From assembly GCA_030168575.1 (NCBI GenBank), contig CP115555.1:620001-684000 (forward strand): a stretch of DNA of 64,000 nucleotides. The letters are read 5' to 3'. The DNA comes from Methanomassiliicoccales archaeon LGM-RCC1 (lineage in GTDB: Archaea; Thermoplasmatota; Thermoplasmata; Methanomassiliicoccales; Methanomethylophilaceae). The position numbers and the translations under genes are program-made. A model generated the notes under the pieces. It made no database searches, was not told the origin of the DNA, and saw only the letters and a list, made by a program, of their open reading frames with translations. Below are positions 1 to 64,000 of this stretch, one piece after another (within the stretch, counting starts at the first letter, position 1; each line of letters opens with the position of its first letter).

Positions 1-1
1 A

Positions 2-3000
2 ACAGTGGTCCTCGGAGGAGGAACATACCTGAGATCGGCAGAGGCGGGAACATCCAGCAGCAACAACGGGGGCAATTCGTTCTACACCATACTCAACCAC
101 GGAACGATGACTGTCAACTCCGGGGTCGTCGTGAAGAACGAAGGGAAGTTCTCCTCCTTGTTCGAGAACGGATACTACAGCTACACGAACAAGGATGGAA
201 TAAACTCGCCTTCATTGACCATCAACGGAGGTACTTTCGACGGAGGATTGAACACCATCAAGAACGATGATGACGCCATTCTCACGATCAACGCAGGAAC
301 ATTCAAGAACTACACCCAGGCGGCGTTCCAGAACCACAGTATCGCAACGGTGAACGGAGGAAGTTTCACCGTAGAGGGCTCGATCTACGCGATCGATAAC
401 TGCGGTTGCGATGCGACCCATGATACCGGGGCATTGACCATCAACGGAGGAGAGTTCACAGGCAAGATCAATAACAGAAGTGCGTACGGGGTCATAACCA
501 TCAACGGCGGAACCTTTGACGGAGTCTTCGTCATCAACGCCGGTGCTCAGGATCCCGTCGTTGCAGGCGGAACGTTCACGGACGTCAATGTCCTGTCCTA
601 TCTCAGCAGTACAGCATCTTCCTACTCCGTGTACATCGACACGGACGGCACGGCACCTGAAGGCGTGACCATTCCTGCTGTCGCGAACGTAGTCATCAAC
701 GGCGGAAAGACATTGACGGTATCCTCACCCATCATACTCTTAGGGAAGCTTAAGGTGTCCGGTACATTGGATTCATCCGTCGCCTACTTCGCTGCTGACA
801 TCGGAACGGGCGCTCAGGTCATACTGAACACCGGAGCGGTCTGGAAGAACTCCACGGATGTCATTGTCGGAACTGGCGGTATATTTGAGCTTTCATCGGG
901 TAGCGTCGTGCTTTACCCGAAGGACAATGCTATGGTCGCGAAGATCATCGGCAAGGCCACACTCACGCAGAATTACGACCTCGATACCGATGTGCTCGAG
1001 CTGGCCGAGGGAGCGGAACTCACTATTAAACAGAATGTAATATTCTCCGGAACCATATACGGTCCTCAGACTGTCGGTCAGGATGCCAATACTGATAACA
1101 TCATGGTTCTCAAGAACATCAAGTTCGGAAACGATGCCACCATAGTGGGAGGATCGCTTACCATCGATGGAGAGTTCACCCAGAACGGTGACGGTTCGAC
1201 GATAACCGTCACAGGTACCAATGTGAACATCTCAGGAACGCTCGATGCCTATGTGACACTGAATGTCGTTTACGGTGCATCCGTTACGTTCTCCGATTTC
1301 ACTCAGGAGGAGGATTCGACCATCGTCTTCGACTCTGATGCGGATGAAAAGAAGAACGTTGTCACGGCGGACAACTACAGCGTAGGTAACAACGTCACGC
1401 TGATAGGATTGCCCTACACCCTTGGTGGAACGACGGTCAGTTATGTCTACGACGGAGAGCAACATCCTGCCGGTACTCCAGCGATATCATATCCTGGATA
1501 TACTTTGGTGTCTCTGGCGTCCGATCCTGACAAGACAAGCTCCGGAAGCATTCAGACGGATGTCGGAAAGTATCACTTGTACTACATCCTGACTTTGAGG
1601 AGTAACGTGTCACCTTATACCGAATCGTCCTATAATATTGATTATGTCTGGACGATCACCAAGGCCGATCTGTCTGCAGCTACTGTCTCTGTCGGAGATC
1701 TTACCTACAACGGATCGGAGCTGTCGCCATCTGTGACGGCCACATTGGCTTCTGTCACTACCGGTTCGCCGACCGCGGGAACGGATTTCACCCTTTCCTA
1801 TTATTCAGATGTGGATTGCACCGTCCCCGCCACCGTGCAGGATGCGGGAACGTATTATGTCCTCTTGACACCCGTCGATGATGGGAACTACAAGAACACC
1901 GTCAGTAAGGGATTCACGGTGGACCGTGCCGCAGTCACCATCACGGCGAACGATAAGAACAAGGCATATAATGCTGCGGATCCGACGTTTGATGCTACGG
2001 TGCAGGTGGATGGGAAGACCGACACCGGACTCTACGGGGAAGACACCATCGATTACTCGGTCGATAGGGGGTATTCCGGAGAGACTGTTGGAAACTATCC
2101 GATTATCGCCAAGCCCAATACCTACGACAGTACCAACGTTGATACCAACAACAACATTATATCCTACAACCAGGGCAACTATGTCGTGACTTACGTGAAC
2201 GGCACCCTTACCATCGGCAAGGCGACCCTGTCACCCACCGTTCAGATTGATGGATGGACCTATGGGAACGTTGCTAATACGCCCACGGTCTCCGGAGCCT
2301 CGGAGGCGACGTCATTCACATATACCTACGAAGGGACCGGTTCCACTTCATACGCGGCAACGACTGTGGTGCCCACAGACGCAGGAACCTACAGGCTCAC
2401 CGTATCGATTGCATCGACCACCAACTACGATTACAATAACGCTACCGTCGACTTCACCATCGCACAGATGGAGGCTGCGCTTGTATGGTCCAACACGGAA
2501 TTCACATACGATGGAAATTCCCACAAGCCGACCGCTACCGTCTCCAACCTTGTCGGTGAAGACGAATGCGATGTAACGGTCACGGGAGAGCAGACCAATG
2601 CCGGAGCATCGTATATAGCTACGGCTACGGGATTGAGCAATGCGAACTACAAGCTGCCTGATTCAGTGACTCGGACATTCGCCATCGCTAAGGCGAAGAT
2701 CACCAGTGTCGCTGCGTCACAGACCGAGTACACCTACTCTGGCAGCAATATAGAGCTTCCGACACCGACCGTCGGTTGGGCAGGAGGTATCGTCAACTCG
2801 ACTAACTATACCGTGAAGTACTACTCCGATTCAGGTAGAATGGCCGAGATCACCTCAGCCAAGAATGCGGGAACATACTATGTATCGATCGCATTCGGTG
2901 ATGGTGCGAACTACACCTTTAGTGACACCGATACGCAGAACTATGCATCATTCGATATCAAGAAGGCCGATCTCAGCAACGTTACGATCACTGCGATCAC

Positions 3001-3964
3001 CGACCAGACCTACACCGGATCCGCTATCCAACCGGCTCTGACGGTCACGCTGGGAAGCTACACCCTGGTCTCCGGTACGGATTACACCGTGTCGTACAGC
3101 GATAACACCAACGCCGGTACGGCTACAGCGACCATCACGGCCACCAGTTTGAATAACTTCGAAGGTACCAATTCGATGACCTTCACCATCGTTCCGGCCA
3201 AGATCACAGGCGTGACTGTATCTCCGACTCAATACACATACATCGGAAGCGGAATCACTCCCGCCCCGACCGTCAGCTGGTCCGGAGGAACCGTCGGTGC
3301 ATCCAACTACACCGTGAAGTACTATTCCAATGTAGGACTGACCACTGTGGTCGAATCCCCCACGAATGTCGGAACGTACTATGTGTCCGTTGTGTTCGGC
3401 GATGGTTCGAACTTCGCTCTCAGCGATACTGCTGCGCAGAACTATGCATCATTCGATATCAAGAAGGCCGATCTCAGCAACGTTACGATCGCTGCGATCA
3501 CCGACCAGACCTACACCGGATCCGCTATCCAACCGGCTCTGACGGTCACGCTGGGAAGCTACACCCTGGTCTCCGGTACGGATTACACCGTGTCGTACAG
3601 CGATAACACGAATGTCGGTACTGCAACAGCCACGATAGCTGCTGACAGTCTTCAGAATTTTGAAGGGACCAAGTCAGTGAACTTCACTGTAGCTGCGGCC
3701 AAGATCACAGGCGTGACTGTATCTCCGACTCAGTACACATACACCGGAAGCGGAATCACTCCCGCCCCGACCGTCAGCTGGTCCGGAGGAACCGTCGATG
3801 CATCCGACTATACCGTGAAGTACTGCTCCGATGCAGAACTGACCACTGAGATCGAGTCCCCCACGAACGTCGGAACCTACTATGTTACTGTAGTATTCAA
3901 CGAAGGTGTGAACTTCGCTCTCAGCAGTACCCCTGCGAACAACTATGCATATTCAGCATCGTAG
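2..3964 (+). CDS. Giant adhesin-like surface protein, N-terminal fragment (5' partial, frameshifted)
   Basis: The frame is open at the left edge, so the true start and any signal peptide lie outside the window. About the first 190 residues contain at least five short repeats of the type xTINGGTFxG (for example LTINGGTFDGG and ITINGGTFDGVF), typical of right-handed beta-helix adhesins. From about residue 470 onward the protein is a chain of Ig-like MBG-type modules, recognisable by recurring YTYTGSGITPAPTV and NVGTYYVSV signatures. It ends at a TAG only because the frame slips near 3950. The next ORF in another frame continues the same module (FSIVALDLSNV follows NYA as KADLSNV does in earlier repeats). 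The two parts are therefore one gene broken by one base, either a real pseudogene or phase-off allele or an assembly error. Likely role, by inference: host or syntroph surface attachment. Confidence 0.75.
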   Translation, partial: TVVLGGGTYLRSAEAGTSSSNNGGNSFYTILNHGTMTVNSGVVVKNEGKFSSLFENGYYSYTNKDGINSPSLTINGGTFDGGLNTIKNDDDAILTINAGTFKNYTQAAFQNHSIATVNGGSFTVEGSIYAIDNCGCDATHDTGALTINGGEFTGKINNRSAYGVITINGGTFDGVFVINAGAQDPVVAGGTFTDVNVLSYLSSTASSYSVYIDTDGTAPEGVTIPAVANVVINGGKTLTVSSPIILLGKLKVSGTLDSSVAYFAADIGTGAQVILNTGAVWKNSTDVIVGTGGIFELSSGSVVLYPKDNAMVAKIIGKATLTQNYDLDTDVLELAEGAELTIKQNVIFSGTIYGPQTVGQDANTDNIMVLKNIKFGNDATIVGGSLTIDGEFTQNGDGSTITVTGTNVNISGTLDAYVTLNVVYGASVTFSDFTQEEDSTIVFDSDADEKKNVVTADNYSVGNNVTLIGLPYTLGGTTVSYVYDGEQHPAGTPAISYPGYTLVSLASDPDKTSSGSIQTDVGKYHLYYILTLRSNVSPYTESSYNIDYVWTITKADLSAATVSVGDLTYNGSELSPSVTATLASVTTGSPTAGTDFTLSYYSDVDCTVPATVQDAGTYYVLLTPVDDGNYKNTVSKGFTVDRAAVTITANDKNKAYNAADPTFDATVQVDGKTDTGLYGEDTIDYSVDRGYSGETVGNYPIIAKPNTYDSTNVDTNNNIISYNQGNYVVTYVNGTLTIGKATLSPTVQIDGWTYGNVANTPTVSGASEATSFTYTYEGTGSTSYAATTVVPTDAGTYRLTVSIASTTNYDYNNATVDFTIAQMEAALVWSNTEFTYDGNSHKPTATVSNLVGEDECDVTVTGEQTNAGASYIATATGLSNANYKLPDSVTRTFAIAKAKITSVAASQTEYTYSGSNIELPTPTVGWAGGIVNSTNYTVKYYSDSGRMAEITSAKNAGTYYVSIAFGDGANYTFSDTDTQNYASFDIKKADLSNVTITAITDQTYTGSAIQPALTVTLGSYTLVSGTDYTVSYSDNTNAGTATATITATSLNNFEGTNSMTFTIVPAKITGVTVSPTQYTYIGSGITPAPTVSWSGGTVGASNYTVKYYSNVGLTTVVESPTNVGTYYVSVVFGDGSNFALSDTAAQNYASFDIKKADLSNVTIAAITDQTYTGSAIQPALTVTLGSYTLVSGTDYTVSYSDNTNVGTATATIAADSLQNFEGTKSVNFTVAAAKITGVTVSPTQYTYTGSGITPAPTVSWSGGTVDASDYTVKYCSDAELTTEIESPTNVGTYYVTVVFNEGVNFALSSTPANNYAYSAS
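2936..3798 (+). repeat. Near-identical tandem module repeat (unit about 501 bp)
   Basis: The stretch starting at 2936 recurs at 3437 with a single mismatch over roughly 175 bases, and 3197-3297 recurs at 3698-3798 almost unchanged. The offset is 501 bp, or 167 residues, so the repeat preserves the reading frame. It encodes one MBG-type double module. Such recent duplications within a surface protein can expand or contract by recombination. Confidence 0.85.
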
Positions 3965-5997
3965 CCTTGGATCTTAGCAATGTCACAGTAACGGTGAATG
4001 ACATCTCTCTCGTGAACGGAGATGTTCTGTTAACTTCCATCACCCCGACATTCACCATGACGGTCGGTGGAAGCTCGGTGAACCTGTCGACTTCCGATTA
4101 TACCATCACATTCTACCCAGGAGATTCAGCGTCTGGTACGCCGGTTTCTGACAAGATCTCTGCTGTAGGAACGTACTACGCATCGGTTACTGCAAGCGGA
4201 AGCAACACTGCCGGTACCAATGGTACGACTTTCAAGGCCACGGCTACATGTGCTATCGTATTCTCAGGTGACGCCTCGATCGATAAGATCGAAGATGTGA
4301 CTGTGGGACAGGCAGTCACCATGCCATCGGCACCCGTGGTAGTAGGAAAGGTCTTCACAGGCTATTACATCAACGGGAACGAGATCGGAGCGCAGTACAT
4401 CGTGAATGCGTCTGATGCTGTGGACGGTGTGATCACCATCGCAGCCATCTATGTCAGTGAGACCGGTCAGTACATCGATGTAGTCGCATCCGGTTACTAT
4501 GATGACGACGAGGAGATGAAGAGCGTCCTCGACACTCTGGGCGTGAGTCACCTCGGAGTATCCGACAGGACCGCATTCGTCGTGTTCGACGCATACGGAT
4601 TCACCGAAGGCGATTATCTCACCCTCGAGCTGAGCGGACTCGTTCTGAGATCCGATCTCTCCACGGCGGCGACGATCGTCAAGAGCATCCAGTACACCGC
4701 AGACGGCAGATACTGTATCAAGTGGAGCGATCTCAGCGATGACACCAAATGCTTCAAGGATGGAACGATGTTGACCATGAAGGTCTACAAGACCGTATCT
4801 TCTGGAACGATAACGGGAGACAGTACCCTCTTGGATACTGCATACGGATACTATCTGGTCCACTACTTCCTCAACTTCGTCGACGGAGTAGTGATATCCA
4901 ATACGGAGATGGCGACCGCAGCACCCAACATCGACTTCTTGTATAACGGAAAGGTAGTATCGCTGCCTACTCTGCCCACCACCACCAAGGATGGAAAGAC
5001 GTATTACTTCGTAGGATGGTCTCTGGAGCAGATCGGCAATATCATCATCGGTGCACAGTACACAGTTAACTCCGATGATGCCGATTCCGGAACCTGCAAG
5101 ATCGTCATGTATGCTAACTGGACCGAGAAGAATGCAGACGTCTATACCGTTTCATTCGTTGATTCCAACGGGAACTCTCTCGGATCCAAGCTCGTATCCA
5201 AGGGCGATTCCGTCGCACTGCCGTTGGCTCCCGCCGTCGAAGGGAAGACATTTGCTTACTGGTATGATGAGAGTGATAGCAACCATACGAGTGTAGCGAC
5301 CTATGGATACTACACACCTTCAGCCAACATAACCCTGAAGGCGTATTATGACGACAACGATCCCACGACCTGGACCTTGAACGCGACCAGCGATGACATC
5401 ACAAAGGGTACGGTCTATGCGACCGGCACCGTCTCGAACGGCTCCTTCGGAACGATCATAGCAGTGCCCGGCGAAGGATACAAGGTAAGTACCTATTCTG
5501 CGCCGACCAATGCTGTAGTGGTGCCCATGGCCGATAATGTGTATCTGGTTTACCACACCGGAAGCGAAGCTGTAAGCGTTGTATTCACATTCGTCGCGAT
5601 CCCGGATTCCGTTGATTACGAGATCTCCATAAGGAACTACACCGATACGTCCGGACAATACGGATTCAAGGTCAAGCTGGAATCCAACGATGGCGGATAC
5701 ATCGCCAAGACCAATGCCGGAACCAACCCGTCAGAGCTGTCCATAAAGTACGTGTACAGGCAGATAATCCCGAACACCAACTTCTGGACATACTACACCA
5801 GCGGTGTTTCTTCTGGTGTTGTTGATTGGACATTCGACATTACCCAAAGTGTTACATCGTATGAAGGGGCGCAGACCATCGAGGCTGGAAAGTACCTTTA
5901 CACCGCATATGCCGTGTTCAAGTACTACAACGGAAGCGAGATCGAATACGCCATTTCGGAGACCATACTCGCAATAGACATTCCGGTATCGAGTTGA
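3952..5997 (+). CDS. Giant adhesin-like surface protein, C-terminal fragment after frameshift
   Basis: This is the continuation of the upstream adhesin in a different frame. The codons from TTC at 3952 read FSIVALDLSNV, matching the module junction of the earlier repeats. A nominal TTG start at 3967 has no convincing ribosome binding site, so I do not think it is an independent gene. After a final MBG-like module it carries InlB/Listeria-Bacteroides-type repeats (for example around 5140-5260, with VSKGDSVALPLAP and AYWYD). It ends at TGA 5997 without a C-terminal membrane segment. The next gene starts 10 bases later and does have an anchor, so the two are probably cotranscribed. Confidence 0.65.
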   Translation, partial: FSIVALDLSNVTVTVNDISLVNGDVLLTSITPTFTMTVGGSSVNLSTSDYTITFYPGDSASGTPVSDKISAVGTYYASVTASGSNTAGTNGTTFKATATCAIVFSGDASIDKIEDVTVGQAVTMPSAPVVVGKVFTGYYINGNEIGAQYIVNASDAVDGVITIAAIYVSETGQYIDVVASGYYDDDEEMKSVLDTLGVSHLGVSDRTAFVVFDAYGFTEGDYLTLELSGLVLRSDLSTAATIVKSIQYTADGRYCIKWSDLSDDTKCFKDGTMLTMKVYKTVSSGTITGDSTLLDTAYGYYLVHYFLNFVDGVVISNTEMATAAPNIDFLYNGKVVSLPTLPTTTKDGKTYYFVGWSLEQIGNIIIGAQYTVNSDDADSGTCKIVMYANWTEKNADVYTVSFVDSNGNSLGSKLVSKGDSVALPLAPAVEGKTFAYWYDESDSNHTSVATYGYYTPSANITLKAYYDDNDPTTWTLNATSDDITKGTVYATGTVSNGSFGTIIAVPGEGYKVSTYSAPTNAVVVPMADNVYLVYHTGSEAVSVVFTFVAIPDSVDYEISIRNYTDTSGQYGFKVKLESNDGGYIAKTNAGTNPSELSIKYVYRQIIPNTNFWTYYTSGVSSGVVDWTFDITQSVTSYEGAQTIEAGKYLYTAYAVFKYYNGSEIEYAISETILAIDIPVSS

Positions 5998-6007
5998 AGG
6001 GATCCTT

Positions 6008-9000
6008 ATGGACTACAAACAAAGAATAACCCTCTTAATAACGGGGTTGATGGTCCTATCCATCTTCTCCCCCCCCGTGGGGGAGATACCCCAAACCGAT
6101 GCATCCAATACCGGTTGGACGGTCACTGAGAAGAACGGGATGGATGTGTCCTATAATACGGGTGATAGCTATCTGGTGGTGTATCTGGATCAGAATCCCT
6201 TATCGACTCTCACGATCTATGTGGGATCCACCGGTCCGTATTATGGCCAGGGACAGAGTTTCGGAATCGGTCTGAGTGCTCCTCTGACTGCAGGCGAATC
6301 GTATCTCATCGTCGCAACAGCGTCAGGATACAGCGCCAGCTGTGTCCTGACAGGAGCGGTGACATACAGTGTGACTGTGAATCAACCCACTGTCGGTGGA
6401 ACGATAACAGCGACACCGACTTCAGGATCATCAGGTACGACCGTGACCCTGGGGTATTCGCCTACAGATGGATACAGATTGGTTAATTATACAGTCAATG
6501 GCGTAACTCAAACGAGCAATACGTTCTCGTTAACTACAGATACGACCGTATCAGCGACATTCGAGGCCATTCCGGAATACACCGTGAACATCACGACCAG
6601 TGGATCCGGATCCGTAACTACCAACTCGGTCACTGTGAGGGAAGGGGCTGCGATCTCGACCAGCGGGAACGTCTTGACAGTCGGTTCCACCACTGTCACT
6701 GCGACCCCCGCCAGCGGATATAACTTCTCAGGATGGACGGGGGTATCGTCCTCAACCGTTACTCAGAACATGGATGTCGTAGCCACTTTCAACAGCTTGC
6801 CGACATACACCGTTACCATCTCGGCGGGCACAGGGGGTTCGGTGAGCTCCCAATCCGTAACGGTGGTATCGGGAACGAGCATATCAGCGAACGGTAACGT
6901 GCTTACCGTCGGAACGACCGATGTTACTGCAACGGCCGCGACGGATTACACCTTCTCCAACTGGAGCGGTGTGGGTTCGTCCACGGTCACGGCCAACATG
7001 TCCGTGCAGGCGAACTTCACATATTCGCCGCAGCCCGCGAGTTATACCGTGAACGTGAACGCATCACCCGCCATCGGTGGAAGCGTTACAGGGTCGGGGA
7101 CCTACGCGGTGAATGCCTCGGCTACGCTGACGGCCACTCCTGCAAGCGGATACCAGTTCGTATCGTGGAATGATGGGAACACCTCTGCCACGCGCACAGT
7201 CACCGTTATCGGCAATGTGACGTACACGGCCACATTCCAGCAGATTACATCCAATTACACCATAACCTATTATGTGAACGGCACACAGGTCCATCAGGAT
7301 ACCTACGGGGCAGGGGACACCGTCACCGTGTACCAATACACAGCACCGTCGGGAACAACGTTCAGCGGCTGGGATGTCAGCATCCCTTCGGTCATGCCCG
7401 CCCATAATATCGTAGTCAACGGTACGACATCAGCCAATGTCTACAGTATCACGTACAATCTCTCCGGCGGGTCCTGGGCAACCGGGTACTCCGCTCCCAC
7501 AGGTTACACTTCCGGTACCGGACTGACTTTGCCCACCGCAGGCAATCTGCAGCCCTATCAGAGGACCGGATACACAGTGTCATTCGGAGGATGGTACCTC
7601 AGTTCCGATCCGTCGAGGACGATCGTAACATCGATCCTCCCGTCAGAGACCGGGAACAAGAGCTACGTTGCTACATGGACAGAGATCATCGGCCAGTACC
7701 CGTACACGGTGAACTATGTGAGCACCGACGGCACCCAGCTGAGGGATCCGTATACGTCGACCGCCACATACGGCACGACGGTGACCCCGGAGATCCCCAG
7801 CATAACGGGATATACCTCGCCGTCATCCGTTCAGACCATAACCATAGGAGCCGCGAGCAACGTCGTTACCTACGTCTATGAGATCATCCATATTCCGATA
7901 TCGATATATGTCACAGGCGAGGGCGATGTGTACGGACCTAACACCATCGACTACGGCCACAGCGCGACATACCGCATCATGGCAGAGGAGGACTACATCC
8001 TCTCGGAGGTCCTGGTCGACGGGCAATCATTAGGTAAGACCGCAATAATCGAACTGACCGATGTCGTGAGCACTCATAGCATCACCGTGCTCTTAGAGTA
8101 CAAGCGCGGAGCCGTCACCGTGACGGATTCCGAGGGAAGCATCATCGAGTCCTATACAGACGATGTCCAGTCCACCGATGTGGATGTGGTCTCTAAGTTC
8201 AACACTGACGGCACATCGTCATCATCGGCTTCGGTATCCGACGATTCCGGAGCGACGGCGACCGTATCTGTCTCGAAGTCAAAGGACGGCACCTCTACCA
8301 CGGAGACCATCGCGACATTCGTGGGCTCCAGCGGAGATACCGTTACCCTTGCGGAGATCAACGCCGCGAAGAACATGGCAGCAACGGCAGCCGAAGCGAT
8401 CGATGCGGAGGCCAACGACAAGGTGCACATTGTCATAGATGCGACCACCGAGGAAGGGGATTCTGACGGCGCCACTGTCAACCTGGAGGGAATATCAGAT
8501 GACAACACCATCACCATCACCCTCATAGGTGACGCCGGAACCATAACCTTCGACAACGAGGTCATCCAGACCACGGCGCAGACCGCGAGCACCATACAGA
8601 TCGTGTTCGAAGTGGACGATACGGTCAACCAGAAGCAGATCGAGGCCGCGGACGGCAACACCATCTACGACATCTATGCTGTGGTTAACAACAACGTCAT
8701 GACGACTTTCCAGGGAGAGGTCACCATATCCATCCCATGGGAGCTCCAGCCGGGAGAGAGCGGCAGCCAGGTGAAGATTTACTTCGTCAACCAGGACGGA
8801 AACGTCGAGCTGGTCGGAGGAGTATGGAGCGACGGATATGTATCCGCAACTCTGAAGCACTTTTCGAACTACTTCGCTGCATCGTCCTTCCAGGGATTGA
8901 AGACCGTCACTGTCTCAATTGAGGGAGAGGGCTCAGTCGAGCTCTCCACTGAGGCATGCTCCCCCGGTACCACAGTGACCCTGTATCCTACAATGAAGGA

Positions 9001-9211
9001 CGGATACAAGGTTACCTGGCAGTCCTCGCAGGTGAAGGTCAGCAGTGACAACACCTTCGTTATGCCTGATTCGGATGTCTCCATAAAGGCGGTATTCGAG
9101 GAGGACAAGGGATCCGATTCCGGGTTCCCCTGGTGGATCATCGTATTGGTGATCATAGCGATAGCGGCTATCGCAGGCTATGTGTACTACAGTAGGAACA
9201 GATCCCGCTGA
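6008..9211 (+). CDS. Membrane-anchored giant surface protein with InlB/MucBP-type repeats
   Basis: 1067 aa. Residues 1-33 form a signal peptide (RITLLITGLMVLSIF core). Residues 100-470 hold repeated beta-sandwich modules with the GW-type phrase FSGWTGVSSSTVTQNM and similar. Residues about 470-560 look like InlB B-repeats. Residues about 563-625 resemble a MucBP domain (YTVNYVSTDGTQL...). A final repeat (about 980-1030) precedes a single C-terminal transmembrane helix (PWWIIVLVIIAIAAIAGYVYY) and a short basic tail, so the bulk of the protein faces outside. The ATG at 6008 follows an AAGGGA Shine-Dalgarno-like stretch and sits 10 bases after the previous stop. Such proteins are abundant in intestinal methanogens; an adhesion role is inferred. 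Confidence 0.8.
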   Translation: MDYKQRITLLITGLMVLSIFSPPVGEIPQTDASNTGWTVTEKNGMDVSYNTGDSYLVVYLDQNPLSTLTIYVGSTGPYYGQGQSFGIGLSAPLTAGESYLIVATASGYSASCVLTGAVTYSVTVNQPTVGGTITATPTSGSSGTTVTLGYSPTDGYRLVNYTVNGVTQTSNTFSLTTDTTVSATFEAIPEYTVNITTSGSGSVTTNSVTVREGAAISTSGNVLTVGSTTVTATPASGYNFSGWTGVSSSTVTQNMDVVATFNSLPTYTVTISAGTGGSVSSQSVTVVSGTSISANGNVLTVGTTDVTATAATDYTFSNWSGVGSSTVTANMSVQANFTYSPQPASYTVNVNASPAIGGSVTGSGTYAVNASATLTATPASGYQFVSWNDGNTSATRTVTVIGNVTYTATFQQITSNYTITYYVNGTQVHQDTYGAGDTVTVYQYTAPSGTTFSGWDVSIPSVMPAHNIVVNGTTSANVYSITYNLSGGSWATGYSAPTGYTSGTGLTLPTAGNLQPYQRTGYTVSFGGWYLSSDPSRTIVTSILPSETGNKSYVATWTEIIGQYPYTVNYVSTDGTQLRDPYTSTATYGTTVTPEIPSITGYTSPSSVQTITIGAASNVVTYVYEIIHIPISIYVTGEGDVYGPNTIDYGHSATYRIMAEEDYILSEVLVDGQSLGKTAIIELTDVVSTHSITVLLEYKRGAVTVTDSEGSIIESYTDDVQSTDVDVVSKFNTDGTSSSSASVSDDSGATATVSVSKSKDGTSTTETIATFVGSSGDTVTLAEINAAKNMAATAAEAIDAEANDKVHIVIDATTEEGDSDGATVNLEGISDDNTITITLIGDAGTITFDNEVIQTTAQTASTIQIVFEVDDTVNQKQIEAADGNTIYDIYAVVNNNVMTTFQGEVTISIPWELQPGESGSQVKIYFVNQDGNVELVGGVWSDGYVSATLKHFSNYFAASSFQGLKTVTVSIEGEGSVELSTEACSPGTTVTLYPTMKDGYKVTWQSSQVKVSSDNTFVMPDSDVSIKAVFEEDKGSDSGFPWWIIVLVIIAIAAIAGYVYYSRNRSR

Positions 9212-9235
9212 CGATTACCTAAAAGAAGACAAAAC

Positions 9236-9253
9236 GGGCCGTATGGCCCTTTA
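9236..9253 (+). terminator. Probable terminator after the adhesin gene
   Basis: GGGCC-GTAT-GGCCC hairpin followed by TTT. A second long-looped stem (9254-9261 with 9285-9292, CCTCCCAC/GTGGGAGG) and a repeated TCATCAACGGCC motif (about 9295 and 9347) fill the rest of this 226-base gap. Confidence 0.5.
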
Positions 9254-9437
9254 CCTCCCACGCCCCCGATCCCCTAGGAACGGTGTGGGAGGGAATCATC
9301 AACGGCCAGCCATTGAACAAGAATCCCATGTTGATGGCCGGCCGGCTCATCAACGGCCGGATGCCTTCTGATACCAATCTGGTGTCCGACCGACCTCTTC
9401 GATTCGGTTCGGCATCCGGACTCGGGAACGGATCATC

Positions 9438-11093
9438 ATGATAATTACGACATATGTGGCAGAACTCATCAACGAGATGTTAAGCAACGAGTCCATGATC
9501 AATGGTCACGACTACATCTTCAACACTATAGCAGAGGTCTCTGCTACATTCGTGGCGATAAGCGTTGCCATATTCGCGATCATGGCCACCAGACCCGGTC
9601 ATGACATCGAGCTCCGTAAGTTCATCAAGTTCGATTTTGTCGCCTGTTCGATCTCCTCTATCATCACGCCATTGGCCTGTATGATTATCATCGATTCAAT
9701 GAAGCATGTGTCCTGTTCCATGATCCTTCTCATGGAGATGGGATCCGCCTTCATCATGGTGCTATCGATCTGGAGGCTCATTAACAGAGTGTACTACTCA
9801 GGATTGCAGGTGGAGAGTCAGCAATTGGTCGGGGAAGTAACCCTGATCGACCCTCATTGCACAAACAGGTCTTCATTCCCCAATTATAACATCACCTCAG
9901 TATTGTCCAAGATGTATCCTGGCCCTTCCCAGCATCTCAGAGGGAGATATTACGACTACATTCCGCAGGATAATGTTCATTGGAGTAACCGTACGATTAA
10001 GAACAACGATTGGGAGTTCATGGTCTTCCTCAAAGCATTGTCTGAGGATGTTTTTAGCAAAGGACATAGTGGTGCGGAGGAGACCCTCAGCTTTGTCATC
10101 GACAGCGGCGAATTGAACATTGATGCACTCAATAAGGTCATGTTCGGTTACGGTGATGTCACCGGATACGATGATGAGGACCTTTCCAGGATCAGGAAGT
10201 ACAGTAGGCAGATGAAGCCTAAGGTCCAGAGTCCCAAAGGAGTGTATCAGATATGCTCCGCCATTTACTCCAGATACGATGATGTATCTGCCATGGAGAT
10301 GTGCATGACCCTGCTCACGGGATACATCAGGTATGCTGAGAAGCATCAGAGCCCATCCCTTATGAACCGTATAGTCGGGAGGAAGGACTACATCTCCGAA
10401 GGAGATTCATACGTGTACACCCTGATGGGCGACACGATCGAGGCGTACGGCACCATGTATGGGCTCAGATATAACGCGAACCATCTGTACAGCAAGGCCT
10501 ACTCTCTCGATGTCGATAATTTACGTGCATCATCCAAGGTCGATCTGGAAGATAGCCGGATAGGTTCTCTCGGAAACGATTACGGAAAAATCCATGATAG
10601 GGCCCTGCTCCTCAAGGACATGTACAAGGTCCTCACCATTATCCTTATGATCACTTGTATCATGGATTTCATCGGACTGGGGGATGATGACCCATCATAC
10701 GAGCATTATTCCGCCATCTATTCTATGTTCATAATGATCGGTCCGGTATGGATCCTCATGAATGTCTTGAAACTGACAAGACAATTGGGGTCTTCAATCA
10801 GATTGGTATCCACAGTTATCCTGGCGATATTAGGAACTTATTTTTTGGACCTATGCACAGGGTCATGCGACACAATTCTCAGGTTCGGTCCTTGGTTAAT
10901 CCTGACGACTTTGATCATCATGGCATCCGCTTATCTGATCATTCTGGACGGTCACAGGGTGTCTGAGAGGATAACGTTGACGAGGAATAATCCCGAATCA
11001 AAATGGCATAGGCCTCTCTGGAATCATAAATCCATAATCATAGGTATGGTGGTCCTGTTGGCGGAAACAATGGCGCATTTCTTGCAGTTTTGA
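9438..11093 (+). CDS. Hypothetical multi-pass membrane protein
   Basis: 551 aa, not recognised. Three hydrophobic segments lie near the N-terminus (about 32-52, 69-88, 92-112). A long soluble region (about 120-385) is rich in charged residues. Four or five further membrane segments fill the C-terminus (about 395-417, 425-446, 455-475, 482-505, 530-548). The soluble domain between two membrane blocks suggests a sensor or receptor-like topology, but no catalytic motif is visible. It is a single gene between the adhesins and the convergent winged-helix regulator. Confidence 0.6.
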   Translation: MIITTYVAELINEMLSNESMINGHDYIFNTIAEVSATFVAISVAIFAIMATRPGHDIELRKFIKFDFVACSISSIITPLACMIIIDSMKHVSCSMILLMEMGSAFIMVLSIWRLINRVYYSGLQVESQQLVGEVTLIDPHCTNRSSFPNYNITSVLSKMYPGPSQHLRGRYYDYIPQDNVHWSNRTIKNNDWEFMVFLKALSEDVFSKGHSGAEETLSFVIDSGELNIDALNKVMFGYGDVTGYDDEDLSRIRKYSRQMKPKVQSPKGVYQICSAIYSRYDDVSAMEMCMTLLTGYIRYAEKHQSPSLMNRIVGRKDYISEGDSYVYTLMGDTIEAYGTMYGLRYNANHLYSKAYSLDVDNLRASSKVDLEDSRIGSLGNDYGKIHDRALLLKDMYKVLTIILMITCIMDFIGLGDDDPSYEHYSAIYSMFIMIGPVWILMNVLKLTRQLGSSIRLVSTVILAILGTYFLDLCTGSCDTILRFGPWLILTTLIIMASAYLIILDGHRVSERITLTRNNPESKWHRPLWNHKSIIIGMVVLLAETMAHFLQF

Positions 11094-11223
11094 GGTCGGT
11101 TGATAGAAGCCTTAAGGCTTTCATTTGAGTATTCGACTAGTGCCCGAGCACCCACTCTATATTTAACCCAACCCGAGTTAAGACAGAGTTATCTTAAAAA
11201 ACAAGGGTACGGAATGACTATAC

Positions 11224-11760
11224 TCACCGATTGTCCTCGGCGATACTCACCATTTCCCGGACGATCTTAGCGACCTTTCTTCCTTTATCGGTCATGGTGA
11301 CCACCTTGTTGTTGGTCCTGCCGGTGGCGTATATCTTCACAATCCCCATTTCTTCTAGGTCGTCTATCCTTTCCAGCATGCTGCTGGACCTTGCCACGTC
11401 ATTGTAGATATCAGTCTTGATCACCGGTGCCATATTGTCCAGATAGAGTATCAGGGACAGCATATGCTTTCCTTCCAACTTCTGGATGGCCGTCCTTTCG
11501 GGTTTCTTCCTTCCGTAACGATCCGATACGAATTTCTTGACTTCTTCCGGCAGATCATCATAATCATGGGGCTCGCTGGCAACGCTCTCCCGTCCATCCA
11601 GTTTCTTCCCTATCGGGATGGACATCGTCTGAGCATCCGTACTCGGATTCGACAAAGTCGGCTCCTCCCCCCCCCCCGATGCGCTCATAAGGGGTTGTGA
11701 GAACGTGAACTGCTCGGATTTCACGTCAGTTATCGCTGAGAAGAATGAATCGCCTAACAT
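11224..11760 (-). CDS. Winged-helix transcriptional regulator with a poly-G tract
   Basis: 178 aa from the ATG at 11760 (a TTG two codons earlier is possible). The C-terminal half (about 90-175) is a MarR/ArsR-like winged helix: a helix pair, then MLERIDDLEEMGIVKIYATGR-type recognition helix and wing, ending in MTDKGRKVAKIV. The N-terminal 70 residues are low-complexity and contain Gly-Gly-Gly encoded by eleven consecutive G residues. A TATA box at 11788-11796 places the transcript start within a few bases of the ATG, so translation is probably leaderless. No target is identifiable; it is convergent with the membrane protein gene. Confidence 0.7.
   Translation of the reverse strand: MLGDSFFSAITDVKSEQFTFSQPLMSASGGGEEPTLSNPSTDAQTMSIPIGKKLDGRESVASEPHDYDDLPEEVKKFVSDRYGRKKPERTAIQKLEGKHMLSLILYLDNMAPVIKTDIYNDVARSSSMLERIDDLEEMGIVKIYATGRTNNKVVTMTDKGRKVAKIVREMVSIAEDNR
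11667..11677 (-). repeat. Mononucleotide G11 tract inside a regulator gene
   Basis: Eleven consecutive C on the plus strand (G on the coding strand) about 30 codons into the winged-helix gene. Gain or loss of one base would shift the frame ahead of the DNA-binding domain. Confidence 0.95.
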
Positions 11761-11787
11761 TTCCAACGAATTCCGTTTGGTCTTGTC

Positions 11788-11796
11788 TTTATATAA
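11788..11796 (-). promoter_or_regulatory. TATA box for the winged-helix regulator
   Basis: TTATATAAA read on the minus strand, centred about 30 bases upstream of the ATG at 11760, the spacing expected for an archaeal promoter with a leaderless or near-leaderless transcript. Confidence 0.6.
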
Positions 11797-11989
11797 CCGA
11801 TAACCAGAAACAATGTATGATGGTGCAATAATCAGTTCGACTGAAAAGTGAAATATTCCGAAAGGTTCAAATTTTCAGTATCAGCGAGGATCGACCAGAC
11901 AGTGATCGATCTGAATAGGGGTGTCGATCCGAAATCTTCGGAAGATTCCTGTGCAATTGTTTTCATAGAATCAACGCATCCTTCGGTCC

Positions 11990-12853
11990 ATGAAGGTCCA
12001 TCCCGACTGCGTGCCCTGTCTGATGAAACGCATACTCTTCCAATCCAGACTCGTACCAGGATCTGACGAGAGGTCATCCGTGGAGAACGGTCTGAAGGTC
12101 TTCGCGGAGGGGTTCAGCTACGACAAGAAATCGGTCGATCTGGCGACAGAGGTTCACAGGGCATCCTATGCCGTTCTCGGGAAGGATCCATATCATGATC
12201 TGAAGGTCAGGGCGGATATCATCGCTGAGAAGTTTATGGGCATGGCGCAGGACTACGTCGATTCCTCGGACGACAAGCTCAGGGCATGCCTGATGGTGTC
12301 CGTGATTGGCAACATCATGGACTTCGGCTCCACTGGGGGGATAGACAATCCGGAGCAGTTCGAGCCCATCTTCCAGAAGCTCATCGACCAGGGACTCGGC
12401 AGGGACGACTCCGATAGGATCAGGGCAGTTCTGGACAAGCCTGGCACAATCGTTTACATGTTCGATAACTGCGGCGAATCGCAGTTGGATAAGATATTCA
12501 TAAGGTACCTCCGCAGCCACGGAAAGAGGGTTGTCGGGATGGTACGCGGGGAACCCATACTCAACGACGTCACATACGATGACGCCATCCGCTCCGGATT
12601 GGACAGGGAGGTGGACCTCCTGCTCACGACGGGAACGTTCTACGTGGGCATCGACTGGAGGGACGTCCCGGACGATCTGATGAAGGAGATCGGGAACAGC
12701 GATCTGATAATCGCCAAGGGCATGGGGAACTACGAGTCTTTATCGGATGAGGCCCTACCCGTTCCCGTGGTCCATGTGATGCGCACCAAGTGCGCTCCGG
12801 TGGCGGAATCCATCGGCATGCCGCTGGACCAGAACGTTGTCTATGTGAGATGA
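11990..12853 (+). CDS. DUF89/ARMT1-like metal-dependent phosphatase
   Basis: 287 aa, the normal length of the archaeal DUF89 group. The N-terminus has the conserved Cys pair HPDCVPCL. The catalytic core has FDNCGE (Asp and Asn metal ligands) and a downstream GTFYVGIDWRD segment in place of the usual active-site loop, followed by IIAKGMGNYE, a signature of the family. Family members are damage-control phosphatases acting on sugar phosphates and phosphometabolites with Mn, Ni or Co; the substrate here is unknown. It sits 4 bases upstream of a sugar-nucleotide transferase, so removal of misphosphorylated sugar intermediates is a reasonable inference. Confidence 0.8.
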   Translation: MKVHPDCVPCLMKRILFQSRLVPGSDERSSVENGLKVFAEGFSYDKKSVDLATEVHRASYAVLGKDPYHDLKVRADIIAEKFMGMAQDYVDSSDDKLRACLMVSVIGNIMDFGSTGGIDNPEQFEPIFQKLIDQGLGRDDSDRIRAVLDKPGTIVYMFDNCGESQLDKIFIRYLRSHGKRVVGMVRGEPILNDVTYDDAIRSGLDREVDLLLTTGTFYVGIDWRDVPDDLMKEIGNSDLIIAKGMGNYESLSDEALPVPVVHVMRTKCAPVAESIGMPLDQNVVYVR

Positions 12854-12857
12854 TAAT

Positions 12858-13877
12858 ATGAAGGTCAGACAGGCTATCGTGATGGTGGGTGGAATGGGAA
12901 CGCGTCTCCGTCCCTTGACGGAGAACAGGCCGAAGCCCATGCTGTCGGTGGCCGACAGGCCTTGCATCTGGTATCTGCTCAGGTCTCTGGCCAGGGCGGG
13001 AGTGGAAGAGGTCATCCTCGCATGCGGATATAAGCCCGGCATGATGGAGGCTCTCGGCGACGGATCCGATCTCGGCATCAGGATAGTCTATTCCTATGAG
13101 GACACCCCGATGGGGACCGCCGGATCGATGAAGCTGGCCGAGGACAGGCTAGACGACGTCTTCATAGCCGCCTACGGCGACATCTTCGCCGATATAGACG
13201 TCTCCGAGGAGGTCAGGATCCATTTCGAAAACAAGGCGGACATCACAGTCGCTCTGACGGCGGTGGAGGATCCGACGCAGTTCGGTATCGCCAGGGTCGA
13301 CGACACCGGCAGGATTCTGGAGTTCAAGGAGAAACCGAAACCCGAGGAGGTGTTCTCCAATCTGATCAACGCGGGGATCTACGTCATGAACAGGAGTGTC
13401 CTGGAGAAGGTTCCGAAGGACACCTTCTACGATGTCTCGAAGGAGCTGATCCCGGAGGTGATGGCCGAGGGACGCATACAGGCCTATCAGCTCAACGGCG
13501 TCTGGATGGATGTCGGACGCCCCCACGATCTATTGGAAGCGAATCTTTTGGTGGCCGAGCGGGAGTACCGTCTGAAGAGGTTCGATTCCGCCGTAGAATG
13601 CTGCACCAAGGGTAGCTTCTATCTTGGAGAGGGAGCGTTCATAGGCAATTCCAAGGCCAAAAGCACCGTGATATCCAAGGGATCGAAGGTCGAGGATTCG
13701 GATCTGGACAGGGTACTTCTGCTCGATGACTGCGAGGTCAGCGGCGCTACCATAGTCAATTCCATCCTCGGAGTGGGCTGCAGGGTAGGTAAGGGAGCGA
13801 AGATCTCCAATTGCGTCCTTGCCGACAGGACGGTCGTCGAAGAGGGCAGCAATCTGGAAGGCGACAGGATCGTCTGA
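12858..13877 (+). CDS. Sugar-1-phosphate nucleotidyltransferase (GDP-mannose or dTDP/UDP-glucose type)
   Basis: 339 aa. Residues 1-230 form the nucleotidyltransferase fold: GGMGTRLRPLTENRPKPM (nucleotide-binding signature with catalytic Arg and Lys), DTPMGTAGSM, AYGDIF for the metal-binding Asp, EKPKPEE, NAGIYVM and VWMDVGRP. Residues about 240-339 contain hexapeptide repeats of a left-handed beta helix. The enzyme condenses an NTP with a hexose-1-phosphate to an NDP-sugar. The neighbouring phosphohexomutase and PGI/PMI genes suggest mannose or glucosamine precursors, but the exact base and sugar cannot be decided from sequence alone. Operonic with the DUF89 gene. Confidence 0.85.
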   Translation: MKVRQAIVMVGGMGTRLRPLTENRPKPMLSVADRPCIWYLLRSLARAGVEEVILACGYKPGMMEALGDGSDLGIRIVYSYEDTPMGTAGSMKLAEDRLDDVFIAAYGDIFADIDVSEEVRIHFENKADITVALTAVEDPTQFGIARVDDTGRILEFKEKPKPEEVFSNLINAGIYVMNRSVLEKVPKDTFYDVSKELIPEVMAEGRIQAYQLNGVWMDVGRPHDLLEANLLVAEREYRLKRFDSAVECCTKGSFYLGEGAFIGNSKAKSTVISKGSKVEDSDLDRVLLLDDCEVSGATIVNSILGVGCRVGKGAKISNCVLADRTVVEEGSNLEGDRIV

Positions 13878-13910
13878 ATAGAAAGGTCCAAAAATTTTCG
13901 GTCCTGGAGT

Positions 13911-15059
13911 TTACGAGGATTGCTTTCTCTTCTTTTCCTCGATGACTTCCTGATAGAGCTTCTCAAGAGCATCCGCTGTGCCCTGTATCGAGTAGATCTC
14001 GGCGGTCCTTCTCGCACCCGCTTTCAGTTTGTCGATGTTCTCGAGTCCCTGATGGATGACCCTGACGCAATCCTCCTCAGTGGTCTCGAACAGATAACCG
14101 TTCTCGCCGTCTTTGATCACGTCGGTGAACGCACGGCCGTTGGCGCACAGCGCAGGTACCTCACAGGCCATGGCCTCCAGGGTGGTCAGTCCTTGGGTCT
14201 CGAACTTGGATGCGGTTATGAAGAGGTCCGCACACGAATAGTACGAGACCAGGTCGTCGTCGGGAACGAATCCGGCGAACACGACCTTGTCCGTCACCCC
14301 TTCGTCCGATGCGAGCTGTCTCCACTCGTCACCGGCCGGACCTTTGCCGCAAATCAGAAGGACGATGTCATCGTCAAGGTGCTTCATGGAACTGATCAGA
14401 AGGTCGACCTTCTTCTCGAAGGACAGTCTGCCGACCGTTATGAGGACCTTCTTCCCCACTAGACCGTGGCGTGCCCTTATCTCGTCACCCTTATCGTTCT
14501 TCACGAATCTGTCGATGTCGACTCCGACAGGGATGATCTCCATCCTCTTGGGCTTCACGCCCATATCCAGCAATTCTCTCGCAATGGAAGGCGTCGGGAC
14601 GACCAGTGCGTTGGGCCTCTTAAGCTCCTGGCGGAGATAGATCTGGACCAACTTGTTCAGGAAGTCAGGCGGGAGCTTGATGGGAGAATACTGATAGGCG
14701 ACCTCGTTCACCATGGTGACGAATGTCTGGACGGTGGGAATTCCGGAGAAGTGCGACGTGACCAGCCCTTTTACGGTCATGACGGTGCATCCGTGAAGGT
14801 GGATGATGTCGGGATTCCATTCCTCGACTTCCTTGAGCTCGTTGTGCCTGAACGTAGGCAAGAAGTATCCCTCGTATGACTTGAACGGTTTCGACGGGAC
14901 GTAGATGATGCCTTCCTCGCGGTCCTTCTCTCCCGGGTCGGGCGCAACGATGATGACCTCGTGACCCATGCGGTCCAGGCACTCCTTCGTTGTGAGCACC
15001 TGTGTGGCCACCCCGTCCCTGGTGGGGAAGTAGCTGTCCGTGACTATGGCGACCCTCAT
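13911..15059 (-). CDS. GT4-family glycosyltransferase
   Basis: 382 aa. The start MRVAIVTDSYFPTRDGVA is preceded by a strong AGGAGGT, and its ATG overlaps the stop of the upstream membrane protein gene by four bases (ATGA). The N-terminal Rossmann domain begins with RDGVATQV (acceptor side). The C-terminal donor domain has GRLSFEKKVDLLI, ICGKGPAGDE and the EX7E motif FETQGLTTLEAMA. The closest families are membrane-acting retaining glycosyltransferases such as diacylglycerol glucosyltransferases and PimA/B-like enzymes. It probably builds a glycolipid or surface glycan at the inner membrane face. The longer upstream ORF extension is not used. Confidence 0.85.
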   Translation of the reverse strand: MRVAIVTDSYFPTRDGVATQVLTTKECLDRMGHEVIIVAPDPGEKDREEGIIYVPSKPFKSYEGYFLPTFRHNELKEVEEWNPDIIHLHGCTVMTVKGLVTSHFSGIPTVQTFVTMVNEVAYQYSPIKLPPDFLNKLVQIYLRQELKRPNALVVPTPSIARELLDMGVKPKRMEIIPVGVDIDRFVKNDKGDEIRARHGLVGKKVLITVGRLSFEKKVDLLISSMKHLDDDIVLLICGKGPAGDEWRQLASDEGVTDKVVFAGFVPDDDLVSYYSCADLFITASKFETQGLTTLEAMACEVPALCANGRAFTDVIKDGENGYLFETTEEDCVRVIHQGLENIDKLKAGARRTAEIYSIQGTADALEKLYQEVIEEKKRKQSS

Positions 15060-15655
15060 TCCTCGACCTCCTGACCGTCGATCCCCATCTTCTTCTTGCG
15101 GAGGAAGGCGACCGCGGCACTGATCACGATCATCGCTATGATCGCGACCAGCATGATAGTCCTGGACGTTCCGCCGTCGAAGAATGCCGTTGCGGTCTGT
15201 CCGAACAGCATTATAAGGCCGTACTTGAACACGTACCCGGTCGCTAGCCAAAAAATGCATTTGCGCACATCCCATCTCTTCCTCATGGCCGCCATAACCG
15301 CACCGGTGAACGGGACCATGGGAGCAACTCTGTTGATCAGCATGACCTTCTCGTCACTGACTATCAGGAAGTTGATGTACTTCTTCAGGGCCTTGTCCAC
15401 CCTCTTCGGGAGACCGGTCCTCTTCACGACGTTGTACAGGAAGAACACTCCCACCATCTCTCCGAGGAAACCAACAGCAAGGACGGTGAGACCGAATTCC
15501 CACGATGTGTTGGCGCCTATGGCGAGTATGAAGAAGAGTTCCGGAAGTGTCGGCACCAGAAGGGCATCCAGAAGGAACAGTAAGAATATGCAGATCAGAA
15601 TGCCCTGATCCCCCAGCCCCGCGAAGAGGTCGAAAAGGAAGTCCCCGATACCCAT
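15056..15655 (-). CDS. VTT/DedA-like (SNARE-associated) membrane protein
   Basis: 199 aa from ATG 15655; the longer frame upstream lacks a credible start. Hydrophobic segments lie near residues 14-36, 45-75, 100-125 (NRVAPMVPFTGAVMAAM), 135-155 and 168-188. The motif LINRVAPMVPFTGA resembles the conserved region of the VTT/DedA family, whose members move lipids or act in envelope homeostasis. It is translationally coupled to the glycosyltransferase, consistent with a joint role in glycolipid assembly or flipping (inference). Confidence 0.65.
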   Translation of the reverse strand: MGIGDFLFDLFAGLGDQGILICIFLLFLLDALLVPTLPELFFILAIGANTSWEFGLTVLAVGFLGEMVGVFFLYNVVKRTGLPKRVDKALKKYINFLIVSDEKVMLINRVAPMVPFTGAVMAAMRKRWDVRKCIFWLATGYVFKYGLIMLFGQTATAFFDGGTSRTIMLVAIIAMIVISAAVAFLRKKKMGIDGQEVEE

Positions 15656-15699
15656 CTTATCTTGGCCTTGGGATTCTTTTTGATGTATATAAGGAGGAG

Positions 15700-16743
15700 T
15701 CAACGCCTCGCGGCAATGTATCTGGCCGATCTGGTGCTCCCTTCCTTGCGGATGACCCCCCGGTCGCATAGGTCCCTGAGGGTCCTTTCGACCGATGTCT
15801 CCGATATGTCGGGGAACATGGAGAGTATGTCCTGTTTGGACACGTGGACGGGACAGATGCTCAGGAAGGATTCGAGGGCATCCGTCTTTTTGGACCTCCC
15901 TATCTCGGTCCCAAATGACAGGTTGAGGTCCCTGTAGCACAGGAAGAGCTGCGATATGAAATAGGATATGAACGGGGTGTAATCGCTTCCGCCGTCGAAC
16001 CAACCAGGATACCCATATTCCAGGGCCCTGTAGTAATCGCTTTTGCTTGCGTTTATCTTGGATTCTATGGAGACGTATCTGCATACATCGTATCCCTCCT
16101 GATAGAGGAGAAGCACCGTCAGCAGTCTGGACATACGGCCGTTGCCGTCCAGGAACGGATGTATCCTCAGGAAATCCATGATGAAGCACGGTATGAGCAG
16201 CAGCTTGTTTATGTCAAGGTCGTTCCTGGCCTCCCAGAAGGCCGATAGCATCTGGTCGATGCAGTATTCGGTATCCTGGAACGGAACGGTCTCGTAGACG
16301 GCGGAGACCGATCCGTCCGGATCCCTGTCCACGATCACATTGTCCCTCGATTTGAATCCGGGTTCGGACATCTCCTTGTAGGACATCAGTATCCCGTACA
16401 GACCGAGGATGCTCTCCTTGTCCAGTTTTATGCGGTCGTGGGAACGGTGGATGTACCTGAGGGCATCGCGGTATCCCGCTATCTCCTGCTCGTCATGTCC
16501 CTTAGGGACGGTTCTCTCGGAGATGAGTCCTACTGCCCTCTCCTCGCTGGTCCTGATCCCCTCGATCTCATTGGAATCGATAACTGACATGATCACGGCA
16601 CGGTTCTCCAGGGCCTGTAGCACATAGGTCTGTTGATCGTGGTGTTCCGCAGTGTCCCTGATGCGCTCTATGTTCCCTATCCTGTTCAGGAGGTCCGCAT
16701 CGACTTTGGAGGATTTGAGGAAATCATAGTTGAAAACGTGCAT
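15700..16743 (-). CDS. Fic/DOC-family AMPylation-type protein with winged-helix C-terminus
   Basis: 347 aa from ATG 16743. The Fic core motif HPFLDGNGRMSR is complete (His about 195), so NMP transfer activity is expected. A class II inhibitory helix motif, S-N-E-I-E-G (S57, E61), precedes the core, so the protein should be autoinhibited by its own helix. The last 60 residues look like a winged helix (KQDILSMFPDISETSVERTL). Such Fic-wHTH proteins are single-gene regulators found scattered in bacteria and archaea. A perfect inverted repeat lies immediately upstream of its TATA box, suggesting autoregulation. It is inserted between two glycosyltransferase genes. Confidence 0.85.
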   Translation of the reverse strand: MHVFNYDFLKSSKVDADLLNRIGNIERIRDTAEHHDQQTYVLQALENRAVIMSVIDSNEIEGIRTSEERAVGLISERTVPKGHDEQEIAGYRDALRYIHRSHDRIKLDKESILGLYGILMSYKEMSEPGFKSRDNVIVDRDPDGSVSAVYETVPFQDTEYCIDQMLSAFWEARNDLDINKLLLIPCFIMDFLRIHPFLDGNGRMSRLLTVLLLYQEGYDVCRYVSIESKINASKSDYYRALEYGYPGWFDGGSDYTPFISYFISQLFLCYRDLNLSFGTEIGRSKKTDALESFLSICPVHVSKQDILSMFPDISETSVERTLRDLCDRGVIRKEGSTRSARYIAARR

Positions 16744-16763
16744 CAACTATCAATTATTGAAAT

Positions 16764-16774
16764 AATATATAATA
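16764..16774 (-). promoter_or_regulatory. TATA box for fic
   Basis: AT-rich TATTATATATT on the minus strand, about 25 bases upstream of the fic ATG (16743), indicating a leaderless transcript. Confidence 0.5.
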
Positions 16775-16782
16775 TTTATTAT

Positions 16783-16820
16783 TAATTTGCATCAAATTTA
16801 TTTGAAATTGATGCAAATTA
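16783..16820. promoter_or_regulatory. Perfect 13-bp inverted repeat, candidate operator of fic
   Basis: TAATTTGCATCAA (16783-16795) and its exact reverse complement (16808-16820) are separated by 12 bases. The same GCATCAA core appears again at 16739-16745 across the fic start codon. The position just upstream of the TATA box and the extra half-site over the start suggest a repressor site, possibly for the winged helix of the Fic protein itself. Confidence 0.6.
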
Positions 16821-16845
16821 TCGGATCCGCCCAAGGATGGGCGGA

Positions 16846-17937
16846 TCATCTCCTCTGGAATTTCTCGACGGTGTCGATGAGGAATCTTTCGTATCCGTCG
16901 ATGTGGTTGGACCAGTCGTAGTACTCCGCCTGTTTCCTGGCCCTCTCTCCCATGTCCTTCCTGAGCTGATCGTCGGCGAGTAGTCTGTTGATGGCATCCG
17001 CCAGACCCTTCGGGTCGGCCGGATCCACTAAGATTCCCCCGTCTCCGACCGTCTCCGGAAGTCCGTTGACGTTCGTGCATACGATCGGTTTCTTCTGCGA
17101 CATTATCTCGACGGCCACCAGGCCGAACGCCTCGTACAGGGAAGGCATGACCAGCATCTTGCATGTGCCCATGAGCCTGTTCTTCTCTTCCTCTGATACG
17201 AACCCGACGAATTCGATCTTATCTTCCAGGCCCTCTCTCCTGATCTGCTTCTTGATGTTCTTCTCCTCCGGACCCTTTCCGCAGATCTTCAGCTTGCAGT
17301 CCACATCCTTCATGGCCTCTATGAGGTACTTGATGCCCTTGACCTTGACCAGGCGTCCCAAGGAGAGTATGAAGTCCTCTTCCTCACCCATGTACCTGTA
17401 TTCAGGAACGTGACCGCAGGTGGGGATCGTGAACAGCTTGTCCTCCGGCGCTCCCCTCCTTATGAGGTCCTGGCGGATGTTCTCGCTGACCGTGACGATC
17501 CTGTCGAACCCCAGCATGGTCTTCCAGAACATGTTGTCGTTCACTGCGGAGATCCTCTTCACCATGCCCGTCCCCTCATGCCATGTGTTGTGGACGGTGT
17601 GAATCTTCACTCCCTTGTACTTTCCAAGCGCCTTGTTGTAGGACGGAGCCCAGCGGTAGTTGTAGTTCACGATGTCGGCATCCAGGGAATCCAATGCCTC
17701 CAGAATGCCGTGGGACCATGTGTATGGAGGGTTGTACAGGTTGATGTATCCGGATTTGAGGCGGATGATGTTGTAACCTTCAGGGGTCCTCTCCTCCGCT
17801 TCCGTTCCCGGAAGCTGTCCGGTCAGGACGGTGACGTCATGTCCCTTCTGGGCCAAAAGAGCGGATGTCTGGTGCATGCGGTTCTCTATTCCCCCGCCGT
17901 AGGGGTAGAAGAATGGGTTGACGTCTACTATCTTCAT
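16846..17937 (-). CDS. GT4-family glycosyltransferase
   Basis: 363 aa. The N-terminus MKIVDVNPFFYPYGGGIENR has the glycine-rich acceptor loop of GT4 enzymes. The C-terminal donor-binding domain has LSLGRLVKVKGIKYLI, ICGKGPEEKN and EX7E as YEAFGLVAVEIMS, then GGILVDPADP. It transfers a sugar from an NDP donor with retention. It is distinct from the other GT4 gene at 13911-15059 and monocistronic by spacing. It probably belongs to the same surface-glycan set as the sugar-nucleotide genes on both sides. Confidence 0.85.
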   Translation of the reverse strand: MKIVDVNPFFYPYGGGIENRMHQTSALLAQKGHDVTVLTGQLPGTEAEERTPEGYNIIRLKSGYINLYNPPYTWSHGILEALDSLDADIVNYNYRWAPSYNKALGKYKGVKIHTVHNTWHEGTGMVKRISAVNDNMFWKTMLGFDRIVTVSENIRQDLIRRGAPEDKLFTIPTCGHVPEYRYMGEEEDFILSLGRLVKVKGIKYLIEAMKDVDCKLKICGKGPEEKNIKKQIRREGLEDKIEFVGFVSEEEKNRLMGTCKMLVMPSLYEAFGLVAVEIMSQKKPIVCTNVNGLPETVGDGGILVDPADPKGLADAINRLLADDQLRKDMGERARKQAEYYDWSNHIDGYERFLIDTVEKFQRR

Positions 17938-18095
17938 GATCGTTCCGGACCTGTTGTTCCGATGGAGTGCTTAATCCGATAAAAACCTTTGAGGGAGGCT
18001 GAACCCTGCTTTCATGTAGGAAATATTAAAGGAATTGAACACATCGGCAACTCTAATACACCGCCCCGTTAGTGTACAGGGGCAGGGGATGCGAA

Positions 18096-19010
18096 ATGCC
18101 GATAGCACCGTCAAAGTTCCTGCCGGAGCATATTCTGGAATCACTCGAGCACGAGATACCTGAGCAGAAGCCAGCGAATACCATATGCCTCTACAACTTC
18201 GAGGCATCCAACGTCGCTGCTGACACGGTATCCAGCTATGTATTCGCCAATTCCGACGTCCAGGTGCACACCATAGTGGACAGGATCGTTCCCTCATGGG
18301 TCAACGATTCCACCGACGTCATAATCATGTCCTATTCCGGCGAAAGCCAGGAGGTGGATGAGGTGTACAAGGGAGCGAAGCTGAACAGGGCGAGGATCCA
18401 CTGCGTGACATCCGGAGGAAGGCTGAAGGAGCTCTGCGAGGAAGGGAAGGACGATCTTATCCTGATCCCGGGAGGGCTCTCCAACGCAGAGGCCACAGGA
18501 TACGAGATCGGAGCTTTGATCAATCTCTACGAGTCCTTCGGAATCAAGGGCGTCAGGGACGCGATGAAGGAAGCGCTTCCGAGGATAATCGAGTTCAGGG
18601 ACTCCGTCTGGGGTTCGGACGAGGCCAAGTACATCGCATCCCGTATCAAGAATAAGATTCCAGTCATCTACTGCATCGGAGAGCTTCGTGCGGTTCACAA
18701 GAGATGGAAGATGCTCGTCAACCAGGTGCTGGGCAGGCTGGCCTTCTCCGGGGAGCTTCCGGAGTTCGACCATAACGAGATCGTCAGCTGGACAGAGGAC
18801 GACGACAACAAATCGTTCATAATCCTGATGTTCAGGACGGAGACCGACTCCCCGCTCCTGGACCATATAGTCACCACGGTCACCACCCTGCTTCCGGAAT
18901 ACGGATTGAACATGATCACCGTAGATCTCAGCGGAAAGCTGATGGAAAGGGGAATCCGCGGAATCATCCTGGCAGATGCCGTCATAGCATGCATGAAGGG
19001 AGGTGCCTGA
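18096..19010 (+). CDS. Bifunctional phosphoglucose/phosphomannose isomerase family protein (copy 1)
   Basis: 304 aa from ATG 18096, which follows AGGGGAT; the upstream GTG extension is unlikely. The SIS fold shows VIIMSYSGESQEV (phosphate-binding Ser/Thr loop) and a C-terminal PGI/PMI domain. The family interconverts glucose-6-P, mannose-6-P and fructose-6-P. A near neighbour of the same family follows after one base. Compared with copy 2, this one has SYSGES in place of SYSGNT and lacks a clear GGMGGSA N-terminal loop, so it may be a regulatory or specialised partner. Heteromer formation is inference. Confidence 0.7.
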   Translation: MPIAPSKFLPEHILESLEHEIPEQKPANTICLYNFEASNVAADTVSSYVFANSDVQVHTIVDRIVPSWVNDSTDVIIMSYSGESQEVDEVYKGAKLNRARIHCVTSGGRLKELCEEGKDDLILIPGGLSNAEATGYEIGALINLYESFGIKGVRDAMKEALPRIIEFRDSVWGSDEAKYIASRIKNKIPVIYCIGELRAVHKRWKMLVNQVLGRLAFSGELPEFDHNEIVSWTEDDDNKSFIILMFRTETDSPLLDHIVTTVTTLLPEYGLNMITVDLSGKLMERGIRGIILADAVIACMKGGA

Positions 19011-19011
19011 G

Positions 19012-20001
19012 ATGGTGACCGCAAGGGACAAGCTGCATGAGTTCCTGGACGACCTCAAGAGCACCATCGACACCAACATCGATCTCGGAGGCGCCGAGAT
19101 CAAAGACGTATTCATGGGAGGAATGGGAGGCTCCGCCATAGCGGCCAATTTCGTGGCCAGCTGCTGTGCCCAGTACATGGATATCCCGATAAGCGTCAAC
19201 AGGTCCCCGATAGTCCCGCACTGGGTAGGCAGGAACACTCTGGCGATCATCTCGTCCTACTCCGGCAACACGGAGGAGACGCTTGAGATGTACGCCAAGG
19301 CGAAGTTTGTCGGGGCGTGCATCGTCGTCATCACTGCCGGCGGAAAGATGGAGGGCATGGCCAAGGATGACGGATATCCGATCCTGAAGGTCCCCACCGG
19401 ATTCGAACCCAGGTACTCCGCAGGATATATGATAGGATACATCGCAGCCCTGCTGTCCAAGATAGGCTATCCACAGTTCAAGGACAGGCTCATGGACTGC
19501 ATGCCGTCGCTGGAGAACTACAGGAACTATCTGGAGGCACCAGGTTCCCTGGCGCATCTGCTGGCGCAGAAGTACAGCGATTGCGTTCCTGTGCTCTGCA
19601 CCGAGAACAAGTTCAAACCTGTCTCTCTCAGGTGGAGAGCAGCGTTCAACGAGAACGCCAAGACCATCTGTTTCGAGACTTCGCTGTCGGAGTTCAACAG
19701 CTTCGAGACCACTCCCTGGGCGTCCTACAAGGGCAAGAGGATGAGATTGATCGTCCTTACCGGAGAGGATGATCTGGTGGACGGAGGTCTGGTCAAGACC
19801 GCTGTCCAGAACATCGAGTCTCTTGGATTCCCATTCGATCTGGTAGCCGTCGGAGGCACATCGCACGAGGAGAGGATGTTCCGTGCGCTCATCCTCGGGG
19901 ATTACGTCACGGTCTACATTGCAGAGGCAGCGGGAATCGATCCCGAGATCACCACAGTCATCAGCGAGCTGAAGAGAAGGATCCGCGCCAAGAAGTTCTG
20001 A
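19012..20001 (+). CDS. Bifunctional phosphoglucose/phosphomannose isomerase (copy 2)
   Basis: 329 aa from ATG 19012, one base after the previous stop and preceded by GGGAGGTG. It has the two SIS-domain signatures MGGMGGSAIAANF and ISSYSGNTEETLEM and the C-terminal catalytic region (AAFNENAKTIC, TSHEERMFRALILGDYV with the expected His-Glu). This is the canonical member of the archaeal PGI/PMI family, feeding fructose-6-P into mannose-6-P. The adjacent phosphohexomutase and the nucleotidyltransferase upstream complete the route to an NDP-hexose. Confidence 0.85.
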   Translation: MVTARDKLHEFLDDLKSTIDTNIDLGGAEIKDVFMGGMGGSAIAANFVASCCAQYMDIPISVNRSPIVPHWVGRNTLAIISSYSGNTEETLEMYAKAKFVGACIVVITAGGKMEGMAKDDGYPILKVPTGFEPRYSAGYMIGYIAALLSKIGYPQFKDRLMDCMPSLENYRNYLEAPGSLAHLLAQKYSDCVPVLCTENKFKPVSLRWRAAFNENAKTICFETSLSEFNSFETTPWASYKGKRMRLIVLTGEDDLVDGGLVKTAVQNIESLGFPFDLVAVGGTSHEERMFRALILGDYVTVYIAEAAGIDPEITTVISELKRRIRAKKF

Positions 20002-20010
20002 GGTGTCATT

Positions 20011-21363
20011 ATGAAGATGTTCGGCACAAACGGTATCCGCGGAGTAGCGAACGAGTATCTGGATTGCGGGCTGTCCACCAAGGTGGGCATGGCCATTGCG
20101 TATGTGCTGGGCCCCGGGCCCATCGCCATTGCCATGGATACAAGGATATCGTCTCCGATGATCGCATCATGCGTTTCGGCCGGACTGATGTCAATGGGAG
20201 TGGACGTCATCGATCTGGGCATGGTCCCCACGCCCGCCCTCCAATATTACGTTAAGACGCACGACAAGGTCACTGCAGGCGTGATGATAACCGCTTCCCA
20301 CAACCCTCCCGAGTTCAACGGAATCAAATGCGTTGCGGGGGATGGTACGGAGTGCACCCATGAGCAGGAATCGGCCATAGAGGATGCCTATGAGAAGGAT
20401 CTCAAAGCGGTTTCCTGGAAGGATATCGGACAGATGTCCAGGGTCGAGGATGCTGGGGAGAGATACGTTGATTCGATAGTTTCCAAGGTCGATGTGGAGG
20501 CCATCAAAAGATCCAATATCAAAGTGGTGCTGGACTGCGCCAACGGCGCATCAGTCCACACATCTCCGTTGCTGCTGGAGAAGCTCGGTGTTTCAGGAGT
20601 GGTCCTGAACAGCGAGCCTGACGGTATGTTCCCCGGCCACTACAGCGAACCGGTCGAGGAGAACCTATCCGAGCTGAAGGAGACCGTCGTTGAGATAGGA
20701 GCGGACCTCGGAATCGCCCATGACGGCGATGCGGACCGCTGCGTATTCGTCTCCAACACAGGGAAGTACCTTCCCGGAGATATCGGACTGGCGATCCTGG
20801 CGATCCTGTGCATGAGGAACAATCCTTCCAAGAAACAGCTGGCGTCTACGGTGGCGTTGTCCAGTATGGTTGAGGATGCCGTAGCGGCCGAAGGCGGTGA
20901 GACCATCCGCACAGCAGTGGGTTCACCCATAGTGGCGAGGAAGATGATCGAGACCGGCGCTCCCATAGGCGGGGAGGACAACGGTGGTATTATTTTCGCC
21001 GACCATCAGTTCTGCAGGGACGGTGCCATGGCAGCTGCCAGGATGATCGAGTTCATCGCGAAGAACGGTCCACTTCAGGATCAGGTGGACAAGCTCCCTG
21101 TGTATCACACCATTAAATCGGCTGCCTACTGTCCCGATGACAAGAAGGAGTACCTCGTATCGGAGATGGTCAAGAACCATTCCTCGGAGAAGCTGGACAG
21201 GACAGACGGTCTGAAGATCATCTATGATGACGGATGGGTGCTGCTGCGCCCTTCGGGGACCGAGCCGAAGTTCAGGATCTATTCCGAATCCAAGGATCCC
21301 GCTATCGCCAAATCCAGGTCCGAGCAGTTCGTGAAAGAGGTCGCCGACATTCTCTCGCAGTGA
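20011..21363 (+). CDS. glmM: Phosphohexomutase (phosphoglucosamine mutase / phosphomannomutase family)
   Basis: 450 aa, full length. All four family motifs are present: catalytic loop TASHNPPEF (phosphoserine S96), metal loop DGDADRC, sugar loop GEDNGGIIF and phosphate loop RPSGTEPKFR. The enzyme converts hexose- or hexosamine-6-P to the 1-phosphate through a bisphosphate intermediate. The short N-terminus MKMFGTNGIRG is typical of archaeal GlmM. The sugar-binding loop reads GEDNGG rather than GEESGH, so specificity (GlcN, Man or Glc) is open. It follows the PGI/PMI pair by 9 bases, in the same operon. Confidence 0.85.
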   Translation: MKMFGTNGIRGVANEYLDCGLSTKVGMAIAYVLGPGPIAIAMDTRISSPMIASCVSAGLMSMGVDVIDLGMVPTPALQYYVKTHDKVTAGVMITASHNPPEFNGIKCVAGDGTECTHEQESAIEDAYEKDLKAVSWKDIGQMSRVEDAGERYVDSIVSKVDVEAIKRSNIKVVLDCANGASVHTSPLLLEKLGVSGVVLNSEPDGMFPGHYSEPVEENLSELKETVVEIGADLGIAHDGDADRCVFVSNTGKYLPGDIGLAILAILCMRNNPSKKQLASTVALSSMVEDAVAAEGGETIRTAVGSPIVARKMIETGAPIGGEDNGGIIFADHQFCRDGAMAAARMIEFIAKNGPLQDQVDKLPVYHTIKSAAYCPDDKKEYLVSEMVKNHSSEKLDRTDGLKIIYDDGWVLLRPSGTEPKFRIYSESKDPAIAKSRSEQFVKEVADILSQ

Positions 21364-21383
21364 TCCCCGTCTATCCATAATCG

Positions 21384-21391
21384 TTTATACC
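21384..21391 (+). promoter_or_regulatory. TATA box for ilvE
   Basis: TTTATACC about 78 bases before the ATG; the implied transcript has a leader of roughly 50 bases that ends in AAAAAGGTG. Confidence 0.5.
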
Positions 21392-21461
21392 CGCGCGAAC
21401 GTGCAAGGTTCAGTAACCAAGCTGCGCTGTGCGCGGCATCACATTCCAAAAAGGTGTTCAA

Positions 21462-22400
21462 ATGGACAAGGGAAAGAAGATTTGGCTTGACGGCAACATC
21501 GTCAACTGGGAGGACGCGAAGGTCCATGTCCTCTGCCATGCGCTCAACTATGGAACAGGTATCTTCGAGGGTATCAGGGTCTACGAGACCCCCAAGGGAC
21601 CCGCTGTCTACAGGCTCAAGGATCACGTCAAGAGACTGATGGACGGATGCAAGATCATGGGAATCGAACCCAAGGTCAACGGCAAGCTCATGACCATGGA
21701 CGACATCATCGAGGCCCACAAGGAGATCATCAGGGAGAACGCAAAGCTCGGATTCACCACCGACTACATCAAGCCCACCGTGTTCCTCTCAGGAGAGGAG
21801 GTCGGACTCAACCCTACGAAGGTCCCTTCCTCGCTGTCCATCTGCTGCGTCCACATGGGATCCTACCTCGGTGAGGATGCCAATGCCGGAGCCAAGCTGA
21901 TCACCTCATCCTGGCACAGGCCCGATAACCTCTGCTCGCCTGCAGGTGCGAAGGTCAACGGAACCTACGTCACATCCACCCTCGCAAAGAGGGAGGCCGT
22001 CCGTCAGGGAGCCGATGAGGCAGTGATGCTCAACTCCTGCGGACACGTCGCGGAGTGCACCGGAGAGAACATCTTCATCTACCGCAAGGGAGTCATCTAC
22101 ACACCTTCCATCTCCGAGAGCATCCTCGAGGGAATCACAAGGGATTCCATCATCAAGGTCGCCAGGGACATGGGCTACACCGTTGTCGAGAAGGAGATCT
22201 CCAGGTCCGAGCTCATATCAGCTGATGAGGTCTGGATGACCGGAACCGCTGCCGAGATCGGACCCGTCACAATGATCGACGGAAGGGTCATCGGAGACGG
22301 AAAGATCGGCAAGGTCGCCACAGATATCCACAAGAAGTTCATCGAGATCACTACCGGAAAGGATCCCAAGTACGATGCGTGGCTCGACTACGTGAACTGA
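21462..22400 (+). CDS. ilvE: Branched-chain amino acid aminotransferase
   Basis: 312 aa from ATG 21462 with AAGGTG seven bases upstream. PLP fold-type IV enzyme: IWLDGNIVNWEDAKVHVL start, YGTGIFEGIR, the PLP-lysine region GAKVNGTYVTSTLAKREAV, and ADEAVMLNSCGHVAECTGENIF with the conserved Glu. It transfers the amino group between glutamate and Leu, Ile or Val, the last step of branched-chain synthesis. Monocistronic: own TATA box and a stable terminator. Confidence 0.9.
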   Translation: MDKGKKIWLDGNIVNWEDAKVHVLCHALNYGTGIFEGIRVYETPKGPAVYRLKDHVKRLMDGCKIMGIEPKVNGKLMTMDDIIEAHKEIIRENAKLGFTTDYIKPTVFLSGEEVGLNPTKVPSSLSICCVHMGSYLGEDANAGAKLITSSWHRPDNLCSPAGAKVNGTYVTSTLAKREAVRQGADEAVMLNSCGHVAECTGENIFIYRKGVIYTPSISESILEGITRDSIIKVARDMGYTVVEKEISRSELISADEVWMTGTAAEIGPVTMIDGRVIGDGKIGKVATDIHKKFIEITTGKDPKYDAWLDYVN

Positions 22401-22413
22401 TCCAAAACAATTC

Positions 22414-22432
22414 AGCCCCCGCAAGGGGGTTT
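22414..22432 (+). terminator. Terminator after ilvE
   Basis: CCCCC-GCAA-GGGGG hairpin with a GNRA-type loop followed by TTT, 14 bases after the ilvE stop. Confidence 0.65.
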
Positions 22433-22446
22433 CATCGCACTCACCC

Positions 22447-22455
22447 TTTTATATG
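22447..22455 (+). promoter_or_regulatory. TATA box of the L7Ae operon
   Basis: TTTTATATG about 85 bases before the L7Ae ATG; predicts a transcript start near 22475 and therefore a structured leader of about 60 bases. Confidence 0.6.
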
Positions 22456-22474
22456 ATAATAAGATAGCAGGGAT

Positions 22475-22525
22475 GCTCTTACAGAGCCGATGAATAATGA
22501 TGGCGCCTTTGTGCGCCGGAAAGAG
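22475..22525 (+). promoter_or_regulatory. Structured 5' leader of L7Ae, candidate kink-turn autoregulatory site
   Basis: The leader can form an outer stem CUCUU (22475-22479) with AAGAG (22521-22525) and an inner hairpin GGCGC-CUUUGU-GCGCC (22502-22518). Between them the 5' strand ends in AAUGAU and the 3' strand reads GGA, which can set up G.A pairs next to the inner stem as in kink-turns. The 5' bulge is longer than the canonical three bases. L7Ae binds kink-turns and is known to repress its own mRNA in Sulfolobus, so this is a plausible but unproven autoregulatory element. Confidence 0.35.
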
Positions 22526-22534
22526 GTAATTGAA

Positions 22535-22900
22535 ATGTCTGTATTTGTTAAATTCGAGACCCCTAAGGAGGTCTCCGACAAGGCATACGCTCTCGCTGAG
22601 GCAGCTCGCGACGGCGGTAAGATCAAGAAGGGAACAAACGAGGTCACAAAGGCCGTCGAGCGCGGAAACGCAGCAATGGTCATCATGGCCGTCGACGTCG
22701 AGCCCCCAGAGATCCTGGCCCACATGCCCGCTCTCTGTGACGAGAGGAACGTTCCCTACGTGTACGTCCCCAGCAAGGTCGAGCTTGGAGCCGCTATCGG
22801 ACTCAACAAGCCCGCAGCATCCGTCGCCATCATGGACGTCGGAAAGGGAAAAGCACTCTGTGATGAGATCGCTCAGGCAACCGCAGCCCTCAAGAACTGA
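22535..22900 (+). CDS. rpl7ae: Ribosomal protein L7Ae
   Basis: 121 aa from ATG 22535. Typical L7Ae/L30e/Gadd45 fold with [21 protein letters not shown] (RNA-binding GTNE loop) and [15 protein letters not shown]. It is a large-subunit protein and also the kink-turn binder of archaeal box C/D and H/ACA RNPs and RNase P. First gene of the conserved L7Ae-S28e-L24e-NDK operon. The ORF is open further upstream, but the structured leader and GAGGT support this start. Confidence 0.95.
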
Positions 22901-22910
22901 GGTGAGCTGA

Positions 22911-23123
22911 ATGGTCGACACTGACAGCATCCCTTCTGAAGTCGTTGAGATCATCGGAAGGACCGGAATGACCGGTGAGGCAACTCAGGTCAAGGTACGT
23001 GTCCTCGATGGCCGCGACAAGGGAAGGATCATTACAAGGAACATCATGGGTCCTGTCAGAATGGGTGACATCCTCATGCTGAGGGAGACATCCAGAGAAG
23101 CCAGGAAACTGGGCATGAGGTGA
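22911..23123 (+). CDS. rps28e: Ribosomal protein S28e
   Basis: 70 aa small-subunit protein with the OB-fold core [18 protein letters not shown] and the family end [14 protein letters not shown]. Starts 10 bases after the L7Ae stop behind GAGGTGA. Operon position is as in other archaea. Confidence 0.95.
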
Positions 23124-23128
23124 TTTCG

Positions 23129-23350
23129 ATGGTAGACACATCCAAGAGATGCTCGTTCTGCGGAGCACCCATCGAGCCCGGAACCGGCAAGATGTTCGTC
23201 AAGAAGGACGGAACCATCCTCCTCTTCGACACCAACAAGTGCTACAAGAACATGATCGAGCTGAAGAGGGTCGCTCGTACCACCGAGTGGACCGAGAAGG
23301 CAGCCAAAGAGAAGGCAGCCAGGCTCAAGGCAGCAGAGAAGAAGGAGTGA
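23129..23350 (+). CDS. rpl24e: Ribosomal protein L24e
   Basis: 73 aa from ATG 23129 (GAGGTGA upstream; a GTG three codons earlier overlaps the S28e stop). The zinc-ribbon N-terminus reads [13 protein letters not shown], but the second half is [11 protein letters not shown]. The Cys normally found in FCSSKC is Asp here, leaving three Cys (8, 11, 38). Metal binding may use the Asp or be lost. The C-terminal Lys/Ala-rich helix is typical. Confidence 0.9.
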
Positions 23351-23355
23351 GTTCC

Positions 23356-23811
23356 ATGGCTATGGAGCAGACTTACCTGATGGTCAAGCCCGACGGAGTC
23401 CAGCGCGGACTCTGCGGCGAGATCCTCTCGCGCTTCGAGAAGAAGGGACTGAAGATCGTCGGTCTCAAGTTCATGGTGATCTCCAAGGAGATCGCCGAGA
23501 ACCACTACGGCGAGCACAAGGGAAAGCCCTTCTTCCCCTCACTCATCAGCTACATAACCTCCGGCCCCGTCATGGCGATGGTGCTCGAGGGAGAGGATGC
23601 AGTCCAGATCTGCAGGAACATGATGGGAAAGACCAAGCCCATCGAGTCCGCTCCTGGAACCATCCGCGGCGACTACGCAATGGTCACCGGCTGCAACATC
23701 ATCCACGGATCGGACTCCGTCGAGTCCGCCAAGAGGGAGATCTCCATCTTCTTCAAGCCCGAGGAGCTTGTCACATACGACAGGACCGCGGACAAGTGGA
23801 TCTACGAGTGA
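23356..23811 (+). CDS. ndk: Nucleoside diphosphate kinase
   Basis: 151 aa. Catalytic NIIHGSDS with His117, ATP-site [13 protein letters not shown] and the C-terminal [10 protein letters not shown]. Exchanges the terminal phosphate between NTPs and NDPs. Last gene of the ribosomal operon, followed by a clear terminator. In many archaea IF2/aIF5B follows directly; here an ATPase gene separates them. Confidence 0.95.
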
Positions 23812-23841
23812 GTTCTCGATAGTACAGTGAAACTTCAATAC

Positions 23842-23863
23842 GGCCCGGCCGTTCGGTCGGGCC
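23842..23863 (+). terminator. Terminator of the L7Ae-ndk operon
   Basis: Nine-base-pair stem GGCCCGGCC/GGTCGGGCC with a GTTC loop (one G.U pair), followed by a pyrimidine-rich ATCATCTTCT. Confidence 0.7.
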
Positions 23864-23932
23864 ATCATCTTCTATCATCGTCATCCTAGCAGATCTGGAC
23901 ATATCGATTAATGAATTTACTACGAAAAATGA

Positions 23933-23976
23933 AGTAAAATTATTTTACTAACAAATCGAAAGTAAAATTATATATT
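23933..23976 (+). promoter_or_regulatory. Promoter and repeated AGTAAAAT operator-like sites of the ATPase gene
   Basis: A 17-base palindrome AGTAAAATTATTTTACT (23933-23949) is followed by a third AGTAAAAT at 23961-23968 that runs into the TATA box (23969-23976). The ATG at 23999 is about 26 bases after the TATA box, so the message is leaderless. Another reversed half-site (TTTACT) lies near 23916. A repressor covering these sites would block transcription. Confidence 0.55.
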
Positions 23977-23998
23977 CTGATCCCGATGAAGAAATGCA

Positions 23999-25429
23999 AT
24001 GAAAGGATTCGTCGGACGTGTCAGAGAGCTCGAATATCTGGAAACGATATGGTCCAAGGAGCGTTACAAAACCTGTGCGATCTTCGGCCGCAGGCGCATA
24101 GGCAAGACGAGCCTGATCAATCAGTTTATCCAAGATAAGGACAGTATCGTGTTCGATATGGTCAAGGGTTCCGAAAGGGAGAATGTCCTGAGGATGATGC
24201 GCATCCTGGGGGAATCTCTCTCGACAGATTCGGATGCGTCCCTGTTTGATGTCTTCCAGGTATTGAAGAGGATATGTTCCGAGAGGGATACGGTAATAGT
24301 AATCGATGAGATGCCTTACCTCACTGGAAGGAATCCAGGCGCAGCATCGGAAATACAGCATTTCGTGGATTGGATGGTCGATAACTCGGGGTCCATGATG
24401 ATCGTATGCGGCTCATCCGTATCGATGATGTTGGAAGAATTGAACGACCGTAAGGATCCGCTATACGGCAGATTCCATCATAGGGTGGATCTCGGTCCTC
24501 TGACAATAGAGGAGACCAGGCAGTTCCACCCGGGATTGTCCGACCAGGATATCCTGAGGACGTATCTGATTCTGGGAGGCATCCCGTTGTTCCATGCCGG
24601 GGCGGGAGACCGCAGCTATCGGGCCATAGTCGAGGATTATCTGCTGGATCCGAACGGTATCTTCAATAACGATTCGGTCGAAATCGTCGTCAGTGAGCTG
24701 AAATCCCTATCCTCGGATGCGATGTCCGTCTTAGAAGCCATATCGTCCGGTCACTCCAGGTTCGGGGAAATCGTCTCAAGGACGGGTCTTCCGGATCCGG
24801 TGGTCAACAAGTGTCTGACAGGTCTATCGGGTATGCGCCTGATCGACACCCTCCATCCAATGGCCGGGGCTCCGAAGCATCCCCGTTACATCATAACCGA
24901 TGGTCCGACTTCATTCCATTTCTCCGTCATCAGGAACAATCCGAACTCGGTGAGAGTGACCGAGGGCAGGTATGATGCGCTGTCGCAGCAGATCACCACG
25001 TTCCTGGGAAAACAGTTCGAGATATTCTGCAGGGACGAGATATCGATAAGGTATCCGTGTGTGGAGATCGGCAGCTGGTGGGGGGCCGTGCCTGTCAGGG
25101 ATGAGGAAGGGAATCCGATACACGATGACAGGGGAAAGGTCGTCACAGAGGATGAGGATATAGACATGGTTGCCACATTGCGCAGCGGCAACAACCGCAT
25201 CGATATGTTCGCGGAATGCAAGTTCACCAAGAACAAGGTGTCATTCACGACATTGAACAAACTCCAGAGGAGGGTATCATCTCTGAAGGGGGGATACAAT
25301 GCAAGGTTGGCGATCGTGTCGGGATCAGGATTCGAGGACGATCTGATCGAATATGCGGAGGATGCAGGCGTGATACTGATAGGCCCCGAGAATATCGTCG
25401 GTAAGGAACCGTATCCGCAGATAATCTGA
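23999..25429 (+). CDS. Archaeal AAA-type ATPase with DUF234-like C-terminal nuclease region
   Basis: 476 aa. The N-terminal P-loop ATPase has Walker A GRRRIGKTSL (from residue 30) and Walker B VIVIDEMPYLTG, then VCGSSVSMM as sensor. A middle winged-helix region (about 230-290) follows. The C-terminal part carries IDMFAECKFTKNK, resembling the PD-(D/E)XK-like core of DUF234. These proteins occur in many copies in archaea; their function is unsettled (STAND-like ATPases, perhaps defence or mobile). It interrupts the usual ndk-aIF5B neighbourhood and has its own AT-rich promoter with operator-like repeats, suggesting a later insertion. Confidence 0.85.
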   Translation: MKGFVGRVRELEYLETIWSKERYKTCAIFGRRRIGKTSLINQFIQDKDSIVFDMVKGSERENVLRMMRILGESLSTDSDASLFDVFQVLKRICSERDTVIVIDEMPYLTGRNPGAASEIQHFVDWMVDNSGSMMIVCGSSVSMMLEELNDRKDPLYGRFHHRVDLGPLTIEETRQFHPGLSDQDILRTYLILGGIPLFHAGAGDRSYRAIVEDYLLDPNGIFNNDSVEIVVSELKSLSSDAMSVLEAISSGHSRFGEIVSRTGLPDPVVNKCLTGLSGMRLIDTLHPMAGAPKHPRYIITDGPTSFHFSVIRNNPNSVRVTEGRYDALSQQITTFLGKQFEIFCRDEISIRYPCVEIGSWWGAVPVRDEEGNPIHDDRGKVVTEDEDIDMVATLRSGNNRIDMFAECKFTKNKVSFTTLNKLQRRVSSLKGGYNARLAIVSGSGFEDDLIEYAEDAGVILIGPENIVGKEPYPQII

Positions 25430-25491
25430 GGACGTCTCCGCGACCGTATGCAAAGCTTATTTACCGAAGCGCCTTTGCCTGGTTAACTGTA

Positions 25492-25502
25492 CTTATTATA
25501 AA
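25492..25502 (+). promoter_or_regulatory. TATA box for aIF5B
   Basis: TTATTATAAAG; the predicted transcript start near 25523 gives a leader of about 10-18 bases before the GTG 25532 or ATG 25541. Confidence 0.5.
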
Positions 25503-25540
25503 GTGTCAGTCGGATTTGGAATACATGGATTGTGGTGACT

Positions 25541-27289
25541 ATGGCGATAAGACAACCGGTTGTGAGCGTTCTCGGTCACGTTGACCATGGGAAGACCAAG
25601 CTTTTGGATAGGATCAGGGGAACATCGGTGCAGGCCCGCGAGGCAGGCGCCATCACGCAGCACATAGGTGCGACCGAAGTCCCCATCGAGCACATCTACA
25701 AAGTCTGTAAACAGCTCATCGGGAACAAGAAGTTCGACGTTCCTGGATTGCTTTTCATCGACACCCCAGGCCACCATTCTTTCATCACTCTCCGTGCGAG
25801 GGGAGGATCCCTCGCAGATATCGCCGTTCTCGTCATAGACATAAGGGAGGGGCTGATGCCCCAGACCATCGAGTCCATCAGGATCCTCAGGCAGTACAAG
25901 ACGCCGTTCGTCATCGCCCTCAACAAGATCGACACCATCGAGGGTTGGATCTCCGAGGAGGGAAGGCCGTTCATCCTGTCCGAGAAGCAGCAGCAGGCTC
26001 ACACGCTGCAGGTATTCAACGACAAGCTGTACACCGTCATCGCGCAGCTCTCCGAGGAGGGCATCTTCGCTGACAGGTACGACAGGATCGACGATTTCAC
26101 CAAGAACGTGGCGCTCGTCCCCATGTCCGCAAAGGAAGGGGAGGGTGTGCCCGATCTGCTTCTGGTCCTCATAGGATTGGCGCAGCGCTTCCTGGAGTCG
26201 AGGCTGGAGAAAGGAGAGGGACCAGGTAAGGGAACAATCCTGGAGATCAAGGAGGAGAAGGGACTGGGGAAGACCCTGGACATGATTCTCTATTCCGGTA
26301 CGATCAAGAAAGGAGACATGGTCGCCCTGGGTACGAGGGGAGCACCCGTAGTGACCAAGGTCAAGGCGATCCTGAAACCCAAACCACTCGATGAGATCCG
26401 CGATCCCAGGGACAGGTTCGATTCCGTCCCCGTGCTGCACGCAGCGGCGGGAGTCAAGATCTCCTGTCAGAACGTCGACGGGGTCATCGCCGGCGCTCCT
26501 ATGCTAGTCGTGAAGAACGAGAAGGACCCCGCAATCAAATCGCTCCAGGAGGAGTCCACGGTCAAGATCGAGACGACCGAGAACGGTATCTCCATCAAGG
26601 CCGATGCGGTAGGTTCCCTGGAAGCTCTGGCGTTCGAGGCCAAGGCCAACAACATCCCCATCCGCAAGTACGGAGTGGGAGAGATCACCAGGAGGGATAT
26701 AGTGGAGGCCGCCTACGGCGACAAGAAGAACTGTGTCCTCTTGGGATTCAACGCTACATTATCGAAGGATGCGGAGGCCGAGCTGGCCCTGCATCCCGAA
26801 CTCAAGGTCATCACCAACCAGATCGTCTACAAGCTCATCGAGGATTACGTCGAGTGGGTGGACGAGACCAAGAGGCAGGCCGAGGGAGACAAGAGGGCGG
26901 AGTTCTCGTTCCCGGCCAAGTTCAAGATCCTGCCAAACTGCATCTTCCGTGCCAGCAAACCGGCCATCGTCGGCGTAAGGGTACTGGCCGGTAGGATCAG
27001 GCCCGGAGAGAACCTCATAGGTCCCGACGGTCGCGACTGCGGAAGGATCAAGTCGATCCATACCGGAGAGGACACCCTGAAGGAAGCCGTACAGGGAGAG
27101 GAGGTTGCCGTCGGTATAGAGGGTGTCACCGCGGGCAGGCAGATCAACGAGGAAGATGTCATCTATGTGGACCTCATTGGATCTTCCATAAAACCGCTGA
27201 AGGAGATGGACCTCAACGAGGACGAGAAGATGGCCTTGGAAGAGACCATCGCCATCAAGCGCAAGGACGAGCCATTCTGGGGAATGTGA
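25541..27289 (+). CDS. infB: Translation initiation factor aIF5B (IF2-like GTPase)
   Basis: 582 aa from ATG 25541 (GTG 25532 is an alternative; the leader is short either way). The GTPase domain shows G1 [11 protein letters not shown], switch I TQHIGATEV, G3 DTPGHHSF and G4 NKIDTIEG. The rest matches the archaeal/eukaryal IF5B layout with domain II, the alpha/beta/alpha domain III and the C-terminal domain IV. It joins ribosomal subunits and positions initiator tRNA. No intein is present, the length being standard. Confidence 0.95.
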   Translation: MAIRQPVVSVLGHVDHGKTKLLDRIRGTSVQAREAGAITQHIGATEVPIEHIYKVCKQLIGNKKFDVPGLLFIDTPGHHSFITLRARGGSLADIAVLVIDIREGLMPQTIESIRILRQYKTPFVIALNKIDTIEGWISEEGRPFILSEKQQQAHTLQVFNDKLYTVIAQLSEEGIFADRYDRIDDFTKNVALVPMSAKEGEGVPDLLLVLIGLAQRFLESRLEKGEGPGKGTILEIKEEKGLGKTLDMILYSGTIKKGDMVALGTRGAPVVTKVKAILKPKPLDEIRDPRDRFDSVPVLHAAAGVKISCQNVDGVIAGAPMLVVKNEKDPAIKSLQEESTVKIETTENGISIKADAVGSLEALAFEAKANNIPIRKYGVGEITRRDIVEAAYGDKKNCVLLGFNATLSKDAEAELALHPELKVITNQIVYKLIEDYVEWVDETKRQAEGDKRAEFSFPAKFKILPNCIFRASKPAIVGVRVLAGRIRPGENLIGPDGRDCGRIKSIHTGEDTLKEAVQGEEVAVGIEGVTAGRQINEEDVIYVDLIGSSIKPLKEMDLNEDEKMALEETIAIKRKDEPFWGM

Positions 27290-27588
27290 AGTTCTGCTGA
27301 AGATCGGGATTTATGTGTCGTTTTTCAACGATATATGTGTCCGATTTAGAGTTTCACAACGGTTAAATATCGATGGATTAAGGTTCATTTTATCGAACTA
27401 CTATCATTTTTTTCGTTCTTGTTTTCATCGAAAAACAACGATGAGAGTTATAGATGTCACAAGAATTCTAGAATTGATCATCTGGCAAATCTGCATCCAA
27501 ATTGTTTAAAAAAATTAACTACTCTAACATATTAATACCTACGATTCTTCCTTGTTTGCATTGGAGCATACATCCAATACGTGATAAC
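27290..27588 (+). promoter_or_regulatory. AT-rich control region of the ABC importer
   Basis: About 300 bases without a convincing gene. It contains a perfect 12-base palindrome AATTCTAGAATT (27464-27475) about 55 bases upstream of a TATA-like ACATATTAATA (27528-27537). The predicted leader is about 30 bases. The palindrome is a candidate site for a metal or corrinoid regulator. The 64-codon ORF at 27315 looks like chance. Confidence 0.4.
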
Positions 27589-28932
27589 ATGGATAACAAA
27601 TCAATCGCAGCCATCGCTCTTGTGGCCATCATCGTGGTCGCGGGAGTAGCAGCGTTCCTAATCATGAACGGAGACAACTCGGGAGATGCAGACAACTCTC
27701 TCAGTTGTAAGCTCAGGGTTTACGGAAACGCTAACATGGACAATTATCTCGATGAGAAGGATTCCGCATACATCCAGGATATCATCGATGGAAAGACAGT
27801 TTGGAACAGAGACACCCACCCTCTTGCTGATGCCAACAATGACGGAGTCATCAACAGCCAGGATGTTACCTTGGTTAAGAAGTTCATTGCTGGAAGCAGT
27901 GCTACCATGTACTACTTGGACCAGAACGGAGCAGTCAGGTCTGTGCCCTTCCCGCTCACCGGTGTCCTTGGATCCAACTACGGAATCTGTACCGAGTGGA
28001 CTACCGGAATCGATATGGCCTACATCCTCGGTCTCGAGGACAGGGTCACCTACATCGCAACCAGTGATGTAGTTCCCTCCAAGCTCGACCCCGCCCTCTA
28101 CCCCAACGTCGGCAAGATGAAGACCTTCGCAATGAGGAACCCCAGCCTTCCCACTCTGTGGGATGACGGAGTCCGCATCCTTCTCGGAGACCACCCAAGG
28201 GGATTCGGCAGCTACTCTGAGGAAGCAGCATCACTCGGATTCACCATCGTGAAGCTCCCCCTCAACCGTTACGTCAGCAACGTCGGACCTCTCGACACCC
28301 TGATCACGCTCGGTGTCATGTTCGGAGTACAGGACAACACCAAGTCCTTCATCGAGTTCACCGAGAAATCCTACGCGGAGCTCGAGAAGGCCATCAACAA
28401 GTCGAAGACGACCGCGGTATCGTATGTCATCCCCTACATCGCACCCGAGTACGAGTCCTTCTGGATCGACGCACACGGAGCAGGAGCCATGACGACCGCA
28501 GATGTCAACCTCATCGATTTGCTGCCTATGATCTCCAAGATCACCACCACCGCAGCCGATGGATTCGACGAGGTCACCATAGACATGGCAGTTGCAGCGA
28601 ACCCCGATGTGTTCATCTCTGCGATGTACGCCTTCGCGACTGACAAGAGCGTCACCGTCGATCAGTACAAGCAGGCGTTCAAGACCTGGATGGAGTACGG
28701 ATTCGACAAGTCGACAGCAGGAAATAACGACAAGCTATTCGCAGTGCCCTTCGAGGACTGTTCGCTTCCGATCTATGCAACCGCTTACATCCTGGCATCG
28801 ATGGTCTGGCCTGACAGCTTCAACGCTGAGACCGGATGGAAGCTCCTGCAGGAGTACTACGACAACTTCACTCACTTTGATGGAGAAGTAAAGAACTCCA
28901 AGTTCGCGCCTCTCTCCTACAAGGATCTGTGA
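27589..28932 (+). CDS. ABC importer substrate-binding lipoprotein-like protein with dockerin-like repeats
   Basis: 447 aa from ATG 27589. Residues 5-27 are a membrane anchor. Two dockerin type I-like calcium loops follow: GNANMDNYLDEKD (about 46-58) with its helix, and DANNDGVINSQD (81-92) with VTLVKKFI. From about residue 105 to the end it is a periplasmic-binding-protein domain of the metal-chelate type. It is followed by a FecCD/BtuC-type permease and an ATPase, so it should capture an iron chelate or a corrinoid outside the membrane. Dockerin-like repeats on a binding protein are unusual and could dock it to a partner or bind calcium. The substrate is not determined. Confidence 0.8.
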   Translation: MDNKSIAAIALVAIIVVAGVAAFLIMNGDNSGDADNSLSCKLRVYGNANMDNYLDEKDSAYIQDIIDGKTVWNRDTHPLADANNDGVINSQDVTLVKKFIAGSSATMYYLDQNGAVRSVPFPLTGVLGSNYGICTEWTTGIDMAYILGLEDRVTYIATSDVVPSKLDPALYPNVGKMKTFAMRNPSLPTLWDDGVRILLGDHPRGFGSYSEEAASLGFTIVKLPLNRYVSNVGPLDTLITLGVMFGVQDNTKSFIEFTEKSYAELEKAINKSKTTAVSYVIPYIAPEYESFWIDAHGAGAMTTADVNLIDLLPMISKITTTAADGFDEVTIDMAVAANPDVFISAMYAFATDKSVTVDQYKQAFKTWMEYGFDKSTAGNNDKLFAVPFEDCSLPIYATAYILASMVWPDSFNAETGWKLLQEYYDNFTHFDGEVKNSKFAPLSYKDL

Positions 28933-28945
28933 GTTGATTTTCAAC

Positions 28946-28965
28946 AGATGCCCTTCGGGGCATCT
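28946..28965 (+). terminator. UUCG-loop hairpin between binding protein and permease genes
   Basis: Perfect stem AGATGCCC/GGGCATCT closed by TTCG and followed by CCCTTTCT. Within an operon this is more likely a partial terminator or a 3'-end stabiliser that raises binding-protein expression over the membrane parts. Confidence 0.65.
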
Positions 28966-28985
28966 CCCTTTCTATTGGTGATATA

Positions 28986-30128
28986 TTGAGATTCACAAGC
29001 AATATCGACGAAGATGACCTGCTCTCAGTAGCGGTCAAGGATTCCGTTGGTGCCTGGACCGATGATGTCACTGATGATACCAAGTTCGCAGACACATACT
29101 CGGCTTACGAGAAGTCCATTAGGAACAAGATATGCATCATAGCAGGTCTGGTTGTTGTTGCCTTTTTCGCCGCGATCTACTCGATCCAGAGCGGACCTTT
29201 GGTTGGAGATATGCTGGAGACGATCAGCATTCTGTGGCAGGCTCTCATCGGTGCAGCCGATTACGATGATTCCACTGTTCACTGGACCATGTATGCAACG
29301 GCACCTGTGCTCGGTTGCCTTTTCGGAGGAGCCGGTCTCGCTATCTGCGGAGCCATCATGCAGAGCGTTCTGCGTAACCCGATGGCCGACCCGTACACCA
29401 CAGGTATCTCGTCGGGAGCCTCTTTTGGAGCGGCGATAGCAATCGCCTCAGGATCCGTTCTGCTGACCTATCCAGGTCTGACCGTGTTCCTGGCCTTCCT
29501 GTTCTCGATGATCCCCGTGGCGGTGATCCTGCTGATCACCAAGATATCGAACGGATCGCCGATCACGATCGTCATGACTGGAATCGGTATCATGTACGTG
29601 TTCAACGCCCTGACAAGCATCATACGTCTCGTTGCGGGAGGTACCGCGATGTCGGCATTGGACAACTGGCTGATGGGAGATGCACAGCTGGTTGGGTGGG
29701 GAGACCTGCCCTTGATGGTCATTGTGACCGTAGCGGGAATCGCACTCTCCATGTACCTCGCATCTAGGATCAACGTGCTGTCCACAGGCGATGAGAACGC
29801 AAAGGCGATGGGAATCAACGCCGATAAGCTCCGTATCATCTGTCTGATCATCACGGCTGTCGTCAGTGCCGGTATCATCAGTTTCACTGGACTCATCGGA
29901 TTCGTTGGATTGGTCTGTCCTCACATAGTGAGGATGTTCACCGGTGCCGACAACAAGTTCTTGATCCCGGCATCAGCCGCATTCGGATCTGTGCTGATGG
30001 TCGTTGCCCACATGATAGGAAAGCTCATCATCGCACCCACTCTGGTGCCTGTTGGAATAATCATGTCCTGCGTAGGAGGTCCAGTGTTCATCTGGCTCGT
30101 CATACGCAAGAACTCCTCGGCGTGGTGA
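28986..30128 (+). CDS. Metal-chelate/corrinoid ABC transporter permease (FecCD/BtuC family)
   Basis: 380 aa beginning at TTG 28986 with GGTGA just upstream; no ATG in frame fits. The first 55 residues are soluble and acidic, longer than usual. Then nine to ten membrane helices follow with the family signatures NPMADPYTTGISSGASFGAAIAI and FTGLIGFVGLVCPHIVRM. It forms the membrane channel as a dimer with the ATPase encoded next. Confidence 0.85.
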   Translation: MRFTSNIDEDDLLSVAVKDSVGAWTDDVTDDTKFADTYSAYEKSIRNKICIIAGLVVVAFFAAIYSIQSGPLVGDMLETISILWQALIGAADYDDSTVHWTMYATAPVLGCLFGGAGLAICGAIMQSVLRNPMADPYTTGISSGASFGAAIAIASGSVLLTYPGLTVFLAFLFSMIPVAVILLITKISNGSPITIVMTGIGIMYVFNALTSIIRLVAGGTAMSALDNWLMGDAQLVGWGDLPLMVIVTVAGIALSMYLASRINVLSTGDENAKAMGINADKLRIICLIITAVVSAGIISFTGLIGFVGLVCPHIVRMFTGADNKFLIPASAAFGSVLMVVAHMIGKLIIAPTLVPVGIIMSCVGGPVFIWLVIRKNSSAW

Positions 30129-30132
30129 TATC

Positions 30133-30939
30133 ATGACAACTATTGAGATCAAGAATGTCGATTTCGGATATGACGAGGAGCACATAGTCCTGCATGACAT
30201 CAACCTGGACATCAGGGAGCCCGGACTCTACTGCGTCATCGGACCCAATGGAGTCGGTAAATCCACATTGGCCAAGTGCGTCAGCAAGATCGTAAACCCT
30301 CTCAAGGGAGAGGTCCTGCTGAATGGAAAGAACATAAAGGAGATGTCTCACCGCCAGGTGGCCGAGGTCGTCGGATACGTTCCTGCGTTCTCACAGGATG
30401 TCTTCTCTATGTCTGTGGTCGATACGATCATGGTAGGCCGTCACAACCACAGACGCTGGGGATCCAGGAAGAAGGACATGGAAGTCGTCTACAAGGCGAT
30501 GAAGATCATGCGCATCATGGATCTTGCACAGCGCAAGTTCAACGAACTTTCGGCTGGACAGCACCAGAAGGTATCCATTGCACGCGGACTTGTCCAGGAG
30601 ACGGAAGTCCTGATCCTCGATGAGCCCACCGCCAACCTGGATGTCAAATTCCAGGTGTACGTCATGGAATTGCTCAGAGGAGTGGCGGAGAAGCTGGGGA
30701 TCATCATCCTGACCATCTGTCACGATCTGAACGTCACCGCCAAGTACGCGCACAAGGTCATCATGCTGGAGAGGCCGGGTAAGATCTACGCCTTCGGTAC
30801 CCCCGAAGAGGTTCTTACCGCCGACAACATCGAAAGGGTCTACGGCATCAAGTGCCGTGTGATCGAAGAGGAGCAGTACAGGGTCCCGTTGGTGATCCTG
30901 GGCGAACCCATCATGAACGACGCGATCGATGGAATCTGA
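30133..30939 (+). CDS. Metal-chelate/corrinoid ABC transporter ATP-binding protein (FecE/BtuD family)
   Basis: 268 aa. Walker A GPNGVGKST, Q-loop in YVPAFSQDVFS, signature LSAGQHQKVSIARGL, Walker B VLILDEPTANLD and switch CHDLN are all intact. Powers the importer encoded by the two upstream genes; starts 5 bases after the permease stop behind GGTGAT. Confidence 0.9.
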   Translation: MTTIEIKNVDFGYDEEHIVLHDINLDIREPGLYCVIGPNGVGKSTLAKCVSKIVNPLKGEVLLNGKNIKEMSHRQVAEVVGYVPAFSQDVFSMSVVDTIMVGRHNHRRWGSRKKDMEVVYKAMKIMRIMDLAQRKFNELSAGQHQKVSIARGLVQETEVLILDEPTANLDVKFQVYVMELLRGVAEKLGIIILTICHDLNVTAKYAHKVIMLERPGKIYAFGTPEEVLTADNIERVYGIKCRVIEEEQYRVPLVILGEPIMNDAIDGI

Positions 30940-30948
30940 ATCATAAAC

Positions 30949-30980
30949 AGGGTCTTAGGACCCTCCTTTATCTTTTTGTT
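30949..30980 (+). terminator. Terminator of the ABC importer operon
   Basis: AGGGTC-TTAG-GACCCT hairpin followed by CCTTTATCTTTTTG. Confidence 0.75.
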
Positions 30981-31021
30981 AAACGAAACAGCGTTGCATG
31001 AGTCGTTCCTAGTTGGGAATC

Positions 31022-31029
31022 TTTATAAA
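31022..31029 (+). promoter_or_regulatory. TATA box of the S6e operon
   Basis: TTTATAAA 36-43 bases before the S6e ATG; short leader ending in AGGTGTTCAA, the same start context as ilvE. Confidence 0.65.
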
Positions 31030-31064
31030 CCATACTTTATTACACGCCTAATACAGGTGTTCAA

Positions 31065-31463
31065 ATGGCAGAATTCAAAGCTGTTGTTAACGACAAGAAA
31101 ACCGGAAAGTCATACAATGTGGCTGTCTCCGGTCACCACGCGAACTCTCTGATCGGTATCACAATCGGAGAGACAGTCGACGGAGTCTTCTTTGGTCTCC
31201 CCGAGTACAAGATTAAGATCACCGGTGGATCCGACTCCAACGGCACACCCATGAGGAAGGACCTTCCCGGAAACAAGAGGCTCAGACTCCTGCTCTCCGA
31301 CGGAAAGGGATTCCACGAGAGGTACGACGGAGAGAGGAAGAGGACCGCAATCCGCGGTAACGCCATCTCCGCAGAGATCGTCCAGATCAACGCCGTCATC
31401 GAAGAGTACGGACCCAAGTCCATCGAGGAGTGTCTCAACCCCGAGGCACCCGCGGAGAACTGA
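31065..31463 (+). CDS. rps6e: Ribosomal protein S6e
   Basis: 132 aa with the S6e core [19 protein letters not shown], the IGxxxDG motif [24 protein letters not shown] and [18 protein letters not shown]. Small-subunit protein. First gene of S6e-aIF2gamma-PIN, a common archaeal order. Its stop overlaps the next ATG by one base (TGATG). Confidence 0.95.
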
Positions 31464-32701
31464 TGAAAGTACCAAAGCAGCCCGAGATCAACATCGGGAT
31501 GATCGGTCACGTCGACCACGGTAAGACAACCCTTACCAAGGCCCTTTCGGGAGAGTGGACTGACCGTCACTCGGAGGAGTTGAAGAGAGGAATCTCCATC
31601 CGTCTCGGGTACGCAGACGTAGCGTTCTACAAATGTCCTGAATGTCAGGGTGCAGCGGCATACGGCACCACCAAGAAGTGTAAGAACTGCGGTGCCGAGG
31701 CCGAGTACCTCAGGGCGGTGTCCTTCGTTGACGCCCCCGGACACGAGACCCTAATGGCGACCATGCTCTCGGGAGCCGCCCTCATGGACGGAGCCCTGCT
31801 GCTGGTGGCGGCTAACGAGAAGTGCCCCCAGCCTCAGACGAAAGAGCATCTGATGGCCCTGTCGATCATCGGTATCGACAAGATCATCATCGTCCAGAAC
31901 AAGATTGACATCGTCACAAGGGAACAGGCCATCGAGAACTACAAGCAGATCAAGGAGTTCGTCAAAGGGACCATAGCGGAGAACGCCCCCATCATCCCCA
32001 TCTCGGCCAACCGCGGTGTGAACATCGATATGCTCATCGAGGCTATCGAGGAGCACATCGTAGCGAAGGTCAAGAGGAATGCGAAGGCAACCCCGCTCAT
32101 GCACGTCGCACGTTCATTCGATATCAACTCCCCCGGAACCAAGCCGGAGGACCTCAAGGGAGGAGTACTGGGAGGAACACTCATCCAGGGAACCCTGAAG
32201 GTCGGGGACGATATCGAGATCTCCCCCGGAAGGAAGACAGAGGTGGCTGGAAAGGTCGTCTACGAGAGGATCACCGCCAAGGTGACATCGCTCGAGGCGG
32301 GCGGCCGTTCCGTCAAGTCGGTGGTTCCCGGAGGACTCATCGCCATCGGAACGGGTCTCGACGCATCCATCACGAAGTCCGACGGATTGACAGGAAGGGT
32401 CATCGGTTCACCCGGTGAGCTTCCCGAGGTCGTCCATGACTTCAAGATGAAGACCACTCTGCTTGACCGTGTGGTGGGTTCATCCGCAGAACTGTCTGTG
32501 GAGGACATCAAGAGCAATGAGCCCCTGATGCTCAGCGTAGGTACGGCTACCACTGTGGGAGTCGTCAAGAGCGCCAGGAACGGAGCGGCCGAGGTCGTGC
32601 TTAAGATCCCGGTGTGCATCCTGCCCGGCCAGAGGGTCGCAATCTCCAGAAGGATCTCCAACAAGTGGAGACTCATCGGTTACGGTATCGTAGATCAGTG
32701 A
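31463..32701 (+). CDS. eif2g: Translation initiation factor aIF2 gamma subunit
   Basis: 412 aa from ATG 31463, which shares one base with the S6e stop; the upstream in-frame extension lies inside S6e and is not used. GTPase motifs [16 protein letters not shown] and QNKIDIV are present. A zinc knuckle is formed by C58, C61, C73 and C76 (CPEC...CKNC), diagnostic for aIF2-gamma. Together with alpha and beta subunits encoded elsewhere it delivers initiator Met-tRNA to the small subunit. Confidence 0.95.
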
Positions 32702-32705
32702 GATC

Positions 32706-33074
32706 ATGCAGACCGTCGTGCTCGACACAAACGCCTTACTCATGCCTTTTGAGATGAAGATGAACCTCGACCTCGCACTGAGGGATCTCCTCGGCGAGGT
32801 CAGGATCGTCGTCCCCGGACCGTTGGTCGGGGAATTGAAGCACATGGACCACAAGTACGCGAAAGCGGCCATAGCTTTGGCCCGCAAGTACGAGATCATC
32901 CCTACGGAGTACACCGGGGACAACGCAGTGGTTGAGATGGCCGCCAAGACCGGCGGTTACGTCCTTACCAATGACAAGGAGCTGAGGAGAAGGCTCAGGA
33001 AGGAAGGGGTGCCGATAATCATGCTCCGTTCCGGAACGCACCTCGTCATCGATTCGTATCTCGGCGAGGAATGA
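32706..33074 (+). CDS. PIN-domain ribonuclease-like protein (Fcf1/Utp24-like)
   Basis: 122 aa single PIN domain: VVLDTNALLMPF (first acidic residue), GELKHMDHK (second) and TNDKELRRRLRKEGV (third), giving the Asp/Glu cluster for metal-dependent RNA cleavage. The link to S6e and aIF2-gamma is conserved in archaea and points to rRNA processing rather than a toxin; no antitoxin gene is adjacent. Confidence 0.8.
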   Translation: MQTVVLDTNALLMPFEMKMNLDLALRDLLGEVRIVVPGPLVGELKHMDHKYAKAAIALARKYEIIPTEYTGDNAVVEMAAKTGGYVLTNDKELRRRLRKEGVPIIMLRSGTHLVIDSYLGEE

Positions 33075-33075
33075 T

Positions 33076-33540
33076 TCATCCCGAGATCTCTTTTCCGAAG
33101 TCCGTGATTATCTCCAGAACGTTCCCGACGAGGATGATGTCCATGAGCTCCCTCGCCCTGTCCGTGGATTCCTGGAGTATCCCGATTATACAAAGATCGC
33201 TCCCGAACATGTCCCTCATCATCTGAGCATCCTTGTCCGAGTGCGTGGTCACCGCCACCCTGTGCATCCCGTTGTCGTATGCGACGCATACGCCCTCGAT
33301 CTGATCCACCTTGGCGGTCTCCGGGTCGAGGACGTTGTCCTCTCCCACGATATCGATAATCTGTTTGTCTGGTTCTGTTGATTCCGAGCCTATGATCCTG
33401 GGTCCGATCTCCTTCATTATGGAAGGGTCGGTGACGACGGACGTCCCGCTGCCTTCGAGGCAGACTATAGCAACCTCTATCCTCTTCTCCTCAAGGGACT
33501 TCGATAGGATCGCAGGGACATCCGTCGGCATCCTGATCAC
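33076..33540 (-). CDS. DUF2099/methanogenesis marker protein 8-like protein (short form)
   Basis: 154 aa from GTG 33540 (GTGA overlap with the cyclophilin stop); ATG 33531 is an alternative. The segments VAIVCLEGSGTSVVTDP and VLDPETAKVDQIEGV recall the C-terminal part of the DUF2099 family, which by HMM-based definition is confined to methanogens. The protein lacks the N-terminal Cys-containing portion of the full family, so it is either a shortened lineage version or a degraded copy. The assignment is from memory of the family pattern. Translationally coupled to the cyclophilin gene. Confidence 0.5.
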   Translation of the reverse strand: MIRMPTDVPAILSKSLEEKRIEVAIVCLEGSGTSVVTDPSIMKEIGPRIIGSESTEPDKQIIDIVGEDNVLDPETAKVDQIEGVCVAYDNGMHRVAVTTHSDKDAQMMRDMFGSDLCIIGILQESTDRARELMDIILVGNVLEIITDFGKEISG

Positions 33541-34016
33541 TCGATTACTTCGACCGATACGAGCTTGACAGGTTCAAGAGGCCTGTCCATCCTGTCGGTC
33601 TGGACCTTGCTGATCTTGTCGGCGACGTCCATTCCCTCGAGCACGGTTCCGAACACGGGATGTGCCGAAGGTGTCCTGGGGTCCTCCTTGTCGAGGTAGG
33701 TGTTGTCGACGACGTTGATGAAGAACTGGCTGCCTCCGCTGTGGGGCCTTCCGGTGTTGGCCATCGAGATGGTTCCCCTGATGTTGGAGTGTCCGGTTCC
33801 GAACTCGTCCTCGATGGTGTATCCGGGTCCGCCCATTCCGGTTCCCTGGGGGTCTCCTCCCTGAATCATGAATCCCTCGATGACCCTGTGGAAGATGGTG
33901 CCGTCGTAGAAGCCGTCCTTAGAGAGCTTGACGAAGTTGCCTGTGGTGATGGGCATGTCGTCGTGCATTTTGATCTTGATGTCACCCATTGAGGTGTGCA
34001 TAATCACTGTGGTCAT
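33537..34016 (-). CDS. Peptidyl-prolyl cis-trans isomerase, cyclophilin type
   Basis: 159 aa from ATG 34016. Compact single-domain cyclophilin: FHRVIEGFMIQGGDPQGTGMGG (split here as FHRVIEGFMIQ and GGDPQGTG), GTISMANTG, SGGSQFFI and HPVFGTVLEGMDV, containing the catalytic Arg and the peptide-binding residues. No signal peptide, so cytoplasmic. Catalyses proline isomerisation during folding. Confidence 0.9.
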   Translation of the reverse strand: MTTVIMHTSMGDIKIKMHDDMPITTGNFVKLSKDGFYDGTIFHRVIEGFMIQGGDPQGTGMGGPGYTIEDEFGTGHSNIRGTISMANTGRPHSGGSQFFINVVDNTYLDKEDPRTPSAHPVFGTVLEGMDVADKISKVQTDRMDRPLEPVKLVSVEVIE

Positions 34017-34065
34017 GTGTGGTGGATAGGCTTCATATGAAAAAAACTTGGGTAGCGAAGACTCG

Positions 34066-34074
34066 ATTATATAC
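34066..34074 (+). promoter_or_regulatory. TATA box for the Fe-S flavoprotein gene
   Basis: ATTATATAC about 35 bases before the ATG at 34105, which is preceded by GGTGGGA. Confidence 0.55.
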
Positions 34075-34104
34075 GCTGAAACCCTCGATAGATACGGTGG
34101 GAAC

Positions 34105-34734
34105 ATGAAGGTCCTGTTGATCAACGGAAGCCCTCACGAGAAGGGTTGCACATACACATCACTGAAGGAAGTCGCGGATACGCTGGAACAGAACGGCATC
34201 TCCACCGAGATCCATTGGATCGGCAAGGGGGACATTCCCGGATGCAGAAGCTGCGGATACTGCAGGTCCAAAGGACGTTGCGTCATCGAGGATGATGTAA
34301 ACGCCATCGGAGCGAGGATCGATGAATTCGACGGCTTCGTTTTCGGCGCACCGGTCTTCTATTCCGGGCCTGCGGCGCAGATCACCGCATGGATGGACCG
34401 TTTCTTCTATTCCTACTCATCGAAGCTGGGAGGCAAGGCTGCAGCATCCGTCGTCAACGCCCGCAGGGGAGGCAACTCAGCATCATTCGAGAGGCTCAAC
34501 CAGTACTATCTCATCAGCGGGATGATCGTTCCCGGATCCCAGTATTGGAACATGACCCATGGTTTGGCACCGGAGGACGTCTCCAAGGACGGCGAGGGGC
34601 TTCAGACCATGAGGGCTCTGGGAAGGAACATGGCATGGATCCTGAAATGCATCGATGCAGGCAAGGAGAAAGGACTATCGTTCCCTGAGCTGGAGCCCAG
34701 GATAGCTACCCATTTCGTAATGCCCAAGGAATGA
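34105..34734 (+). CDS. Iron-sulfur flavoprotein (Isf-like NADPH-dependent FMN reductase family)
   Basis: 209 aa from ATG 34105. Flavodoxin-like fold with LLINGSPHEKGCTYTSLKEV (FMN phosphate loop) and FGAPVFYSGPAAQITAWMDR. Residues about 50-62 hold the compact motif C-X2-C-X2-C-X4-C (GCRSCGYCRSKGRC), the [4Fe-4S]-binding signature of methanogen Isf. Such proteins move electrons between ferredoxin and small oxidants, O2 or H2O2. Single gene with its own promoter. Confidence 0.85.
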   Translation: MKVLLINGSPHEKGCTYTSLKEVADTLEQNGISTEIHWIGKGDIPGCRSCGYCRSKGRCVIEDDVNAIGARIDEFDGFVFGAPVFYSGPAAQITAWMDRFFYSYSSKLGGKAAASVVNARRGGNSASFERLNQYYLISGMIVPGSQYWNMTHGLAPEDVSKDGEGLQTMRALGRNMAWILKCIDAGKEKGLSFPELEPRIATHFVMPKE

Positions 34735-34737
34735 GGT

Positions 34738-35274
34738 TCACTCCTCGGATTCGCTGCACACGAGCCTGTAGGATTCCGCATTGATCATAGGGATGTTGAT
34801 CAGGTACAGCAGCCACGATTTCAGCGGCGGCGTGTCCGTGAACGGAGGGGTGTAGAACTTCCTCACAGATGGGAGGAACATGATGATCTCCGCGATGATG
34901 ATGGGGACCGCCACGAGTTCCGGGCTCATTATGAAGCCTGAATAGATTATACCCTGAAGGTCCAGCACGCTCAGCAGCCAATTCGATATGAAAAGAAGGA
35001 TAGATGAGCGGACGACCGATCTCCATGACTGAGGTCTTGCCGAGGGCACTCCGAGGATCGCCCTGACCACCAGAACGGACATGCCCAGCATGAACAGGAT
35101 GGACACGAAGTTGATGATCATCCTCCACACCGTGCTCTCGACAGGGGACACTATCGAAGTGAAGTTGATCAGGTAACGGAAAAGGACCAGGGTTAGCATG
35201 AGCTCTCCCACTATTAACACCCTGGGCATCTTCTTGCGCGCCCGGCTCCTGGTCGGTTTAACGTACTCTGACAT
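34738..35274 (-). CDS. Hypothetical membrane protein, four to five helices
   Basis: 178 aa from ATG 35274; a longer frame upstream has no support. A basic N-terminus (KPTRSRARKK) is followed by hydrophobic segments near 20-37, 50-72, 88-105 and 112-135, then a soluble tail with IPMINAESYRL. No family recognised. Divergent from the next membrane protein gene, sharing a 42-base promoter region. Confidence 0.6.
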   Translation of the reverse strand: MSEYVKPTRSRARKKMPRVLIVGELMLTLVLFRYLINFTSIVSPVESTVWRMIINFVSILFMLGMSVLVVRAILGVPSARPQSWRSVVRSSILLFISNWLLSVLDLQGIIYSGFIMSPELVAVPIIIAEIIMFLPSVRKFYTPPFTDTPPLKSWLLYLINIPMINAESYRLVCSESEE

Positions 35275-35316
35275 TTGGGGGGCAAACAGTTTATTAGTAA
35301 ATACAGTTAGCGGGGC

Positions 35317-36240
35317 ATGGGCAGTCCTAGCGCAGACAAGTTCCTCACCTGCGTTCTCAAGCGTTCCGAGAATGACGCCATCGTACGTGTCGGAGCGCTC
35401 ATTCTGATAATGCTCGTCGTCCCTGTGATGGCAGTGCTGCTGACCTTGGATGCACTTTGGATCTTCAATACGTATTTCGCCGATCCTACCGAGGTCATAG
35501 AGTTGCCCAACTTCATCCTCGACCACATGGACGATTTCGTCGGAGCCCACATGATGGAGTACACCATCGGAACGTTCATACTGTTCTTCCTGATGAAGGC
35601 CTTCTACGACCACTGCAAGCGCGACCATATGTGGATGGATGCGCTCATAGGATATGCGGAGGAGAACGGCCGCGATGCCTCCAAACTGAAGAGCATCAAG
35701 GAAGAGATGAAGATCGGAAGGGCGGACCGCATCTACAAGGTATATGGGGTATGGTTCGTGTTCGTCGGTCTGTGTTGTGTATTCCAGGCCCTCTTCATCA
35801 GCATGAGGGACCTTCAGCCCCACACGGCTGTAGCGGTCATCAACGCGCTGATATTCGTGATGATCGTCCAGCTATCCTATACCACCGGTTTCCTGATCTA
35901 CTTCATCAACATCTACGACGAGGTCCAGGTCAGGTTCACGGAGGAGTATCAATCGCTGATGTCGGATCTGCTTCCGGATCTGGGGGTCATGGTCGACAAC
36001 ATCAAGGAGATCAAGATGGTCCCGTACATGGTCATCACCATCTTCACCCTGGGGCTGCTGTCCCTGTTCAGCATGTTCTGGGCCGTCCATACCCTTAATA
36101 TCCACATCAAGAACCAGTGGGATTACGAGGAGAAGCTCATGCGTATAATCGTCAAGAGGGAGAAGGCCATCCGTGTCGAGGTCGTCGAGGACACAGACGA
36201 CAGCCTCAAGGGATTGGCCAGACGTATGATGAGGTCTTAA
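35317..36240 (+). CDS. Hypothetical multi-pass membrane protein
   Basis: 307 aa, not recognised. Membrane segments lie near 24-46, 80-96, 143-162, 171-196 and 239-262. Charged loops and a C-terminal cytoplasmic tail (EEKLMRIIVKREKAIRVEVVEDTDD) follow. No enzyme motif. The stop overlaps the convergent GNAT gene by four bases. Confidence 0.6.
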   Translation: MGSPSADKFLTCVLKRSENDAIVRVGALILIMLVVPVMAVLLTLDALWIFNTYFADPTEVIELPNFILDHMDDFVGAHMMEYTIGTFILFFLMKAFYDHCKRDHMWMDALIGYAEENGRDASKLKSIKEEMKIGRADRIYKVYGVWFVFVGLCCVFQALFISMRDLQPHTAVAVINALIFVMIVQLSYTTGFLIYFINIYDEVQVRFTEEYQSLMSDLLPDLGVMVDNIKEIKMVPYMVITIFTLGLLSLFSMFWAVHTLNIHIKNQWDYEEKLMRIIVKREKAIRVEVVEDTDDSLKGLARRMMRS

Positions 36241-36764
36241 TCCTCGCGTTTTCCTTTTATCGACAGAAGGATGAACATCCATTCCAGCTCGGCCTTGCTG
36301 ACGTTCCCGCCGCATGACATGAGGGCGTAGGTGACGCCTTCCCATTTGACCCTGTCGCCGGAATCATTGAACCCGTTCCTCTCATAGAATCTGATCCTGG
36401 AGAGCCGCTGATCGTTATTGTCTGCCCTTGGATCGAGAGCCTCCGTGTTGAGGGCGAACCTGCTGCCTGGATGCATCTCCTTGATCATGGAGAGGACGGC
36501 CGTGCCATATCCCCGGTTCCTGAGTCCCGGTACGATGGCTAGGTAGTAGATGTATACGAGATTGTGGCGGAATATCCTGTAGAGGATGCCTACCCTGTCG
36601 TCACCATCCAGAATGACGCTGAACTCTCCCAGGTCGGTTCCGGACACCTTCATGATGGACTCTATCTTATCCCGTTCCGGCTCAGGGAACGACGAGTAAT
36701 AGAGGTCTACAGCGAACGTATAGTCCTCGGAATCGGGCTCTACACGTCTCAACGACAGCTGCAT
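36237..36764 (-). CDS. GNAT-family N-acetyltransferase
   Basis: 175 aa from ATG 36764 (a TTG 12 bases upstream overlaps the preceding gene). The acetyl-CoA loop is RNRGYGTAVL after beta-strand YIYYLAIVP, and FYERNGF marks motif B. The acceptor is unknown. Coupled to the upstream gene, whose TGA is one base away. Confidence 0.8.
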   Translation of the reverse strand: MQLSLRRVEPDSEDYTFAVDLYYSSFPEPERDKIESIMKVSGTDLGEFSVILDGDDRVGILYRIFRHNLVYIYYLAIVPGLRNRGYGTAVLSMIKEMHPGSRFALNTEALDPRADNNDQRLSRIRFYERNGFNDSGDRVKWEGVTYALMSCGGNVSKAELEWMFILLSIKGKRED

Positions 36765-36765
36765 G

Positions 36766-37143
36766 TCAATCGGCAAAATCGGAGAACTCGGATCCCCAGT
36801 CCACCCTCTCCCTGAGGCAGTAGGTCCTGGTGCCTATGAACTCCGCGATGCGCTCCCTTACGTCCTCGGTTAGACCCTCGGTGTCCGAGGGATCGAATGA
36901 GCGGACTGCGACCAGGAGGTTGCATCCTTTGAGGTTCGATTCCGCGTATTCGGCGGCAGAGCCGTCCGATCCCACCAGGACGAACGGTCTTCCGCTGTTC
37001 TCCTTGAAGTAGGAATCGAGGTCGGATCCGGACGATACGAAGACGTTGGTGAGTCCTTCCATGGCATTCCTCAGCATGTCCTCCTCGCGGTCTTCCATCT
37101 TGGGACCGATGTAAACGCAATCCATGGATTTGCTGTTGGGCAT
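36766..37143 (-). CDS. Hypothetical small cytoplasmic protein
   Basis: 125 aa from ATG 37143, preceded by GAGGAG in the end of the aldo/keto reductase gene. Mixed alpha/beta composition with alternating strands (CVYIGPK, NVFVSSG, FVLVGSDG, NLLVAVRSF), suggesting a small Rossmann-like or nucleotide-binding fold, but no family is recognised. It lies in an operon between an oxidoreductase and an acetyltransferase. Confidence 0.55.
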   Translation of the reverse strand: MPNSKSMDCVYIGPKMEDREEDMLRNAMEGLTNVFVSSGSDLDSYFKENSGRPFVLVGSDGSAAEYAESNLKGCNLLVAVRSFDPSDTEGLTEDVRERIAEFIGTRTYCLRERVDWGSEFSDFAD

Positions 37144-37147
37144 GCTA

Positions 37148-38260
37148 TCACTCCTCGAAGAGCTTGATACATCTCTCAAGCTCGTCGGGTATCTTTATGT
37201 TCTGGGGGCAGACCTCCTCGCACTTACCGCATTTCAGGCAGTCCTGGGCAGGCTTGCTGCCCTGACCCTGGACAAGCCATTGGAGCTGTCCCTTGGAGAA
37301 TTCCGTCAGACCGTATTGTATGACCTGGTTGGAGGCCTCGAACGTCCCCGAGATGCCTATGTTCGCAGGGCAGACCTTTGCGCAGTAGTTGCATGACGTG
37401 CACTGGATTATCGGATATGATTTCAGGGCGGCCGAGGCATCCTCTATGGTCTTCCTCTGTCCGTCGGTGAGTCCTTCGAATCCCTTCATGTAAGAGAGAT
37501 TGTCCTTCATCTGGTCGACATCCGACATCCCAGACAGGACCGTGAGCACACCTTCCCTGTCAGCGCAGAATCTGACCGCCCATGATGCGCAGCTCCTGTC
37601 GGGCTCTGCGGTCTTCAGGATGTCCTCGACTTTCTTCGGGGGCTTGGCCAGCAGACCTCCTTTGACAGGCTCCATGACGATGACCGGCTTGCCGTACTTC
37701 CTGGCAAGCTCAAGGTTCTTCCTTGATTGGACGGAGTCGCTCTCCCAGTCAGCATAGTTGATCTGGAGCTGCACGAACTCCATCTCCGGATGTGCCTCGA
37801 GCAGGGGCTCCAGCGCATCTGCCGTGGAATGGAACGAGAATCCTATGTGCTTCACCTTCCCCTGTTTCTTCAGGTCGATGACGAAATTCCACATGTCGAA
37901 GTCGTCGAAGGGCTTGATCCTGGCGTTGCCGAGGTTATGCAAGAGATAGAAGTCGATGTAGTCGGTGCCCAGGCGTTCGAGGGATGTCTCGAACTGTGCA
38001 AGCGCTTCCTCCTTGGTCTTCACCCTCCAGGCGGCGTTCTTCGTCGCAAGGTAGTAGCTGTCGCGGGGATACCTCTCCACCAGGGCCTTCCTCGTGGCCT
38101 CCTCGCTGCCAGGATACGCCCACGCTGTGTCGAAGTAGTTGAAACCGGCCTCCATGTAGAGGTCGACCATCTCCTTTACCTGTTCGATATCGATCTCCTC
38201 GCCCTTGCGGGGGAGGCGCATGAGTCCGAATCCAAGCTTGCCTATCTTCTCGTCGATCAT
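37148..38260 (-). CDS. Ferredoxin-fused aldo/keto reductase
   Basis: 370 aa. N-terminal TIM-barrel AKR with the catalytic tetrad D44, Y49, K74 and H108 (FDTAWAYPGSE, ATKNAAW, FYLLHNLG). The C-terminal ferredoxin part has C287-X2-C-X2-C-X3-CP and C341-X2-C-X2-C-X3-CP, enough for two [4Fe-4S] clusters. It belongs to the group of AKR-ferredoxin proteins common in anaerobes, which presumably take electrons from ferredoxin. The carbonyl substrate is unknown. First gene of a three-gene operon. Confidence 0.9.
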   Translation of the reverse strand: MIDEKIGKLGFGLMRLPRKGEEIDIEQVKEMVDLYMEAGFNYFDTAWAYPGSEEATRKALVERYPRDSYYLATKNAAWRVKTKEEALAQFETSLERLGTDYIDFYLLHNLGNARIKPFDDFDMWNFVIDLKKQGKVKHIGFSFHSTADALEPLLEAHPEMEFVQLQINYADWESDSVQSRKNLELARKYGKPVIVMEPVKGGLLAKPPKKVEDILKTAEPDRSCASWAVRFCADREGVLTVLSGMSDVDQMKDNLSYMKGFEGLTDGQRKTIEDASAALKSYPIIQCTSCNYCAKVCPANIGISGTFEASNQVIQYGLTEFSKGQLQWLVQGQGSKPAQDCLKCGKCEEVCPQNIKIPDELERCIKLFEE

Positions 38261-38313
38261 CTCTGCACCAATGGCTGTTACCGCGGTGCGGATATTAGGT
38301 TATCGCGGGGGAT

Positions 38314-39126
38314 TCACAGGTGTTGAGCGTCTTCGTCGAAGTGCTCGATCATGTACGCCACCGTCAAGGCGCACTGATGGGCGATCAACATCCTGAACTC
38401 CTCGTATTCCTCCGGACTGTCCCCGTTTGTAGTGTCGGATACAGCTCTGATAATGACGAAGGGGACGTTGCAGAGATAACATACCTGTGCTACAGCACCG
38501 CCTTCCATCTCGCAGCAGAGCCCGCCCCATTCAGCGTTCAAAGCGGCCTTCTGCTCGGGTGTGCTGATGAACTGGTCGCCGGTGCAGATCCTGCCCTCCA
38601 TGACTGTGGCGCCGACGTGTTGCGATATGGCCCATACGGCTTTCTCCCTCAGTGCATCGTCCGCCTTGAAGGTATACAGCCCGGTGTAGGGGATTTCCCC
38701 TTTCACGAATCCGATGGGTTCGACGTCGAAATCATGCTGCACGGCATCGACTGAGACGACAAAATCGCCGATGTTCAGCCTGCTGTCCAAGGATCCAGAC
38801 ACGCCTGTGTTGATGACGTGTTTGACGTTGAATTTTGAGATTAGCGTCTGGGCACAGATCCCCGCATTGACCTTCCCCATACCGCATTGCACGACGACGA
38901 TGTCCTGACCGTAGAGCCTGCCCACGCAGAAGTCCATGCTGGCGATCTCTTCGGTGTAATCGATGTCCATGGCATCTTTAAGAGCGGCCACTTCTTCTTC
39001 CATGGCTCCGATGATCCCGATCCTATCGGGTTCGTTCCCGCCGTTGCTGTTCTCGTATACGAAGGCACAGGCCAGCACAGCGATGACTGTCACGGCGATT
39101 ATTGCGAGGAGTTCCTTGGTCTGCAT
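38314..39126 (-). CDS. Membrane-anchored MTA/SAH nucleosidase-like protein
   Basis: 270 aa. After an N-terminal hydrophobic anchor (residues 6-24, LLAIIAVTVIAVLACAFVY) and a short polar linker, the rest is a nucleoside phosphorylase fold of the MTA/SAH nucleosidase type. GIIGAMEEEVAAL carries the first catalytic Glu, CCEMEGGAVAQVC carries the ribose-binding Met-Glu, and RAVSDTTNGDS carries the catalytic Asp. The enzyme would split 5'-methylthioadenosine or S-adenosylhomocysteine to adenine and thio-ribose. The anchor implies action outside the membrane, which is unusual, since MTAN is normally cytoplasmic. Confidence 0.85.
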   Translation of the reverse strand: MQTKELLAIIAVTVIAVLACAFVYENSNGGNEPDRIGIIGAMEEEVAALKDAMDIDYTEEIASMDFCVGRLYGQDIVVVQCGMGKVNAGICAQTLISKFNVKHVINTGVSGSLDSRLNIGDFVVSVDAVQHDFDVEPIGFVKGEIPYTGLYTFKADDALREKAVWAISQHVGATVMEGRICTGDQFISTPEQKAALNAEWGGLCCEMEGGAVAQVCYLCNVPFVIIRAVSDTTNGDSPEEYEEFRMLIAHQCALTVAYMIEHFDEDAQHL

Positions 39127-39179
39127 GGTCCTTTCACCTGTTTAGCATGTTAAATCATGTCTTTAGTTTTATCTTCGGA

Positions 39180-40595
39180 TCATTCCTGATTTTCCGTCTT
39201 CTTCGAAGCGTATTCCCTGACGTACAGCACAGTCGCGGCGACGGTGACGAAGGCCGCGATCATCAGCGATACGGTGTAATCCAGGCTAAATCCCTGTCCC
39301 GAGTGCATGATGAACGATGTAACCGTCATCGTCATGAAGATGGCCGGCAACGCGGTTATCAGTGAATACATTCTGTTGGCGTTGGTCCTCAGCAGGAACA
39401 CGGTGGCGGTCCACAGGACTATGCAGGCTAGGGTCTGATTCAACCATGAGAAGTACTGCCAAAGTATGCTGAAGTCCAGAAGGCATAGGCCCACGATGAA
39501 GAACGAGAGGATAATCGTCAGGCTGAGGGTGGCCTTCACATTGTCGGAATGGATCTGCCTGTCGTCCTGAATCATCAGTCTTGCGGATCTCATCGCGGTG
39601 TCGCCCGATGTTATGGGGCATATGATCACTCCGATGATCGCCAGTATGCCCCCGATCGGTCCAGCTACGCTCATGGAGATCTCGTAGACTACTCCTGCGG
39701 ATCCTCCAGCTGCGAGAGCATCGGTCAGTCCGCCGGTATCGCCGTAGAACGTGAGTCCGGCGGTGGCCCATATCAACGCTACAACCGACTCGACGCACAT
39801 CGCTCCGTAGAAGATCATGCGTCCGTCCTTCTCTCTCGTGGTGCACCTGGCGATCATGGGCGATTGGGTGGCATGGAATCCGGATATCGCTCCGCAGGCC
39901 ACGGTGATAAACATGTCCGGGTAGTACTCGGCACCGGTGGGATGGAGGTTCTCCAGGGTGATCCCGGGGAAGGTGTATCCCTGCACCGCCAGACCGATGA
40001 TGATGGCCGCGGCCATGACGAGCAGGAGCGTTCCGAACAGGGGGTAGATCTTCCCGATGAGCTTGTCTATGGGGAGGACAGTGGAGGCCATGAAGTAGAT
40101 CAGGATGACGGCCATCCATATGAACATGGGGACCCCGGTGATGTGGACCAGCAGGTCGCTGGCGCTCCTTGCGAACGTTGCGGAGACCATCACCATGAGG
40201 AACACGATGAGGATGAGTATCGGGTATCTGGTCCTCTCTCCCAGGTACCTCTTGATGAGCCCGGTGACGGATGCGCCTCCGTTGCGCATCGACATCATGC
40301 CGGTCATGTAGTCGTGAACCGCGCCTCCGAAGATCGTTCCGAAGATGATCCAAAGGAAGACGATGGGCCCCCATTTGGCTCCCATCAGGGCACCGAATAT
40401 GGGTCCAGTACCGGCGATGTTCAGGAATTGTATGAGGAGGTTCTTGTGCCTCTTCATCGGGACATAGTCGATCCCGTCCCTCATGGATATCGCCGGAGGC
40501 GGTTCCTTGTAAGGGAGGATCGCTTTCTCGGCCAGCCTGCTGTAGAAGAGGTAACCCGAAAGAAGGGCGGCTATTCCGAGGATCAGAACCAACAT
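39180..40595 (-). CDS. cstA: CstA-family carbon starvation/peptide transporter-like protein
   Basis: 471 aa with about 12-13 membrane helices. Family signatures: FLNIAGTGPIFGALMGAKWG, GAVHDYMTGMMSMRNGG, MIARCTTREKDGRMIFYGAM and ICPITSGDTAMRSARLM. This is the short archaeal/clostridial form. CstA relatives import pyruvate or peptides in bacteria. Starts at ATG 40595 with an AT-rich GATTTTAAG about 30 bases upstream. Confidence 0.9.
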   Translation of the reverse strand: MLVLILGIAALLSGYLFYSRLAEKAILPYKEPPPAISMRDGIDYVPMKRHKNLLIQFLNIAGTGPIFGALMGAKWGPIVFLWIIFGTIFGGAVHDYMTGMMSMRNGGASVTGLIKRYLGERTRYPILILIVFLMVMVSATFARSASDLLVHITGVPMFIWMAVILIYFMASTVLPIDKLIGKIYPLFGTLLLVMAAAIIIGLAVQGYTFPGITLENLHPTGAEYYPDMFITVACGAISGFHATQSPMIARCTTREKDGRMIFYGAMCVESVVALIWATAGLTFYGDTGGLTDALAAGGSAGVVYEISMSVAGPIGGILAIIGVIICPITSGDTAMRSARLMIQDDRQIHSDNVKATLSLTIILSFFIVGLCLLDFSILWQYFSWLNQTLACIVLWTATVFLLRTNANRMYSLITALPAIFMTMTVTSFIMHSGQGFSLDYTVSLMIAAFVTVAATVLYVREYASKKTENQE

Positions 40596-40727
40596 CGGAG
40601 AGTGTCATCTCTGAGTCGCTTAAAATCGTGTTGATGTCGGGACGACATAATAGGACAATCTAGCAGAACGGACAGCTTACCAGCTGTTCAGGTATTTGAT
40701 TTAAAGTAGGAACAAGTATCCTCCAAT

Positions 40728-41660
40728 ATGAAATCATCATACATAGCGCTGATAGTCGTTGTGGTGTTGATTCTTGTAGGGATGGGAGCCTACTTCGCAT
40801 ACTCTGCAGAGAACCCTGACGACGTTCGTACAGATTTGAAAGTTGGAGACAGCACGACAGTGGAAATCTACTATTCTGGTGAGGTCACGAAGACCCACGA
40901 AGCAGATATCACAGACATACTGGATTCTTACCTATACGCAAACCCGGCCTCCGAAGGCGAGATCACCGGAACAGACACCGTGGAATACAAAGGAACGTTG
41001 ATCGCATGTGACCTTTACGAGGCTGTGGTGAACGGTTTCCAGTACAAGGCATGGGTGGAGCCCGTGTCCGGCATCGTATACCTGTGGGAGATGTTGGATG
41101 AGGACACTCCTATAATTCAGCAGCTCCTTGACACAAACTTCGACCTTACGAAGACGATCGAGGAGCAGACAGTGGCCGACGGTTCGTTCATCAAGTATCA
41201 TATCGATGATATCATCGGAGCAACAGACCGTACATACACCGTTTCCGAGATAACCGAGGATTCATGCAAGATCACCTCTACGTACTACGTAGAGGCGGAC
41301 ATCGAGAGTGTTTACACGATCGAGTCCATTGACGGAGACACTCTTACCATGACCGACGGCACCACCATGACGCAGGCCGCCTTTATCGCACTGGTTTCCC
41401 ACTTCGCTTATGAGAAGAACCTCAGGGATTCTGGTTTCAAACCAGTATACGGAGAGAAGCATACAGCGGAGATCGAGACCGCATTCGGCACCAAAGAGGT
41501 CACCGTTCAGGACGTCGAATGCACGTATGAGTCTGGTGTGAAGTCAACCATCACGATGTACTACGACGACAAAGGCATCATCTATAAGCTGGAGGAGGAG
41601 AGTGAAGGATCGCCCATCATCACCACCGACCTCAAAGCATCGACTTTGATCGAGGCCTGA
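40728..41660 (+). CDS. Membrane-anchored extracytoplasmic hypothetical protein
   Basis: 310 aa. Residues 5-26 form a signal anchor (YIALIVVVVLILVGMGAYFAY). The remainder is acidic, beta-rich and rich in Thr/Glu, with repeated phrases such as GDSTTVEIYYSGEV and ITEDSCKITSTYYVEADIES. No cysteine pattern or enzyme motif. Probably displayed outside the membrane; function unknown. Monocistronic with a strong terminator. Confidence 0.65.
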   Translation: MKSSYIALIVVVVLILVGMGAYFAYSAENPDDVRTDLKVGDSTTVEIYYSGEVTKTHEADITDILDSYLYANPASEGEITGTDTVEYKGTLIACDLYEAVVNGFQYKAWVEPVSGIVYLWEMLDEDTPIIQQLLDTNFDLTKTIEEQTVADGSFIKYHIDDIIGATDRTYTVSEITEDSCKITSTYYVEADIESVYTIESIDGDTLTMTDGTTMTQAAFIALVSHFAYEKNLRDSGFKPVYGEKHTAEIETAFGTKEVTVQDVECTYESGVKSTITMYYDDKGIIYKLEEESEGSPIITTDLKASTLIEA

Positions 41661-41673
41661 AATTCTTTTCAAC

Positions 41674-41689
41674 GGCCCCTGCGGGGGCC
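41674..41689 (+). terminator. Terminator after the anchored hypothetical gene
   Basis: GGCCCC-TGCG-GGGGCC hairpin, 13 bases after the stop. Confidence 0.6.
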
Positions 41690-41737
41690 ATAAAGTTTCC
41701 AAAACCCATTTTTGTTTGTGAAATAGAATTTATGTAC

Positions 41738-42145
41738 TCATAAACTGAACTTCATATGGATCGTTCCTTCTCTATGGCAACAGGGGCAGCCATCAGCGAT
41801 CTTGAATCCCATATTGCGGAACAATTCTGTCAGCGTTCCGTTTCTATCGATGGAATGGATCGTCACGGAATCCTTTCCCTGAAAGATGGCCATTGCCACT
41901 ATCGATTTCAGCATGGGCTCGATGGTGTCCTCATTATCAGGAAATGTATGGATCATGTTGATCCTGAACGATGGGTCCTTGTCGAACATCACGATCCCCA
42001 CAGGAGCCCCATCCTTCACCGCCAGCACAGATGCAGACCCTTTGCTGTTGAATCTCATATCCGTATGATTGTCGGCTTTCGAAAAATCATCTAACAGACC
42101 ATCCACCCAATCAGGATGATTCCCGCCTTCGAATACCTTGATCAT
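41738..42145 (-). CDS. Small GNAT-like acetyltransferase-like protein
   Basis: 135 aa. The strand pattern SVLAVKDGAPVGIVMFD and later ELFRNMGFKI (motif B like) suggests a degenerate GNAT fold without a clear acetyl-CoA loop. A CPCCH cluster lies near the C-terminus. Assignment is tentative. Divergent from the amber-interrupted TetR gene. Confidence 0.45.
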   Translation of the reverse strand: MIKVFEGGNHPDWVDGLLDDFSKADNHTDMRFNSKGSASVLAVKDGAPVGIVMFDKDPSFRINMIHTFPDNEDTIEPMLKSIVAMAIFQGKDSVTIHSIDRNGTLTELFRNMGFKIADGCPCCHREGTIHMKFSL

Positions 42146-42280
42146 TCGCCCACCGTAACAACAGAACGAAGTGGATTAATCTCTTTTTAAGCATAAGCGC
42201 TGTGGAATCCGTTATTTTTACCATTGAGCAAAATTGTAAAATTATAATTCATCTTAACTATTTTGTTGGTAGAGTCTTCC

Positions 42281-42835
42281 ATGCCGAAAATCGGGAACAC
42301 CAAAGAGATCCTGGCCGATTCCCTCTGCAATCTGGCCGAAACCAAACCGGTGAACGACATCACCGTTCTGGACATCGTGAGCAATTGCGGTCTGACGGCC
42401 CCCACATTCTACAACCATTTCAGGAACAAGTACGATCTGATCGTTTGGTATTATACGAGGCTATGGAGCAGCGTATTGGACAAGACCGGTAAGGAAGGAT
42501 ATGTGTGGCGCGATGCCGTTCATGACGGTTTGAGGATGTAGGCCGAGAACCGGAAGGTCATGATCAATCTTCTCGACTACACGGACGGGAAAAAAAGCAT
42601 AGTAGAGCGCATGAAGGAGGTCAATGTAGAGTTGACACTTTCAGAGATACGGAAGAACACTTCCAAGGACCAGACCCTGCCCCCGGACACAGACGAACTG
42701 GTCAGGTTCTACTGTTACGGGACGTTCGAATATGTGCATTATATGCTGAAGCGTGACGATTTCGATCCTGATCATGTCGCGGATATCTGCGAGTACGGGC
42801 TCCCATACGTCCTGAGATTGTTCCTTTACAATTAA
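42281..42835 (+). CDS. TetR-family regulator interrupted by an in-frame TAG
   Basis: 185 codons from ATG 42281 to TAA 42835 in one frame, with a single TAG at 42539-42541 (codon 87). Residues about 25-55 are the TetR helix-turn-helix (ITVLDIVSNCGLTAPTFYNHFRNKYDLI, quoted here as ITVLDIVSNCGLTAP and TFYNHFRNKYDL). After the TAG the sequence AENRKVMINLLDYT continues a normal TetR ligand-binding domain. No restart codon with a Shine-Dalgarno is near. Three readings are possible: UAG is read as pyrrolysine, UAG is suppressed, or this is a pseudogene by one substitution. The intact remainder of the frame argues that it is recent or functional. Confidence 0.65.
42539..42541 (+). other. In-frame amber codon, candidate pyrrolysine
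   Basis: TAG within the TetR gene, flanked by in-frame coding sequence on both sides (LRM before, AENRK after). Confidence 0.4.
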
Positions 42836-42885
42836 CTTTACAAAATATAGAATATGTATAATAAATGGGCCTGATTACGATATTC

Positions 42886-42894
42886 TTTAAATAA
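42886..42894 (+). promoter_or_regulatory. TATA box of the ferritin operon
   Basis: TTTAAATAA about 45 bases before ATG 42935; AAGGAG at 42920-42925 serves as ribosome binding site. Confidence 0.55.
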
Positions 42895-42934
42895 GCTCCA
42901 AATGACTTTTGTGCAAATCAAGGAGTTTTTTTCA

Positions 42935-43393
42935 ATGTCCGATAAAGAGAAGTTGATATCTGATATGCAGTTCATTGTGACCCATCTTTCCCAGCAGGCA
43001 GATGGACACGCCATCCAGTCGAGGATATTCGCATCCATGGGCCTTGCGAAACTGGAAGCAAAGTACGCAGAGCATGCGGAGGAGGAGAGGGGCTATGTCA
43101 TCCAGCTTGTGGACCGCATCCTCGACCTCGGAGGAGATGTCAAGCTGGAAGCGAAGCCCGCGGCACCTATGACTAAGGATCCCGTCGAGTGGGTGAAGTA
43201 CGATCTGAAAGTATCCATCGACGGACTCAACCTTCTAAAGAAGATGCTGGACGAGGCCAAGGACGATTACACGACCTTCGACATCCTCAAAGACTACTAC
43301 AAGGATGAGGAAGAGGACATGTATTGGGGAGAGCAGCAGCTCGAGCTGATAGAATGCATCGGGGTTCAGAACTGGATCCTCCAGCAGATCTGA
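42935..43393 (+). CDS. Bacterioferritin/ferritin-like diiron protein
   Basis: 152 aa from ATG 42935. Four-helix bundle with AKYAEHAEEERGYVIQLVDRI (first diiron ligands Glu-X2-His, quoted in part as YAEHAEEERGY) and DEEEDMYWGEQQLELIE in helix 4. Likely stores iron or removes peroxide. Leads an operon with a small winged helix and a rubredoxin-fused metallo-beta-lactamase protein, a set that suggests O2/peroxide defence. Confidence 0.8.
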   Translation: MSDKEKLISDMQFIVTHLSQQADGHAIQSRIFASMGLAKLEAKYAEHAEEERGYVIQLVDRILDLGGDVKLEAKPAAPMTKDPVEWVKYDLKVSIDGLNLLKKMLDEAKDDYTTFDILKDYYKDEEEDMYWGEQQLELIECIGVQNWILQQI

Positions 43394-43402
43394 GGTGGGA
43401 TC

Positions 43403-43585
43403 ATGGGAGATCGCGAGATAATACTCGAAGCCATGAAGAAGGCAGGCGAACCCCTCAACGCAGGAAAGGTCGCCGAACTGACCGGCCTCGACAGGAAGGC
43501 GGTCGACAAGGCCTTCGCAGAGATGAAGAAGGACGGGACCATCGTTTCACCGGTCAGGTGCAAATGGGAACCTGCCAAGAAGTGA
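43403..43585 (+). CDS. Small winged-helix protein
   Basis: 60 aa. A minimal winged helix: IILEAMKKAGEPLNAGKVAELTG, LDRKAVDKAFAEMKKDGTIV, then a short wing with VRCKWEPAKK. Could be the regulator of the operon or a DNA-binding accessory. Starts 9 bases after the ferritin stop with GGTGGGA. Confidence 0.7.
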   Translation: MGDREIILEAMKKAGEPLNAGKVAELTGLDRKAVDKAFAEMKKDGTIVSPVRCKWEPAKK

Positions 43586-43594
43586 AGGATATCG

Positions 43595-44551
43595 ATGTTC
43601 GTCAAGGCAGTGAAGCTATATGAGAAGGGCTTCATGACACAGCCCTTCGCCATGGGCGGAGAGGACGGGATGGAGGCATTCGATGCCTCCGTCAGGTACA
43701 GGTCGTCACTTCAGAACTATCTGATCGATACGGGAGACGAGGTCATACTCGTCGATACCGGAATGCCCCTGGAGACACCGGACGCGGTCCCTGATGAGAA
43801 CACCATAATCTACATGGGTTCGCGCATCAAGGATTACGTATCCGCACTGAAGGATATCGGATATGAGCCGGAGCAGGTCACGCGCATACTTATCACACAC
43901 AAGCATGACGATCACTCCGGTGAGATCAGGAGCTTCCCCAACGCAAAGGTGTATATCGCCCCTGAGGACGCCGATGCGCTGGGCCTCCAGGGGGACAACA
44001 TCATCCGTGTGGACTACGATGACGGCCCGTACCATAACTTCCCCGCATGCAAGAAGATCACAGACGGGGTCTACTTCGTGGAGGCCAAGGGCCATACCAA
44101 AGGCAACAGCATCGTCATCGTCGAGGACGGTGACGAGTACTACATGATCCATGGCGACATAACTTACACCGACGAGGCCCTCTACGCCAACAAGCTGTCG
44201 GTGGTGTTCGAGGATCTGGAGGCCTCAAGGAGGACCTTGGACAACGTGGTGGAGTTCATTAGCAACAATAAGACCATCTACCTGTCCACCCACACCCCTC
44301 TCGGCCCTGAGAATCTGGAGAACCACTACGTGATCGATCTGGCCAACCCGCCCGAGACCATACCCGTTGGGGAAATCGTGATCAAGACGGCCACCGGGAA
44401 GTACATCTGCACCGTATGCGGTTATGTGTACGATCCCGCGGTCGGCGACCCCAGCAGGGACATCCCTCCCGGAACGCCGTTCGAGGATCTTCCAGATGAT
44501 TGGCGCTGTCCGAGATGCAAGGCCGTTAAAACGAAATTCAACAAAGCATGA
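43595..44551 (+). CDS. Metallo-beta-lactamase fold hydrolase fused to rubredoxin
   Basis: 318 aa. The N-terminal MBL domain has T-H102-K-H104-D-D106-H107 (THKHDDHSG), [12 protein letters not shown] and [12 protein letters not shown], giving a binuclear metal site. Residues 270-318 form a rubredoxin with C272-X2-C275 and C305-X2-C308 ([17 protein letters not shown]). The flavodoxin domain of true flavodiiron proteins is absent. The rubredoxin would feed electrons to the metal site or to a partner. Part of the ferritin operon. Confidence 0.85.
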
Positions 44552-44654
44552 GGGGGACTCGGGCCGCTCGGGTGGCCTTTCCCCTTCGGATTTTTATCAG
44601 AAAAAGGTAAACTTCAACTTCATTTTCTTATCGAATGAGAGATTTCATCGATGT

Positions 44655-44706
44655 AATAGATTTTCTCGAGAAAATCTGGATGAAGAAGTGGCGGGCCTGA
44701 AGGGAT
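44655..44706. repeat. Left attachment-site copy (att) of the tRNA-Lys element
   Basis: 52 bases that align without gaps to 50615-50666 with 43 identities. The last 21 bases (44686-44706) are identical and correspond to the 3' end of tRNA-Lys (CCA, acceptor strand and start of the T stem). A perfect 18-base palindrome GATTTTCTCGAGAAAATC (44659-44676) lies next to the core and may be a recombinase site. The tRNA similarity stops at 44706, so this is a tRNA fragment, not a tRNA gene. Confidence 0.85.
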
Positions 44707-44801
44707 ATGAAACCTGCCCGTTCCAGATACCTTCTTGAAAAAGTCTATCAAGCCCGATTTTGGCTTGAATAGGACGTTTCGAGTCCCTGGCGAAAACTTA
44801 T

Positions 44802-45968
44802 TTGACATCGATTCCAAAATCACTCGAACCCTTAGAGGGACGTCCGAAGATCACCCTTTCTGATGTCCTCAGGAACATCCCTGTCATCAAGCGCCGTGCG
44901 AAGGAGTCCGGCTGTTGGCCCTTCGACACTGATGAATTTATAATCAAGCTGCTCAAAGGGGAAATGTCATTGGACGATCCTCTCCTTCAGGCGATACTTC
45001 TTGATTGGATTGAGAGTGAGGACTATAACAAATTTCTTAATCTCGAGACAGGCGAGTTCATATACGCCAAATCCGCCAAGAGGGGCAATGTGGTTTATGC
45101 GACGAGGAAGACCAAGAAGAGGGATGCCCTGAAGAATGCCATAGAGGGCAAGGTCTTCGATTACCCTGTCAAGGGATTCCGCAACAGGAGGATGACGAGG
45201 CTACTGCTATGTACGGTCAACTTCGATAGATCCCTGTTCACCTGCGAGGAGGCCTGGGCGGCTCTACGTTCCACCCCCATCGAAGGCCTCGACTACACAT
45301 ACAACGTCATAAACAAATTGAACGCCAACATCAGCAAGATTTTCGGCAAGCATGGTACGCTGACCTCGAAAGAGGCGCAGTCATCAGGCTATCCGGCACC
45401 GCATCTGATCTTCATCCTCGATGAACCCGTCATGGTGCAGCGTCATGTGGGGAGGGACGGGAAGGTCTCCTGGAGGATCTGCGACCAGAGGATACTGGAC
45501 AGGATCGGCAAAGGGCCCCTTATGAGGAAGCTCAGCAAGACGGATTATCGCAAGGCCATCCAGATGAACCCTGTGTGGAAGCACGGTTTCATCGATTTCG
45601 AGGGAATAGCCTCCGAGGAAGGGTCCAGATCAGGAAGGGATGCGATAACGTATCCGTTCAAGTATCTGGTCAAGTGCCTCACGCAGGACGGTTCCCATTC
45701 TATCAGGGATATACCGGACATCAATTCCGTGAAGGACAAGGACATGCGCACCATACTCTTCACGCATCTCGGTAACAAATGCTTCAGGACCAGGGATGTG
45801 TCGTTCGGCAAGGGTTTCAAGGACCGTATCGGCATGCTCCCGGAGGAGAAGCCCGACGAACCCAGCCAATGGAAGCGCATCAGGACCCTGACGGGCTACG
45901 AATACGATTTCATCAAGGCCGTCGAAGAACAGAGGGCGATCATCAAGCTTAGGTGCACCATCAGGTAG
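44802..45968 (+). CDS. Element-encoded protein, possible replication initiator
   Basis: 388 aa if started at TTG 44802; no ATG fits and the start is uncertain. Not clearly recognised. The middle part (about 130-235) has RRMTRLLLCTVNFDRSLF, a stretch NANISKIFGKHGTL and SSGYPAPHLIFILD, a pattern reminiscent of Rep/relaxase-like proteins (strand, helix, GYPH-H-like strand). The usual HUH pair is not complete, so this is only a suggestion. An inverted repeat TCAAGCC/GGCTTGA (44748-44754, 44762-44768) lies just upstream. It ends in TAG, one of only two stops of that kind among intact genes in the window. Confidence 0.5.
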   Translation: MTSIPKSLEPLEGRPKITLSDVLRNIPVIKRRAKESGCWPFDTDEFIIKLLKGEMSLDDPLLQAILLDWIESEDYNKFLNLETGEFIYAKSAKRGNVVYATRKTKKRDALKNAIEGKVFDYPVKGFRNRRMTRLLLCTVNFDRSLFTCEEAWAALRSTPIEGLDYTYNVINKLNANISKIFGKHGTLTSKEAQSSGYPAPHLIFILDEPVMVQRHVGRDGKVSWRICDQRILDRIGKGPLMRKLSKTDYRKAIQMNPVWKHGFIDFEGIASEEGSRSGRDAITYPFKYLVKCLTQDGSHSIRDIPDINSVKDKDMRTILFTHLGNKCFRTRDVSFGKGFKDRIGMLPEEKPDEPSQWKRIRTLTGYEYDFIKAVEEQRAIIKLRCTIR

Positions 45969-46000
45969 CAGAACGGTGCCCCCGCACGACAGGAGGTCGC

Positions 46001-46879
46001 ATGAGCGGGTATCCGTTCTCGGACGGCATCGACGATTACGTCGGATCATTGAATGCGACGGAAGCATCCAAGGATTCCGCCAGACGTCGCCTCGGCAATA
46101 TCGGGAGGGTGTTCCATCAGCTGAAGACGGAGCACAAGATCCCCTCGGACAACCCTTCCAGGATATCCGTGGACGGTGTCAGGGCATTCATCGAAAGACG
46201 CAGATCCGATGGAGTGTCGGCCAGCACTGTCAGGAGGGACCTCCAGTATCTCGACGGTTATCTAGCCTTCCACGACAACGATGCAGCGGAGATAATCCTC
46301 ACGGAGGAGTCGGATCGTTCCAAGGATTCATCGAAAGCGGCATTGGACAGGATCCTCAGGATCATCTCTGGACCCGACAAGCTTCCCAACGACCTGCTCA
46401 GAGCCTTCTCTTTCGTGATACTAGTCATAGTCCTCGGTACGACCCCCGACCGTATCCGCAGATCTGTTCTGGTCCATGGTCTGGCCAGCCAGAGCATCAT
46501 GGATTACAATCTGGAATTCATAGGCGCTGACAACATATTGCATAACATCAAGCTGGATTTCAGGAGATTGCCTATAATCGAGAGATACCTCAAGGATCTG
46601 GTCTACAGGAATCAGCTGACAACAAGAACACCTATGTTCCCTTCCAAGGATCCTCTTTTCAGATTCATAGGTCCAGATGATATGCACAGGCTCAAACAGA
46701 TAGTCCAGAAACATATCGGTATAGAATTCGATTATCGCATCTGTCAGCGTCTGTTCAGGGAGAGGGAGTCATCCGACGATCCGGAGTACCATGAACAATC
46801 TCTGGGGAACCATGTGCCCGACATCCACTACTCCTATCCTAAGAAAGGGGTACTCGGAAGGATCAGGGGCATCTTTTGA
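46001..46879 (+). CDS. Divergent tyrosine recombinase (integrase-like)
   Basis: 292 aa from ATG 46001 behind a perfect AGGAGGT. Residues 1-90 match the SAM-like core-binding domain of phage integrases (DYVGSLNATEASKDSARRRL, VRAFIERRRSDGVSASTVRR). The catalytic half has a box-I-like arginine (LGTTPDRIRRS), an RLFRE segment where HxxR is expected, LGNH in place of LGHS, and a terminal HYSYPK that could supply the tyrosine. The first histidine is missing, so activity is uncertain. The position beside the att site supports an integrase role. Confidence 0.6.
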   Translation: MSGYPFSDGIDDYVGSLNATEASKDSARRRLGNIGRVFHQLKTEHKIPSDNPSRISVDGVRAFIERRRSDGVSASTVRRDLQYLDGYLAFHDNDAAEIILTEESDRSKDSSKAALDRILRIISGPDKLPNDLLRAFSFVILVIVLGTTPDRIRRSVLVHGLASQSIMDYNLEFIGADNILHNIKLDFRRLPIIERYLKDLVYRNQLTTRTPMFPSKDPLFRFIGPDDMHRLKQIVQKHIGIEFDYRICQRLFRERESSDDPEYHEQSLGNHVPDIHYSYPKKGVLGRIRGIF

Positions 46880-46920
46880 TTCCCGTTCGCACACGGTTAG
46901 TATCATCTTAATCGGTAGCC

Positions 46921-47089
46921 GCGCCCAGCGCACCCTGCTCGACGGCCCTCGGGCCGTGAGCGGGGGCGCGGGCCAGCCGTAAGGGTGGTTCTGATGAATA
47001 TGTAAAATGGAGGGTCGGGCGCCGTAGGCCCTGCCGAGGCGCCGGCCCGACCCGGGACGAATCACGCGAGCGAAGCGAAGCGGGATTCG
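46921..47089. other. GC-rich triple-hairpin region (candidate replication/transfer origin or ncRNA)
   Basis: About 340 bases (46880-47221) hold no gene. Within them three stable stems follow each other. First, GCGCCC (46921-46926) with GGGCGC (46964-46969) encloses GCTC-G-ACGGCCC-TC-GGGCCGT-GAGC (46937-46961). Second, GGGTCGGGC (47012-47020) pairs with GCCCGACCC (47045-47053). Third, CGAATCACGC (47058-47067) pairs with GCGGGATTCG (47080-47089) with one mismatch. The base composition is much more GC-rich than its surroundings. It sits between the recombinase and the cargo. Confidence 0.6.
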
Positions 47090-47221
47090 GACCACGACTT
47101 GATAGAGATAACCTGAGTTAAAACCTGACTATGGCCTCTGACAACGAAATGAAAGATAAAATGAAAAGAAAGTCGTCTATCTCTGATCCCAATTATCACC
47201 AATCAGTTGCGAGAGAATTGT

Positions 47222-47824
47222 TCAATTCGCCATCCTTTTGAATCCGATATCCACACCATATTTTTCTTTCAATACCCATCTGAGGCCTGTGTTTATCATG
47301 CCGTTAGACATATTGTTTGCATCCTCCAGAGTTATGATGTTGCTGGCTAGACAGTTCAAGAACATATGTACAAGGCCTGATATAATAACGGACAGGGTCT
47401 CTGTGGTCTGCGTACTGGGCTCATCCATATCTATCTGAAGGTCATTGAACAGCATATTCTCGATATAGGAACGATATCTCAAAGAGAACTCTGGATCCTT
47501 ATATTCCATGACCAATGGAATCAGATATCTTTCATTCTCAATGAACAGCTCCTGGAAGCGCGGTATGAACGATTGGAAATCACGATTCTCATTGTTACTG
47601 GTCTCGAATAGGTCGCGGATTAGATCCATCTGTTTTTGTTTTATGGAGTCCAGAACCTCATCGATGTAATTGTAGTAATAGTAGAATGTGGAGCGTGTGA
47701 TGCCTGCATTTCTGCAGACGTCTTCTACGGTCACTCTCTTTTTCTCCTCCGAGGTGTAGAGCTCCCAGAACGATTCCTGAATGCTCACCATTGTTCTGTT
47801 CCTTGCCGCTTCGTAGATTCCCAT
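47222..47824 (-). CDS. TetR-family regulator of the peptide cassette
   Basis: 200 aa. The N-terminal helix-turn-helix at about 30-57 is TVEDVCRNAGITRSTFYYYY; the rest is an all-helical ligand-binding domain of TetR length. Divergent from the precursor peptide gene, with about 110 AT-rich bases between them, so it most likely controls the peptide operon and itself. Ligand unknown. Confidence 0.85.
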   Translation of the reverse strand: MGIYEAARNRTMVSIQESFWELYTSEEKKRVTVEDVCRNAGITRSTFYYYYNYIDEVLDSIKQKQMDLIRDLFETSNNENRDFQSFIPRFQELFIENERYLIPLVMEYKDPEFSLRYRSYIENMLFNDLQIDMDEPSTQTTETLSVIISGLVHMFLNCLASNIITLEDANNMSNGMINTGLRWVLKEKYGVDIGFKRMAN

Positions 47825-47888
47825 TTGTTATTCTCCAATTTCTTACATAATGATTGATTTCGTAGTATTTTATTTAAACTGAATGATA

Positions 47889-47897
47889 TTATATTAA
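47889..47897 (+). promoter_or_regulatory. TATA box of the peptide operon
   Basis: TTATATTAA in a very AT-rich intergenic stretch shared with the divergent TetR gene; about 40 bases before ATG 47934, which is preceded by CGAGGT. Confidence 0.5.
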
Positions 47898-47933
47898 ATA
47901 TTAAACAAAAAATTGAATTCCGAGGTCATAAAA

Positions 47934-48104
47934 ATGGCACTTAAGAATCTATTTGGAACGGATTCCCCTTCATCGGCTTGCGGCAGTGCATGCGGTTCAG
48001 GGGACAAGAAGAGATCCTCTGCGTGCGGAAGTGCTTGTGGCTCGGGCGACAAGAAGAGATCTTCCGCCTGTGGCAGCGCATGCGGTTCAGGGGACAAGAA
48101 ATGA
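47934..48104 (+). CDS. Cys-repeat RiPP precursor peptide (ACGX-repeat type)
   Basis: 56 aa. A 12-residue leader (MALKNLFGTDSP) precedes three nearly perfect 15-residue repeats SSACGSACGSGDKKR, the last ending at KK. Six cysteines sit at 16, 20, 31, 35, 46 and 50, always in ACG, spaced 4 then 11. The lysine/arginine clusters between units could be protease sites releasing three equal peptides. Followed directly by a radical SAM/SPASM gene, so the cysteines or neighbouring carbons are probably crosslinked (thioether formation is typical of SPASM enzymes; inference here). The pattern fits what I recall as the ACGX-repeat peptide family, defined computationally. Confidence 0.85.
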   Translation: MALKNLFGTDSPSSACGSACGSGDKKRSSACGSACGSGDKKRSSACGSACGSGDKK

Positions 48105-48111
48105 ATTAAAC

Positions 48112-48132
48112 GGCCCTCTGAATATGGGGGCC
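48112..48132 (+). terminator. Hairpin between precursor and maturase genes
   Basis: GGCCCTC/GGGGGCC seven-pair stem (one G.U) with a TGAATAT loop, in the 41 bases between the two genes. Probably a partial terminator that gives more precursor than enzyme, as is usual for RiPP operons. Confidence 0.55.
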
Positions 48133-48145
48133 ACTTTCCGATATC

Positions 48146-49186
48146 ATGGATTATTTCGCTTTCCAATTGCACATCACCGAAGCCTGTGATCAGCGTTGCA
48201 AACATTGCTATATCTACGCTCTAGGCAGCCATGCTGAATTCAGGGAGATGTCTCTGAAGGATATGAGGACGGTGCTGGATAATATCAAAGAGTTCTGCAG
48301 GAAGGCCAACCGCCTTCCCTACCTGTATATAACCGGCGGAGATCCGATACTCCACCCCGATTTCTGGTCATTGGCGGAAATTCTGAGGTCCGAAGAGATT
48401 CGCTTTGCGATATTGGGCAACCCGTTCCATCTGACCGAGGATGTATGCAGGAGACTGAAAGATTGCGGTTGTTGCAAGTATCAGCTCTCCCTCGATGGTT
48501 TGAAAGAGACACATGATGAAATCAGACAGCCCGGCTCATATGATTCCACGATGGATGCAATACCGCTTCTGAAGAGAGCGGGGATAGATGTCGCCATCAT
48601 GACCACGGTCTCCAAATGGAATGTGAAAGAGATCCCTGAACTCATCGATGAGGTTGTAAAGAACAAGGCCGACATCTTTGCCTTTGCCCGCTACTGTCCT
48701 TCGTTGATGGATAGGGATACAACTTGCGATCCCTTGGAATACCGGGATATGATGGATAAGTGCTGGAAGAAGTTCGAGCAGTACAAGGATTCGGATACAT
48801 ATTTCAATCTGAAGGATCACCTCTGGACCTTGTACAGGTATGAAATCGGGGATTTCGATCCCAAAGAGTTCCCTGATGACGAATATGTCTATGACGGATG
48901 CAACTGCGGCAATTCCCACCTCACCATCCTGTCCGATGGTGCCGTATATGCATGCAGGAGGATGGAGAGCAAGGTTGGTAACGCATTGACAGATGACCTA
49001 TATGATCTGTTCACTGGACCCAAAATGGATGTATACAGAGTGTATGAGAATTTTGAGAAATGCTCCAAGTGCGAGTTACTCCGTTTCTGCAGAGGCTGTC
49101 CGGCCGTTGCCAAGGGATATCATGGGAACATGTATGCGGCCGATCCCCAATGCTGGAAGGTGATTCGGATCGATGAGGGCAGTTAA
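48146..49186 (+). CDS. Radical SAM/SPASM peptide maturase
   Basis: 346 aa. The radical SAM cluster motif C14-X3-C18-X2-C21 (ACDQRCKHCY) is at the very N-terminus, and the GGEP-like motif is TGGDPILHPDF. The C-terminal SPASM region is Cys-rich: DGCNCGNSH, YACRR, KCSKCELLRFCRGCP and DPQCW, enough for auxiliary [4Fe-4S] clusters. SPASM enzymes modify peptides encoded next to them. The immediate upstream Cys-repeat peptide is the evident substrate. Start ATG 48146 lacks a strong ribosome site. Confidence 0.9.
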   Translation: MDYFAFQLHITEACDQRCKHCYIYALGSHAEFREMSLKDMRTVLDNIKEFCRKANRLPYLYITGGDPILHPDFWSLAEILRSEEIRFAILGNPFHLTEDVCRRLKDCGCCKYQLSLDGLKETHDEIRQPGSYDSTMDAIPLLKRAGIDVAIMTTVSKWNVKEIPELIDEVVKNKADIFAFARYCPSLMDRDTTCDPLEYRDMMDKCWKKFEQYKDSDTYFNLKDHLWTLYRYEIGDFDPKEFPDDEYVYDGCNCGNSHLTILSDGAVYACRRMESKVGNALTDDLYDLFTGPKMDVYRVYENFEKCSKCELLRFCRGCPAVAKGYHGNMYAADPQCWKVIRIDEGS

Positions 49187-50123
49187 GATAGACAGGATAA
49201 CCCCGGCTGACGATGTGTCGCTGACGGAAGTTCCGATACCTTCTGTACGTTCGGGATGGGTTCTGGTCAAGGTCAAGGCTTTCGGGATGAACCATTCCGA
49301 GAAGATCCTGAGATTGGGGGAGATCGAAGCCGATTACATTTCCAGACCTGTGATCCCTGGTATCGAGTGCGTAGGCGAGGTAGAGGATCCTTCTGATACC
49401 GCTCTGAAGAAAGGGGACAAGGTCATCGCGATGATGGGCGGAATGGGACGCAACTTCGATGGCAGCTATGCAGAGTATGCATTGCTCCCGATACACCACA
49501 TCTTCAAAGTGGAGACGGACCTTCCGTGGGACGAATTAGCTTCTATCCCCGAAACATATCTTACCGCATGGGGATCTTTGTTCGATTGTCTGCAGCTGAA
49601 GAAAGGAGAGACCTTACTGATCCGCGGAGCGACCTGCGCTTTAGGATACGCAGCAATCGATATTGCGAAAGCATTGGGGTGCAAGATCATAGGGACGACC
49701 CATCGTGAAAGCAAACTCGGGCTTCTGAAAGGAATCGACGAAGCGGTCCTAGATGACGGAGATCTGTCTGGTAAAGGCCTGATGGTTGACAAGGTCTTGG
49801 ACCTTGTGGGCCCCAAGAGTATTCTGGACTCATTACGTACGGTGAAGAAGGGGGGCATTGTCTGCGATACGGGAATTCTCGGTGGTGTTTTCGAAATGAA
49901 CGGTTTTGATCCCATCAAAGATATCCCCAACGGGGTTTATCTCACCGGGTATTTCAGCAACTATCCCGCCCAGGATATGGTGGATAGTATCTTCCGGTTC
50001 ATTCGTGATTACGATCTTCACCCGACATACGCGGCGCGTTTTGATTTTGAGGATATCCGTGATGCCTGCAAAACATTGGACGAGGGCAGAACGAACGGAA
50101 AGATCGTCGTCGTCGTGAAATGA
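49173..50123 (+). CDS. MDR-family oxidoreductase (quinone reductase-like) of the peptide cassette
   Basis: 316 aa starting inside the end of the maturase gene (14-base overlap), so translationally coupled. GroES-like N-terminus (SGWVLVKVKAFGMNHSEKIL, PVIPGIECVGEV) and a Rossmann domain with GATCALGYAAIDIAKALG for NAD(P)H. The structural and catalytic zinc residues of alcohol dehydrogenases are absent, as in quinone reductases. It may reduce or release the modified peptide, or supply electrons. Its conserved place in the cassette is inferred from overlap only. Confidence 0.85.
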   Translation: MRAVKIDRITPADDVSLTEVPIPSVRSGWVLVKVKAFGMNHSEKILRLGEIEADYISRPVIPGIECVGEVEDPSDTALKKGDKVIAMMGGMGRNFDGSYAEYALLPIHHIFKVETDLPWDELASIPETYLTAWGSLFDCLQLKKGETLLIRGATCALGYAAIDIAKALGCKIIGTTHRESKLGLLKGIDEAVLDDGDLSGKGLMVDKVLDLVGPKSILDSLRTVKKGGIVCDTGILGGVFEMNGFDPIKDIPNGVYLTGYFSNYPAQDMVDSIFRFIRDYDLHPTYAARFDFEDIRDACKTLDEGRTNGKIVVVVK

Positions 50124-50181
50124 TCGAAGCTTGTCGTATAGCTGATGTCGGATAATCATCTTCCAGTGCTTTCTGAAGTCA

Positions 50182-50430
50182 TTATCGGAGGCCGTTAATG
50201 AGGGTCAGAGTATGCACCTTTCTACCGCGATTCGACCATACGATGTCAAGAAAAACTTTCGACCCGTTGTTCAGCCGTTGATATGACAGTATGCATCGTT
50301 CTGAATCGGCGGAATGAGGTTTCTTGTATGCGTTCAGGTGCGCCTGAGTTTCTGGACTTATCGGATTCTCCTCCATATACCTGTCAGCGCTGTCGAAGAC
50401 CTCGTCCAAGGTCATGTCGTCATGGGGCAT
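50182..50430 (-). CDS. Possible small hypothetical protein at the right end of the element
   Basis: 82 aa from ATG 50430, acidic N-terminal half (MTLDEVFDSADRYMEENPISP) and a strand-rich end (KVFLDIVWSNRGRKVHTLTLI). The composition looks protein-like, but an open frame on the other strand (50314-50532) competes, and neither has a clear ribosome site. Uncertain. Confidence 0.3.
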   Translation of the reverse strand: MPHDDMTLDEVFDSADRYMEENPISPETQAHLNAYKKPHSADSERCILSYQRLNNGSKVFLDIVWSNRGRKVHTLTLINGLR

Positions 50431-50614
50431 GCTTTCGTCGCGACCACTCAGGGCGAGTACGAGGACAAGGATCTGCATGTGGCGTCCCGTGATATGCAGA
50501 AGTATTGGGATGAGAAGGAGGCTGCAGAGTGAGCCTTTTGCACTCGAACCTTACCATAGGTTCGGGTGCGATATCACTCGACATAGAGCGCGAGGGTATA
50601 GAAATCTCTGAATC

Positions 50615-50666
50615 AATAGAATTTTCCGAGTAGATCTGGGTAGACAAGTGGCGGGCCTGAAGGGAT
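50615..50666. repeat. Right attachment-site copy (att) at tRNA-Lys
   Basis: Direct-repeat partner of 44655-44706 (43 of 52 identical; 21-base identical core at 50646-50666). The core runs from just past the CCA end into the T stem of tRNA-Lys, so integration restores the tRNA. Confidence 0.85.
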
Positions 50667-50725
50667 TCGAACCCTTGGCACCTCGATTAAGAGTCGAGTG
50701 CTCCACCTAGCTGAGCTACAGGCCC
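50649..50725 (-). tRNA. tRNA-Lys (anticodon CTT)
   Basis: Minus-strand cloverleaf: acceptor GGGCCTG/CAGGCCC, D stem GCTC/GAGC, anticodon stem CTCGA/TCGAG with loop CTCTTAA (anticodon CTT, codon AAG), variable GTGCC, T stem AAGGG/CCCTT with loop TTCGAAT, discriminator G and encoded CCA. No intron. Its 3' end is the target of the integrated element to the left. Confidence 0.95.
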
Positions 50726-50754
50726 ACTGAGTGAATCCACGTTAGAGACTTCTC

Positions 50755-50763
50755 ATAAATAAA
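50755..50763 (-). promoter_or_regulatory. TATA box of tRNA-Lys
   Basis: TTTATTTAT on the minus strand, about 30 bases upstream of the tRNA 5' end. Confidence 0.55.
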
Positions 50764-50807
50764 GGTGTCTGTCTGCCGGCACGCATTCTGTCGATGATGA
50801 ATCGGGT

Positions 50808-51725
50808 TCAGGATTCCTGAGCCCTCTTCCGCTTCCTGATCTCCAGCAGTTCCGGTATCAATGTGGATCCGAGGATCACCGCGGCACCGATCCACCCTAT
50901 CAATCCGAGATTCTCTCCGAGGATCACGACGCTCAGCAGGACTCCCAGGATGGGTTCGATGTATCCGAGTACTACGGCGCTCGGGGCATCCAGGTAGGCC
51001 AGCGATCCGAAGTATAGTGTGAAGGCTATCGCCGTCTGCAGCACTCCGAGGAGGATCACAAGGCCGACGGACATCGCATCGAAGTTCAGGGACCCGAAGT
51101 CCACGGTCACTGTGCAGTATATCAGGATGATGATCGCCGCCGTGAGGAGCTGGATGAAGGTCCTGTCGTAGGACCCTATGCTCTTCAGCTTCTTGTTCAG
51201 GATCACCATCGCCGTGTAGAACACCGCTGCGAGCACTCCGCAAATGATTCCGTACGAATCGGTTCCGAGGGTACCGTTCTCCAGGATCCCGGAGACCAGC
51301 ACAAGGCCGAACAGCGCCAGCAGGGCGCATCCGAGTTTCGCCAGGGTGAGCCTCTGTTTCAGGAAGATCGGGGTCACCAGTATGACCAAGGCCGGGGTGA
51401 GGTAGTTGCACACCGTCGCGACGGATATCTCTATGGACTTGTAAGCCTCGAAGAGGAACAGCCAGTTCAATCCCAGGCATATTCCCGAGCAGATGAGCGT
51501 GAACGCGTTCCCGAAGATGTCCTCCTTGGACAGACGGGACCCTGTCAGATAGACGATGATCAGAAGGGCGATCGAACCGAACACGCCGCGTCCGAGGACG
51601 ATGACGCTGGCAGGCAGGTCTATGAAGTGCGTGATCACTCCGATGGTACCGAAAATAGACATCGCCAATATCATCATGGCCTTGGCATTGGATGCGCTGA
51701 CGATGTCCTTCATGTCCTTCGGCAT
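50808..51725 (-). CDS. EamA/DMT-superfamily transporter
   Basis: 305 aa with ten predicted membrane helices in two repeated EamA halves (first to about 147, second from about 158). Signatures include LNWLFLFEAYKSIEISVATVC and YLDAPSAVVLGYIEPILGVLLSV (split as YLDAPSAVVLGYIEP and ILGVLLSV). The family exports metabolites such as amino acids or nucleosides. Start ATG 51725 follows AGGAGAAG. Confidence 0.85.
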   Translation of the reverse strand: MPKDMKDIVSASNAKAMMILAMSIFGTIGVITHFIDLPASVIVLGRGVFGSIALLIIVYLTGSRLSKEDIFGNAFTLICSGICLGLNWLFLFEAYKSIEISVATVCNYLTPALVILVTPIFLKQRLTLAKLGCALLALFGLVLVSGILENGTLGTDSYGIICGVLAAVFYTAMVILNKKLKSIGSYDRTFIQLLTAAIIILIYCTVTVDFGSLNFDAMSVGLVILLGVLQTAIAFTLYFGSLAYLDAPSAVVLGYIEPILGVLLSVVILGENLGLIGWIGAAVILGSTLIPELLEIRKRKRAQES

Positions 51726-51735
51726 CTTCTCCTAG

Positions 51736-51744
51736 TTTATATAC
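51736..51744 (+). promoter_or_regulatory. TATA box for the DUF2188 gene
   Basis: TTTATATAC about 40-45 bases before ATG 51782; predicts a leader of about 15 bases. Confidence 0.5.
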
Positions 51745-51781
51745 CGAACTCTTTTTCTCTTCGATTCGCGATACCTCATGC

Positions 51782-52189
51782 ATGTTCGATTGGTTCAAAC
51801 GCAAGAAGAAGACCGATAAGCCCAAGGCCGCGGAACCCAAGCCTGAGGAGCCCAAGGCCGAGAAGAGACCCGTCGAAGCACCGGTTATCATAAACCCGGC
51901 ACCCGCCGAGGAACCCAAAGCCGAGGAACCCAAGGCAGAGGAGAAGCCCAAAACGGAAACAGTTAATGAAGAGTCTGCCGATGAGACCAGCGAGAAGGGC
52001 TACGGAGCCTATTTCGTCTCACCTCATCCCGACGGCGGATGGCAGGTCAAGAAGGCCAAGGCCAAGAGGGCCCTGAAGAGGTTCGACACCAAGGCGGAGG
52101 CGGAGAAGTACGCCAAGCAGGTGGCCGAGAACCAGGGGACCAATGTCGTAAGGCAGAAGAAGGACGGCAAAATCCAGAAGAAACACTGA
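51782..52189 (+). CDS. DUF2188-domain protein with Lys/Glu/Pro-rich N-terminus
   Basis: 135 aa. Residues 1-70 are a low-complexity tail with repeated EEPKAE units, probably disordered. Residues 75-135 match DUF2188 (YFVSPHPDGGWQVKKAKAKR, then FDTKAEAEKYAKQVAENQGT), a small basic fold of unknown function. Single gene with a good terminator. Confidence 0.8.
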   Translation: MFDWFKRKKKTDKPKAAEPKPEEPKAEKRPVEAPVIINPAPAEEPKAEEPKAEEKPKTETVNEESADETSEKGYGAYFVSPHPDGGWQVKKAKAKRALKRFDTKAEAEKYAKQVAENQGTNVVRQKKDGKIQKKH

Positions 52190-52209
52190 AGGGGCCAGCA
52201 GGCCCCCTT
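52189..52209 (+). terminator. Terminator after the DUF2188 gene
   Basis: AAGGGGCC-AGCA-GGCCCCCTT hairpin at the stop codon, followed by CAGACCTTTG. Confidence 0.65.
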
Positions 52210-52228
52210 CAGACCTTTGCTAAGAACG

Positions 52229-52236
52229 TTTATATC
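52229..52236 (+). promoter_or_regulatory. TATA box for the CBS-domain gene
   Basis: TTTATATC about 25-30 bases before ATG 52260, predicting a leaderless transcript. Confidence 0.55.
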
Positions 52237-52259
52237 ATCCTCGTAGGATTAGGATATCG

Positions 52260-52745
52260 ATGACAAAGCTCAAGGTTAGGGATTTGATGACGACGGAGGT
52301 CCTTACGCTCCATCCCGAGGACACGATCAAGATGGCCGCCAAGAGGCTGGCGTTGGACAATGTATCGGGAGCTCCCATCGTGGACAACAAGAACCACCTT
52401 TTGGGATTCGTCAGCGAGAACGATATCCTGCATGTCATCATGAATTATCAGACCAAGCTTGAGAAGCACAACCTGTCCGACCGTCTTCTGGACTATTCGA
52501 TGGACTCGGTCCTTCAGCCGGACGACAACCTCAAGCAGGCTTCCGAGGAGATCTCCAACATCGAGATGTCCCAGATCATGGTCCGCTCGGTCATGACGAC
52601 CTCTCCCGACGCAGCCATCATCGAGGTGCTCAGCGTCATGCTCAAGATGGGAATCAACCGCATCCCCGTCGTTGAGAAGGGCATCCTGGTGGGAATCATC
52701 TCCAGAGGCGACATCATCTTCTCGCTCTACAAGAGAAAGGCCTGA
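52260..52745 (+). CDS. Tandem CBS-domain protein
   Basis: 161 aa made of two CBS domains (about 1-65 and 98-160): VRDLMTTEVLTLHPEDTI, GAPIVDNKNHLLGFVSENDIL, VMTTSPDAAIIEVLSVMLK and RIPVVEKGILVGIISRGDI. CBS pairs bind adenosine nucleotides and regulate partners; no partner is fused. Followed after 3 bases by an MBL hydrolase. Confidence 0.9.
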   Translation: MTKLKVRDLMTTEVLTLHPEDTIKMAAKRLALDNVSGAPIVDNKNHLLGFVSENDILHVIMNYQTKLEKHNLSDRLLDYSMDSVLQPDDNLKQASEEISNIEMSQIMVRSVMTTSPDAAIIEVLSVMLKMGINRIPVVEKGILVGIISRGDIIFSLYKRKA

Positions 52746-52748
52746 TCC

Positions 52749-53561
52749 ATGCAGGTCCACGTGCTTGCCAGCGGAAGCGACGGTAATTGCACCATTATCG
52801 AGAATGACGGCGAAGCCATAATGATCGACGCCGGCATCAGCTGCAGGAGGATCCTGTCCTTGATGGACCGTGCCGGGGTCGACAAGGAAATCGTCAAGGC
52901 CATTCTCATAACCCACGAGCATTCCGACCATGTTTCCGGCGCAGGAGCGACAGCTAGGAAGCTGGACATCCCCATAGTGGCGAACAACGCTACCTTCGAC
53001 GCTTCCAATCTGGGCAGCGTTCAGCATTGGCTTTACAAATCCAACGAGTACATCGACATCGGGCAGTTCCATGTCACTCCCCTGCCGACATCGCACAACG
53101 CTGTCGAGCCCAACTGCTATTTCACCGAGGTGGACGACGACAAGAAGGTGCTGGTCGCAACCGATACGGGAAAGTTCTCCTTCCAGATCGAGCATGCTCT
53201 GTCCCTTGCGGATATCGCTGTCATAGAGGCGAATTATGACAAGGACATGCTGGTCAACGGACCTTACCCTCCGAGCCTCAAAAGCCTCATCGGAAGCGAC
53301 CACGGCCACATGAACAATCTGGATACGGCCAGGGCGATCAAGAAGACCATGAAGGATGACAGCAGCAGGCAGATATTCCTGGCCCATCTCAGCAAGACCA
53401 ACAACACCCCGGACACCGCCAGACAGTCCGTTTCGGATTACACCGGAATAAAGAGGTACAAGATAGACTGCCTTGAATTCCCCGGCGATACGCGCACCCT
53501 CAAAGTTCGGGAGCGATCGCGACAGCCTTGTTCGATTTTATCAGGATCTCGGCCATCGTAG
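52749..53561 (+). CDS. Metallo-beta-lactamase fold hydrolase (YycJ/WalJ-like)
   Basis: 270 aa. Metal site THEHSDHVSG (H56, H58, D60, H61), then LPTSHNAVEPNCYF, ATDTGKFS, IEANYDKDML and FLAHLSKTNNTP. This pattern is that of the YycJ-like group, probable nucleases. The last 62 bases overlap the convergent GINS gene. It ends in TAG, with a TGA three codons later, so readthrough would add only three residues. Confidence 0.85.
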   Translation: MQVHVLASGSDGNCTIIENDGEAIMIDAGISCRRILSLMDRAGVDKEIVKAILITHEHSDHVSGAGATARKLDIPIVANNATFDASNLGSVQHWLYKSNEYIDIGQFHVTPLPTSHNAVEPNCYFTEVDDDKKVLVATDTGKFSFQIEHALSLADIAVIEANYDKDMLVNGPYPPSLKSLIGSDHGHMNNLDTARAIKKTMKDDSSRQIFLAHLSKTNNTPDTARQSVSDYTGIKRYKIDCLEFPGDTRTLKVRERSRQPCSILSGSRPS

Positions 53562-54330
53562 CAGGCAAGGTGACGACATCCTCTTTGTGGAGCTCGTAAT
53601 CCCTGTCGATCCCTGCGAAAGGCGGGAGGTCCTCCAATACACGGAGCAGGATGGTCTCTCCTTTCGGGATGACCGCCTCAGGCTCGGGATCGGATTCGGT
53701 GGTCTGAGGGGATATCGGATCCGGTTCGGGCACATCGTCGAAGGATTCTTCGACAACGGGCTCGTCGAACTGCTCCTCCATGGGGTCGTCGAAGGTCTCA
53801 TCGACAGCCGGGAACTCGTTCTCCACCCCTGTCGCCATCGATTCCGAGGGATCGGGCATCGGCTCGGGCTCCCTGATGGGGACCTCCGGCGCCGGCGTGC
53901 GGACAGGTTCATCGATGAGGGTGTTGACGGTCTTCTTCCCCCTGTACTGGTTCACGAGATCCAGCTGCACCTCGGAAAGTTTGACGACCTGAGCATAGTA
54001 CTCCCTCTCCTCGGGTGTGAAAGCAGACAATTCCTCGTTGCCGCCGTCCGCGGAGTTCACTGCACGGCTGCAGATCTTCTTCGCCCTGACGGTCGAGATG
54101 ACCTTGACCAGGGTCTCCGCATTCTTCCTGCGCAGATTGGCGCCCTCGCACATGACCGAGTCCGGATCCTTCGCGATCTCACGGTCATACTCCTTGCGCA
54201 GCCAGATAAGAAGATCGGCCATGGCCTTGTAAAGGTCCTGTCTGCAAGGGGTCAGCGATTTGCCCTTCAGCTCCTCACGGTGAATCTGCGTGAGCTCATC
54301 GAAGGTCATCGGCTGCATTACGGGGCACAT
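53500..54330 (-). CDS. Archaeal GINS complex subunit (Gins51-type)
   Basis: 276 aa from ATG 54330 (ATG 54318 possible). The N-terminal helical A domain is about 1-125 (FDELTQIHREELKGKSLTP, LRRKNAETLVKVISTVRAKK). A Pro/Glu-rich linker spans about 145-220. The C-terminal B domain is VLEDLPPFAGIDRDYELHKE and VTLPATMAEILIKSNKAV. The A-then-B order marks the Gins51 type. GINS with MCM and Cdc45/GAN forms the replicative helicase complex. Confidence 0.85.
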   Translation of the reverse strand: MCPVMQPMTFDELTQIHREELKGKSLTPCRQDLYKAMADLLIWLRKEYDREIAKDPDSVMCEGANLRRKNAETLVKVISTVRAKKICSRAVNSADGGNEELSAFTPEEREYYAQVVKLSEVQLDLVNQYRGKKTVNTLIDEPVRTPAPEVPIREPEPMPDPSESMATGVENEFPAVDETFDDPMEEQFDEPVVEESFDDVPEPDPISPQTTESDPEPEAVIPKGETILLRVLEDLPPFAGIDRDYELHKEDVVTLPATMAEILIKSNKAVAIAPEL

Positions 54331-54359
54331 CGCATCTCTATAACCGAGCTATCTAATTA

Positions 54360-54683
54360 ATGTTCGTTGATACGGTAACGATGAAGGTCGAAGATGTCTC
54401 GAGGGACAAAGGCGACAGGCTAGAAGTGGACATTTTAGTGTCACCCCGCTCCAACAGATCCGGCCTTGAGGGATTCGACGAGTGGAGGAAGAGGGCCATC
54501 CTGAGGGTGAAGTCACCTCCTCTGGACGGTCGGGCGAACAAGGAGGTGGAGTCATATTTCAAGGACCTCACCGGATGCAGATCGACCGTGACAGCCGGTA
54601 TGACCAGCCATCAGAAGACCGTGACGATCTTCGGAGACCCGGCAGCCATAATGAAGATCCTGGAGAAATCCTTCGATGAATGA
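54360..54683 (+). CDS. DUF167 (YggU-like) protein
   Basis: 107 aa. Family core LEVDILVSPRSNRSGLEG, LRVKSPPLDGRANKEVESYF and TVTAGMTSHQKTVTI. Function unknown; in archaea often found near replication genes. Divergent from GINS by 29 bases and overlapping the Toprim gene by eight bases. Confidence 0.85.
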   Translation: MFVDTVTMKVEDVSRDKGDRLEVDILVSPRSNRSGLEGFDEWRKRAILRVKSPPLDGRANKEVESYFKDLTGCRSTVTAGMTSHQKTVTIFGDPAAIMKILEKSFDE

Positions 54684-55080
54684 CGGGGAGCGCCTGGAAG
54701 GCATAGCCGAGGTCATCGAGAGGCTGAAGGAAATGTCCTCTGACCATGTGATCCTGGTGGAGGGCAACAAGGACGTGGCCGCGTTGAAGAACGTCGGTGT
54801 GGAGGGTGACATATTCTGTGTCCAGAGCGGTGGCGGCCCCGTCAAGGCCGCAGAGTACGCCTGGAGGTCCGGCAAGCCAGCCATAATCCTCACCGATTGG
54901 GATAGGAGGGGCGGAAATCTGGCCAGTCTCCTGAGGGACAACCTTGCATCTTTGGGTGTCCCCTACGATGATGCCATCCGTTCCGACATGGCCTTCTTCA
55001 CCCGTGCATACTCCAAGGACGTGGAATCCCTGGATTCGGTCATCGAACTGCTGGAATCCCATCAGCGGGCATCCCTGTGA
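54676..55080 (+). CDS. Small Toprim-domain protein (UPF0292 type)
   Basis: 134 aa, single Toprim domain: ILVEGNKDVAAL with catalytic E29 and ILTDWDRRGG with D74 and D76. Such stand-alone Toprim proteins may act on RNA or DNA ends; function not established. Overlaps the DUF167 gene and precedes thymidylate kinase. Confidence 0.85.
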   Translation: MNDGERLEGIAEVIERLKEMSSDHVILVEGNKDVAALKNVGVEGDIFCVQSGGGPVKAAEYAWRSGKPAIILTDWDRRGGNLASLLRDNLASLGVPYDDAIRSDMAFFTRAYSKDVESLDSVIELLESHQRASL

Positions 55081-55119
55081 AACGTGCAGTTATTACCGAG
55101 TAACGCCATCCGTGGAAGG

Positions 55120-55719
55120 ATGAAGGGAGCTTTCATAGTCTTCGAAGGGGCGGACGGCGCAGGCAAGTCGTCGCTTTGCAAAAGGGTCGCCGAATGGCTT
55201 ACGGCCAAGGGCAGGGACGTCGTCCTCACCGCGGAGCCCACCCATGAAGGCATCGGCGCGTTCATTCGCAGCGGCAATGCCGGCGGAATATCTCAGAGGA
55301 CCGAGGCGCTGCTGTTCGTGGCCGACCGCAACGACCACACAGAGAAGATCATGAGGATGGTGGAAGAGGGGAAGATCGTCCTTTCGGACAGGTACTTCGC
55401 ATCCACCGTCGCATATCAGTCCGCTCGCCTTGACGGCGACGCATCCGACAGGGATTGGCTCATCGACATCAACAGACAGTTCATAGACAGGCCAGACGCA
55501 ACAATCCTGCTGGACATCGATCCTGAAGTGGGGTTGAGCCGCGTAGGGGACCGCGGGGAGGAGATCAGCAAGTTCGAGAGGATGGATTTCCAGAAACAGG
55601 TCCGCGAGAACTATCTGCGTTTGGCGAAAGAATTCGGATTCAACATCGTTGATGCATCCCGTTCCAGGGATGAGGTTTATATGGACACCATAGCGATATT
55701 GGAAGAGGTGATTGAATGA
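55120..55719 (+). CDS. tmk: Thymidylate kinase
   Basis: 199 aa from ATG 55120 (MKGAFIVFEGADGAGKSSL with P-loop); the GTG at 55084 would add a tail not seen in the family. DRYFASTVAYQ supplies the nucleotide-binding DR(Y/H) motif, and LSRVGDRGEEISKFE is the LID. Phosphorylates dTMP to dTDP. The stop overlaps the CoaBC start (ATGA). Confidence 0.9.
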   Translation: MKGAFIVFEGADGAGKSSLCKRVAEWLTAKGRDVVLTAEPTHEGIGAFIRSGNAGGISQRTEALLFVADRNDHTEKIMRMVEEGKIVLSDRYFASTVAYQSARLDGDASDRDWLIDINRQFIDRPDATILLDIDPEVGLSRVGDRGEEISKFERMDFQKQVRENYLRLAKEFGFNIVDASRSRDEVYMDTIAILEEVIE

Positions 55720-56909
55720 CGCATCCTTCGGAGGAGATATACTGCGAGAAGAGCGAGCAGCTCGACGGCAAGAGGATAATCATGGGCATCACCGGCAGCA
55801 TCGCTGCCGTGGAGTGCTTCTCGACGATCAGGGAGTTCATCAGGCACGGAGCCGAGGTGATCCCCGTCATGAGCGAGGAGGCCCAGAAGATCGTCACAAA
55901 GGAATCCCTCCAGTTCGCATCCGGATACGAGCCGATAACCGATCTAAGCGGAATGGCGGAGCATGTAACCCTCATGGGCGACAGGAAGGATGCCGATCTG
56001 CTTTTGATATATCCTGCAACGGCCAACACGATCTCGAAGATCGCGAACGGGATAGACGATACCCCAGTCACCTCTATGGCATCGGTTGCGTTGGGAACCG
56101 GTATCCCCATAGCAATCGCTCCTGCGATGCATCAGGCCATGTACGACAACCCTGCAGTGAGGTCCAACCTCGATAAGCTGGGAGCCTGGGGTGTGGAGTT
56201 CATCGGCCCCCGTCTCGACGGAGTCAGGGCCAAGGTAGCGACGCCCGAGCAGGTCGTAGCATGCACTTCCGCCATACTCTCGGACCACCCGTTGAAGGGC
56301 AAGAAGGTCCTGGTGATCGGAGGCCGCAGCGAGGAACCCATCGATTCGATGAGGCTCATCACTAACCATTCCACCGGTCTGATGGCAGTATGTCTGGCAC
56401 AGGCTGCGTTCAACAAGGGCGCCAAGGTCGATCTCTGGATGGGAGGATGCAGTGTGAGCCTTCCCGAGTACATAGAGACCAGAAGATTCGAGAGCGTCAA
56501 GGATCTAGTCGAGATGGTCGATGACATCGACCACGACATCGTAATCGTCCCTGCCGCATTGGCGGACTTCACCCCGTCGGAACAGGCGGAGGGCAAGATC
56601 CCCAGCGAGCTGGCGTTCGATCTGAAGTTGGAGTCCGTATCCAAGGTACTCCCGCTGATCAGGAAGAGATGCCCCACCGTCATCGGCTTCAAGGCAGAAT
56701 CCGGAGTCGACCGCAAGGAGCTCATAGAGAGGGCCCGCGACCGTCTGGTGAAGTACGACCTCTACGCCGTGGTGGCGAACGATATCGTCGCTGCCGGAAA
56801 GGAATCCTCGTCGGTCATACTGGTGAGGGAGGACTTCACCGAGGACATCTCGGGCACCAAGCTGCAGATCTCAGAATCAATACTCGACCAGTGCTTCGGT
56901 GACCTATGA
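55716..56909 (+). CDS. coaBC: Bifunctional CoaBC (PPC decarboxylase / PPC synthetase)
   Basis: 397 aa. The N-terminal flavoprotein domain (about 18-185) has IIMGITGSIAAVECFSTIR, YPATANTISKIANGIDDTP and APAMHQAMYDNPAV with the CoaC Met/Asn region. The C-terminal ligase domain (about 190-397) has VLVIGGRSEEPIDSMRLITN and TGLMAVCLAQAAFNKGAKV. Makes phosphopantetheine from phosphopantothenate and cysteine in two steps. Directly followed by pantoate kinase, so this is a CoA operon. Confidence 0.9.
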   Translation: MTHPSEEIYCEKSEQLDGKRIIMGITGSIAAVECFSTIREFIRHGAEVIPVMSEEAQKIVTKESLQFASGYEPITDLSGMAEHVTLMGDRKDADLLLIYPATANTISKIANGIDDTPVTSMASVALGTGIPIAIAPAMHQAMYDNPAVRSNLDKLGAWGVEFIGPRLDGVRAKVATPEQVVACTSAILSDHPLKGKKVLVIGGRSEEPIDSMRLITNHSTGLMAVCLAQAAFNKGAKVDLWMGGCSVSLPEYIETRRFESVKDLVEMVDDIDHDIVIVPAALADFTPSEQAEGKIPSELAFDLKLESVSKVLPLIRKRCPTVIGFKAESGVDRKELIERARDRLVKYDLYAVVANDIVAAGKESSSVILVREDFTEDISGTKLQISESILDQCFGDL

Positions 56910-57772
56910 AGGCGGAGGCCTTCGTACCCGGGCACATATCGTGCGTGTTCAGGCCGGTCAGGGCACCCGATGTGATGGAGACGGGATCGTTAGGTTATGG
57001 CATCCGCATGGATCTGGGGTGCAGGGCGAAGGTATCGCTCCGCGACGATAAGGACATCGTCATCACTGTGAACGGAGAGGTTTCCGACGCCCCTGTTACC
57101 CGTTTCGCCATTGAGAAGCTGGGAGTTTGCAGAGGATTCGATATCTCCTTGGAGCACGATCTCCCGATGGAACAAGGATTCGGCACCAGTGCCTCCGGCA
57201 CCTATGCCGCGACGGTCTGCGCATGTGACCTGGCAGGCATGGACAGGATAGCCGCGATAAAGGCAACCCACGAAGCGGAATGCACCTTAGGAGGAGGTCT
57301 CGGGGACCTTCTTGCGATCGAATCGAGATACGGCGTCCCCGTGAGGGTCAGGGCCGGTCCGCCGGTCGTCCGCGGATGGACCGAGGATTCGGGTCTGCAG
57401 ATGAAGGATCTCAGCCTCATCGTTTTCAACGAGCCTCTCTCGACCGCACCGATAATCAACGACGATGACATGTCCAGGAAGATAGCTCAGGCCGGCGATG
57501 CCGCGCTGAGATCGTTCTACGGCAATCCCACAGCGGATAGTCTGTTCTCATGCGCCAACACCTTCTCGGAGGAGATAGGATTGGAATCCGATGAGGTGAG
57601 GTCAGGGATCTCCAAGCTCAAGGAGAAGGGGTATCGTGCTGGAATGTGCATGCTGGGCAACAGCATATACACGGACGCTCCGAAGGATAAGGTCTCGGAA
57701 TTGTTCCCCGATTGCAGGATCTATACCTGTTCCTCGTTCAGCGGACCCATAAAGGTCACTCGTAAAGAGTGA
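56906..57772 (+). CDS. Pantoate kinase (GHMP superfamily)
   Basis: 288 aa. N-terminal PGHISCVFRPVR, ATP loop PMEQGFGTSASGTYAATV and the glycine-rich GGGLGDLLAIESRYGVP. This is the archaeal route to phosphopantothenate, using pantoate kinase plus phosphopantothenate synthetase instead of bacterial PanC/PanK. Overlaps the CoaBC stop (ATGA) and the convergent DUF357 gene by 17 bases. Confidence 0.9.
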   Translation: MKAEAFVPGHISCVFRPVRAPDVMETGSLGYGIRMDLGCRAKVSLRDDKDIVITVNGEVSDAPVTRFAIEKLGVCRGFDISLEHDLPMEQGFGTSASGTYAATVCACDLAGMDRIAAIKATHEAECTLGGGLGDLLAIESRYGVPVRVRAGPPVVRGWTEDSGLQMKDLSLIVFNEPLSTAPIINDDDMSRKIAQAGDAALRSFYGNPTADSLFSCANTFSEEIGLESDEVRSGISKLKEKGYRAGMCMLGNSIYTDAPKDKVSELFPDCRIYTCSSFSGPIKVTRKE

Positions 57773-58355
57773 AGAGGACGTCGTCTTCTTCGACGTCGAA
57801 CAGCCCGATCCTCGCCCCTCCGTCCAGCCAGGCGTGTGCGTAATTCACGGCGGCGAACGCACGGACGTAATCGTCGTCGTTGCGGTAGCTGACAGCGGTC
57901 CTGAAGTATGACTCGGACCTCTCCAAAAATTCCAAGGACAGCTTCCTGTCGAAGGATCTCACCGGCGGGGAGATCCTCAGTTTCTTCCTCGCCCTCATGG
58001 TGATGTCGAGATACTTCGCCATCTTCTCATCGGTTATCCGGCAGCCTTCGCCTTCGGAATCGCTCAAGGTGAGGAAGAGCTCCTTCCCCGGTTCCGCATC
58101 GAAGAGCCCCAGCTCACCGAAGCAGCCGATCCAGGCATGCGCGTAGTTTATTGCGGCGAACGCTGTGACGAGATCTCCGGAACCGATGAAGTTCCTAGCA
58201 TCGGTGCGGTAGCAGTCCACCATCTCCAGTCCGCTCCTGGCCAGCGGTTCCAGCATGGACCCCTCCTTCGGCAGGAGGGACAGCTTTCCGCGGACAGAGT
58301 CGAATGTTGACAGACATCCTTCCAATTGCGGACCGGAAACGGTGTCGTTCTTCAA
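57756..58355 (-). CDS. Protein with two DUF357-type domains
   Basis: 199 aa starting at TTG 58355, four bases after the upstream stop. Two copies of the archaeal DUF357 helical-pair motif: AFAAINYAHAWIGCFGELGLFD (about 66-87, split here as AFAAINYAHAW and GELGLFD) and AFAAVNYAHAWLDGGARIGLFD (about 165-186). Normal archaeal DUF357 proteins have one copy, so this is an internal duplication. Function unknown. Confidence 0.7.
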   Translation of the reverse strand: MKNDTVSGPQLEGCLSTFDSVRGKLSLLPKEGSMLEPLARSGLEMVDCYRTDARNFIGSGDLVTAFAAINYAHAWIGCFGELGLFDAEPGKELFLTLSDSEGEGCRITDEKMAKYLDITMRARKKLRISPPVRSFDRKLSLEFLERSESYFRTAVSYRNDDDYVRAFAAVNYAHAWLDGGARIGLFDVEEDDVLFTLYE

Positions 58356-58359
58356 TCTA

Positions 58360-59307
58360 TCACTGTTCCGGCTTGGGAGTCAGCCTGTTCCTCACATCAT
58401 CTCTGATGTCCGAGGGAACGGTGTCGATCAATTCATCCAAGGCTATGCCCTTCTTAATCAGGTCGTTGACCGTGGAGACGTAATCTACAATCCTCTGTTC
58501 TTTTGTGATAACCTCTCCGGATTCCAGGGCCTCGTCCACTCCCTCGCGCTTCCATCCTCTGTGCATTTCCTCGTCGATGGTCATGCTCAACCCCCTCATC
58601 CTGTCGAATATGTATTCGGCGTCAGGGATATTATAGACTTCGCTCAGACGTTCGGCCCTCTGGCGGTCGTCCATGCCCTTGGCGAAGATGGAGTTGATCA
58701 TCCCCATGACGGTCTCGGGACGGTCGTCGATGCCGCCGATGTTGATCACCACGATCTCCATCAGGTCGCATCCGGGGATGGGCTGGCCGCATGCGAAACC
58801 GTCGTCGTAGCTGCCTTCCATACGGTACCTGTAGATGGTGTTCCTCACGTCCCTCCTAGGATCCATGATCAGCCATATGCTGTACACCTTGACGATGTCC
58901 TCGTAATGGCTGTTACGGAAGTAGAAGCCCTTCTGGTCGTGGATCATGGACGATGCGTAGTACATCGCACGGTTGGCGATGGGGTATCCGGGCCTGTACT
59001 CCTTCTGCCCTTCGATGTTCAGGAGGATGTTCACCCTCCCTTTGGAGGGGATCCTCATCTGGAAGAAGTTGTCCATGGTCACGTGGGATCCCTCCCCGGC
59101 GGGTATCTCGGGATTGCCCTTGATGACGGCCCTGCCGCCGTCCTCTATGGGGAGGCAGCTCCTGATGTATTCGATGTCCTTGCCCTTAACCTCGCCGACG
59201 ATCCCGCTGAGCATGCGGGCGAGGACGTAGGAGTCGCCCATGATGCTCTTGAAGATGTCGTCCAAAGTGTTGTCGTTCCCGTTGTTTGCTTCTTCTGTTG
59301 GATTCAT
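58360..59307 (-). CDS. Rpn/PD-(D/E)XK nuclease transposase-like protein
   Basis: 315 aa from ATG 59307. The N-terminal half has FKSIMGDSYVLARML, then RVNILLNIEGQKEYRPGYPI (split as RVNILLNIEGQ and KEYRPGYPI), with the E-X-Q pattern typical of PD-(D/E)XK transposase-like Rpn proteins, and FYFRNSHYEDIVKVYSIWL. The C-terminus is charged. These genes are multicopy in gut archaea and bacteria and promote recombination in E. coli. No inverted repeats were seen around it. Confidence 0.75.
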   Translation of the reverse strand: MNPTEEANNGNDNTLDDIFKSIMGDSYVLARMLSGIVGEVKGKDIEYIRSCLPIEDGGRAVIKGNPEIPAGEGSHVTMDNFFQMRIPSKGRVNILLNIEGQKEYRPGYPIANRAMYYASSMIHDQKGFYFRNSHYEDIVKVYSIWLIMDPRRDVRNTIYRYRMEGSYDDGFACGQPIPGCDLMEIVVINIGGIDDRPETVMGMINSIFAKGMDDRQRAERLSEVYNIPDAEYIFDRMRGLSMTIDEEMHRGWKREGVDEALESGEVITKEQRIVDYVSTVNDLIKKGIALDELIDTVPSDIRDDVRNRLTPKPEQ

Positions 59308-59552
59308 TCCGATCACGCGGATGTTTTCAGGGTATCCGGGAGATGTTATGTGCGCTTAGTATAAGCCGAATCCAGTGTTTTCTAGGGTCTATAGATTGAG
59401 ACCCTTGTGGGGGTCGTAAGTTTATGGATCTACGAGGATTATGAGTCCTCGTATTGGGTCAAAAGGAAGTGAATGTTCGAGTTGTGAATCAATAAATCAA
59501 AAGAGGAAGAACCGGCAGGATACTTGATGTCGTATCCCACCGGATGAGAATA

Positions 59553-59687
59553 TCATTTACGTCTGTCCTTCTTAGGTTTGATATCTTTGCTAACTACGAC
59601 TATGTTCTGTTGAGGTCCGAGATCCTCTTCATCTTGACCCTCGTCCTCATCACGATCCTTGCGTCTAAGTTTATCGATCAACGACAT
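59553..59687 (-). CDS. Very small hypothetical protein (44 aa)
   Basis: Starts at ATG 59687, five bases after the stop of the preceding 40-aa ORF. Sequence starts MSLIDKLRRKDRDED and ends VVVSKDIKPKKDRRK. Highly charged, no family. Supported by tight packing with two upstream genes; not by homology. Confidence 0.4.
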   Translation of the reverse strand: MSLIDKLRRKDRDEDEGQDEEDLGPQQNIVVVSKDIKPKKDRRK

Positions 59688-59691
59688 GGCA

Positions 59692-59814
59692 TCAGCCCTT
59701 CTGGAAACTGTCATCGGAGAAGGCCTTCTTCTTATTGGGACGCTTCTCGCCTTTGATGACCTCGGTTATGTTCGGATCGCTTCCGTTGCTCTGTTCATCT
59801 TCATCAGGATTCAT
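59692..59814 (-). CDS. Very small hypothetical protein (40 aa)
   Basis: ATG 59814 overlaps the stop of the upstream membrane protein gene by four bases (ATGA), the same coupling seen elsewhere in this genome. Hydrophilic: MNPDEDEQSNGSDPN then KGEKRPNKKKAFSDD. Function unknown. Confidence 0.4.
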   Translation of the reverse strand: MNPDEDEQSNGSDPNITEVIKGEKRPNKKKAFSDDSFQKG

Positions 59815-60293
59815 AGTGTTCCCATCTGTATTATCGTTATCAGGAGGATCAGCAGGGCCAGAGAGAGGACGAGCATGGACATCCTGGTGTACTGCCACAC
59901 GTCCTTGATCAATTTGTTATGGGAGTCCGCTATCTTTGTCTTCTCCGTGATCTCGTACTTGTAGAGTTCCTCGATGGATGATATCTCTTCGAAATTCGGG
60001 CTGCGGGCGTTAAGGAAACCGTTCGCATTCCTCGGTTTGAACAATCCTATCACGCATACTCCGGTGGAGATGCACATGAGTATCGCGAACACCATCATCA
60101 TGGAATGTATGTGGCCTTCCGGGGACGTCACCAGGGTCTGCAGGGATATGGTGAGGATCACCCCGTCGATACCCATCAGGATCTCGAGGCGCCTTATGGA
60201 ACGGTCATAGTCCACTATGGCCTCGTTCATTGCCTCGTCGGCGACGGATTGTTTCTCACAAAGGACCTGAGAGTCGCCCTTCATCTCTCCCAT
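59811..60293 (-). CDS. Small two- or three-helix membrane protein
   Basis: 160 aa from ATG 60293 (ATG 60284 possible). Hydrophobic segments lie at about 40-56, 65-86 and 138-158 (MSMLVLSLALLILLITIIQM). Between them lies a soluble loop with SIEELYKYEITEKTKI. The layout recalls SLATT-like effector proteins of defence systems, but this is only a topology similarity. First gene of three tightly packed small ones. Confidence 0.5.
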   Translation of the reverse strand: MGEMKGDSQVLCEKQSVADEAMNEAIVDYDRSIRRLEILMGIDGVILTISLQTLVTSPEGHIHSMMMVFAILMCISTGVCVIGLFKPRNANGFLNARSPNFEEISSIEELYKYEITEKTKIADSHNKLIKDVWQYTRMSMLVLSLALLILLITIIQMGTL

Positions 60294-60398
60294 GCTATCT
60301 TCCTGTCGGTTGTCGAGGCCCTCGGGGTTGAACCCTCGGGCCTCTGTGTTTGTGTTTTAGGTTATTGGTTTTTATTCAGCATCCTTCCGAAGTTACCT

Positions 60399-63300
60399 TC
60401 AGCTCCTGTTGAGCCTGAGTGCGACGATGACTGCCATGACGGCGATCAGGATCACGAGGATGACGAGCAGGATGGTGGTGATGGTCCATTCGTTCTGCTC
60501 GACGGGTGTGGGTTCGGGTGCGATGATCTGCTCGGTTCCGTTGAGGAGGAGTTTGGTGGTTCCTGCATCTCCGCTGACAGTGAACTTCAGGGATTGGAGA
60601 AGGGTTCCATCGGCAGTGTACAGGTGCACTCCGTTGGCATCTTCCTGATATCCATCCTTAAGGGTGAAAGCGATGGTGTGGTTTCCTGCCTTGAGGTTGT
60701 TGATTGTGATGAACATGTTGTTCTTCTCATTCAGCATCTCTACTCCGTCAATCGATACGGCCTTGATTCCAGCATCGGTGTAGACCTCTACCTTGTAGAG
60801 GTTGTAGTCGATGTAGGCGGTGTAAGTCCTTGCTGTGGACAGCTTCTCTCCGGAAGTGGAGGTGACGTACTTCGTCTCTCCGCTGGATACATATGTCCAG
60901 TTCTTGAAGTCAGCGTTATCAAGCTCGGGGGCCTGGATTCCATACGCGTACATATCGGCCGCTGAGGTGGAAACATACACATACAGATAGTCGCTTCCTT
61001 CGACAACGAAGGTGCTCTTTGTCATCGCACTGATAAGATCTTCAGAGACGGTGCTTCCTGCAAGAGCGTATACAACGCTCAGTCCGGTTCCGAGGGTCTC
61101 GGCGGACAGTACAGCAGAGCCGCTGGTCGTGGGCGCCACATAAACCTCGGATGCCTTCGTGAATCCGACATATGCTGCTGTCGTTACTGTGGCAGATCCT
61201 GCTGCGATACCGGAGATGGCATCTGCGGGGAGGACGATGAACGAACCGGTCACGAAGAGTGACGGAACGGTTACAGCTCCTCCGTTGGTTACAGTGACGA
61301 TACCCGCAACAGACATTGATGTCGAAGCCTCGAATGAGTTGGCGGATTTACTGACGATGAACTCTGCTCCAGAGGAGACGGTGAGTTTGGCTGCGTCGAC
61401 AGCTCCCGATGCATAGACCGTTCCGCTGCTGATTGAAATAGCGTTGTTGGAAGCGTGACCGGTTACTGTACTGGCTTTGATAGTCGAGTTGTCAGCGAGG
61501 TATGTCTTCTCGTCGTCAGTGTTGTCGATGACGGTGAAACCTACCATGTCTGTAATCTTTACAGCACCAGCGGTTCCCTCGATGGTTCCCTTGAAGTAGC
61601 TGGTCGCATTGTCTGCGGAACTGCTAACGACGCGGGCATCAGTGATGAGGACCTTGCTTGCGGTAATCTGCGCATCCGATGCGAGCGTGATGACCGCTCC
61701 TTCGATACCGACGAAGGCGATGGTTCCAAGAGAGAGCTCTCCGTGGAGGGTGATCGCTTCATCGTCTATCGTTGCGATCATGAGTGCGGCCACTTCAGGT
61801 GCGGCAACTGCGTAATAAGGCGAGGTTGTGGTGGTCTCGAAGTATGCTCCGGGGACCTTGTAGTTGGCGTATGTTATCGCATCGGTGGATACGAAGATTC
61901 CGTTGACGACGATCTTAGCATTGTCATCGTTCTCCACGAGTCCGAAAGTTGCGGTTGTTTCGTCGGTGTAGACAGCTTTGACAGCGTACCAGGAATCGAG
62001 GATTCCGTCGACTGTCAGGATCTTTCCGACCTGAACAGCAAGGGTTCCTGATGCGGGAACCTCCAGGGTCACTCCTGCAGGGATGGTGGTATTCATGTCG
62101 ATGACCACAGTCTCGCTGGTGGTGATCTTGATGACCTCTCCTTCCTGTGCGCCGAGCAGTGCGTAGTACACATTGGTGTACTTCATGACGTTACCGTTGG
62201 TGGAGGACACATCGCTGGTCACGGAGGTGTTCTTCAGTCCGGTCAGCTTGTTCTCGACGATGAATGTTCCCTTGACGTCAACGGAGGCGTTCTTAAGGAC
62301 CGCTCCATCCTTGAGGGTCGCAGTTACGGACCTGTCATCGGTAGAACCGATGATGAGTGTCGCGCCGGCAGCCGCATCGATGGTGACATCCGCAGGGATA
62401 TCGAGGTTGGACAGCACTTTGTTTGTTCCGCTGATTGTGAGCTTGGTGGCTCCGCTGTCGATCGCACTTGCGAGGGTGGTGTAGATGTAGGTCTTCGTTC
62501 CGAGAGTATCCATCGTGTAGAGTGTTGCGTTGATGGTACCGGTTATTGCAGACTTGGCAAAGAGGGTTCCTACTGCGGTGATGGCACCATTGTTCGTGAT
62601 GGTACCTGCATCGGACGAGGTCCAATACATACTGGTTCCATCGGTAACGGTGATCGTAGTGCCCTCACTGGTCGCGAAAGAAACGTCCTTTCCAATGGAG
62701 AAAATCTCACCGGTGGCGAAGTATGCTCCATCCGTGTGAGCAGCGTTCAAAGTGATGGCAACGTCCGTTCCGGCGGCCGAGGCAAGGTCCGCACTGGTCG
62801 CGCCAGAGAGAACGATGGCCGCGGAGAAATATTTGACACTGTTGTATGTCCAGGAGCTGATGCTCTCTGTGATAACGAGTCCGTAGATGATATCGTTCTG
62901 AGCATTCGCGACAACGGTCATGGATTCTCCCTTGGGATCGGATCCCTCTCCGATGACTCTGCCCTTTGCCAATTTGAGACCATCGTCGGTGACCGTGATA
63001 GTCCTGTTTCCGTTGGTTCCTGCATCTGAATTATTTGTGAACTTGACCTCGGAGAGGTTGATCTCCGCAGCGTTCGCCTTCATGTTCAGTACGAGAGCGG
63101 CGGTAACGCTTCCGTCGATCTTGAGCTTTCCTGCGATACCGATGGTTCCGCTGACGGATCCGTCGATCGTAAGGACAGCATCGGATCCGACAATGAGTCC
63201 GGTTCCTCCCAAGACTCCGGTCGTGCCGACGTTCATCTTTCCTGCGGTGAGTTCGATTGCGGCGTCAGCAGTGAATGTTCCGTCCACTTCGATGGTTCCG

Positions 63301-63998
63301 CTGGAGACGACCTTATCAGCAGCGCCTGAATTCTCTGCGACGATAAACGTTCCCGCGATATCCATCGTACCCTGGTTGTCAAGCTGCATGATCTTGGATG
63401 TTATCAGACCAGGGACAGATCCGAGAGTAAGAGTACTATTCTTCATCACAGTAAGAGTGCTTCCGGGGGTGATGTTCAACGTTCCAAGGACATTGACAGC
63501 TACTCCAGGCAGGATGTTCACATTACCGACGATGTTTACCGTCTGATACTGTTTGAAAACGATGTCCGAGACGATATCGTGTGAAATATCGATGGTCTTC
63601 GAGGCATTCTCGATGTTGAAGTTGGATACGGTGATGTAGACCTTCTGACCGATGATCGCGTTTCCGTATGCGCTGAAGGTTCCATCATTGGTGGATGCTA
63701 CAGCAGGATTAATGGTCCTGTCTGCGGTAGATGTGATCGATCCGAAGACTGCGATCTCAGATCCTTTAGAGATCTTGACCGTTCCTTGTGTAGTTCTGCT
63801 ATTAACCGTCGTTGGATCGAGCGACAGCTCCGCACCCTCTCCCACGTTAAGCCTTCCGATGTTCTGTGTAGGGGAGTCATAATATCCCACTATCAATCCG
63901 TCAGTAGGCACGTTGAAGGTACCAGACTTCAGGGTAAGGGTTCCGATCAAGGCTTTCTTCGCGCCTGAACCGCTTGGACCGTCAATCGAGTCCACGAC
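60399..63998 (-). CDS. Giant membrane-anchored surface protein (5' partial)
   Basis: At least 1198 residues; the frame continues past the right edge, so the start is not visible. Repeating beta-strand-rich modules with phrases like GTLNITPGSTLTVMKNSTLTLG and GSVSGTIGIAGKLKIDGSV indicate a beta-helix or adhesin-like stalk. A single C-terminal membrane helix (TITTILLVILVILIAVMAVIV) ends in RLNRS, so the protein is displayed outside. Almost no cysteine. Similar in type, but not in sequence modules, to the adhesins at the left edge. Confidence 0.75.
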   Translation of the reverse strand, partial: VVDSIDGPSGSGAKKALIGTLTLKSGTFNVPTDGLIVGYYDSPTQNIGRLNVGEGAELSLDPTTVNSRTTQGTVKISKGSEIAVFGSITSTADRTINPAVASTNDGTFSAYGNAIIGQKVYITVSNFNIENASKTIDISHDIVSDIVFKQYQTVNIVGNVNILPGVAVNVLGTLNITPGSTLTVMKNSTLTLGSVPGLITSKIMQLDNQGTMDIAGTFIVAENSGAADKVVSSGTIEVDGTFTADAAIELTAGKMNVGTTGVLGGTGLIVGSDAVLTIDGSVSGTIGIAGKLKIDGSVTAALVLNMKANAAEINLSEVKFTNNSDAGTNGNRTITVTDDGLKLAKGRVIGEGSDPKGESMTVVANAQNDIIYGLVITESISSWTYNSVKYFSAAIVLSGATSADLASAAGTDVAITLNAAHTDGAYFATGEIFSIGKDVSFATSEGTTITVTDGTSMYWTSSDAGTITNNGAITAVGTLFAKSAITGTINATLYTMDTLGTKTYIYTTLASAIDSGATKLTISGTNKVLSNLDIPADVTIDAAAGATLIIGSTDDRSVTATLKDGAVLKNASVDVKGTFIVENKLTGLKNTSVTSDVSSTNGNVMKYTNVYYALLGAQEGEVIKITTSETVVIDMNTTIPAGVTLEVPASGTLAVQVGKILTVDGILDSWYAVKAVYTDETTATFGLVENDDNAKIVVNGIFVSTDAITYANYKVPGAYFETTTTSPYYAVAAPEVAALMIATIDDEAITLHGELSLGTIAFVGIEGAVITLASDAQITASKVLITDARVVSSSADNATSYFKGTIEGTAGAVKITDMVGFTVIDNTDDEKTYLADNSTIKASTVTGHASNNAISISSGTVYASGAVDAAKLTVSSGAEFIVSKSANSFEASTSMSVAGIVTVTNGGAVTVPSLFVTGSFIVLPADAISGIAAGSATVTTAAYVGFTKASEVYVAPTTSGSAVLSAETLGTGLSVVYALAGSTVSEDLISAMTKSTFVVEGSDYLYVYVSTSAADMYAYGIQAPELDNADFKNWTYVSSGETKYVTSTSGEKLSTARTYTAYIDYNLYKVEVYTDAGIKAVSIDGVEMLNEKNNMFITINNLKAGNHTIAFTLKDGYQEDANGVHLYTADGTLLQSLKFTVSGDAGTTKLLLNGTEQIIAPEPTPVEQNEWTITTILLVILVILIAVMAVIVALRLNRS

Positions 63999-64000
63999 CG

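Follow-up and report, generated by a model that had tools for sequence, protein, structure and literature searches.

An in-frame amber codon, probably decoded as pyrrolysine, in a TetR-family regulator gene of a Methanomassiliicoccales archaeon

Amber codons in pyrrolysine-decoding methanogens

Gut members of the Methanomassiliicoccales that decode UAG as pyrrolysine (Pyl) carry diverse single amber genes, many of them with TAG-free homologs, as described for Methanomethylophilus alvus (PMC4153887) and for ISO4-H5 (PMC5011839). In M. alvus, TAG makes up 1.6% of the stops and 16 extra Pyl proteins were predicted, one of them an Rv0623-like transcription factor, and the in-frame amber was argued to be a stable mutation in a suppressing background (PMC4153887). 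For ISO4-H5, in-frame ambers were reported in 46 genes (PMC5011839). An amber-containing TetR has also been described in Methanosarcina acetivorans and M. barkeri (the MA2902 cluster), where the authors regarded the presence of Pyl as unproven (PMC1914089, PMC3639795).

The locus described here lies in a window of 64,000 nucleotides of Methanomassiliicoccales archaeon LGM-RCC1, within a single 1.66-Mb contig. Its genome resembles those of M. alvus and ISO4-H5 in this assortment of amber genes, and shares with the former a very low use of TAG as a stop. Unlike in M. alvus, whose table of amber genes holds no TetR (PMC4153887), the interrupted gene encodes a DhaS-like TetR protein. As in MA2902, a TAG stands in frame within a TetR-family regulator gene of a methanogen that decodes Pyl, although the TAG form occurs in two Methanosarcina species there and in one genome here. 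The amber TetR adds to an already described kind, that of the extra amber genes in the family and of the amber TetR in Methanosarcina. The earlier note on this DNA had presented it as an unusual Pyl protein; decoding as Pyl is still the best explanation, while the Methanosarcina precedent takes away from its singularity.

We consider, with a probability of about 0.72, that this gene yields a full-length protein of 184 residues in which the UAG at codon 87 is decoded as Pyl, the amber being a tolerated mutation. Such a protein would add a transcription regulator to the genes probably carrying pyrrolysine outside methylamine metabolism, and would support the view that UAG behaves in this family almost as a sense codon. 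On the practical side, automatic annotation can split amber genes or discard them as pseudogenes.

The interrupted gene and its homologs

The gene (positions 42281..42835, plus strand) is 184 codons long and ends in TAA; codon 87 (42539..42541) is its one internal TAG. As had been noticed from the letters alone, the frame is intact on both sides of the TAG, which is seen in the translation (MPKIGNTKEI...HDGLRM*AENRKV...RLFLYN*), and the length is that of a TetR protein. With the TAG read as a residue, the helix-turn-helix domain TetR_N (PF00440; 42329..42442) matches above its cut-off (31.1 bits, E 1e-6). A match to TetR_C_8 at residues 76-170 spans the TAG and falls below the cut-off, and the NCBIfam DhaS model (TIGR02366) covers residues 7-154 with an E-value of 3.5e-14. 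The AlphaFold model (mean pLDDT 80) places residue 87 near the end of helix 76-89, past the DNA-binding region, and its best fold match in the PDB is 4mk6 (E 1.1e-6, TM 0.69), a DhaS-like protein from Listeria that is, together with DhaS itself (2iu5), the nearest solved structure by profile as well as by fold. With an N-terminal helix-turn-helix and a C-terminal domain that is all-helical in the model, the predicted product is assigned to the TetR family. It differs from DhaS, the activator of the dihydroxyacetone kinase operon, in scoring below the equivalog cut-off (53.2 vs 129 bits) and in lying next to genes for ferritin and rubredoxin instead of dhaKLM.

The main rival to Pyl decoding is that the gene is a young pseudogene, or the TAG a sequencing error: a recent TAG would mostly stop translation, the protein would be lost, and the 3' frame would not yet have decayed. 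We hold this to be unlikely, though well ahead of the other alternatives. The 97 codons that follow the TAG contain neither a frameshift nor a second stop, which speaks against it; a stop-free run of this length has a chance of about 0.6% at the local base composition. Homology is present on both sides of the TAG, in the profile matches and in the homologs, and codon-usage scores are alike in the two parts. Sequence identity to the homologs amounts to 44-48% in the N part and 29-34% in the C part, compared with 43-46% and 34-37% between the uninterrupted proteins of G009 and of G034 and G091. The lowest of these figures, the 29% of the C part to the nearest syntenic homolog, leans towards a pseudogene; on the whole, the C part appears to have diverged about as much as the homologs have among themselves, with no strong sign of decay in what is a weak test at 30-40% identity.

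A survey of 147 genomes of the order bears on the same question. In the homologs that lie beside the same ferritin-like gene, position 87 is Leu in G009, Tyr and Phe in the two copies of G034, and Phe in G091, and more distant TetR homologs have Thr or Cys. A further set of translated loci, usable for the plus-strand rows, gave F (L127), C (L129 and L132), S (L133) and I (L135). None of the 14 other TetR matches in the 147 genomes has an internal stop. The earlier note had counted a TAG confined to this strain against its own reading, and the TAG is indeed seen in this genome only, with a sense codon in all other homologs. This agrees with a pseudogene, as does the absence of both the tetR and the ferritin gene from the closest genome (G005), which makes both of them dispensable. 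By these comparisons codon 87 is not a conserved Pyl site, which argues against a conserved or purposeful amber residue. Most amber genes of the order, other than those for methyltransferases, likewise lack a conserved TAG; its absence from the homologs weakens the idea of purpose more than that of decoding, and in a UAG-decoding lineage it is not itself proof of a pseudogene. Elsewhere, a scan of genome contigs returned one close homolog only, in the SIG3 contig (that of G009), and the phage collection held distant TetR matches only.

Decoding of UAG across the genome

That the window belongs to a pyrrolysine-using lineage, as had been supposed from its stop codons, was borne out by the pyl genes, whose absence the earlier note had named as refuting its reading. 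ARAGORN located tRNA-Pyl (pylT), with a CUA anticodon, at L007:9440-9510, in one cluster with pylS, pylB, pylC and pylD, whose products all score above the NCBIfam cut-offs (TIGR02367, TIGR03910, TIGR03909 and TIGR03911). The PylS match is to the C-terminal domain; the protein is short and without an N-terminal domain, which is the expected form in Methanomassiliicoccales. Two mtmB genes (both PF05369) lie beside the pyl cluster, and mttB (TIGR02369) and mtbB (TIGR02368) elsewhere; all four reach full length only through a TAG.

Stop-codon usage was counted with a simple ORF caller on 748 kb of stretches, equivalent to 45% of the genome. Among 629 called ORFs the stops were TGA in 555, TAA in 58 and TAG in 16, and in 11 of these 16 a long coding-like sequence extends past the TAG: four methyltransferases, an aconitase, two copies of an IS110 transposase, a GDSL-lipase protein, a TraG-like protein, a 229-aa unknown protein and the TetR. 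Two of the remaining five are in the window, and three are short or doubtful. Within the window TGA prevails, and the count given in the earlier note was correct, the only other called genes ending in TAG being 44802-45968 and 52749-53561, with the next stop 11 and 3 codons further on, respectively. UAG is very probably decoded in this organism, because the pyl set is complete and accompanied by TAG-bearing methylamine methyltransferases, only 16 of 629 ORFs stop at TAG, and 11 of those 16 run on. Full Pyl machinery in a genome where TAG is nearly absent as a stop weighs against a pseudogene.

The aconitase gene (L075:6211-9033, minus strand; genome C1:1206211-1209033) shows the same amber pattern in a conserved enzyme, which also disfavours a pseudogene. 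Its TAG, at codon 175 from the first TTG of the ORF, is flanked by 174 and 766 codons. Since this TAG corresponds to Lys in close relatives, and the protein of the closest genome is otherwise 99% identical, the lineage appears to tolerate new amber codons in conserved genes. Being conserved, and with lysine in place of the amber in its relatives, aconitase would also be an easier test protein for Pyl decoding. The two copies of the IS110-family transposase (L077:3086-4123, and L101:18618-19208 plus downstream) each have a TAG at codon 197 and are alike around it; amber-containing transposases have been reported from Methanosarcina too. The other TAG-interrupted genes encode the large GDSL-lipase-like protein (L104:16858-19998), the TraG/T4SS-like protein (L111:5121-7226) and the 229-aa protein (L101:11486-12172, minus strand).

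Clearly TGA- or TAA-interrupted genes were not seen by eye in the 748-kb sample, another point against a pseudogene; the long TGA and TAA extensions were judged, also by eye, to be shadow ORFs or same-frame neighbours with their own start codons. TAG accounts for all six independent non-methyltransferase interruptions (p ~0.04). Under the codon usage of this genome, however, random nonsense mutation would yield TAG in about 59% of cases, making it the commonest product to be expected, which fits a pseudogene as well; for this reason the TAG-only interruptions, weakly significant after codon usage is considered, are weak evidence alone.

If codon 87 is decoded as we propose, a point mutation in a variable position of a helix would have created the amber, which would have been kept like a missense change, being tolerated as such because UAG is efficiently decoded in the lineage. 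tRNA-Pyl(CUA) would read the codon in competition with the release factor, and the TetR would work as an ordinary regulator of its own cluster; Pyl incorporation, TetR activity and the target genes are what we infer here. No PYLIS-like element matched at E<=10 in 42450-42750, and the RNA fold 3' of the TAG is nothing unusual (z-score -0.04); PYLIS is not required for Pyl decoding (PMC9499178).

In principle, UAG may either be read as Pyl or end translation (PMC9499178), and one could imagine two products whose ratio regulates, sensing the supply of Pyl: mostly an 86-residue DNA-binding fragment with some full-length protein made via Pyl, or else a separate C-terminal part translated from the ATG at 42560, where an ORF begins 3' of the TAG. 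This seems improbable to us, as the amber at codon 87 is not conserved, similar ambers occur in genes where such sensing would be senseless (aconitase, transposase), and the first fragment would be without most of the C-terminal domain. In TetR proteins, it is this domain that makes the dimer. The dedicated sensor of Pyl supply that the earlier note had envisaged is unsupported: the site is not conserved, and unrelated genes (aconitase, IS110 transposase, TraG-like) show the same amber pattern. Least credible is its furthest form, an amber TetR tying the expression of its iron/redox cluster to Pyl-tRNA supply, by which the genetic code would link methylamine metabolism to an iron or oxygen response.

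Gene neighbourhood and likely function

Downstream of the tetR gene, on the same strand, are its likely target, a ferritin-like gene (PF00210; 42902..43393 as the longest ORF, with the start probably at 42938), and a metallo-beta-lactamase plus rubredoxin gene (PF00753, PF00301; 43595..44551) that is kept in G009. A divergent gene on the minus strand (41738..42145) encodes a protein of 135 aa of unknown family, and a related ORF recurs by the tetR homologs. The intergenic region between the divergent genes (42146..42280) is the likely site of both promoter and operator; a search for upstream repeats identified no operator there, only weak AT-rich repeats.

The gene order around tetR recurs in G009 and partly in G034 and G091, and in the nine genomes that were compared the presence of the ferritin gene coincides exactly with that of tetR. 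Because each of the four genomes with close homologs has tetR next to the ferritin-like gene, the regulator probably controls its own cluster (the genes for the 135-aa protein, the ferritin-like protein and the metallo-beta-lactamase-rubredoxin protein), whose role, to judge by these positions, is perhaps in the iron or oxygen response. The cluster (41738-44551) is patchy across the family, and tetR evolves fast, with 38% protein identity to its homologs vs 75% for the well conserved ferritin next door.

Further downstream, the TAG-ended gene mentioned above continues for 11 codons past its TAG (44802-46001), and this TAG may be read through too, since the G009 homolog, 82% identical, is 408 aa long. 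In G009, this gene and the ORF that follows it (45953-46879) also lie close to the tetR cluster but on the opposite side of it, which suggests that the two form a mobile unit.

Follow-up and report, generated by a model that had tools for sequence, protein, structure and literature searches.

An ACGX-repeat RiPP-type cassette in a tRNA-Lys element of a Methanomassiliicoccales archaeon: gene neighbourhood and a possible role in redox or electrophile stress

The window, a stretch of 64,000 nucleotides from a Methanomassiliicoccales archaeon, contains a 5.96-kb element bounded by 21-bp direct repeats, which match the 3' end of a tRNA-Lys (Table 1). The element carries a three-repeat cysteine peptide (acgA), a radical SAM/SPASM maturase (acgM), a reductase of the MDR superfamily overlapping the 3' end of acgM by 14 nt, and a divergent TetR-type regulator. 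This gene order and the location in a tRNA-targeted element of a methanogen-like archaeon had been proposed in the earlier note and were confirmed; the last repeat unit lacks its terminal R.

Table 1. Features of the element and its integration target (positions in the window)
Feature	Position	Strand	Basis
Left end repeat, 21 bp, copy of tRNA-Lys 3' end	44686-44706	+	Exact match, BLAST E 1.5e-6 (within window)
388-aa ORF, first gene of the element	44802-45968	+	Homologues in related genomes
308-aa ORF, possible tyrosine-recombinase-like integrase	45953-46879	+	Weak profile matches, position by end repeats
TetR-type regulator, 200 aa, divergent from acgA	47222-47824	-	Predicted fold; homologues near acgM
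acgA, ACGX-repeat precursor, 56 aa	47934-48104	+	TIGR04341; unit differences synonymous only
acgM, radical SAM/SPASM maturase, 346 aa	48146-49186	+	TIGR04340; conserved cysteines; model
MDR-superfamily reductase, 316 aa	49173-50123	+	Pfam ADH_N, ADH_zinc_N_2; recurs beside acgM
98-aa ORF	50182-50478	-	Related stretches in G087, G082
Right end repeat, tRNA-Lys 3' end	50646-50666	+	Identical to 44686-44706
tRNA-Lys (CTT), integration target	50649-50725	-	ARAGORN; Rfam RF00005 68.3 bits for 50652-50725

Homologues of the 388-aa ORF (65-84% identity) are found just inside the end repeats in G077, G087, G082 and G081, and related genomes carry similar repeats at the same tRNA. Searches of NCBIfam, Pfam, PHROGs and PADLOC assigned neither this ORF nor the 98-aa ORF to a family at the thresholds applied. 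The 308-aa ORF matched Pfam Phage_int_SAM_1 below the gathering score (E 0.0035) and a PHROG integrase with E 0.09. Searches of phages and viral contigs gave no relative. Copies of acgM are present on plasmids; the tblastn search of plasmids with acgA gave no match and is uninformative, since the low-complexity filter hides the repeats. The phylogenetic tree is compatible with transfer from bacteria. A scan for promoters and terminators returned signals at or below shuffled expectation.

Both genes exceed the cut-offs of the NCBIfam models for the ACGX system, acgA with 31.5 bits against TIGR04341 (cut-off 28) and acgM with 601.1 bits against TIGR04340 (cut-off 400). The pair thus belongs to a known, computationally named family, which bears out the earlier note in naming ACGX and in calling the locus a RiPP-type cassette. 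As in that family, the genes are adjacent and the peptide combines an M-x-L-x-N-like leader with ACG repeats; the archaeal copy differs from bacterial ones in its tRNA-Lys element and in having TetR and MDR instead of the usual HxlR and nitroreductase. AcgA consists of a 12-residue leader and three ACGSACGSGDKK units. Its translation reads, in order, MALKNLFGTDSP, twice SSACGSACGSGDKKR and once SSACGSACGSGDKK, so that the peptide contains three SSACGSACGSGDKK units in all. A GAGGT motif resembling a ribosome binding site ends 7 nt upstream of the ATG, and acgA ends 41 nt upstream of acgM. The unit pairs differ at 9, 6 and 12 positions per 42 nt, throughout at third codon positions and with unchanged residues, an outcome reached in 0 of 20,000 random mutation simulations for each pair. 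Because the differences are synonymous only, acgA is taken as a translated peptide under selection and not as chance low complexity.

AcgM scored above the cut-off in 51/397 and 25/394 sampled genomes of two Clostridia groups (gut anaerobes). The loci used cover 49 of 56 Lachnospiraceae and 25 of 27 Oscillospirales places, those omitted being mostly low-scoring or partial. Duplicate loci (L134, L183) were removed before all 93-locus counts, and a short Bacteroidales contig (L111) was kept outside all counts. At 87 of the 93 loci, acgM has a neighbouring ORF that contains two or more [AS]CG motifs, so that the peptide is not missing from other copies of the maturase locus, an outcome that the earlier note had named as fatal to its reading. 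Precursor statistics are based on 81/93 loci (78 distinct peptides); the remaining 12 were lost to the start rule of the script, although seven of these had a peptide in the ORF count. L184 had no peptide by the [AS]CG rule and a poor one in the precursor extraction. Gly follows Cys at 473 of 480 cysteines in the 78 precursors. At the 287 CG cysteines without Cys at +4, this position is Asp in 238 and Glu in 16 cases (254/287), and the rule is kept throughout in 61/78 precursors; in some the acid is rare or absent (L154 0/6, L130 1/4), and the maturases next to these two score 547 and 594 bits. The repeat regions are composed mostly of Ala, Gly, Cys, Lys, Ser, Pro, Glu and Asp, with few hydrophobic residues apart from Ala; an aromatic residue follows the first CG in 3/78 precursors.

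In AcgM, the CX3CX2C motif (C14/C18/C21) and eight cysteines at C252-C336 are kept in 88-89 of 89 proteins, and the predicted structure has a pLDDT of 90. The second-best NCBIfam model is SbtM (TIGR04082), the best named family after ACGX, with 183.6 bits (next model 126), about half the cut-off of 350 and aligned only to profile positions 199-505 of 516. SbtM, likewise directed at Cys, converts it to a thiooxazole with loss of four hydrogens (PMC11002830); an internal selenocysteine codon is absent from AcgA. Among 44 ACGX maturases, SbtM was matched at 1e-20 by all 44, as were several heme-type models, and PapB by two. The best structural match of AcgM is 5wgg (Z 26.5, rmsd 3.2, 307 aligned residues), which we take to be CteB. 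CteB is termed a ranthipeptide synthase (PMC11002830). Scores of the sulfatase maturase anSME (Z 26.1), ChlB (26.1) and SuiB (25.0) are close, and therefore the fold does not discriminate between a ranthipeptide enzyme and other SPASM proteins. The alignment starts at 5wgg residue 92, and a fused N-terminal RRE-like part is absent from AcgM.

Cysteine is presumably the residue modified by AcgM. An SbtM-like thiooxazole is, tentatively, slightly favoured over a Cys-X3-Asp thioether, and some other chemistry keeps a substantial share. Such a thiooxazole leaves the +4 Asp/Glu preference (254/287) unexplained. If AcgA were a ranthipeptide, each C-X3-C-X3-D unit would carry one or two thioether rings, each with a loss of 2 Da; the 2-Da loss per crosslink predicted by the earlier note is thus one of two live chemistries. 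The conserved acid speaks for this, as PapB, the radical SAM/SPASM enzyme of the ranthipeptide freyrasin, links Cys-X3-Asp/Glu (PMC9413430) and AcgA shares this spacing with PapA at many sites, and so does the 5wgg match. However, AcgM remains far below the PapB cut-off (NF047865, 69.9 versus 340 bits), the RRE-like part is missing, and precursors without the +4 acid stand beside maturases of 547 and 594 bits, while CG is kept. We consider the thioether rather unlikely.

For the gene neighbourhood, operon chaining by gene calls found no downstream gene at 29/93 loci, partly owing to wrong start codons, and a profile-based neighbour count was used instead; the 39 further operon genes mentioned below come from chaining and share these losses. 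Nearby absences mean little where flanks are short (L010, several MAG contigs). Within 1 kb downstream of acgM, an MDR or nitroreductase gene is present at 77 of 90 loci: MDR only at 31, nitroreductase only at 45 and both at one. Hence, reductase coupling, which the earlier note had thought new, is common across acgM loci and not special to the Methanomassiliicoccales archaeon. Nine of the remaining loci have only a PNPOx/4Fe-4S protein and four none of the three, L154 among the latter having an MDR gene upstream. Over a range of about 6 kb the two reductase genes are mutually exclusive, with two loci having both (Fisher p 1.9e-13, with loci that are not fully independent), as expected if they are interchangeable partners. 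MDR divergence tracks AcgM divergence over 33 loci (Mantel r 0.64, 0/2000 permutations). The MDR protein of the element is nearest to the PIG3/quinone-oxidoreductase-like model TIGR02824 but misses its cut-off (146 versus 297 bits). Oxidored_FMN (old-yellow-enzyme family) accounts for two of the 39 further operon genes.

MDR and nitroreductase replace one another at the same place, much like unrelated enzymes that carry out a single step. The reductase could be a RiPP tailoring enzyme that reduces or oxidises an unsaturated residue made by AcgM, just as LanJ enzymes of the MDR and flavin types act on dehydroalanine. This is doubtful given the 13 loci with neither reductase downstream and the HxlR-nitroreductase pairs known from electrophile stress.

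The TetR-like protein misses the gathering score of Pfam TetR_N (20.9 versus 24). Its predicted structure (pLDDT 78) has 3kkc as best Foldseek match (E 5.5e-4, the sole match below 0.001), and its structural matches are TetR regulators. The earlier note had proposed comparing neighbourhoods for a conserved TetR and MDR gene. MDR recurs as given above, and a TetR homologue is found near acgM at only 12/93 loci, nine archaeal and three bacterial. HxlR or TetR lies within 6 kb of acgM at 82 of 89 loci. The N-terminal Cys of HxlR, which has a redox-sensing role in HxlR-type regulators such as B. subtilis HypR/YodB, is kept in 44/47.

Bacterial loci have a further component. A class-M sirtuin, a zinc-macrodomain protein or both lie near acgM at 46 of 78 bacterial loci, compared with 0 of 15 archaeal loci (one with 1 kb of flank only). 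The sirtuin matches 5a3a, presumably SirTM, with E 2e-74, and the macrodomain matches 8rsi with E 2e-81; the sirtuin motif is QG in 34/38 and HG in 0/38, and the zinc motif of the macrodomain is kept in 24/26. In 397 Lachnospiraceae genomes, the Zn-macrodomain is present in 46/53 with acgM and 136/344 without (odds 10, p 5e-11, a statistic that ignores kinship of the genomes), and is adjacent to acgM in at least 15/56 cases. SirTM/macrodomain genes accompany 8/21 bacterial loci with MDR and 34/47 without (p 0.014). Twenty SirTM/macrodomain loci from genomes lacking acgM have HxlR in 11, PNPOx/Fe-S in eight and nitroreductase in one. A genome-wide look found no Zn-macrodomain in the genome carrying the cassette; it occurs elsewhere in 6 of 13 acgM-bearing archaeal genomes. 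The earlier note did not include the bacterial context of HxlR, nitroreductase, Fe-S protein, macrodomain and class-M sirtuin.

In related gut bacteria, the same gene pair stands next to redox enzymes and regulators of a stress type, which points to a peptide with a redox or detoxification task within the cell. We give a probability of roughly one half to the ACGX cassette being a horizontally acquired RiPP system for intracellular redox or electrophile stress and not for an antibiotic. TetR, or HxlR in most bacteria, would control the divergent acgA-acgM-reductase operon, presumably in answer to stress signals. AcgM, which lacks a fused RRE-like domain, would modify the A-C-G cysteines of AcgA in place, and the product may be a soluble multi-site sulfur peptide retained inside the cell. 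The adjoining reductase (MDR here, nitroreductase in most bacteria) would then use, reduce or complete the modified AcgA. In many bacteria, the class-M sirtuin/zinc-macrodomain pair might add reversible ADP-ribosylation, a part that the archaeal version would not have; this half of the stress argument rests on bacteria, as the archaeal loci lack both genes. The stress reading is weakened by the 13/90 loci without MDR or nitroreductase, by the lower share of SirTM/macrodomain genes at bacterial loci with MDR, by the SirTM/macrodomain pairs that stand beside HxlR and PNPOx/Fe-S genes in genomes lacking acgM, and by the small number of loci with TetR. Papers giving ACGX a product or role were not found in the open-licence literature, and a link of ACGX loci with sirtuin or macrodomain was not met in the literature searched. 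With partner reductase, electrophile-type regulator and bacterial ADP-ribosylation enzymes, the neighbourhood offers a testable role. Such a role would matter for how stress is tolerated in the gut and the rumen, acgM being common in gut anaerobes and present in methanogens.

The SirTM/Zn-Macro operon has been linked to oxidative stress (PMC4518038, PMC11490716), and the targets of such ADP-ribosylation enzymes beyond the GcvH-L operon are stated to be unknown (PMC11490716). Many bacterial ACGX loci share SirTM-type sirtuin, zinc-macrodomain and oxidoreductases with the extended operon (GcvH-L, LplA2, OYE, LLM), OYE-type genes included; a repeat peptide and a radical SAM enzyme replace GcvH-L and LplA2, neither of which was among the 25 families listed of 58 Pfam families in the further operon genes. 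A more speculative extension, which we regard as improbable, is that the AcgM-modified ACGX peptide is both carrier and target in a second kind of SirTM/Zn-macrodomain system. Its sulfur centre, made by the radical SAM enzyme, would replace lipoyl-GcvH-L, SirTM and macrodomain would act as ADP-ribosyl off/on switch, and nitroreductase or MDR would donate electrons; in the archaeon, the cassette would then be a reduced, mobile version that has lost this switch.

Instead of serving the stress response, ACG thiooxazoles made by AcgM could buffer a soft metal, Cu(I) or another, in the manner of bufferins or bulbicupramide. One thiooxazole RiPP made by MNIO enzymes is modified at Cys residues that precede Gly, of which three cassettes hold six; it binds Cu(I) and has no protease gene nearby (PMC12538549). 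The Cys-Gly sites of AcgA and SbtM as nearest named family of AcgM fit this, but bufferins and bulbicupramide are made by MNIO and not radical SAM enzymes, the SbtM cut-off is not reached, and the genes that recur around acgM encode reductases, HxlR/TetR and SirTM/macrodomain proteins rather than metal transporters or metal regulators, which makes metal buffering quite unlikely. Least probable is a secreted antimicrobial or signal, in which three identical 14-15-mers would be cut at basic residues and exported: radical SAM RiPPs are often secreted and the identical units of acgA end in KK(R), but KKR separates units in 4/78 distinct precursors and any dibasic pair in 18/78, many Firmicutes have K-P-E-E-K-P-A-like linkers, the repeats are nearly devoid of hydrophobic residues except Ala, and no exporter or peptidase was among the same 25 of 58 families. 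The release of three identical peptides from one precursor, as proposed in the earlier note, has little support.

Further candidates were set aside. Viperin (PADLOC pVip, a model given without a curated cut-off) matched AcgM with 62 bits, and this match is confined to the radical SAM core (residues 7-182), compared with 601 bits for ACGX over the whole protein. Mycofactocin-like models remained far below their cut-offs (MftR 24.6/224.9, radical SAM 80.8/265, NDMA-dependent dehydrogenase 47/440 bits). L016-L020, radical SAM proteins from this order of archaea with lengths of 479-507 aa, were considered as SbtM relatives; the one scanned (L016) matched heme/d1-type models best, with 332 bits compared with 94 for SbtM.

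By the NCBIfam models, the peptide and the radical SAM/SPASM enzyme of the window are an ACGX system: the peptide passed TIGR04341 (ACGX-repeat precursor, 31.5 bits, cut-off 28) and the enzyme passed TIGR04340 (601 bits, cut-off 400). The names acgA and acgM were given to this pair in a Roseburia plasmid record. The divergent 200-aa protein falls slightly below the Pfam TetR_N score and its predicted structure (pLDDT 78) resembles TetR regulators. The reductase belongs to the MDR superfamily and is closest to PIG3-type quinone oxidoreductase, below the cut-off of that family. In the open-licence literature, matches to ACGX as a whole word concerned other subjects only, and no paper was found on the ACGX model names, the TIGR numbers or acgA/acgM with radical SAM.

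Features of the ACGX cassette and its bounding repeats (window coordinates)
Feature	Position	Strand	Remarks
Peptide gene (acgA)	47934-48104	+	56 aa; TIGR04341
Radical SAM/SPASM gene (acgM)	48146-49186	+	starts 41 nt after the peptide gene; TIGR04340
MDR reductase gene	49173-50123	+	14-nt overlap with acgM
TetR-like regulator gene	47222-47824	-	200 aa; opposite direction to the peptide gene
21-bp direct repeats	44686-44706 and 50646-50666	+	identical to the 3' end of tRNA-Lys(CTT); BLAST E 1.5e-6

The window peptide carries SSACGSACGSGDKKR twice, followed by a final SSACGSACGSGDKK. The units are identical in their residues and all nucleotide differences (9, 6 and 12 of 42 nt) lie at third codon positions, which was reached in 0 of 20,000 random-mutation trials for each unit pair. 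In G077, a genome of the same species, the peptide (L005, L033) has four units, the additional one being an exact copy of unit 2. The repeat peptide is real and under selection.

AcgM has a CX3CX2C site and invariant SPASM-type cysteines. Its structure was predicted confidently (pLDDT 90), and in a structure comparison no part corresponded to the first 90 residues of 5wgg. After ACGX, the best-scoring NCBIfam model for the window protein was that of the thiooxazole-type maturase SbtM (183.6 bits, below its cut-off of 350), the following model reaching 126 bits. At 1e-20, the SbtM model matched 44/44 family members scanned and the model of the thioether maturase PapB 2/44; several heme-type models also matched 44/44, their best E-values being weaker than those of SbtM. 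According to a passage of PMC11002830, SbtM converts Cys to a thiooxazole with loss of four hydrogens. Gly follows Cys in 473 of 480 cases in 78 distinct precursors. A second Cys stands at +4 of 186 of these CG cysteines, and among the other 287, Asp or Glu is found at +4 in 254, the spacing of PapB thioethers (PMC9413430). Either a thiooxazole or a thioether may be the chemistry of AcgM. The balance tilts towards a reaction centred on Cys-Gly, because some precursors retain CG where the +4 acid is lost (L154, 0/6; L130, 1/4; L045, 0/7, with a split maturase gene).

For the neighbourhood, 93 loci remained after removal of two duplicates: 49 from Lachnospiraceae, 25 from Oscillospirales, Hallella, one other Clostridia MAG, three plasmids (one Methanosphaera), 12 archaeal and two broken or partial archaeal loci. 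Profiles of recurrent neighbours were searched about 6 kb to either side where the contig was long enough. In the 90 loci whose sequence runs on for 1.2 kb or more past acgM, the first downstream kilobase contains MDR alone in 31, nitroreductase (the counterpart of MDR in most bacterial loci) alone in 45, both in one, a PNPOx-plus-two-4Fe-4S protein alone in nine and none of the three in four. Over the 6-kb range, MDR and nitroreductase tend not to occur together: 33 loci have MDR alone, 45 nitroreductase alone, 2 both and 10 neither (Fisher p 1.9e-13, the loci being related and hence incompletely independent). A regulator was present in 82/89 loci (HxlR 71, TetR 12, one locus with both). DUF1848 lies within 6 kb of acgM in 10/93 loci (e.g., L047, 11998-12939), several times adjoining SirTM (class-M sirtuin) or macrodomain genes.

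AcgA would be an intracellular sulfur peptide working with a reductase, and a regulator of electrophile type would control both; the probability of this reading is put at about one half. Alternatively, the reductase might do no more than tailor the peptide, AcgA might buffer metal, or the product might be secreted; these readings and the favoured one overlap in part. An intracellular peptide is favoured over a secreted one because hydrophobic residues other than Ala are scarce in the repeats, KKR stands between units in only 4/78 peptides and neither exporter nor peptidase occurs among the 25 of 58 Pfam families shown for other operon genes.

SirTM and/or its zinc-macrodomain partner (Zn-Macro) lie near acgM in 46/78 bacterial loci (42/68 where at least 4.5 kb follow downstream) and in 0/15 archaeal loci, Methanosphaera counted. 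In bacterial loci they are rarer with MDR (8/21) than without (34/47; p 0.014). The representative sirtuin (n = 1) matched PDB 5a3a (E 2.1e-74; described as SIR2 family protein), which we take to be SirTM, and its cluster has the class-M QG motif in 34/38 members and HG in 0/38. The representative macrodomain matched PDB 8rsi (E 1.9e-81) and 5kiv and passed NCBIfam NF003163, protein-ADP-ribose hydrolase (378 bits, cut-off 272); the zinc motif is present in 24/26 cluster members. Across the 397 sampled genomes of a Lachnospiraceae MAG's family, such a macrodomain (E 1e-40 or better) was found in 46/53 with acgM vs 136/344 without (odds 10, p 5e-11, ignoring kinship). None was found in the window genome, and 6/13 archaeal genomes with acgM sequence carry such a macrodomain elsewhere. 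Passages of PMC4518038 and PMC11490716 describe SirTM/Zn-Macro operons elsewhere, in which GcvH-L, a carrier that is lipoylated, is encoded together with its ligase and with oxidoreductases, and tie these operons to oxidative stress; the targets of other such systems are stated as unknown in PMC11490716. Among the open-licence papers listed, none combined SirTM with radical SAM, and of the best 12 of 207 and 12 of 85 wider matches none dealt, by title and abstract start, with a link of ACGX to SirTM and macrodomain. Of 20 macrodomain loci from genomes without acgM, 11 had HxlR and 8 the PNPOx/Fe-S protein, which counts against identifying ACGX too closely with SirTM/Zn-Macro. ACGX thus resembles a single plug-in within a broader module.

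Besides the ACGX cassette, the 5.96 kb between the end repeats contain two element genes, the second weakly matching integrase, and a 98-aa ORF. In G077, G087, G082 and G081, the same tRNA is followed by at least one further repeat with homologues of the two-gene module. The acgM cassette of G077 and G087 sits past the repeat bounding the tRNA-adjacent element, and its outer repeat was not seen within the stretches compared. Neither module nor second repeat was present in the stretches compared of G073, G076, G078 and G085 (one <4 kb). The site thus gathers elements, probably in tandem, and the window cassette is bracketed cargo. Just beyond the element, a metallo-beta-lactamase-fold protein with C-terminal rubredoxin fusion is encoded (43595-44551).

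acgM above the family cut-off was found in 11/147 genomes of the window's order and in 2/295 of the Hallella order; in the family that includes a Lachnospiraceae MAG the count was 51/397, and in the order that includes an Oscillibacter MAG it was 25/394. The window AcgM is 73-76% identical to proteins of Hallella, an Oscillibacter and a Lachnospiraceae MAG; plasmid relatives were found in four records (98% query coverage, 54-56% identity), two of them versions of one Methanosphaera record. In a midpoint-rooted tree of 89 proteins (Methanosphaera copy left out, archaeal L181 on a long branch), nine archaeal proteins including the window's (94/87) lie within a starred group (100/100) shared with bacteria and form a group of eleven (99/93) with a Hallella/Clostridia pair. 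Archaea overall require 3 changes, at least 2 of them forced. This pattern agrees with more than one transfer from gut bacteria to methanogens. Two further archaeal genomes have broken or partial acgM copies (L184 in G016, L185 in G035), suggesting loss. On the Methanosphaera plasmid pNP174 (L045, 7667-10018), two annotated genes together make up a split acgM. It is flanked by the gene of a peptide whose cysteine repeats have another core (ACGTEIVSS) and by an MDR-type gene; HxlR and PNPOx/Fe-S genes lie nearby and BREX genes downstream.

Outside the window, the same genome has a second RiPP-like locus (L002, G000:C1:434865-438896). Two ORFs of about 92-96 aa share a leader-like first half and have a second half of the form CPxCGC...CxGCG; they are accompanied by a radical SAM/SPASM protein (464 aa counted from the first Met) and a downstream ORF which, judged by eye, begins like a C39-peptidase exporter.
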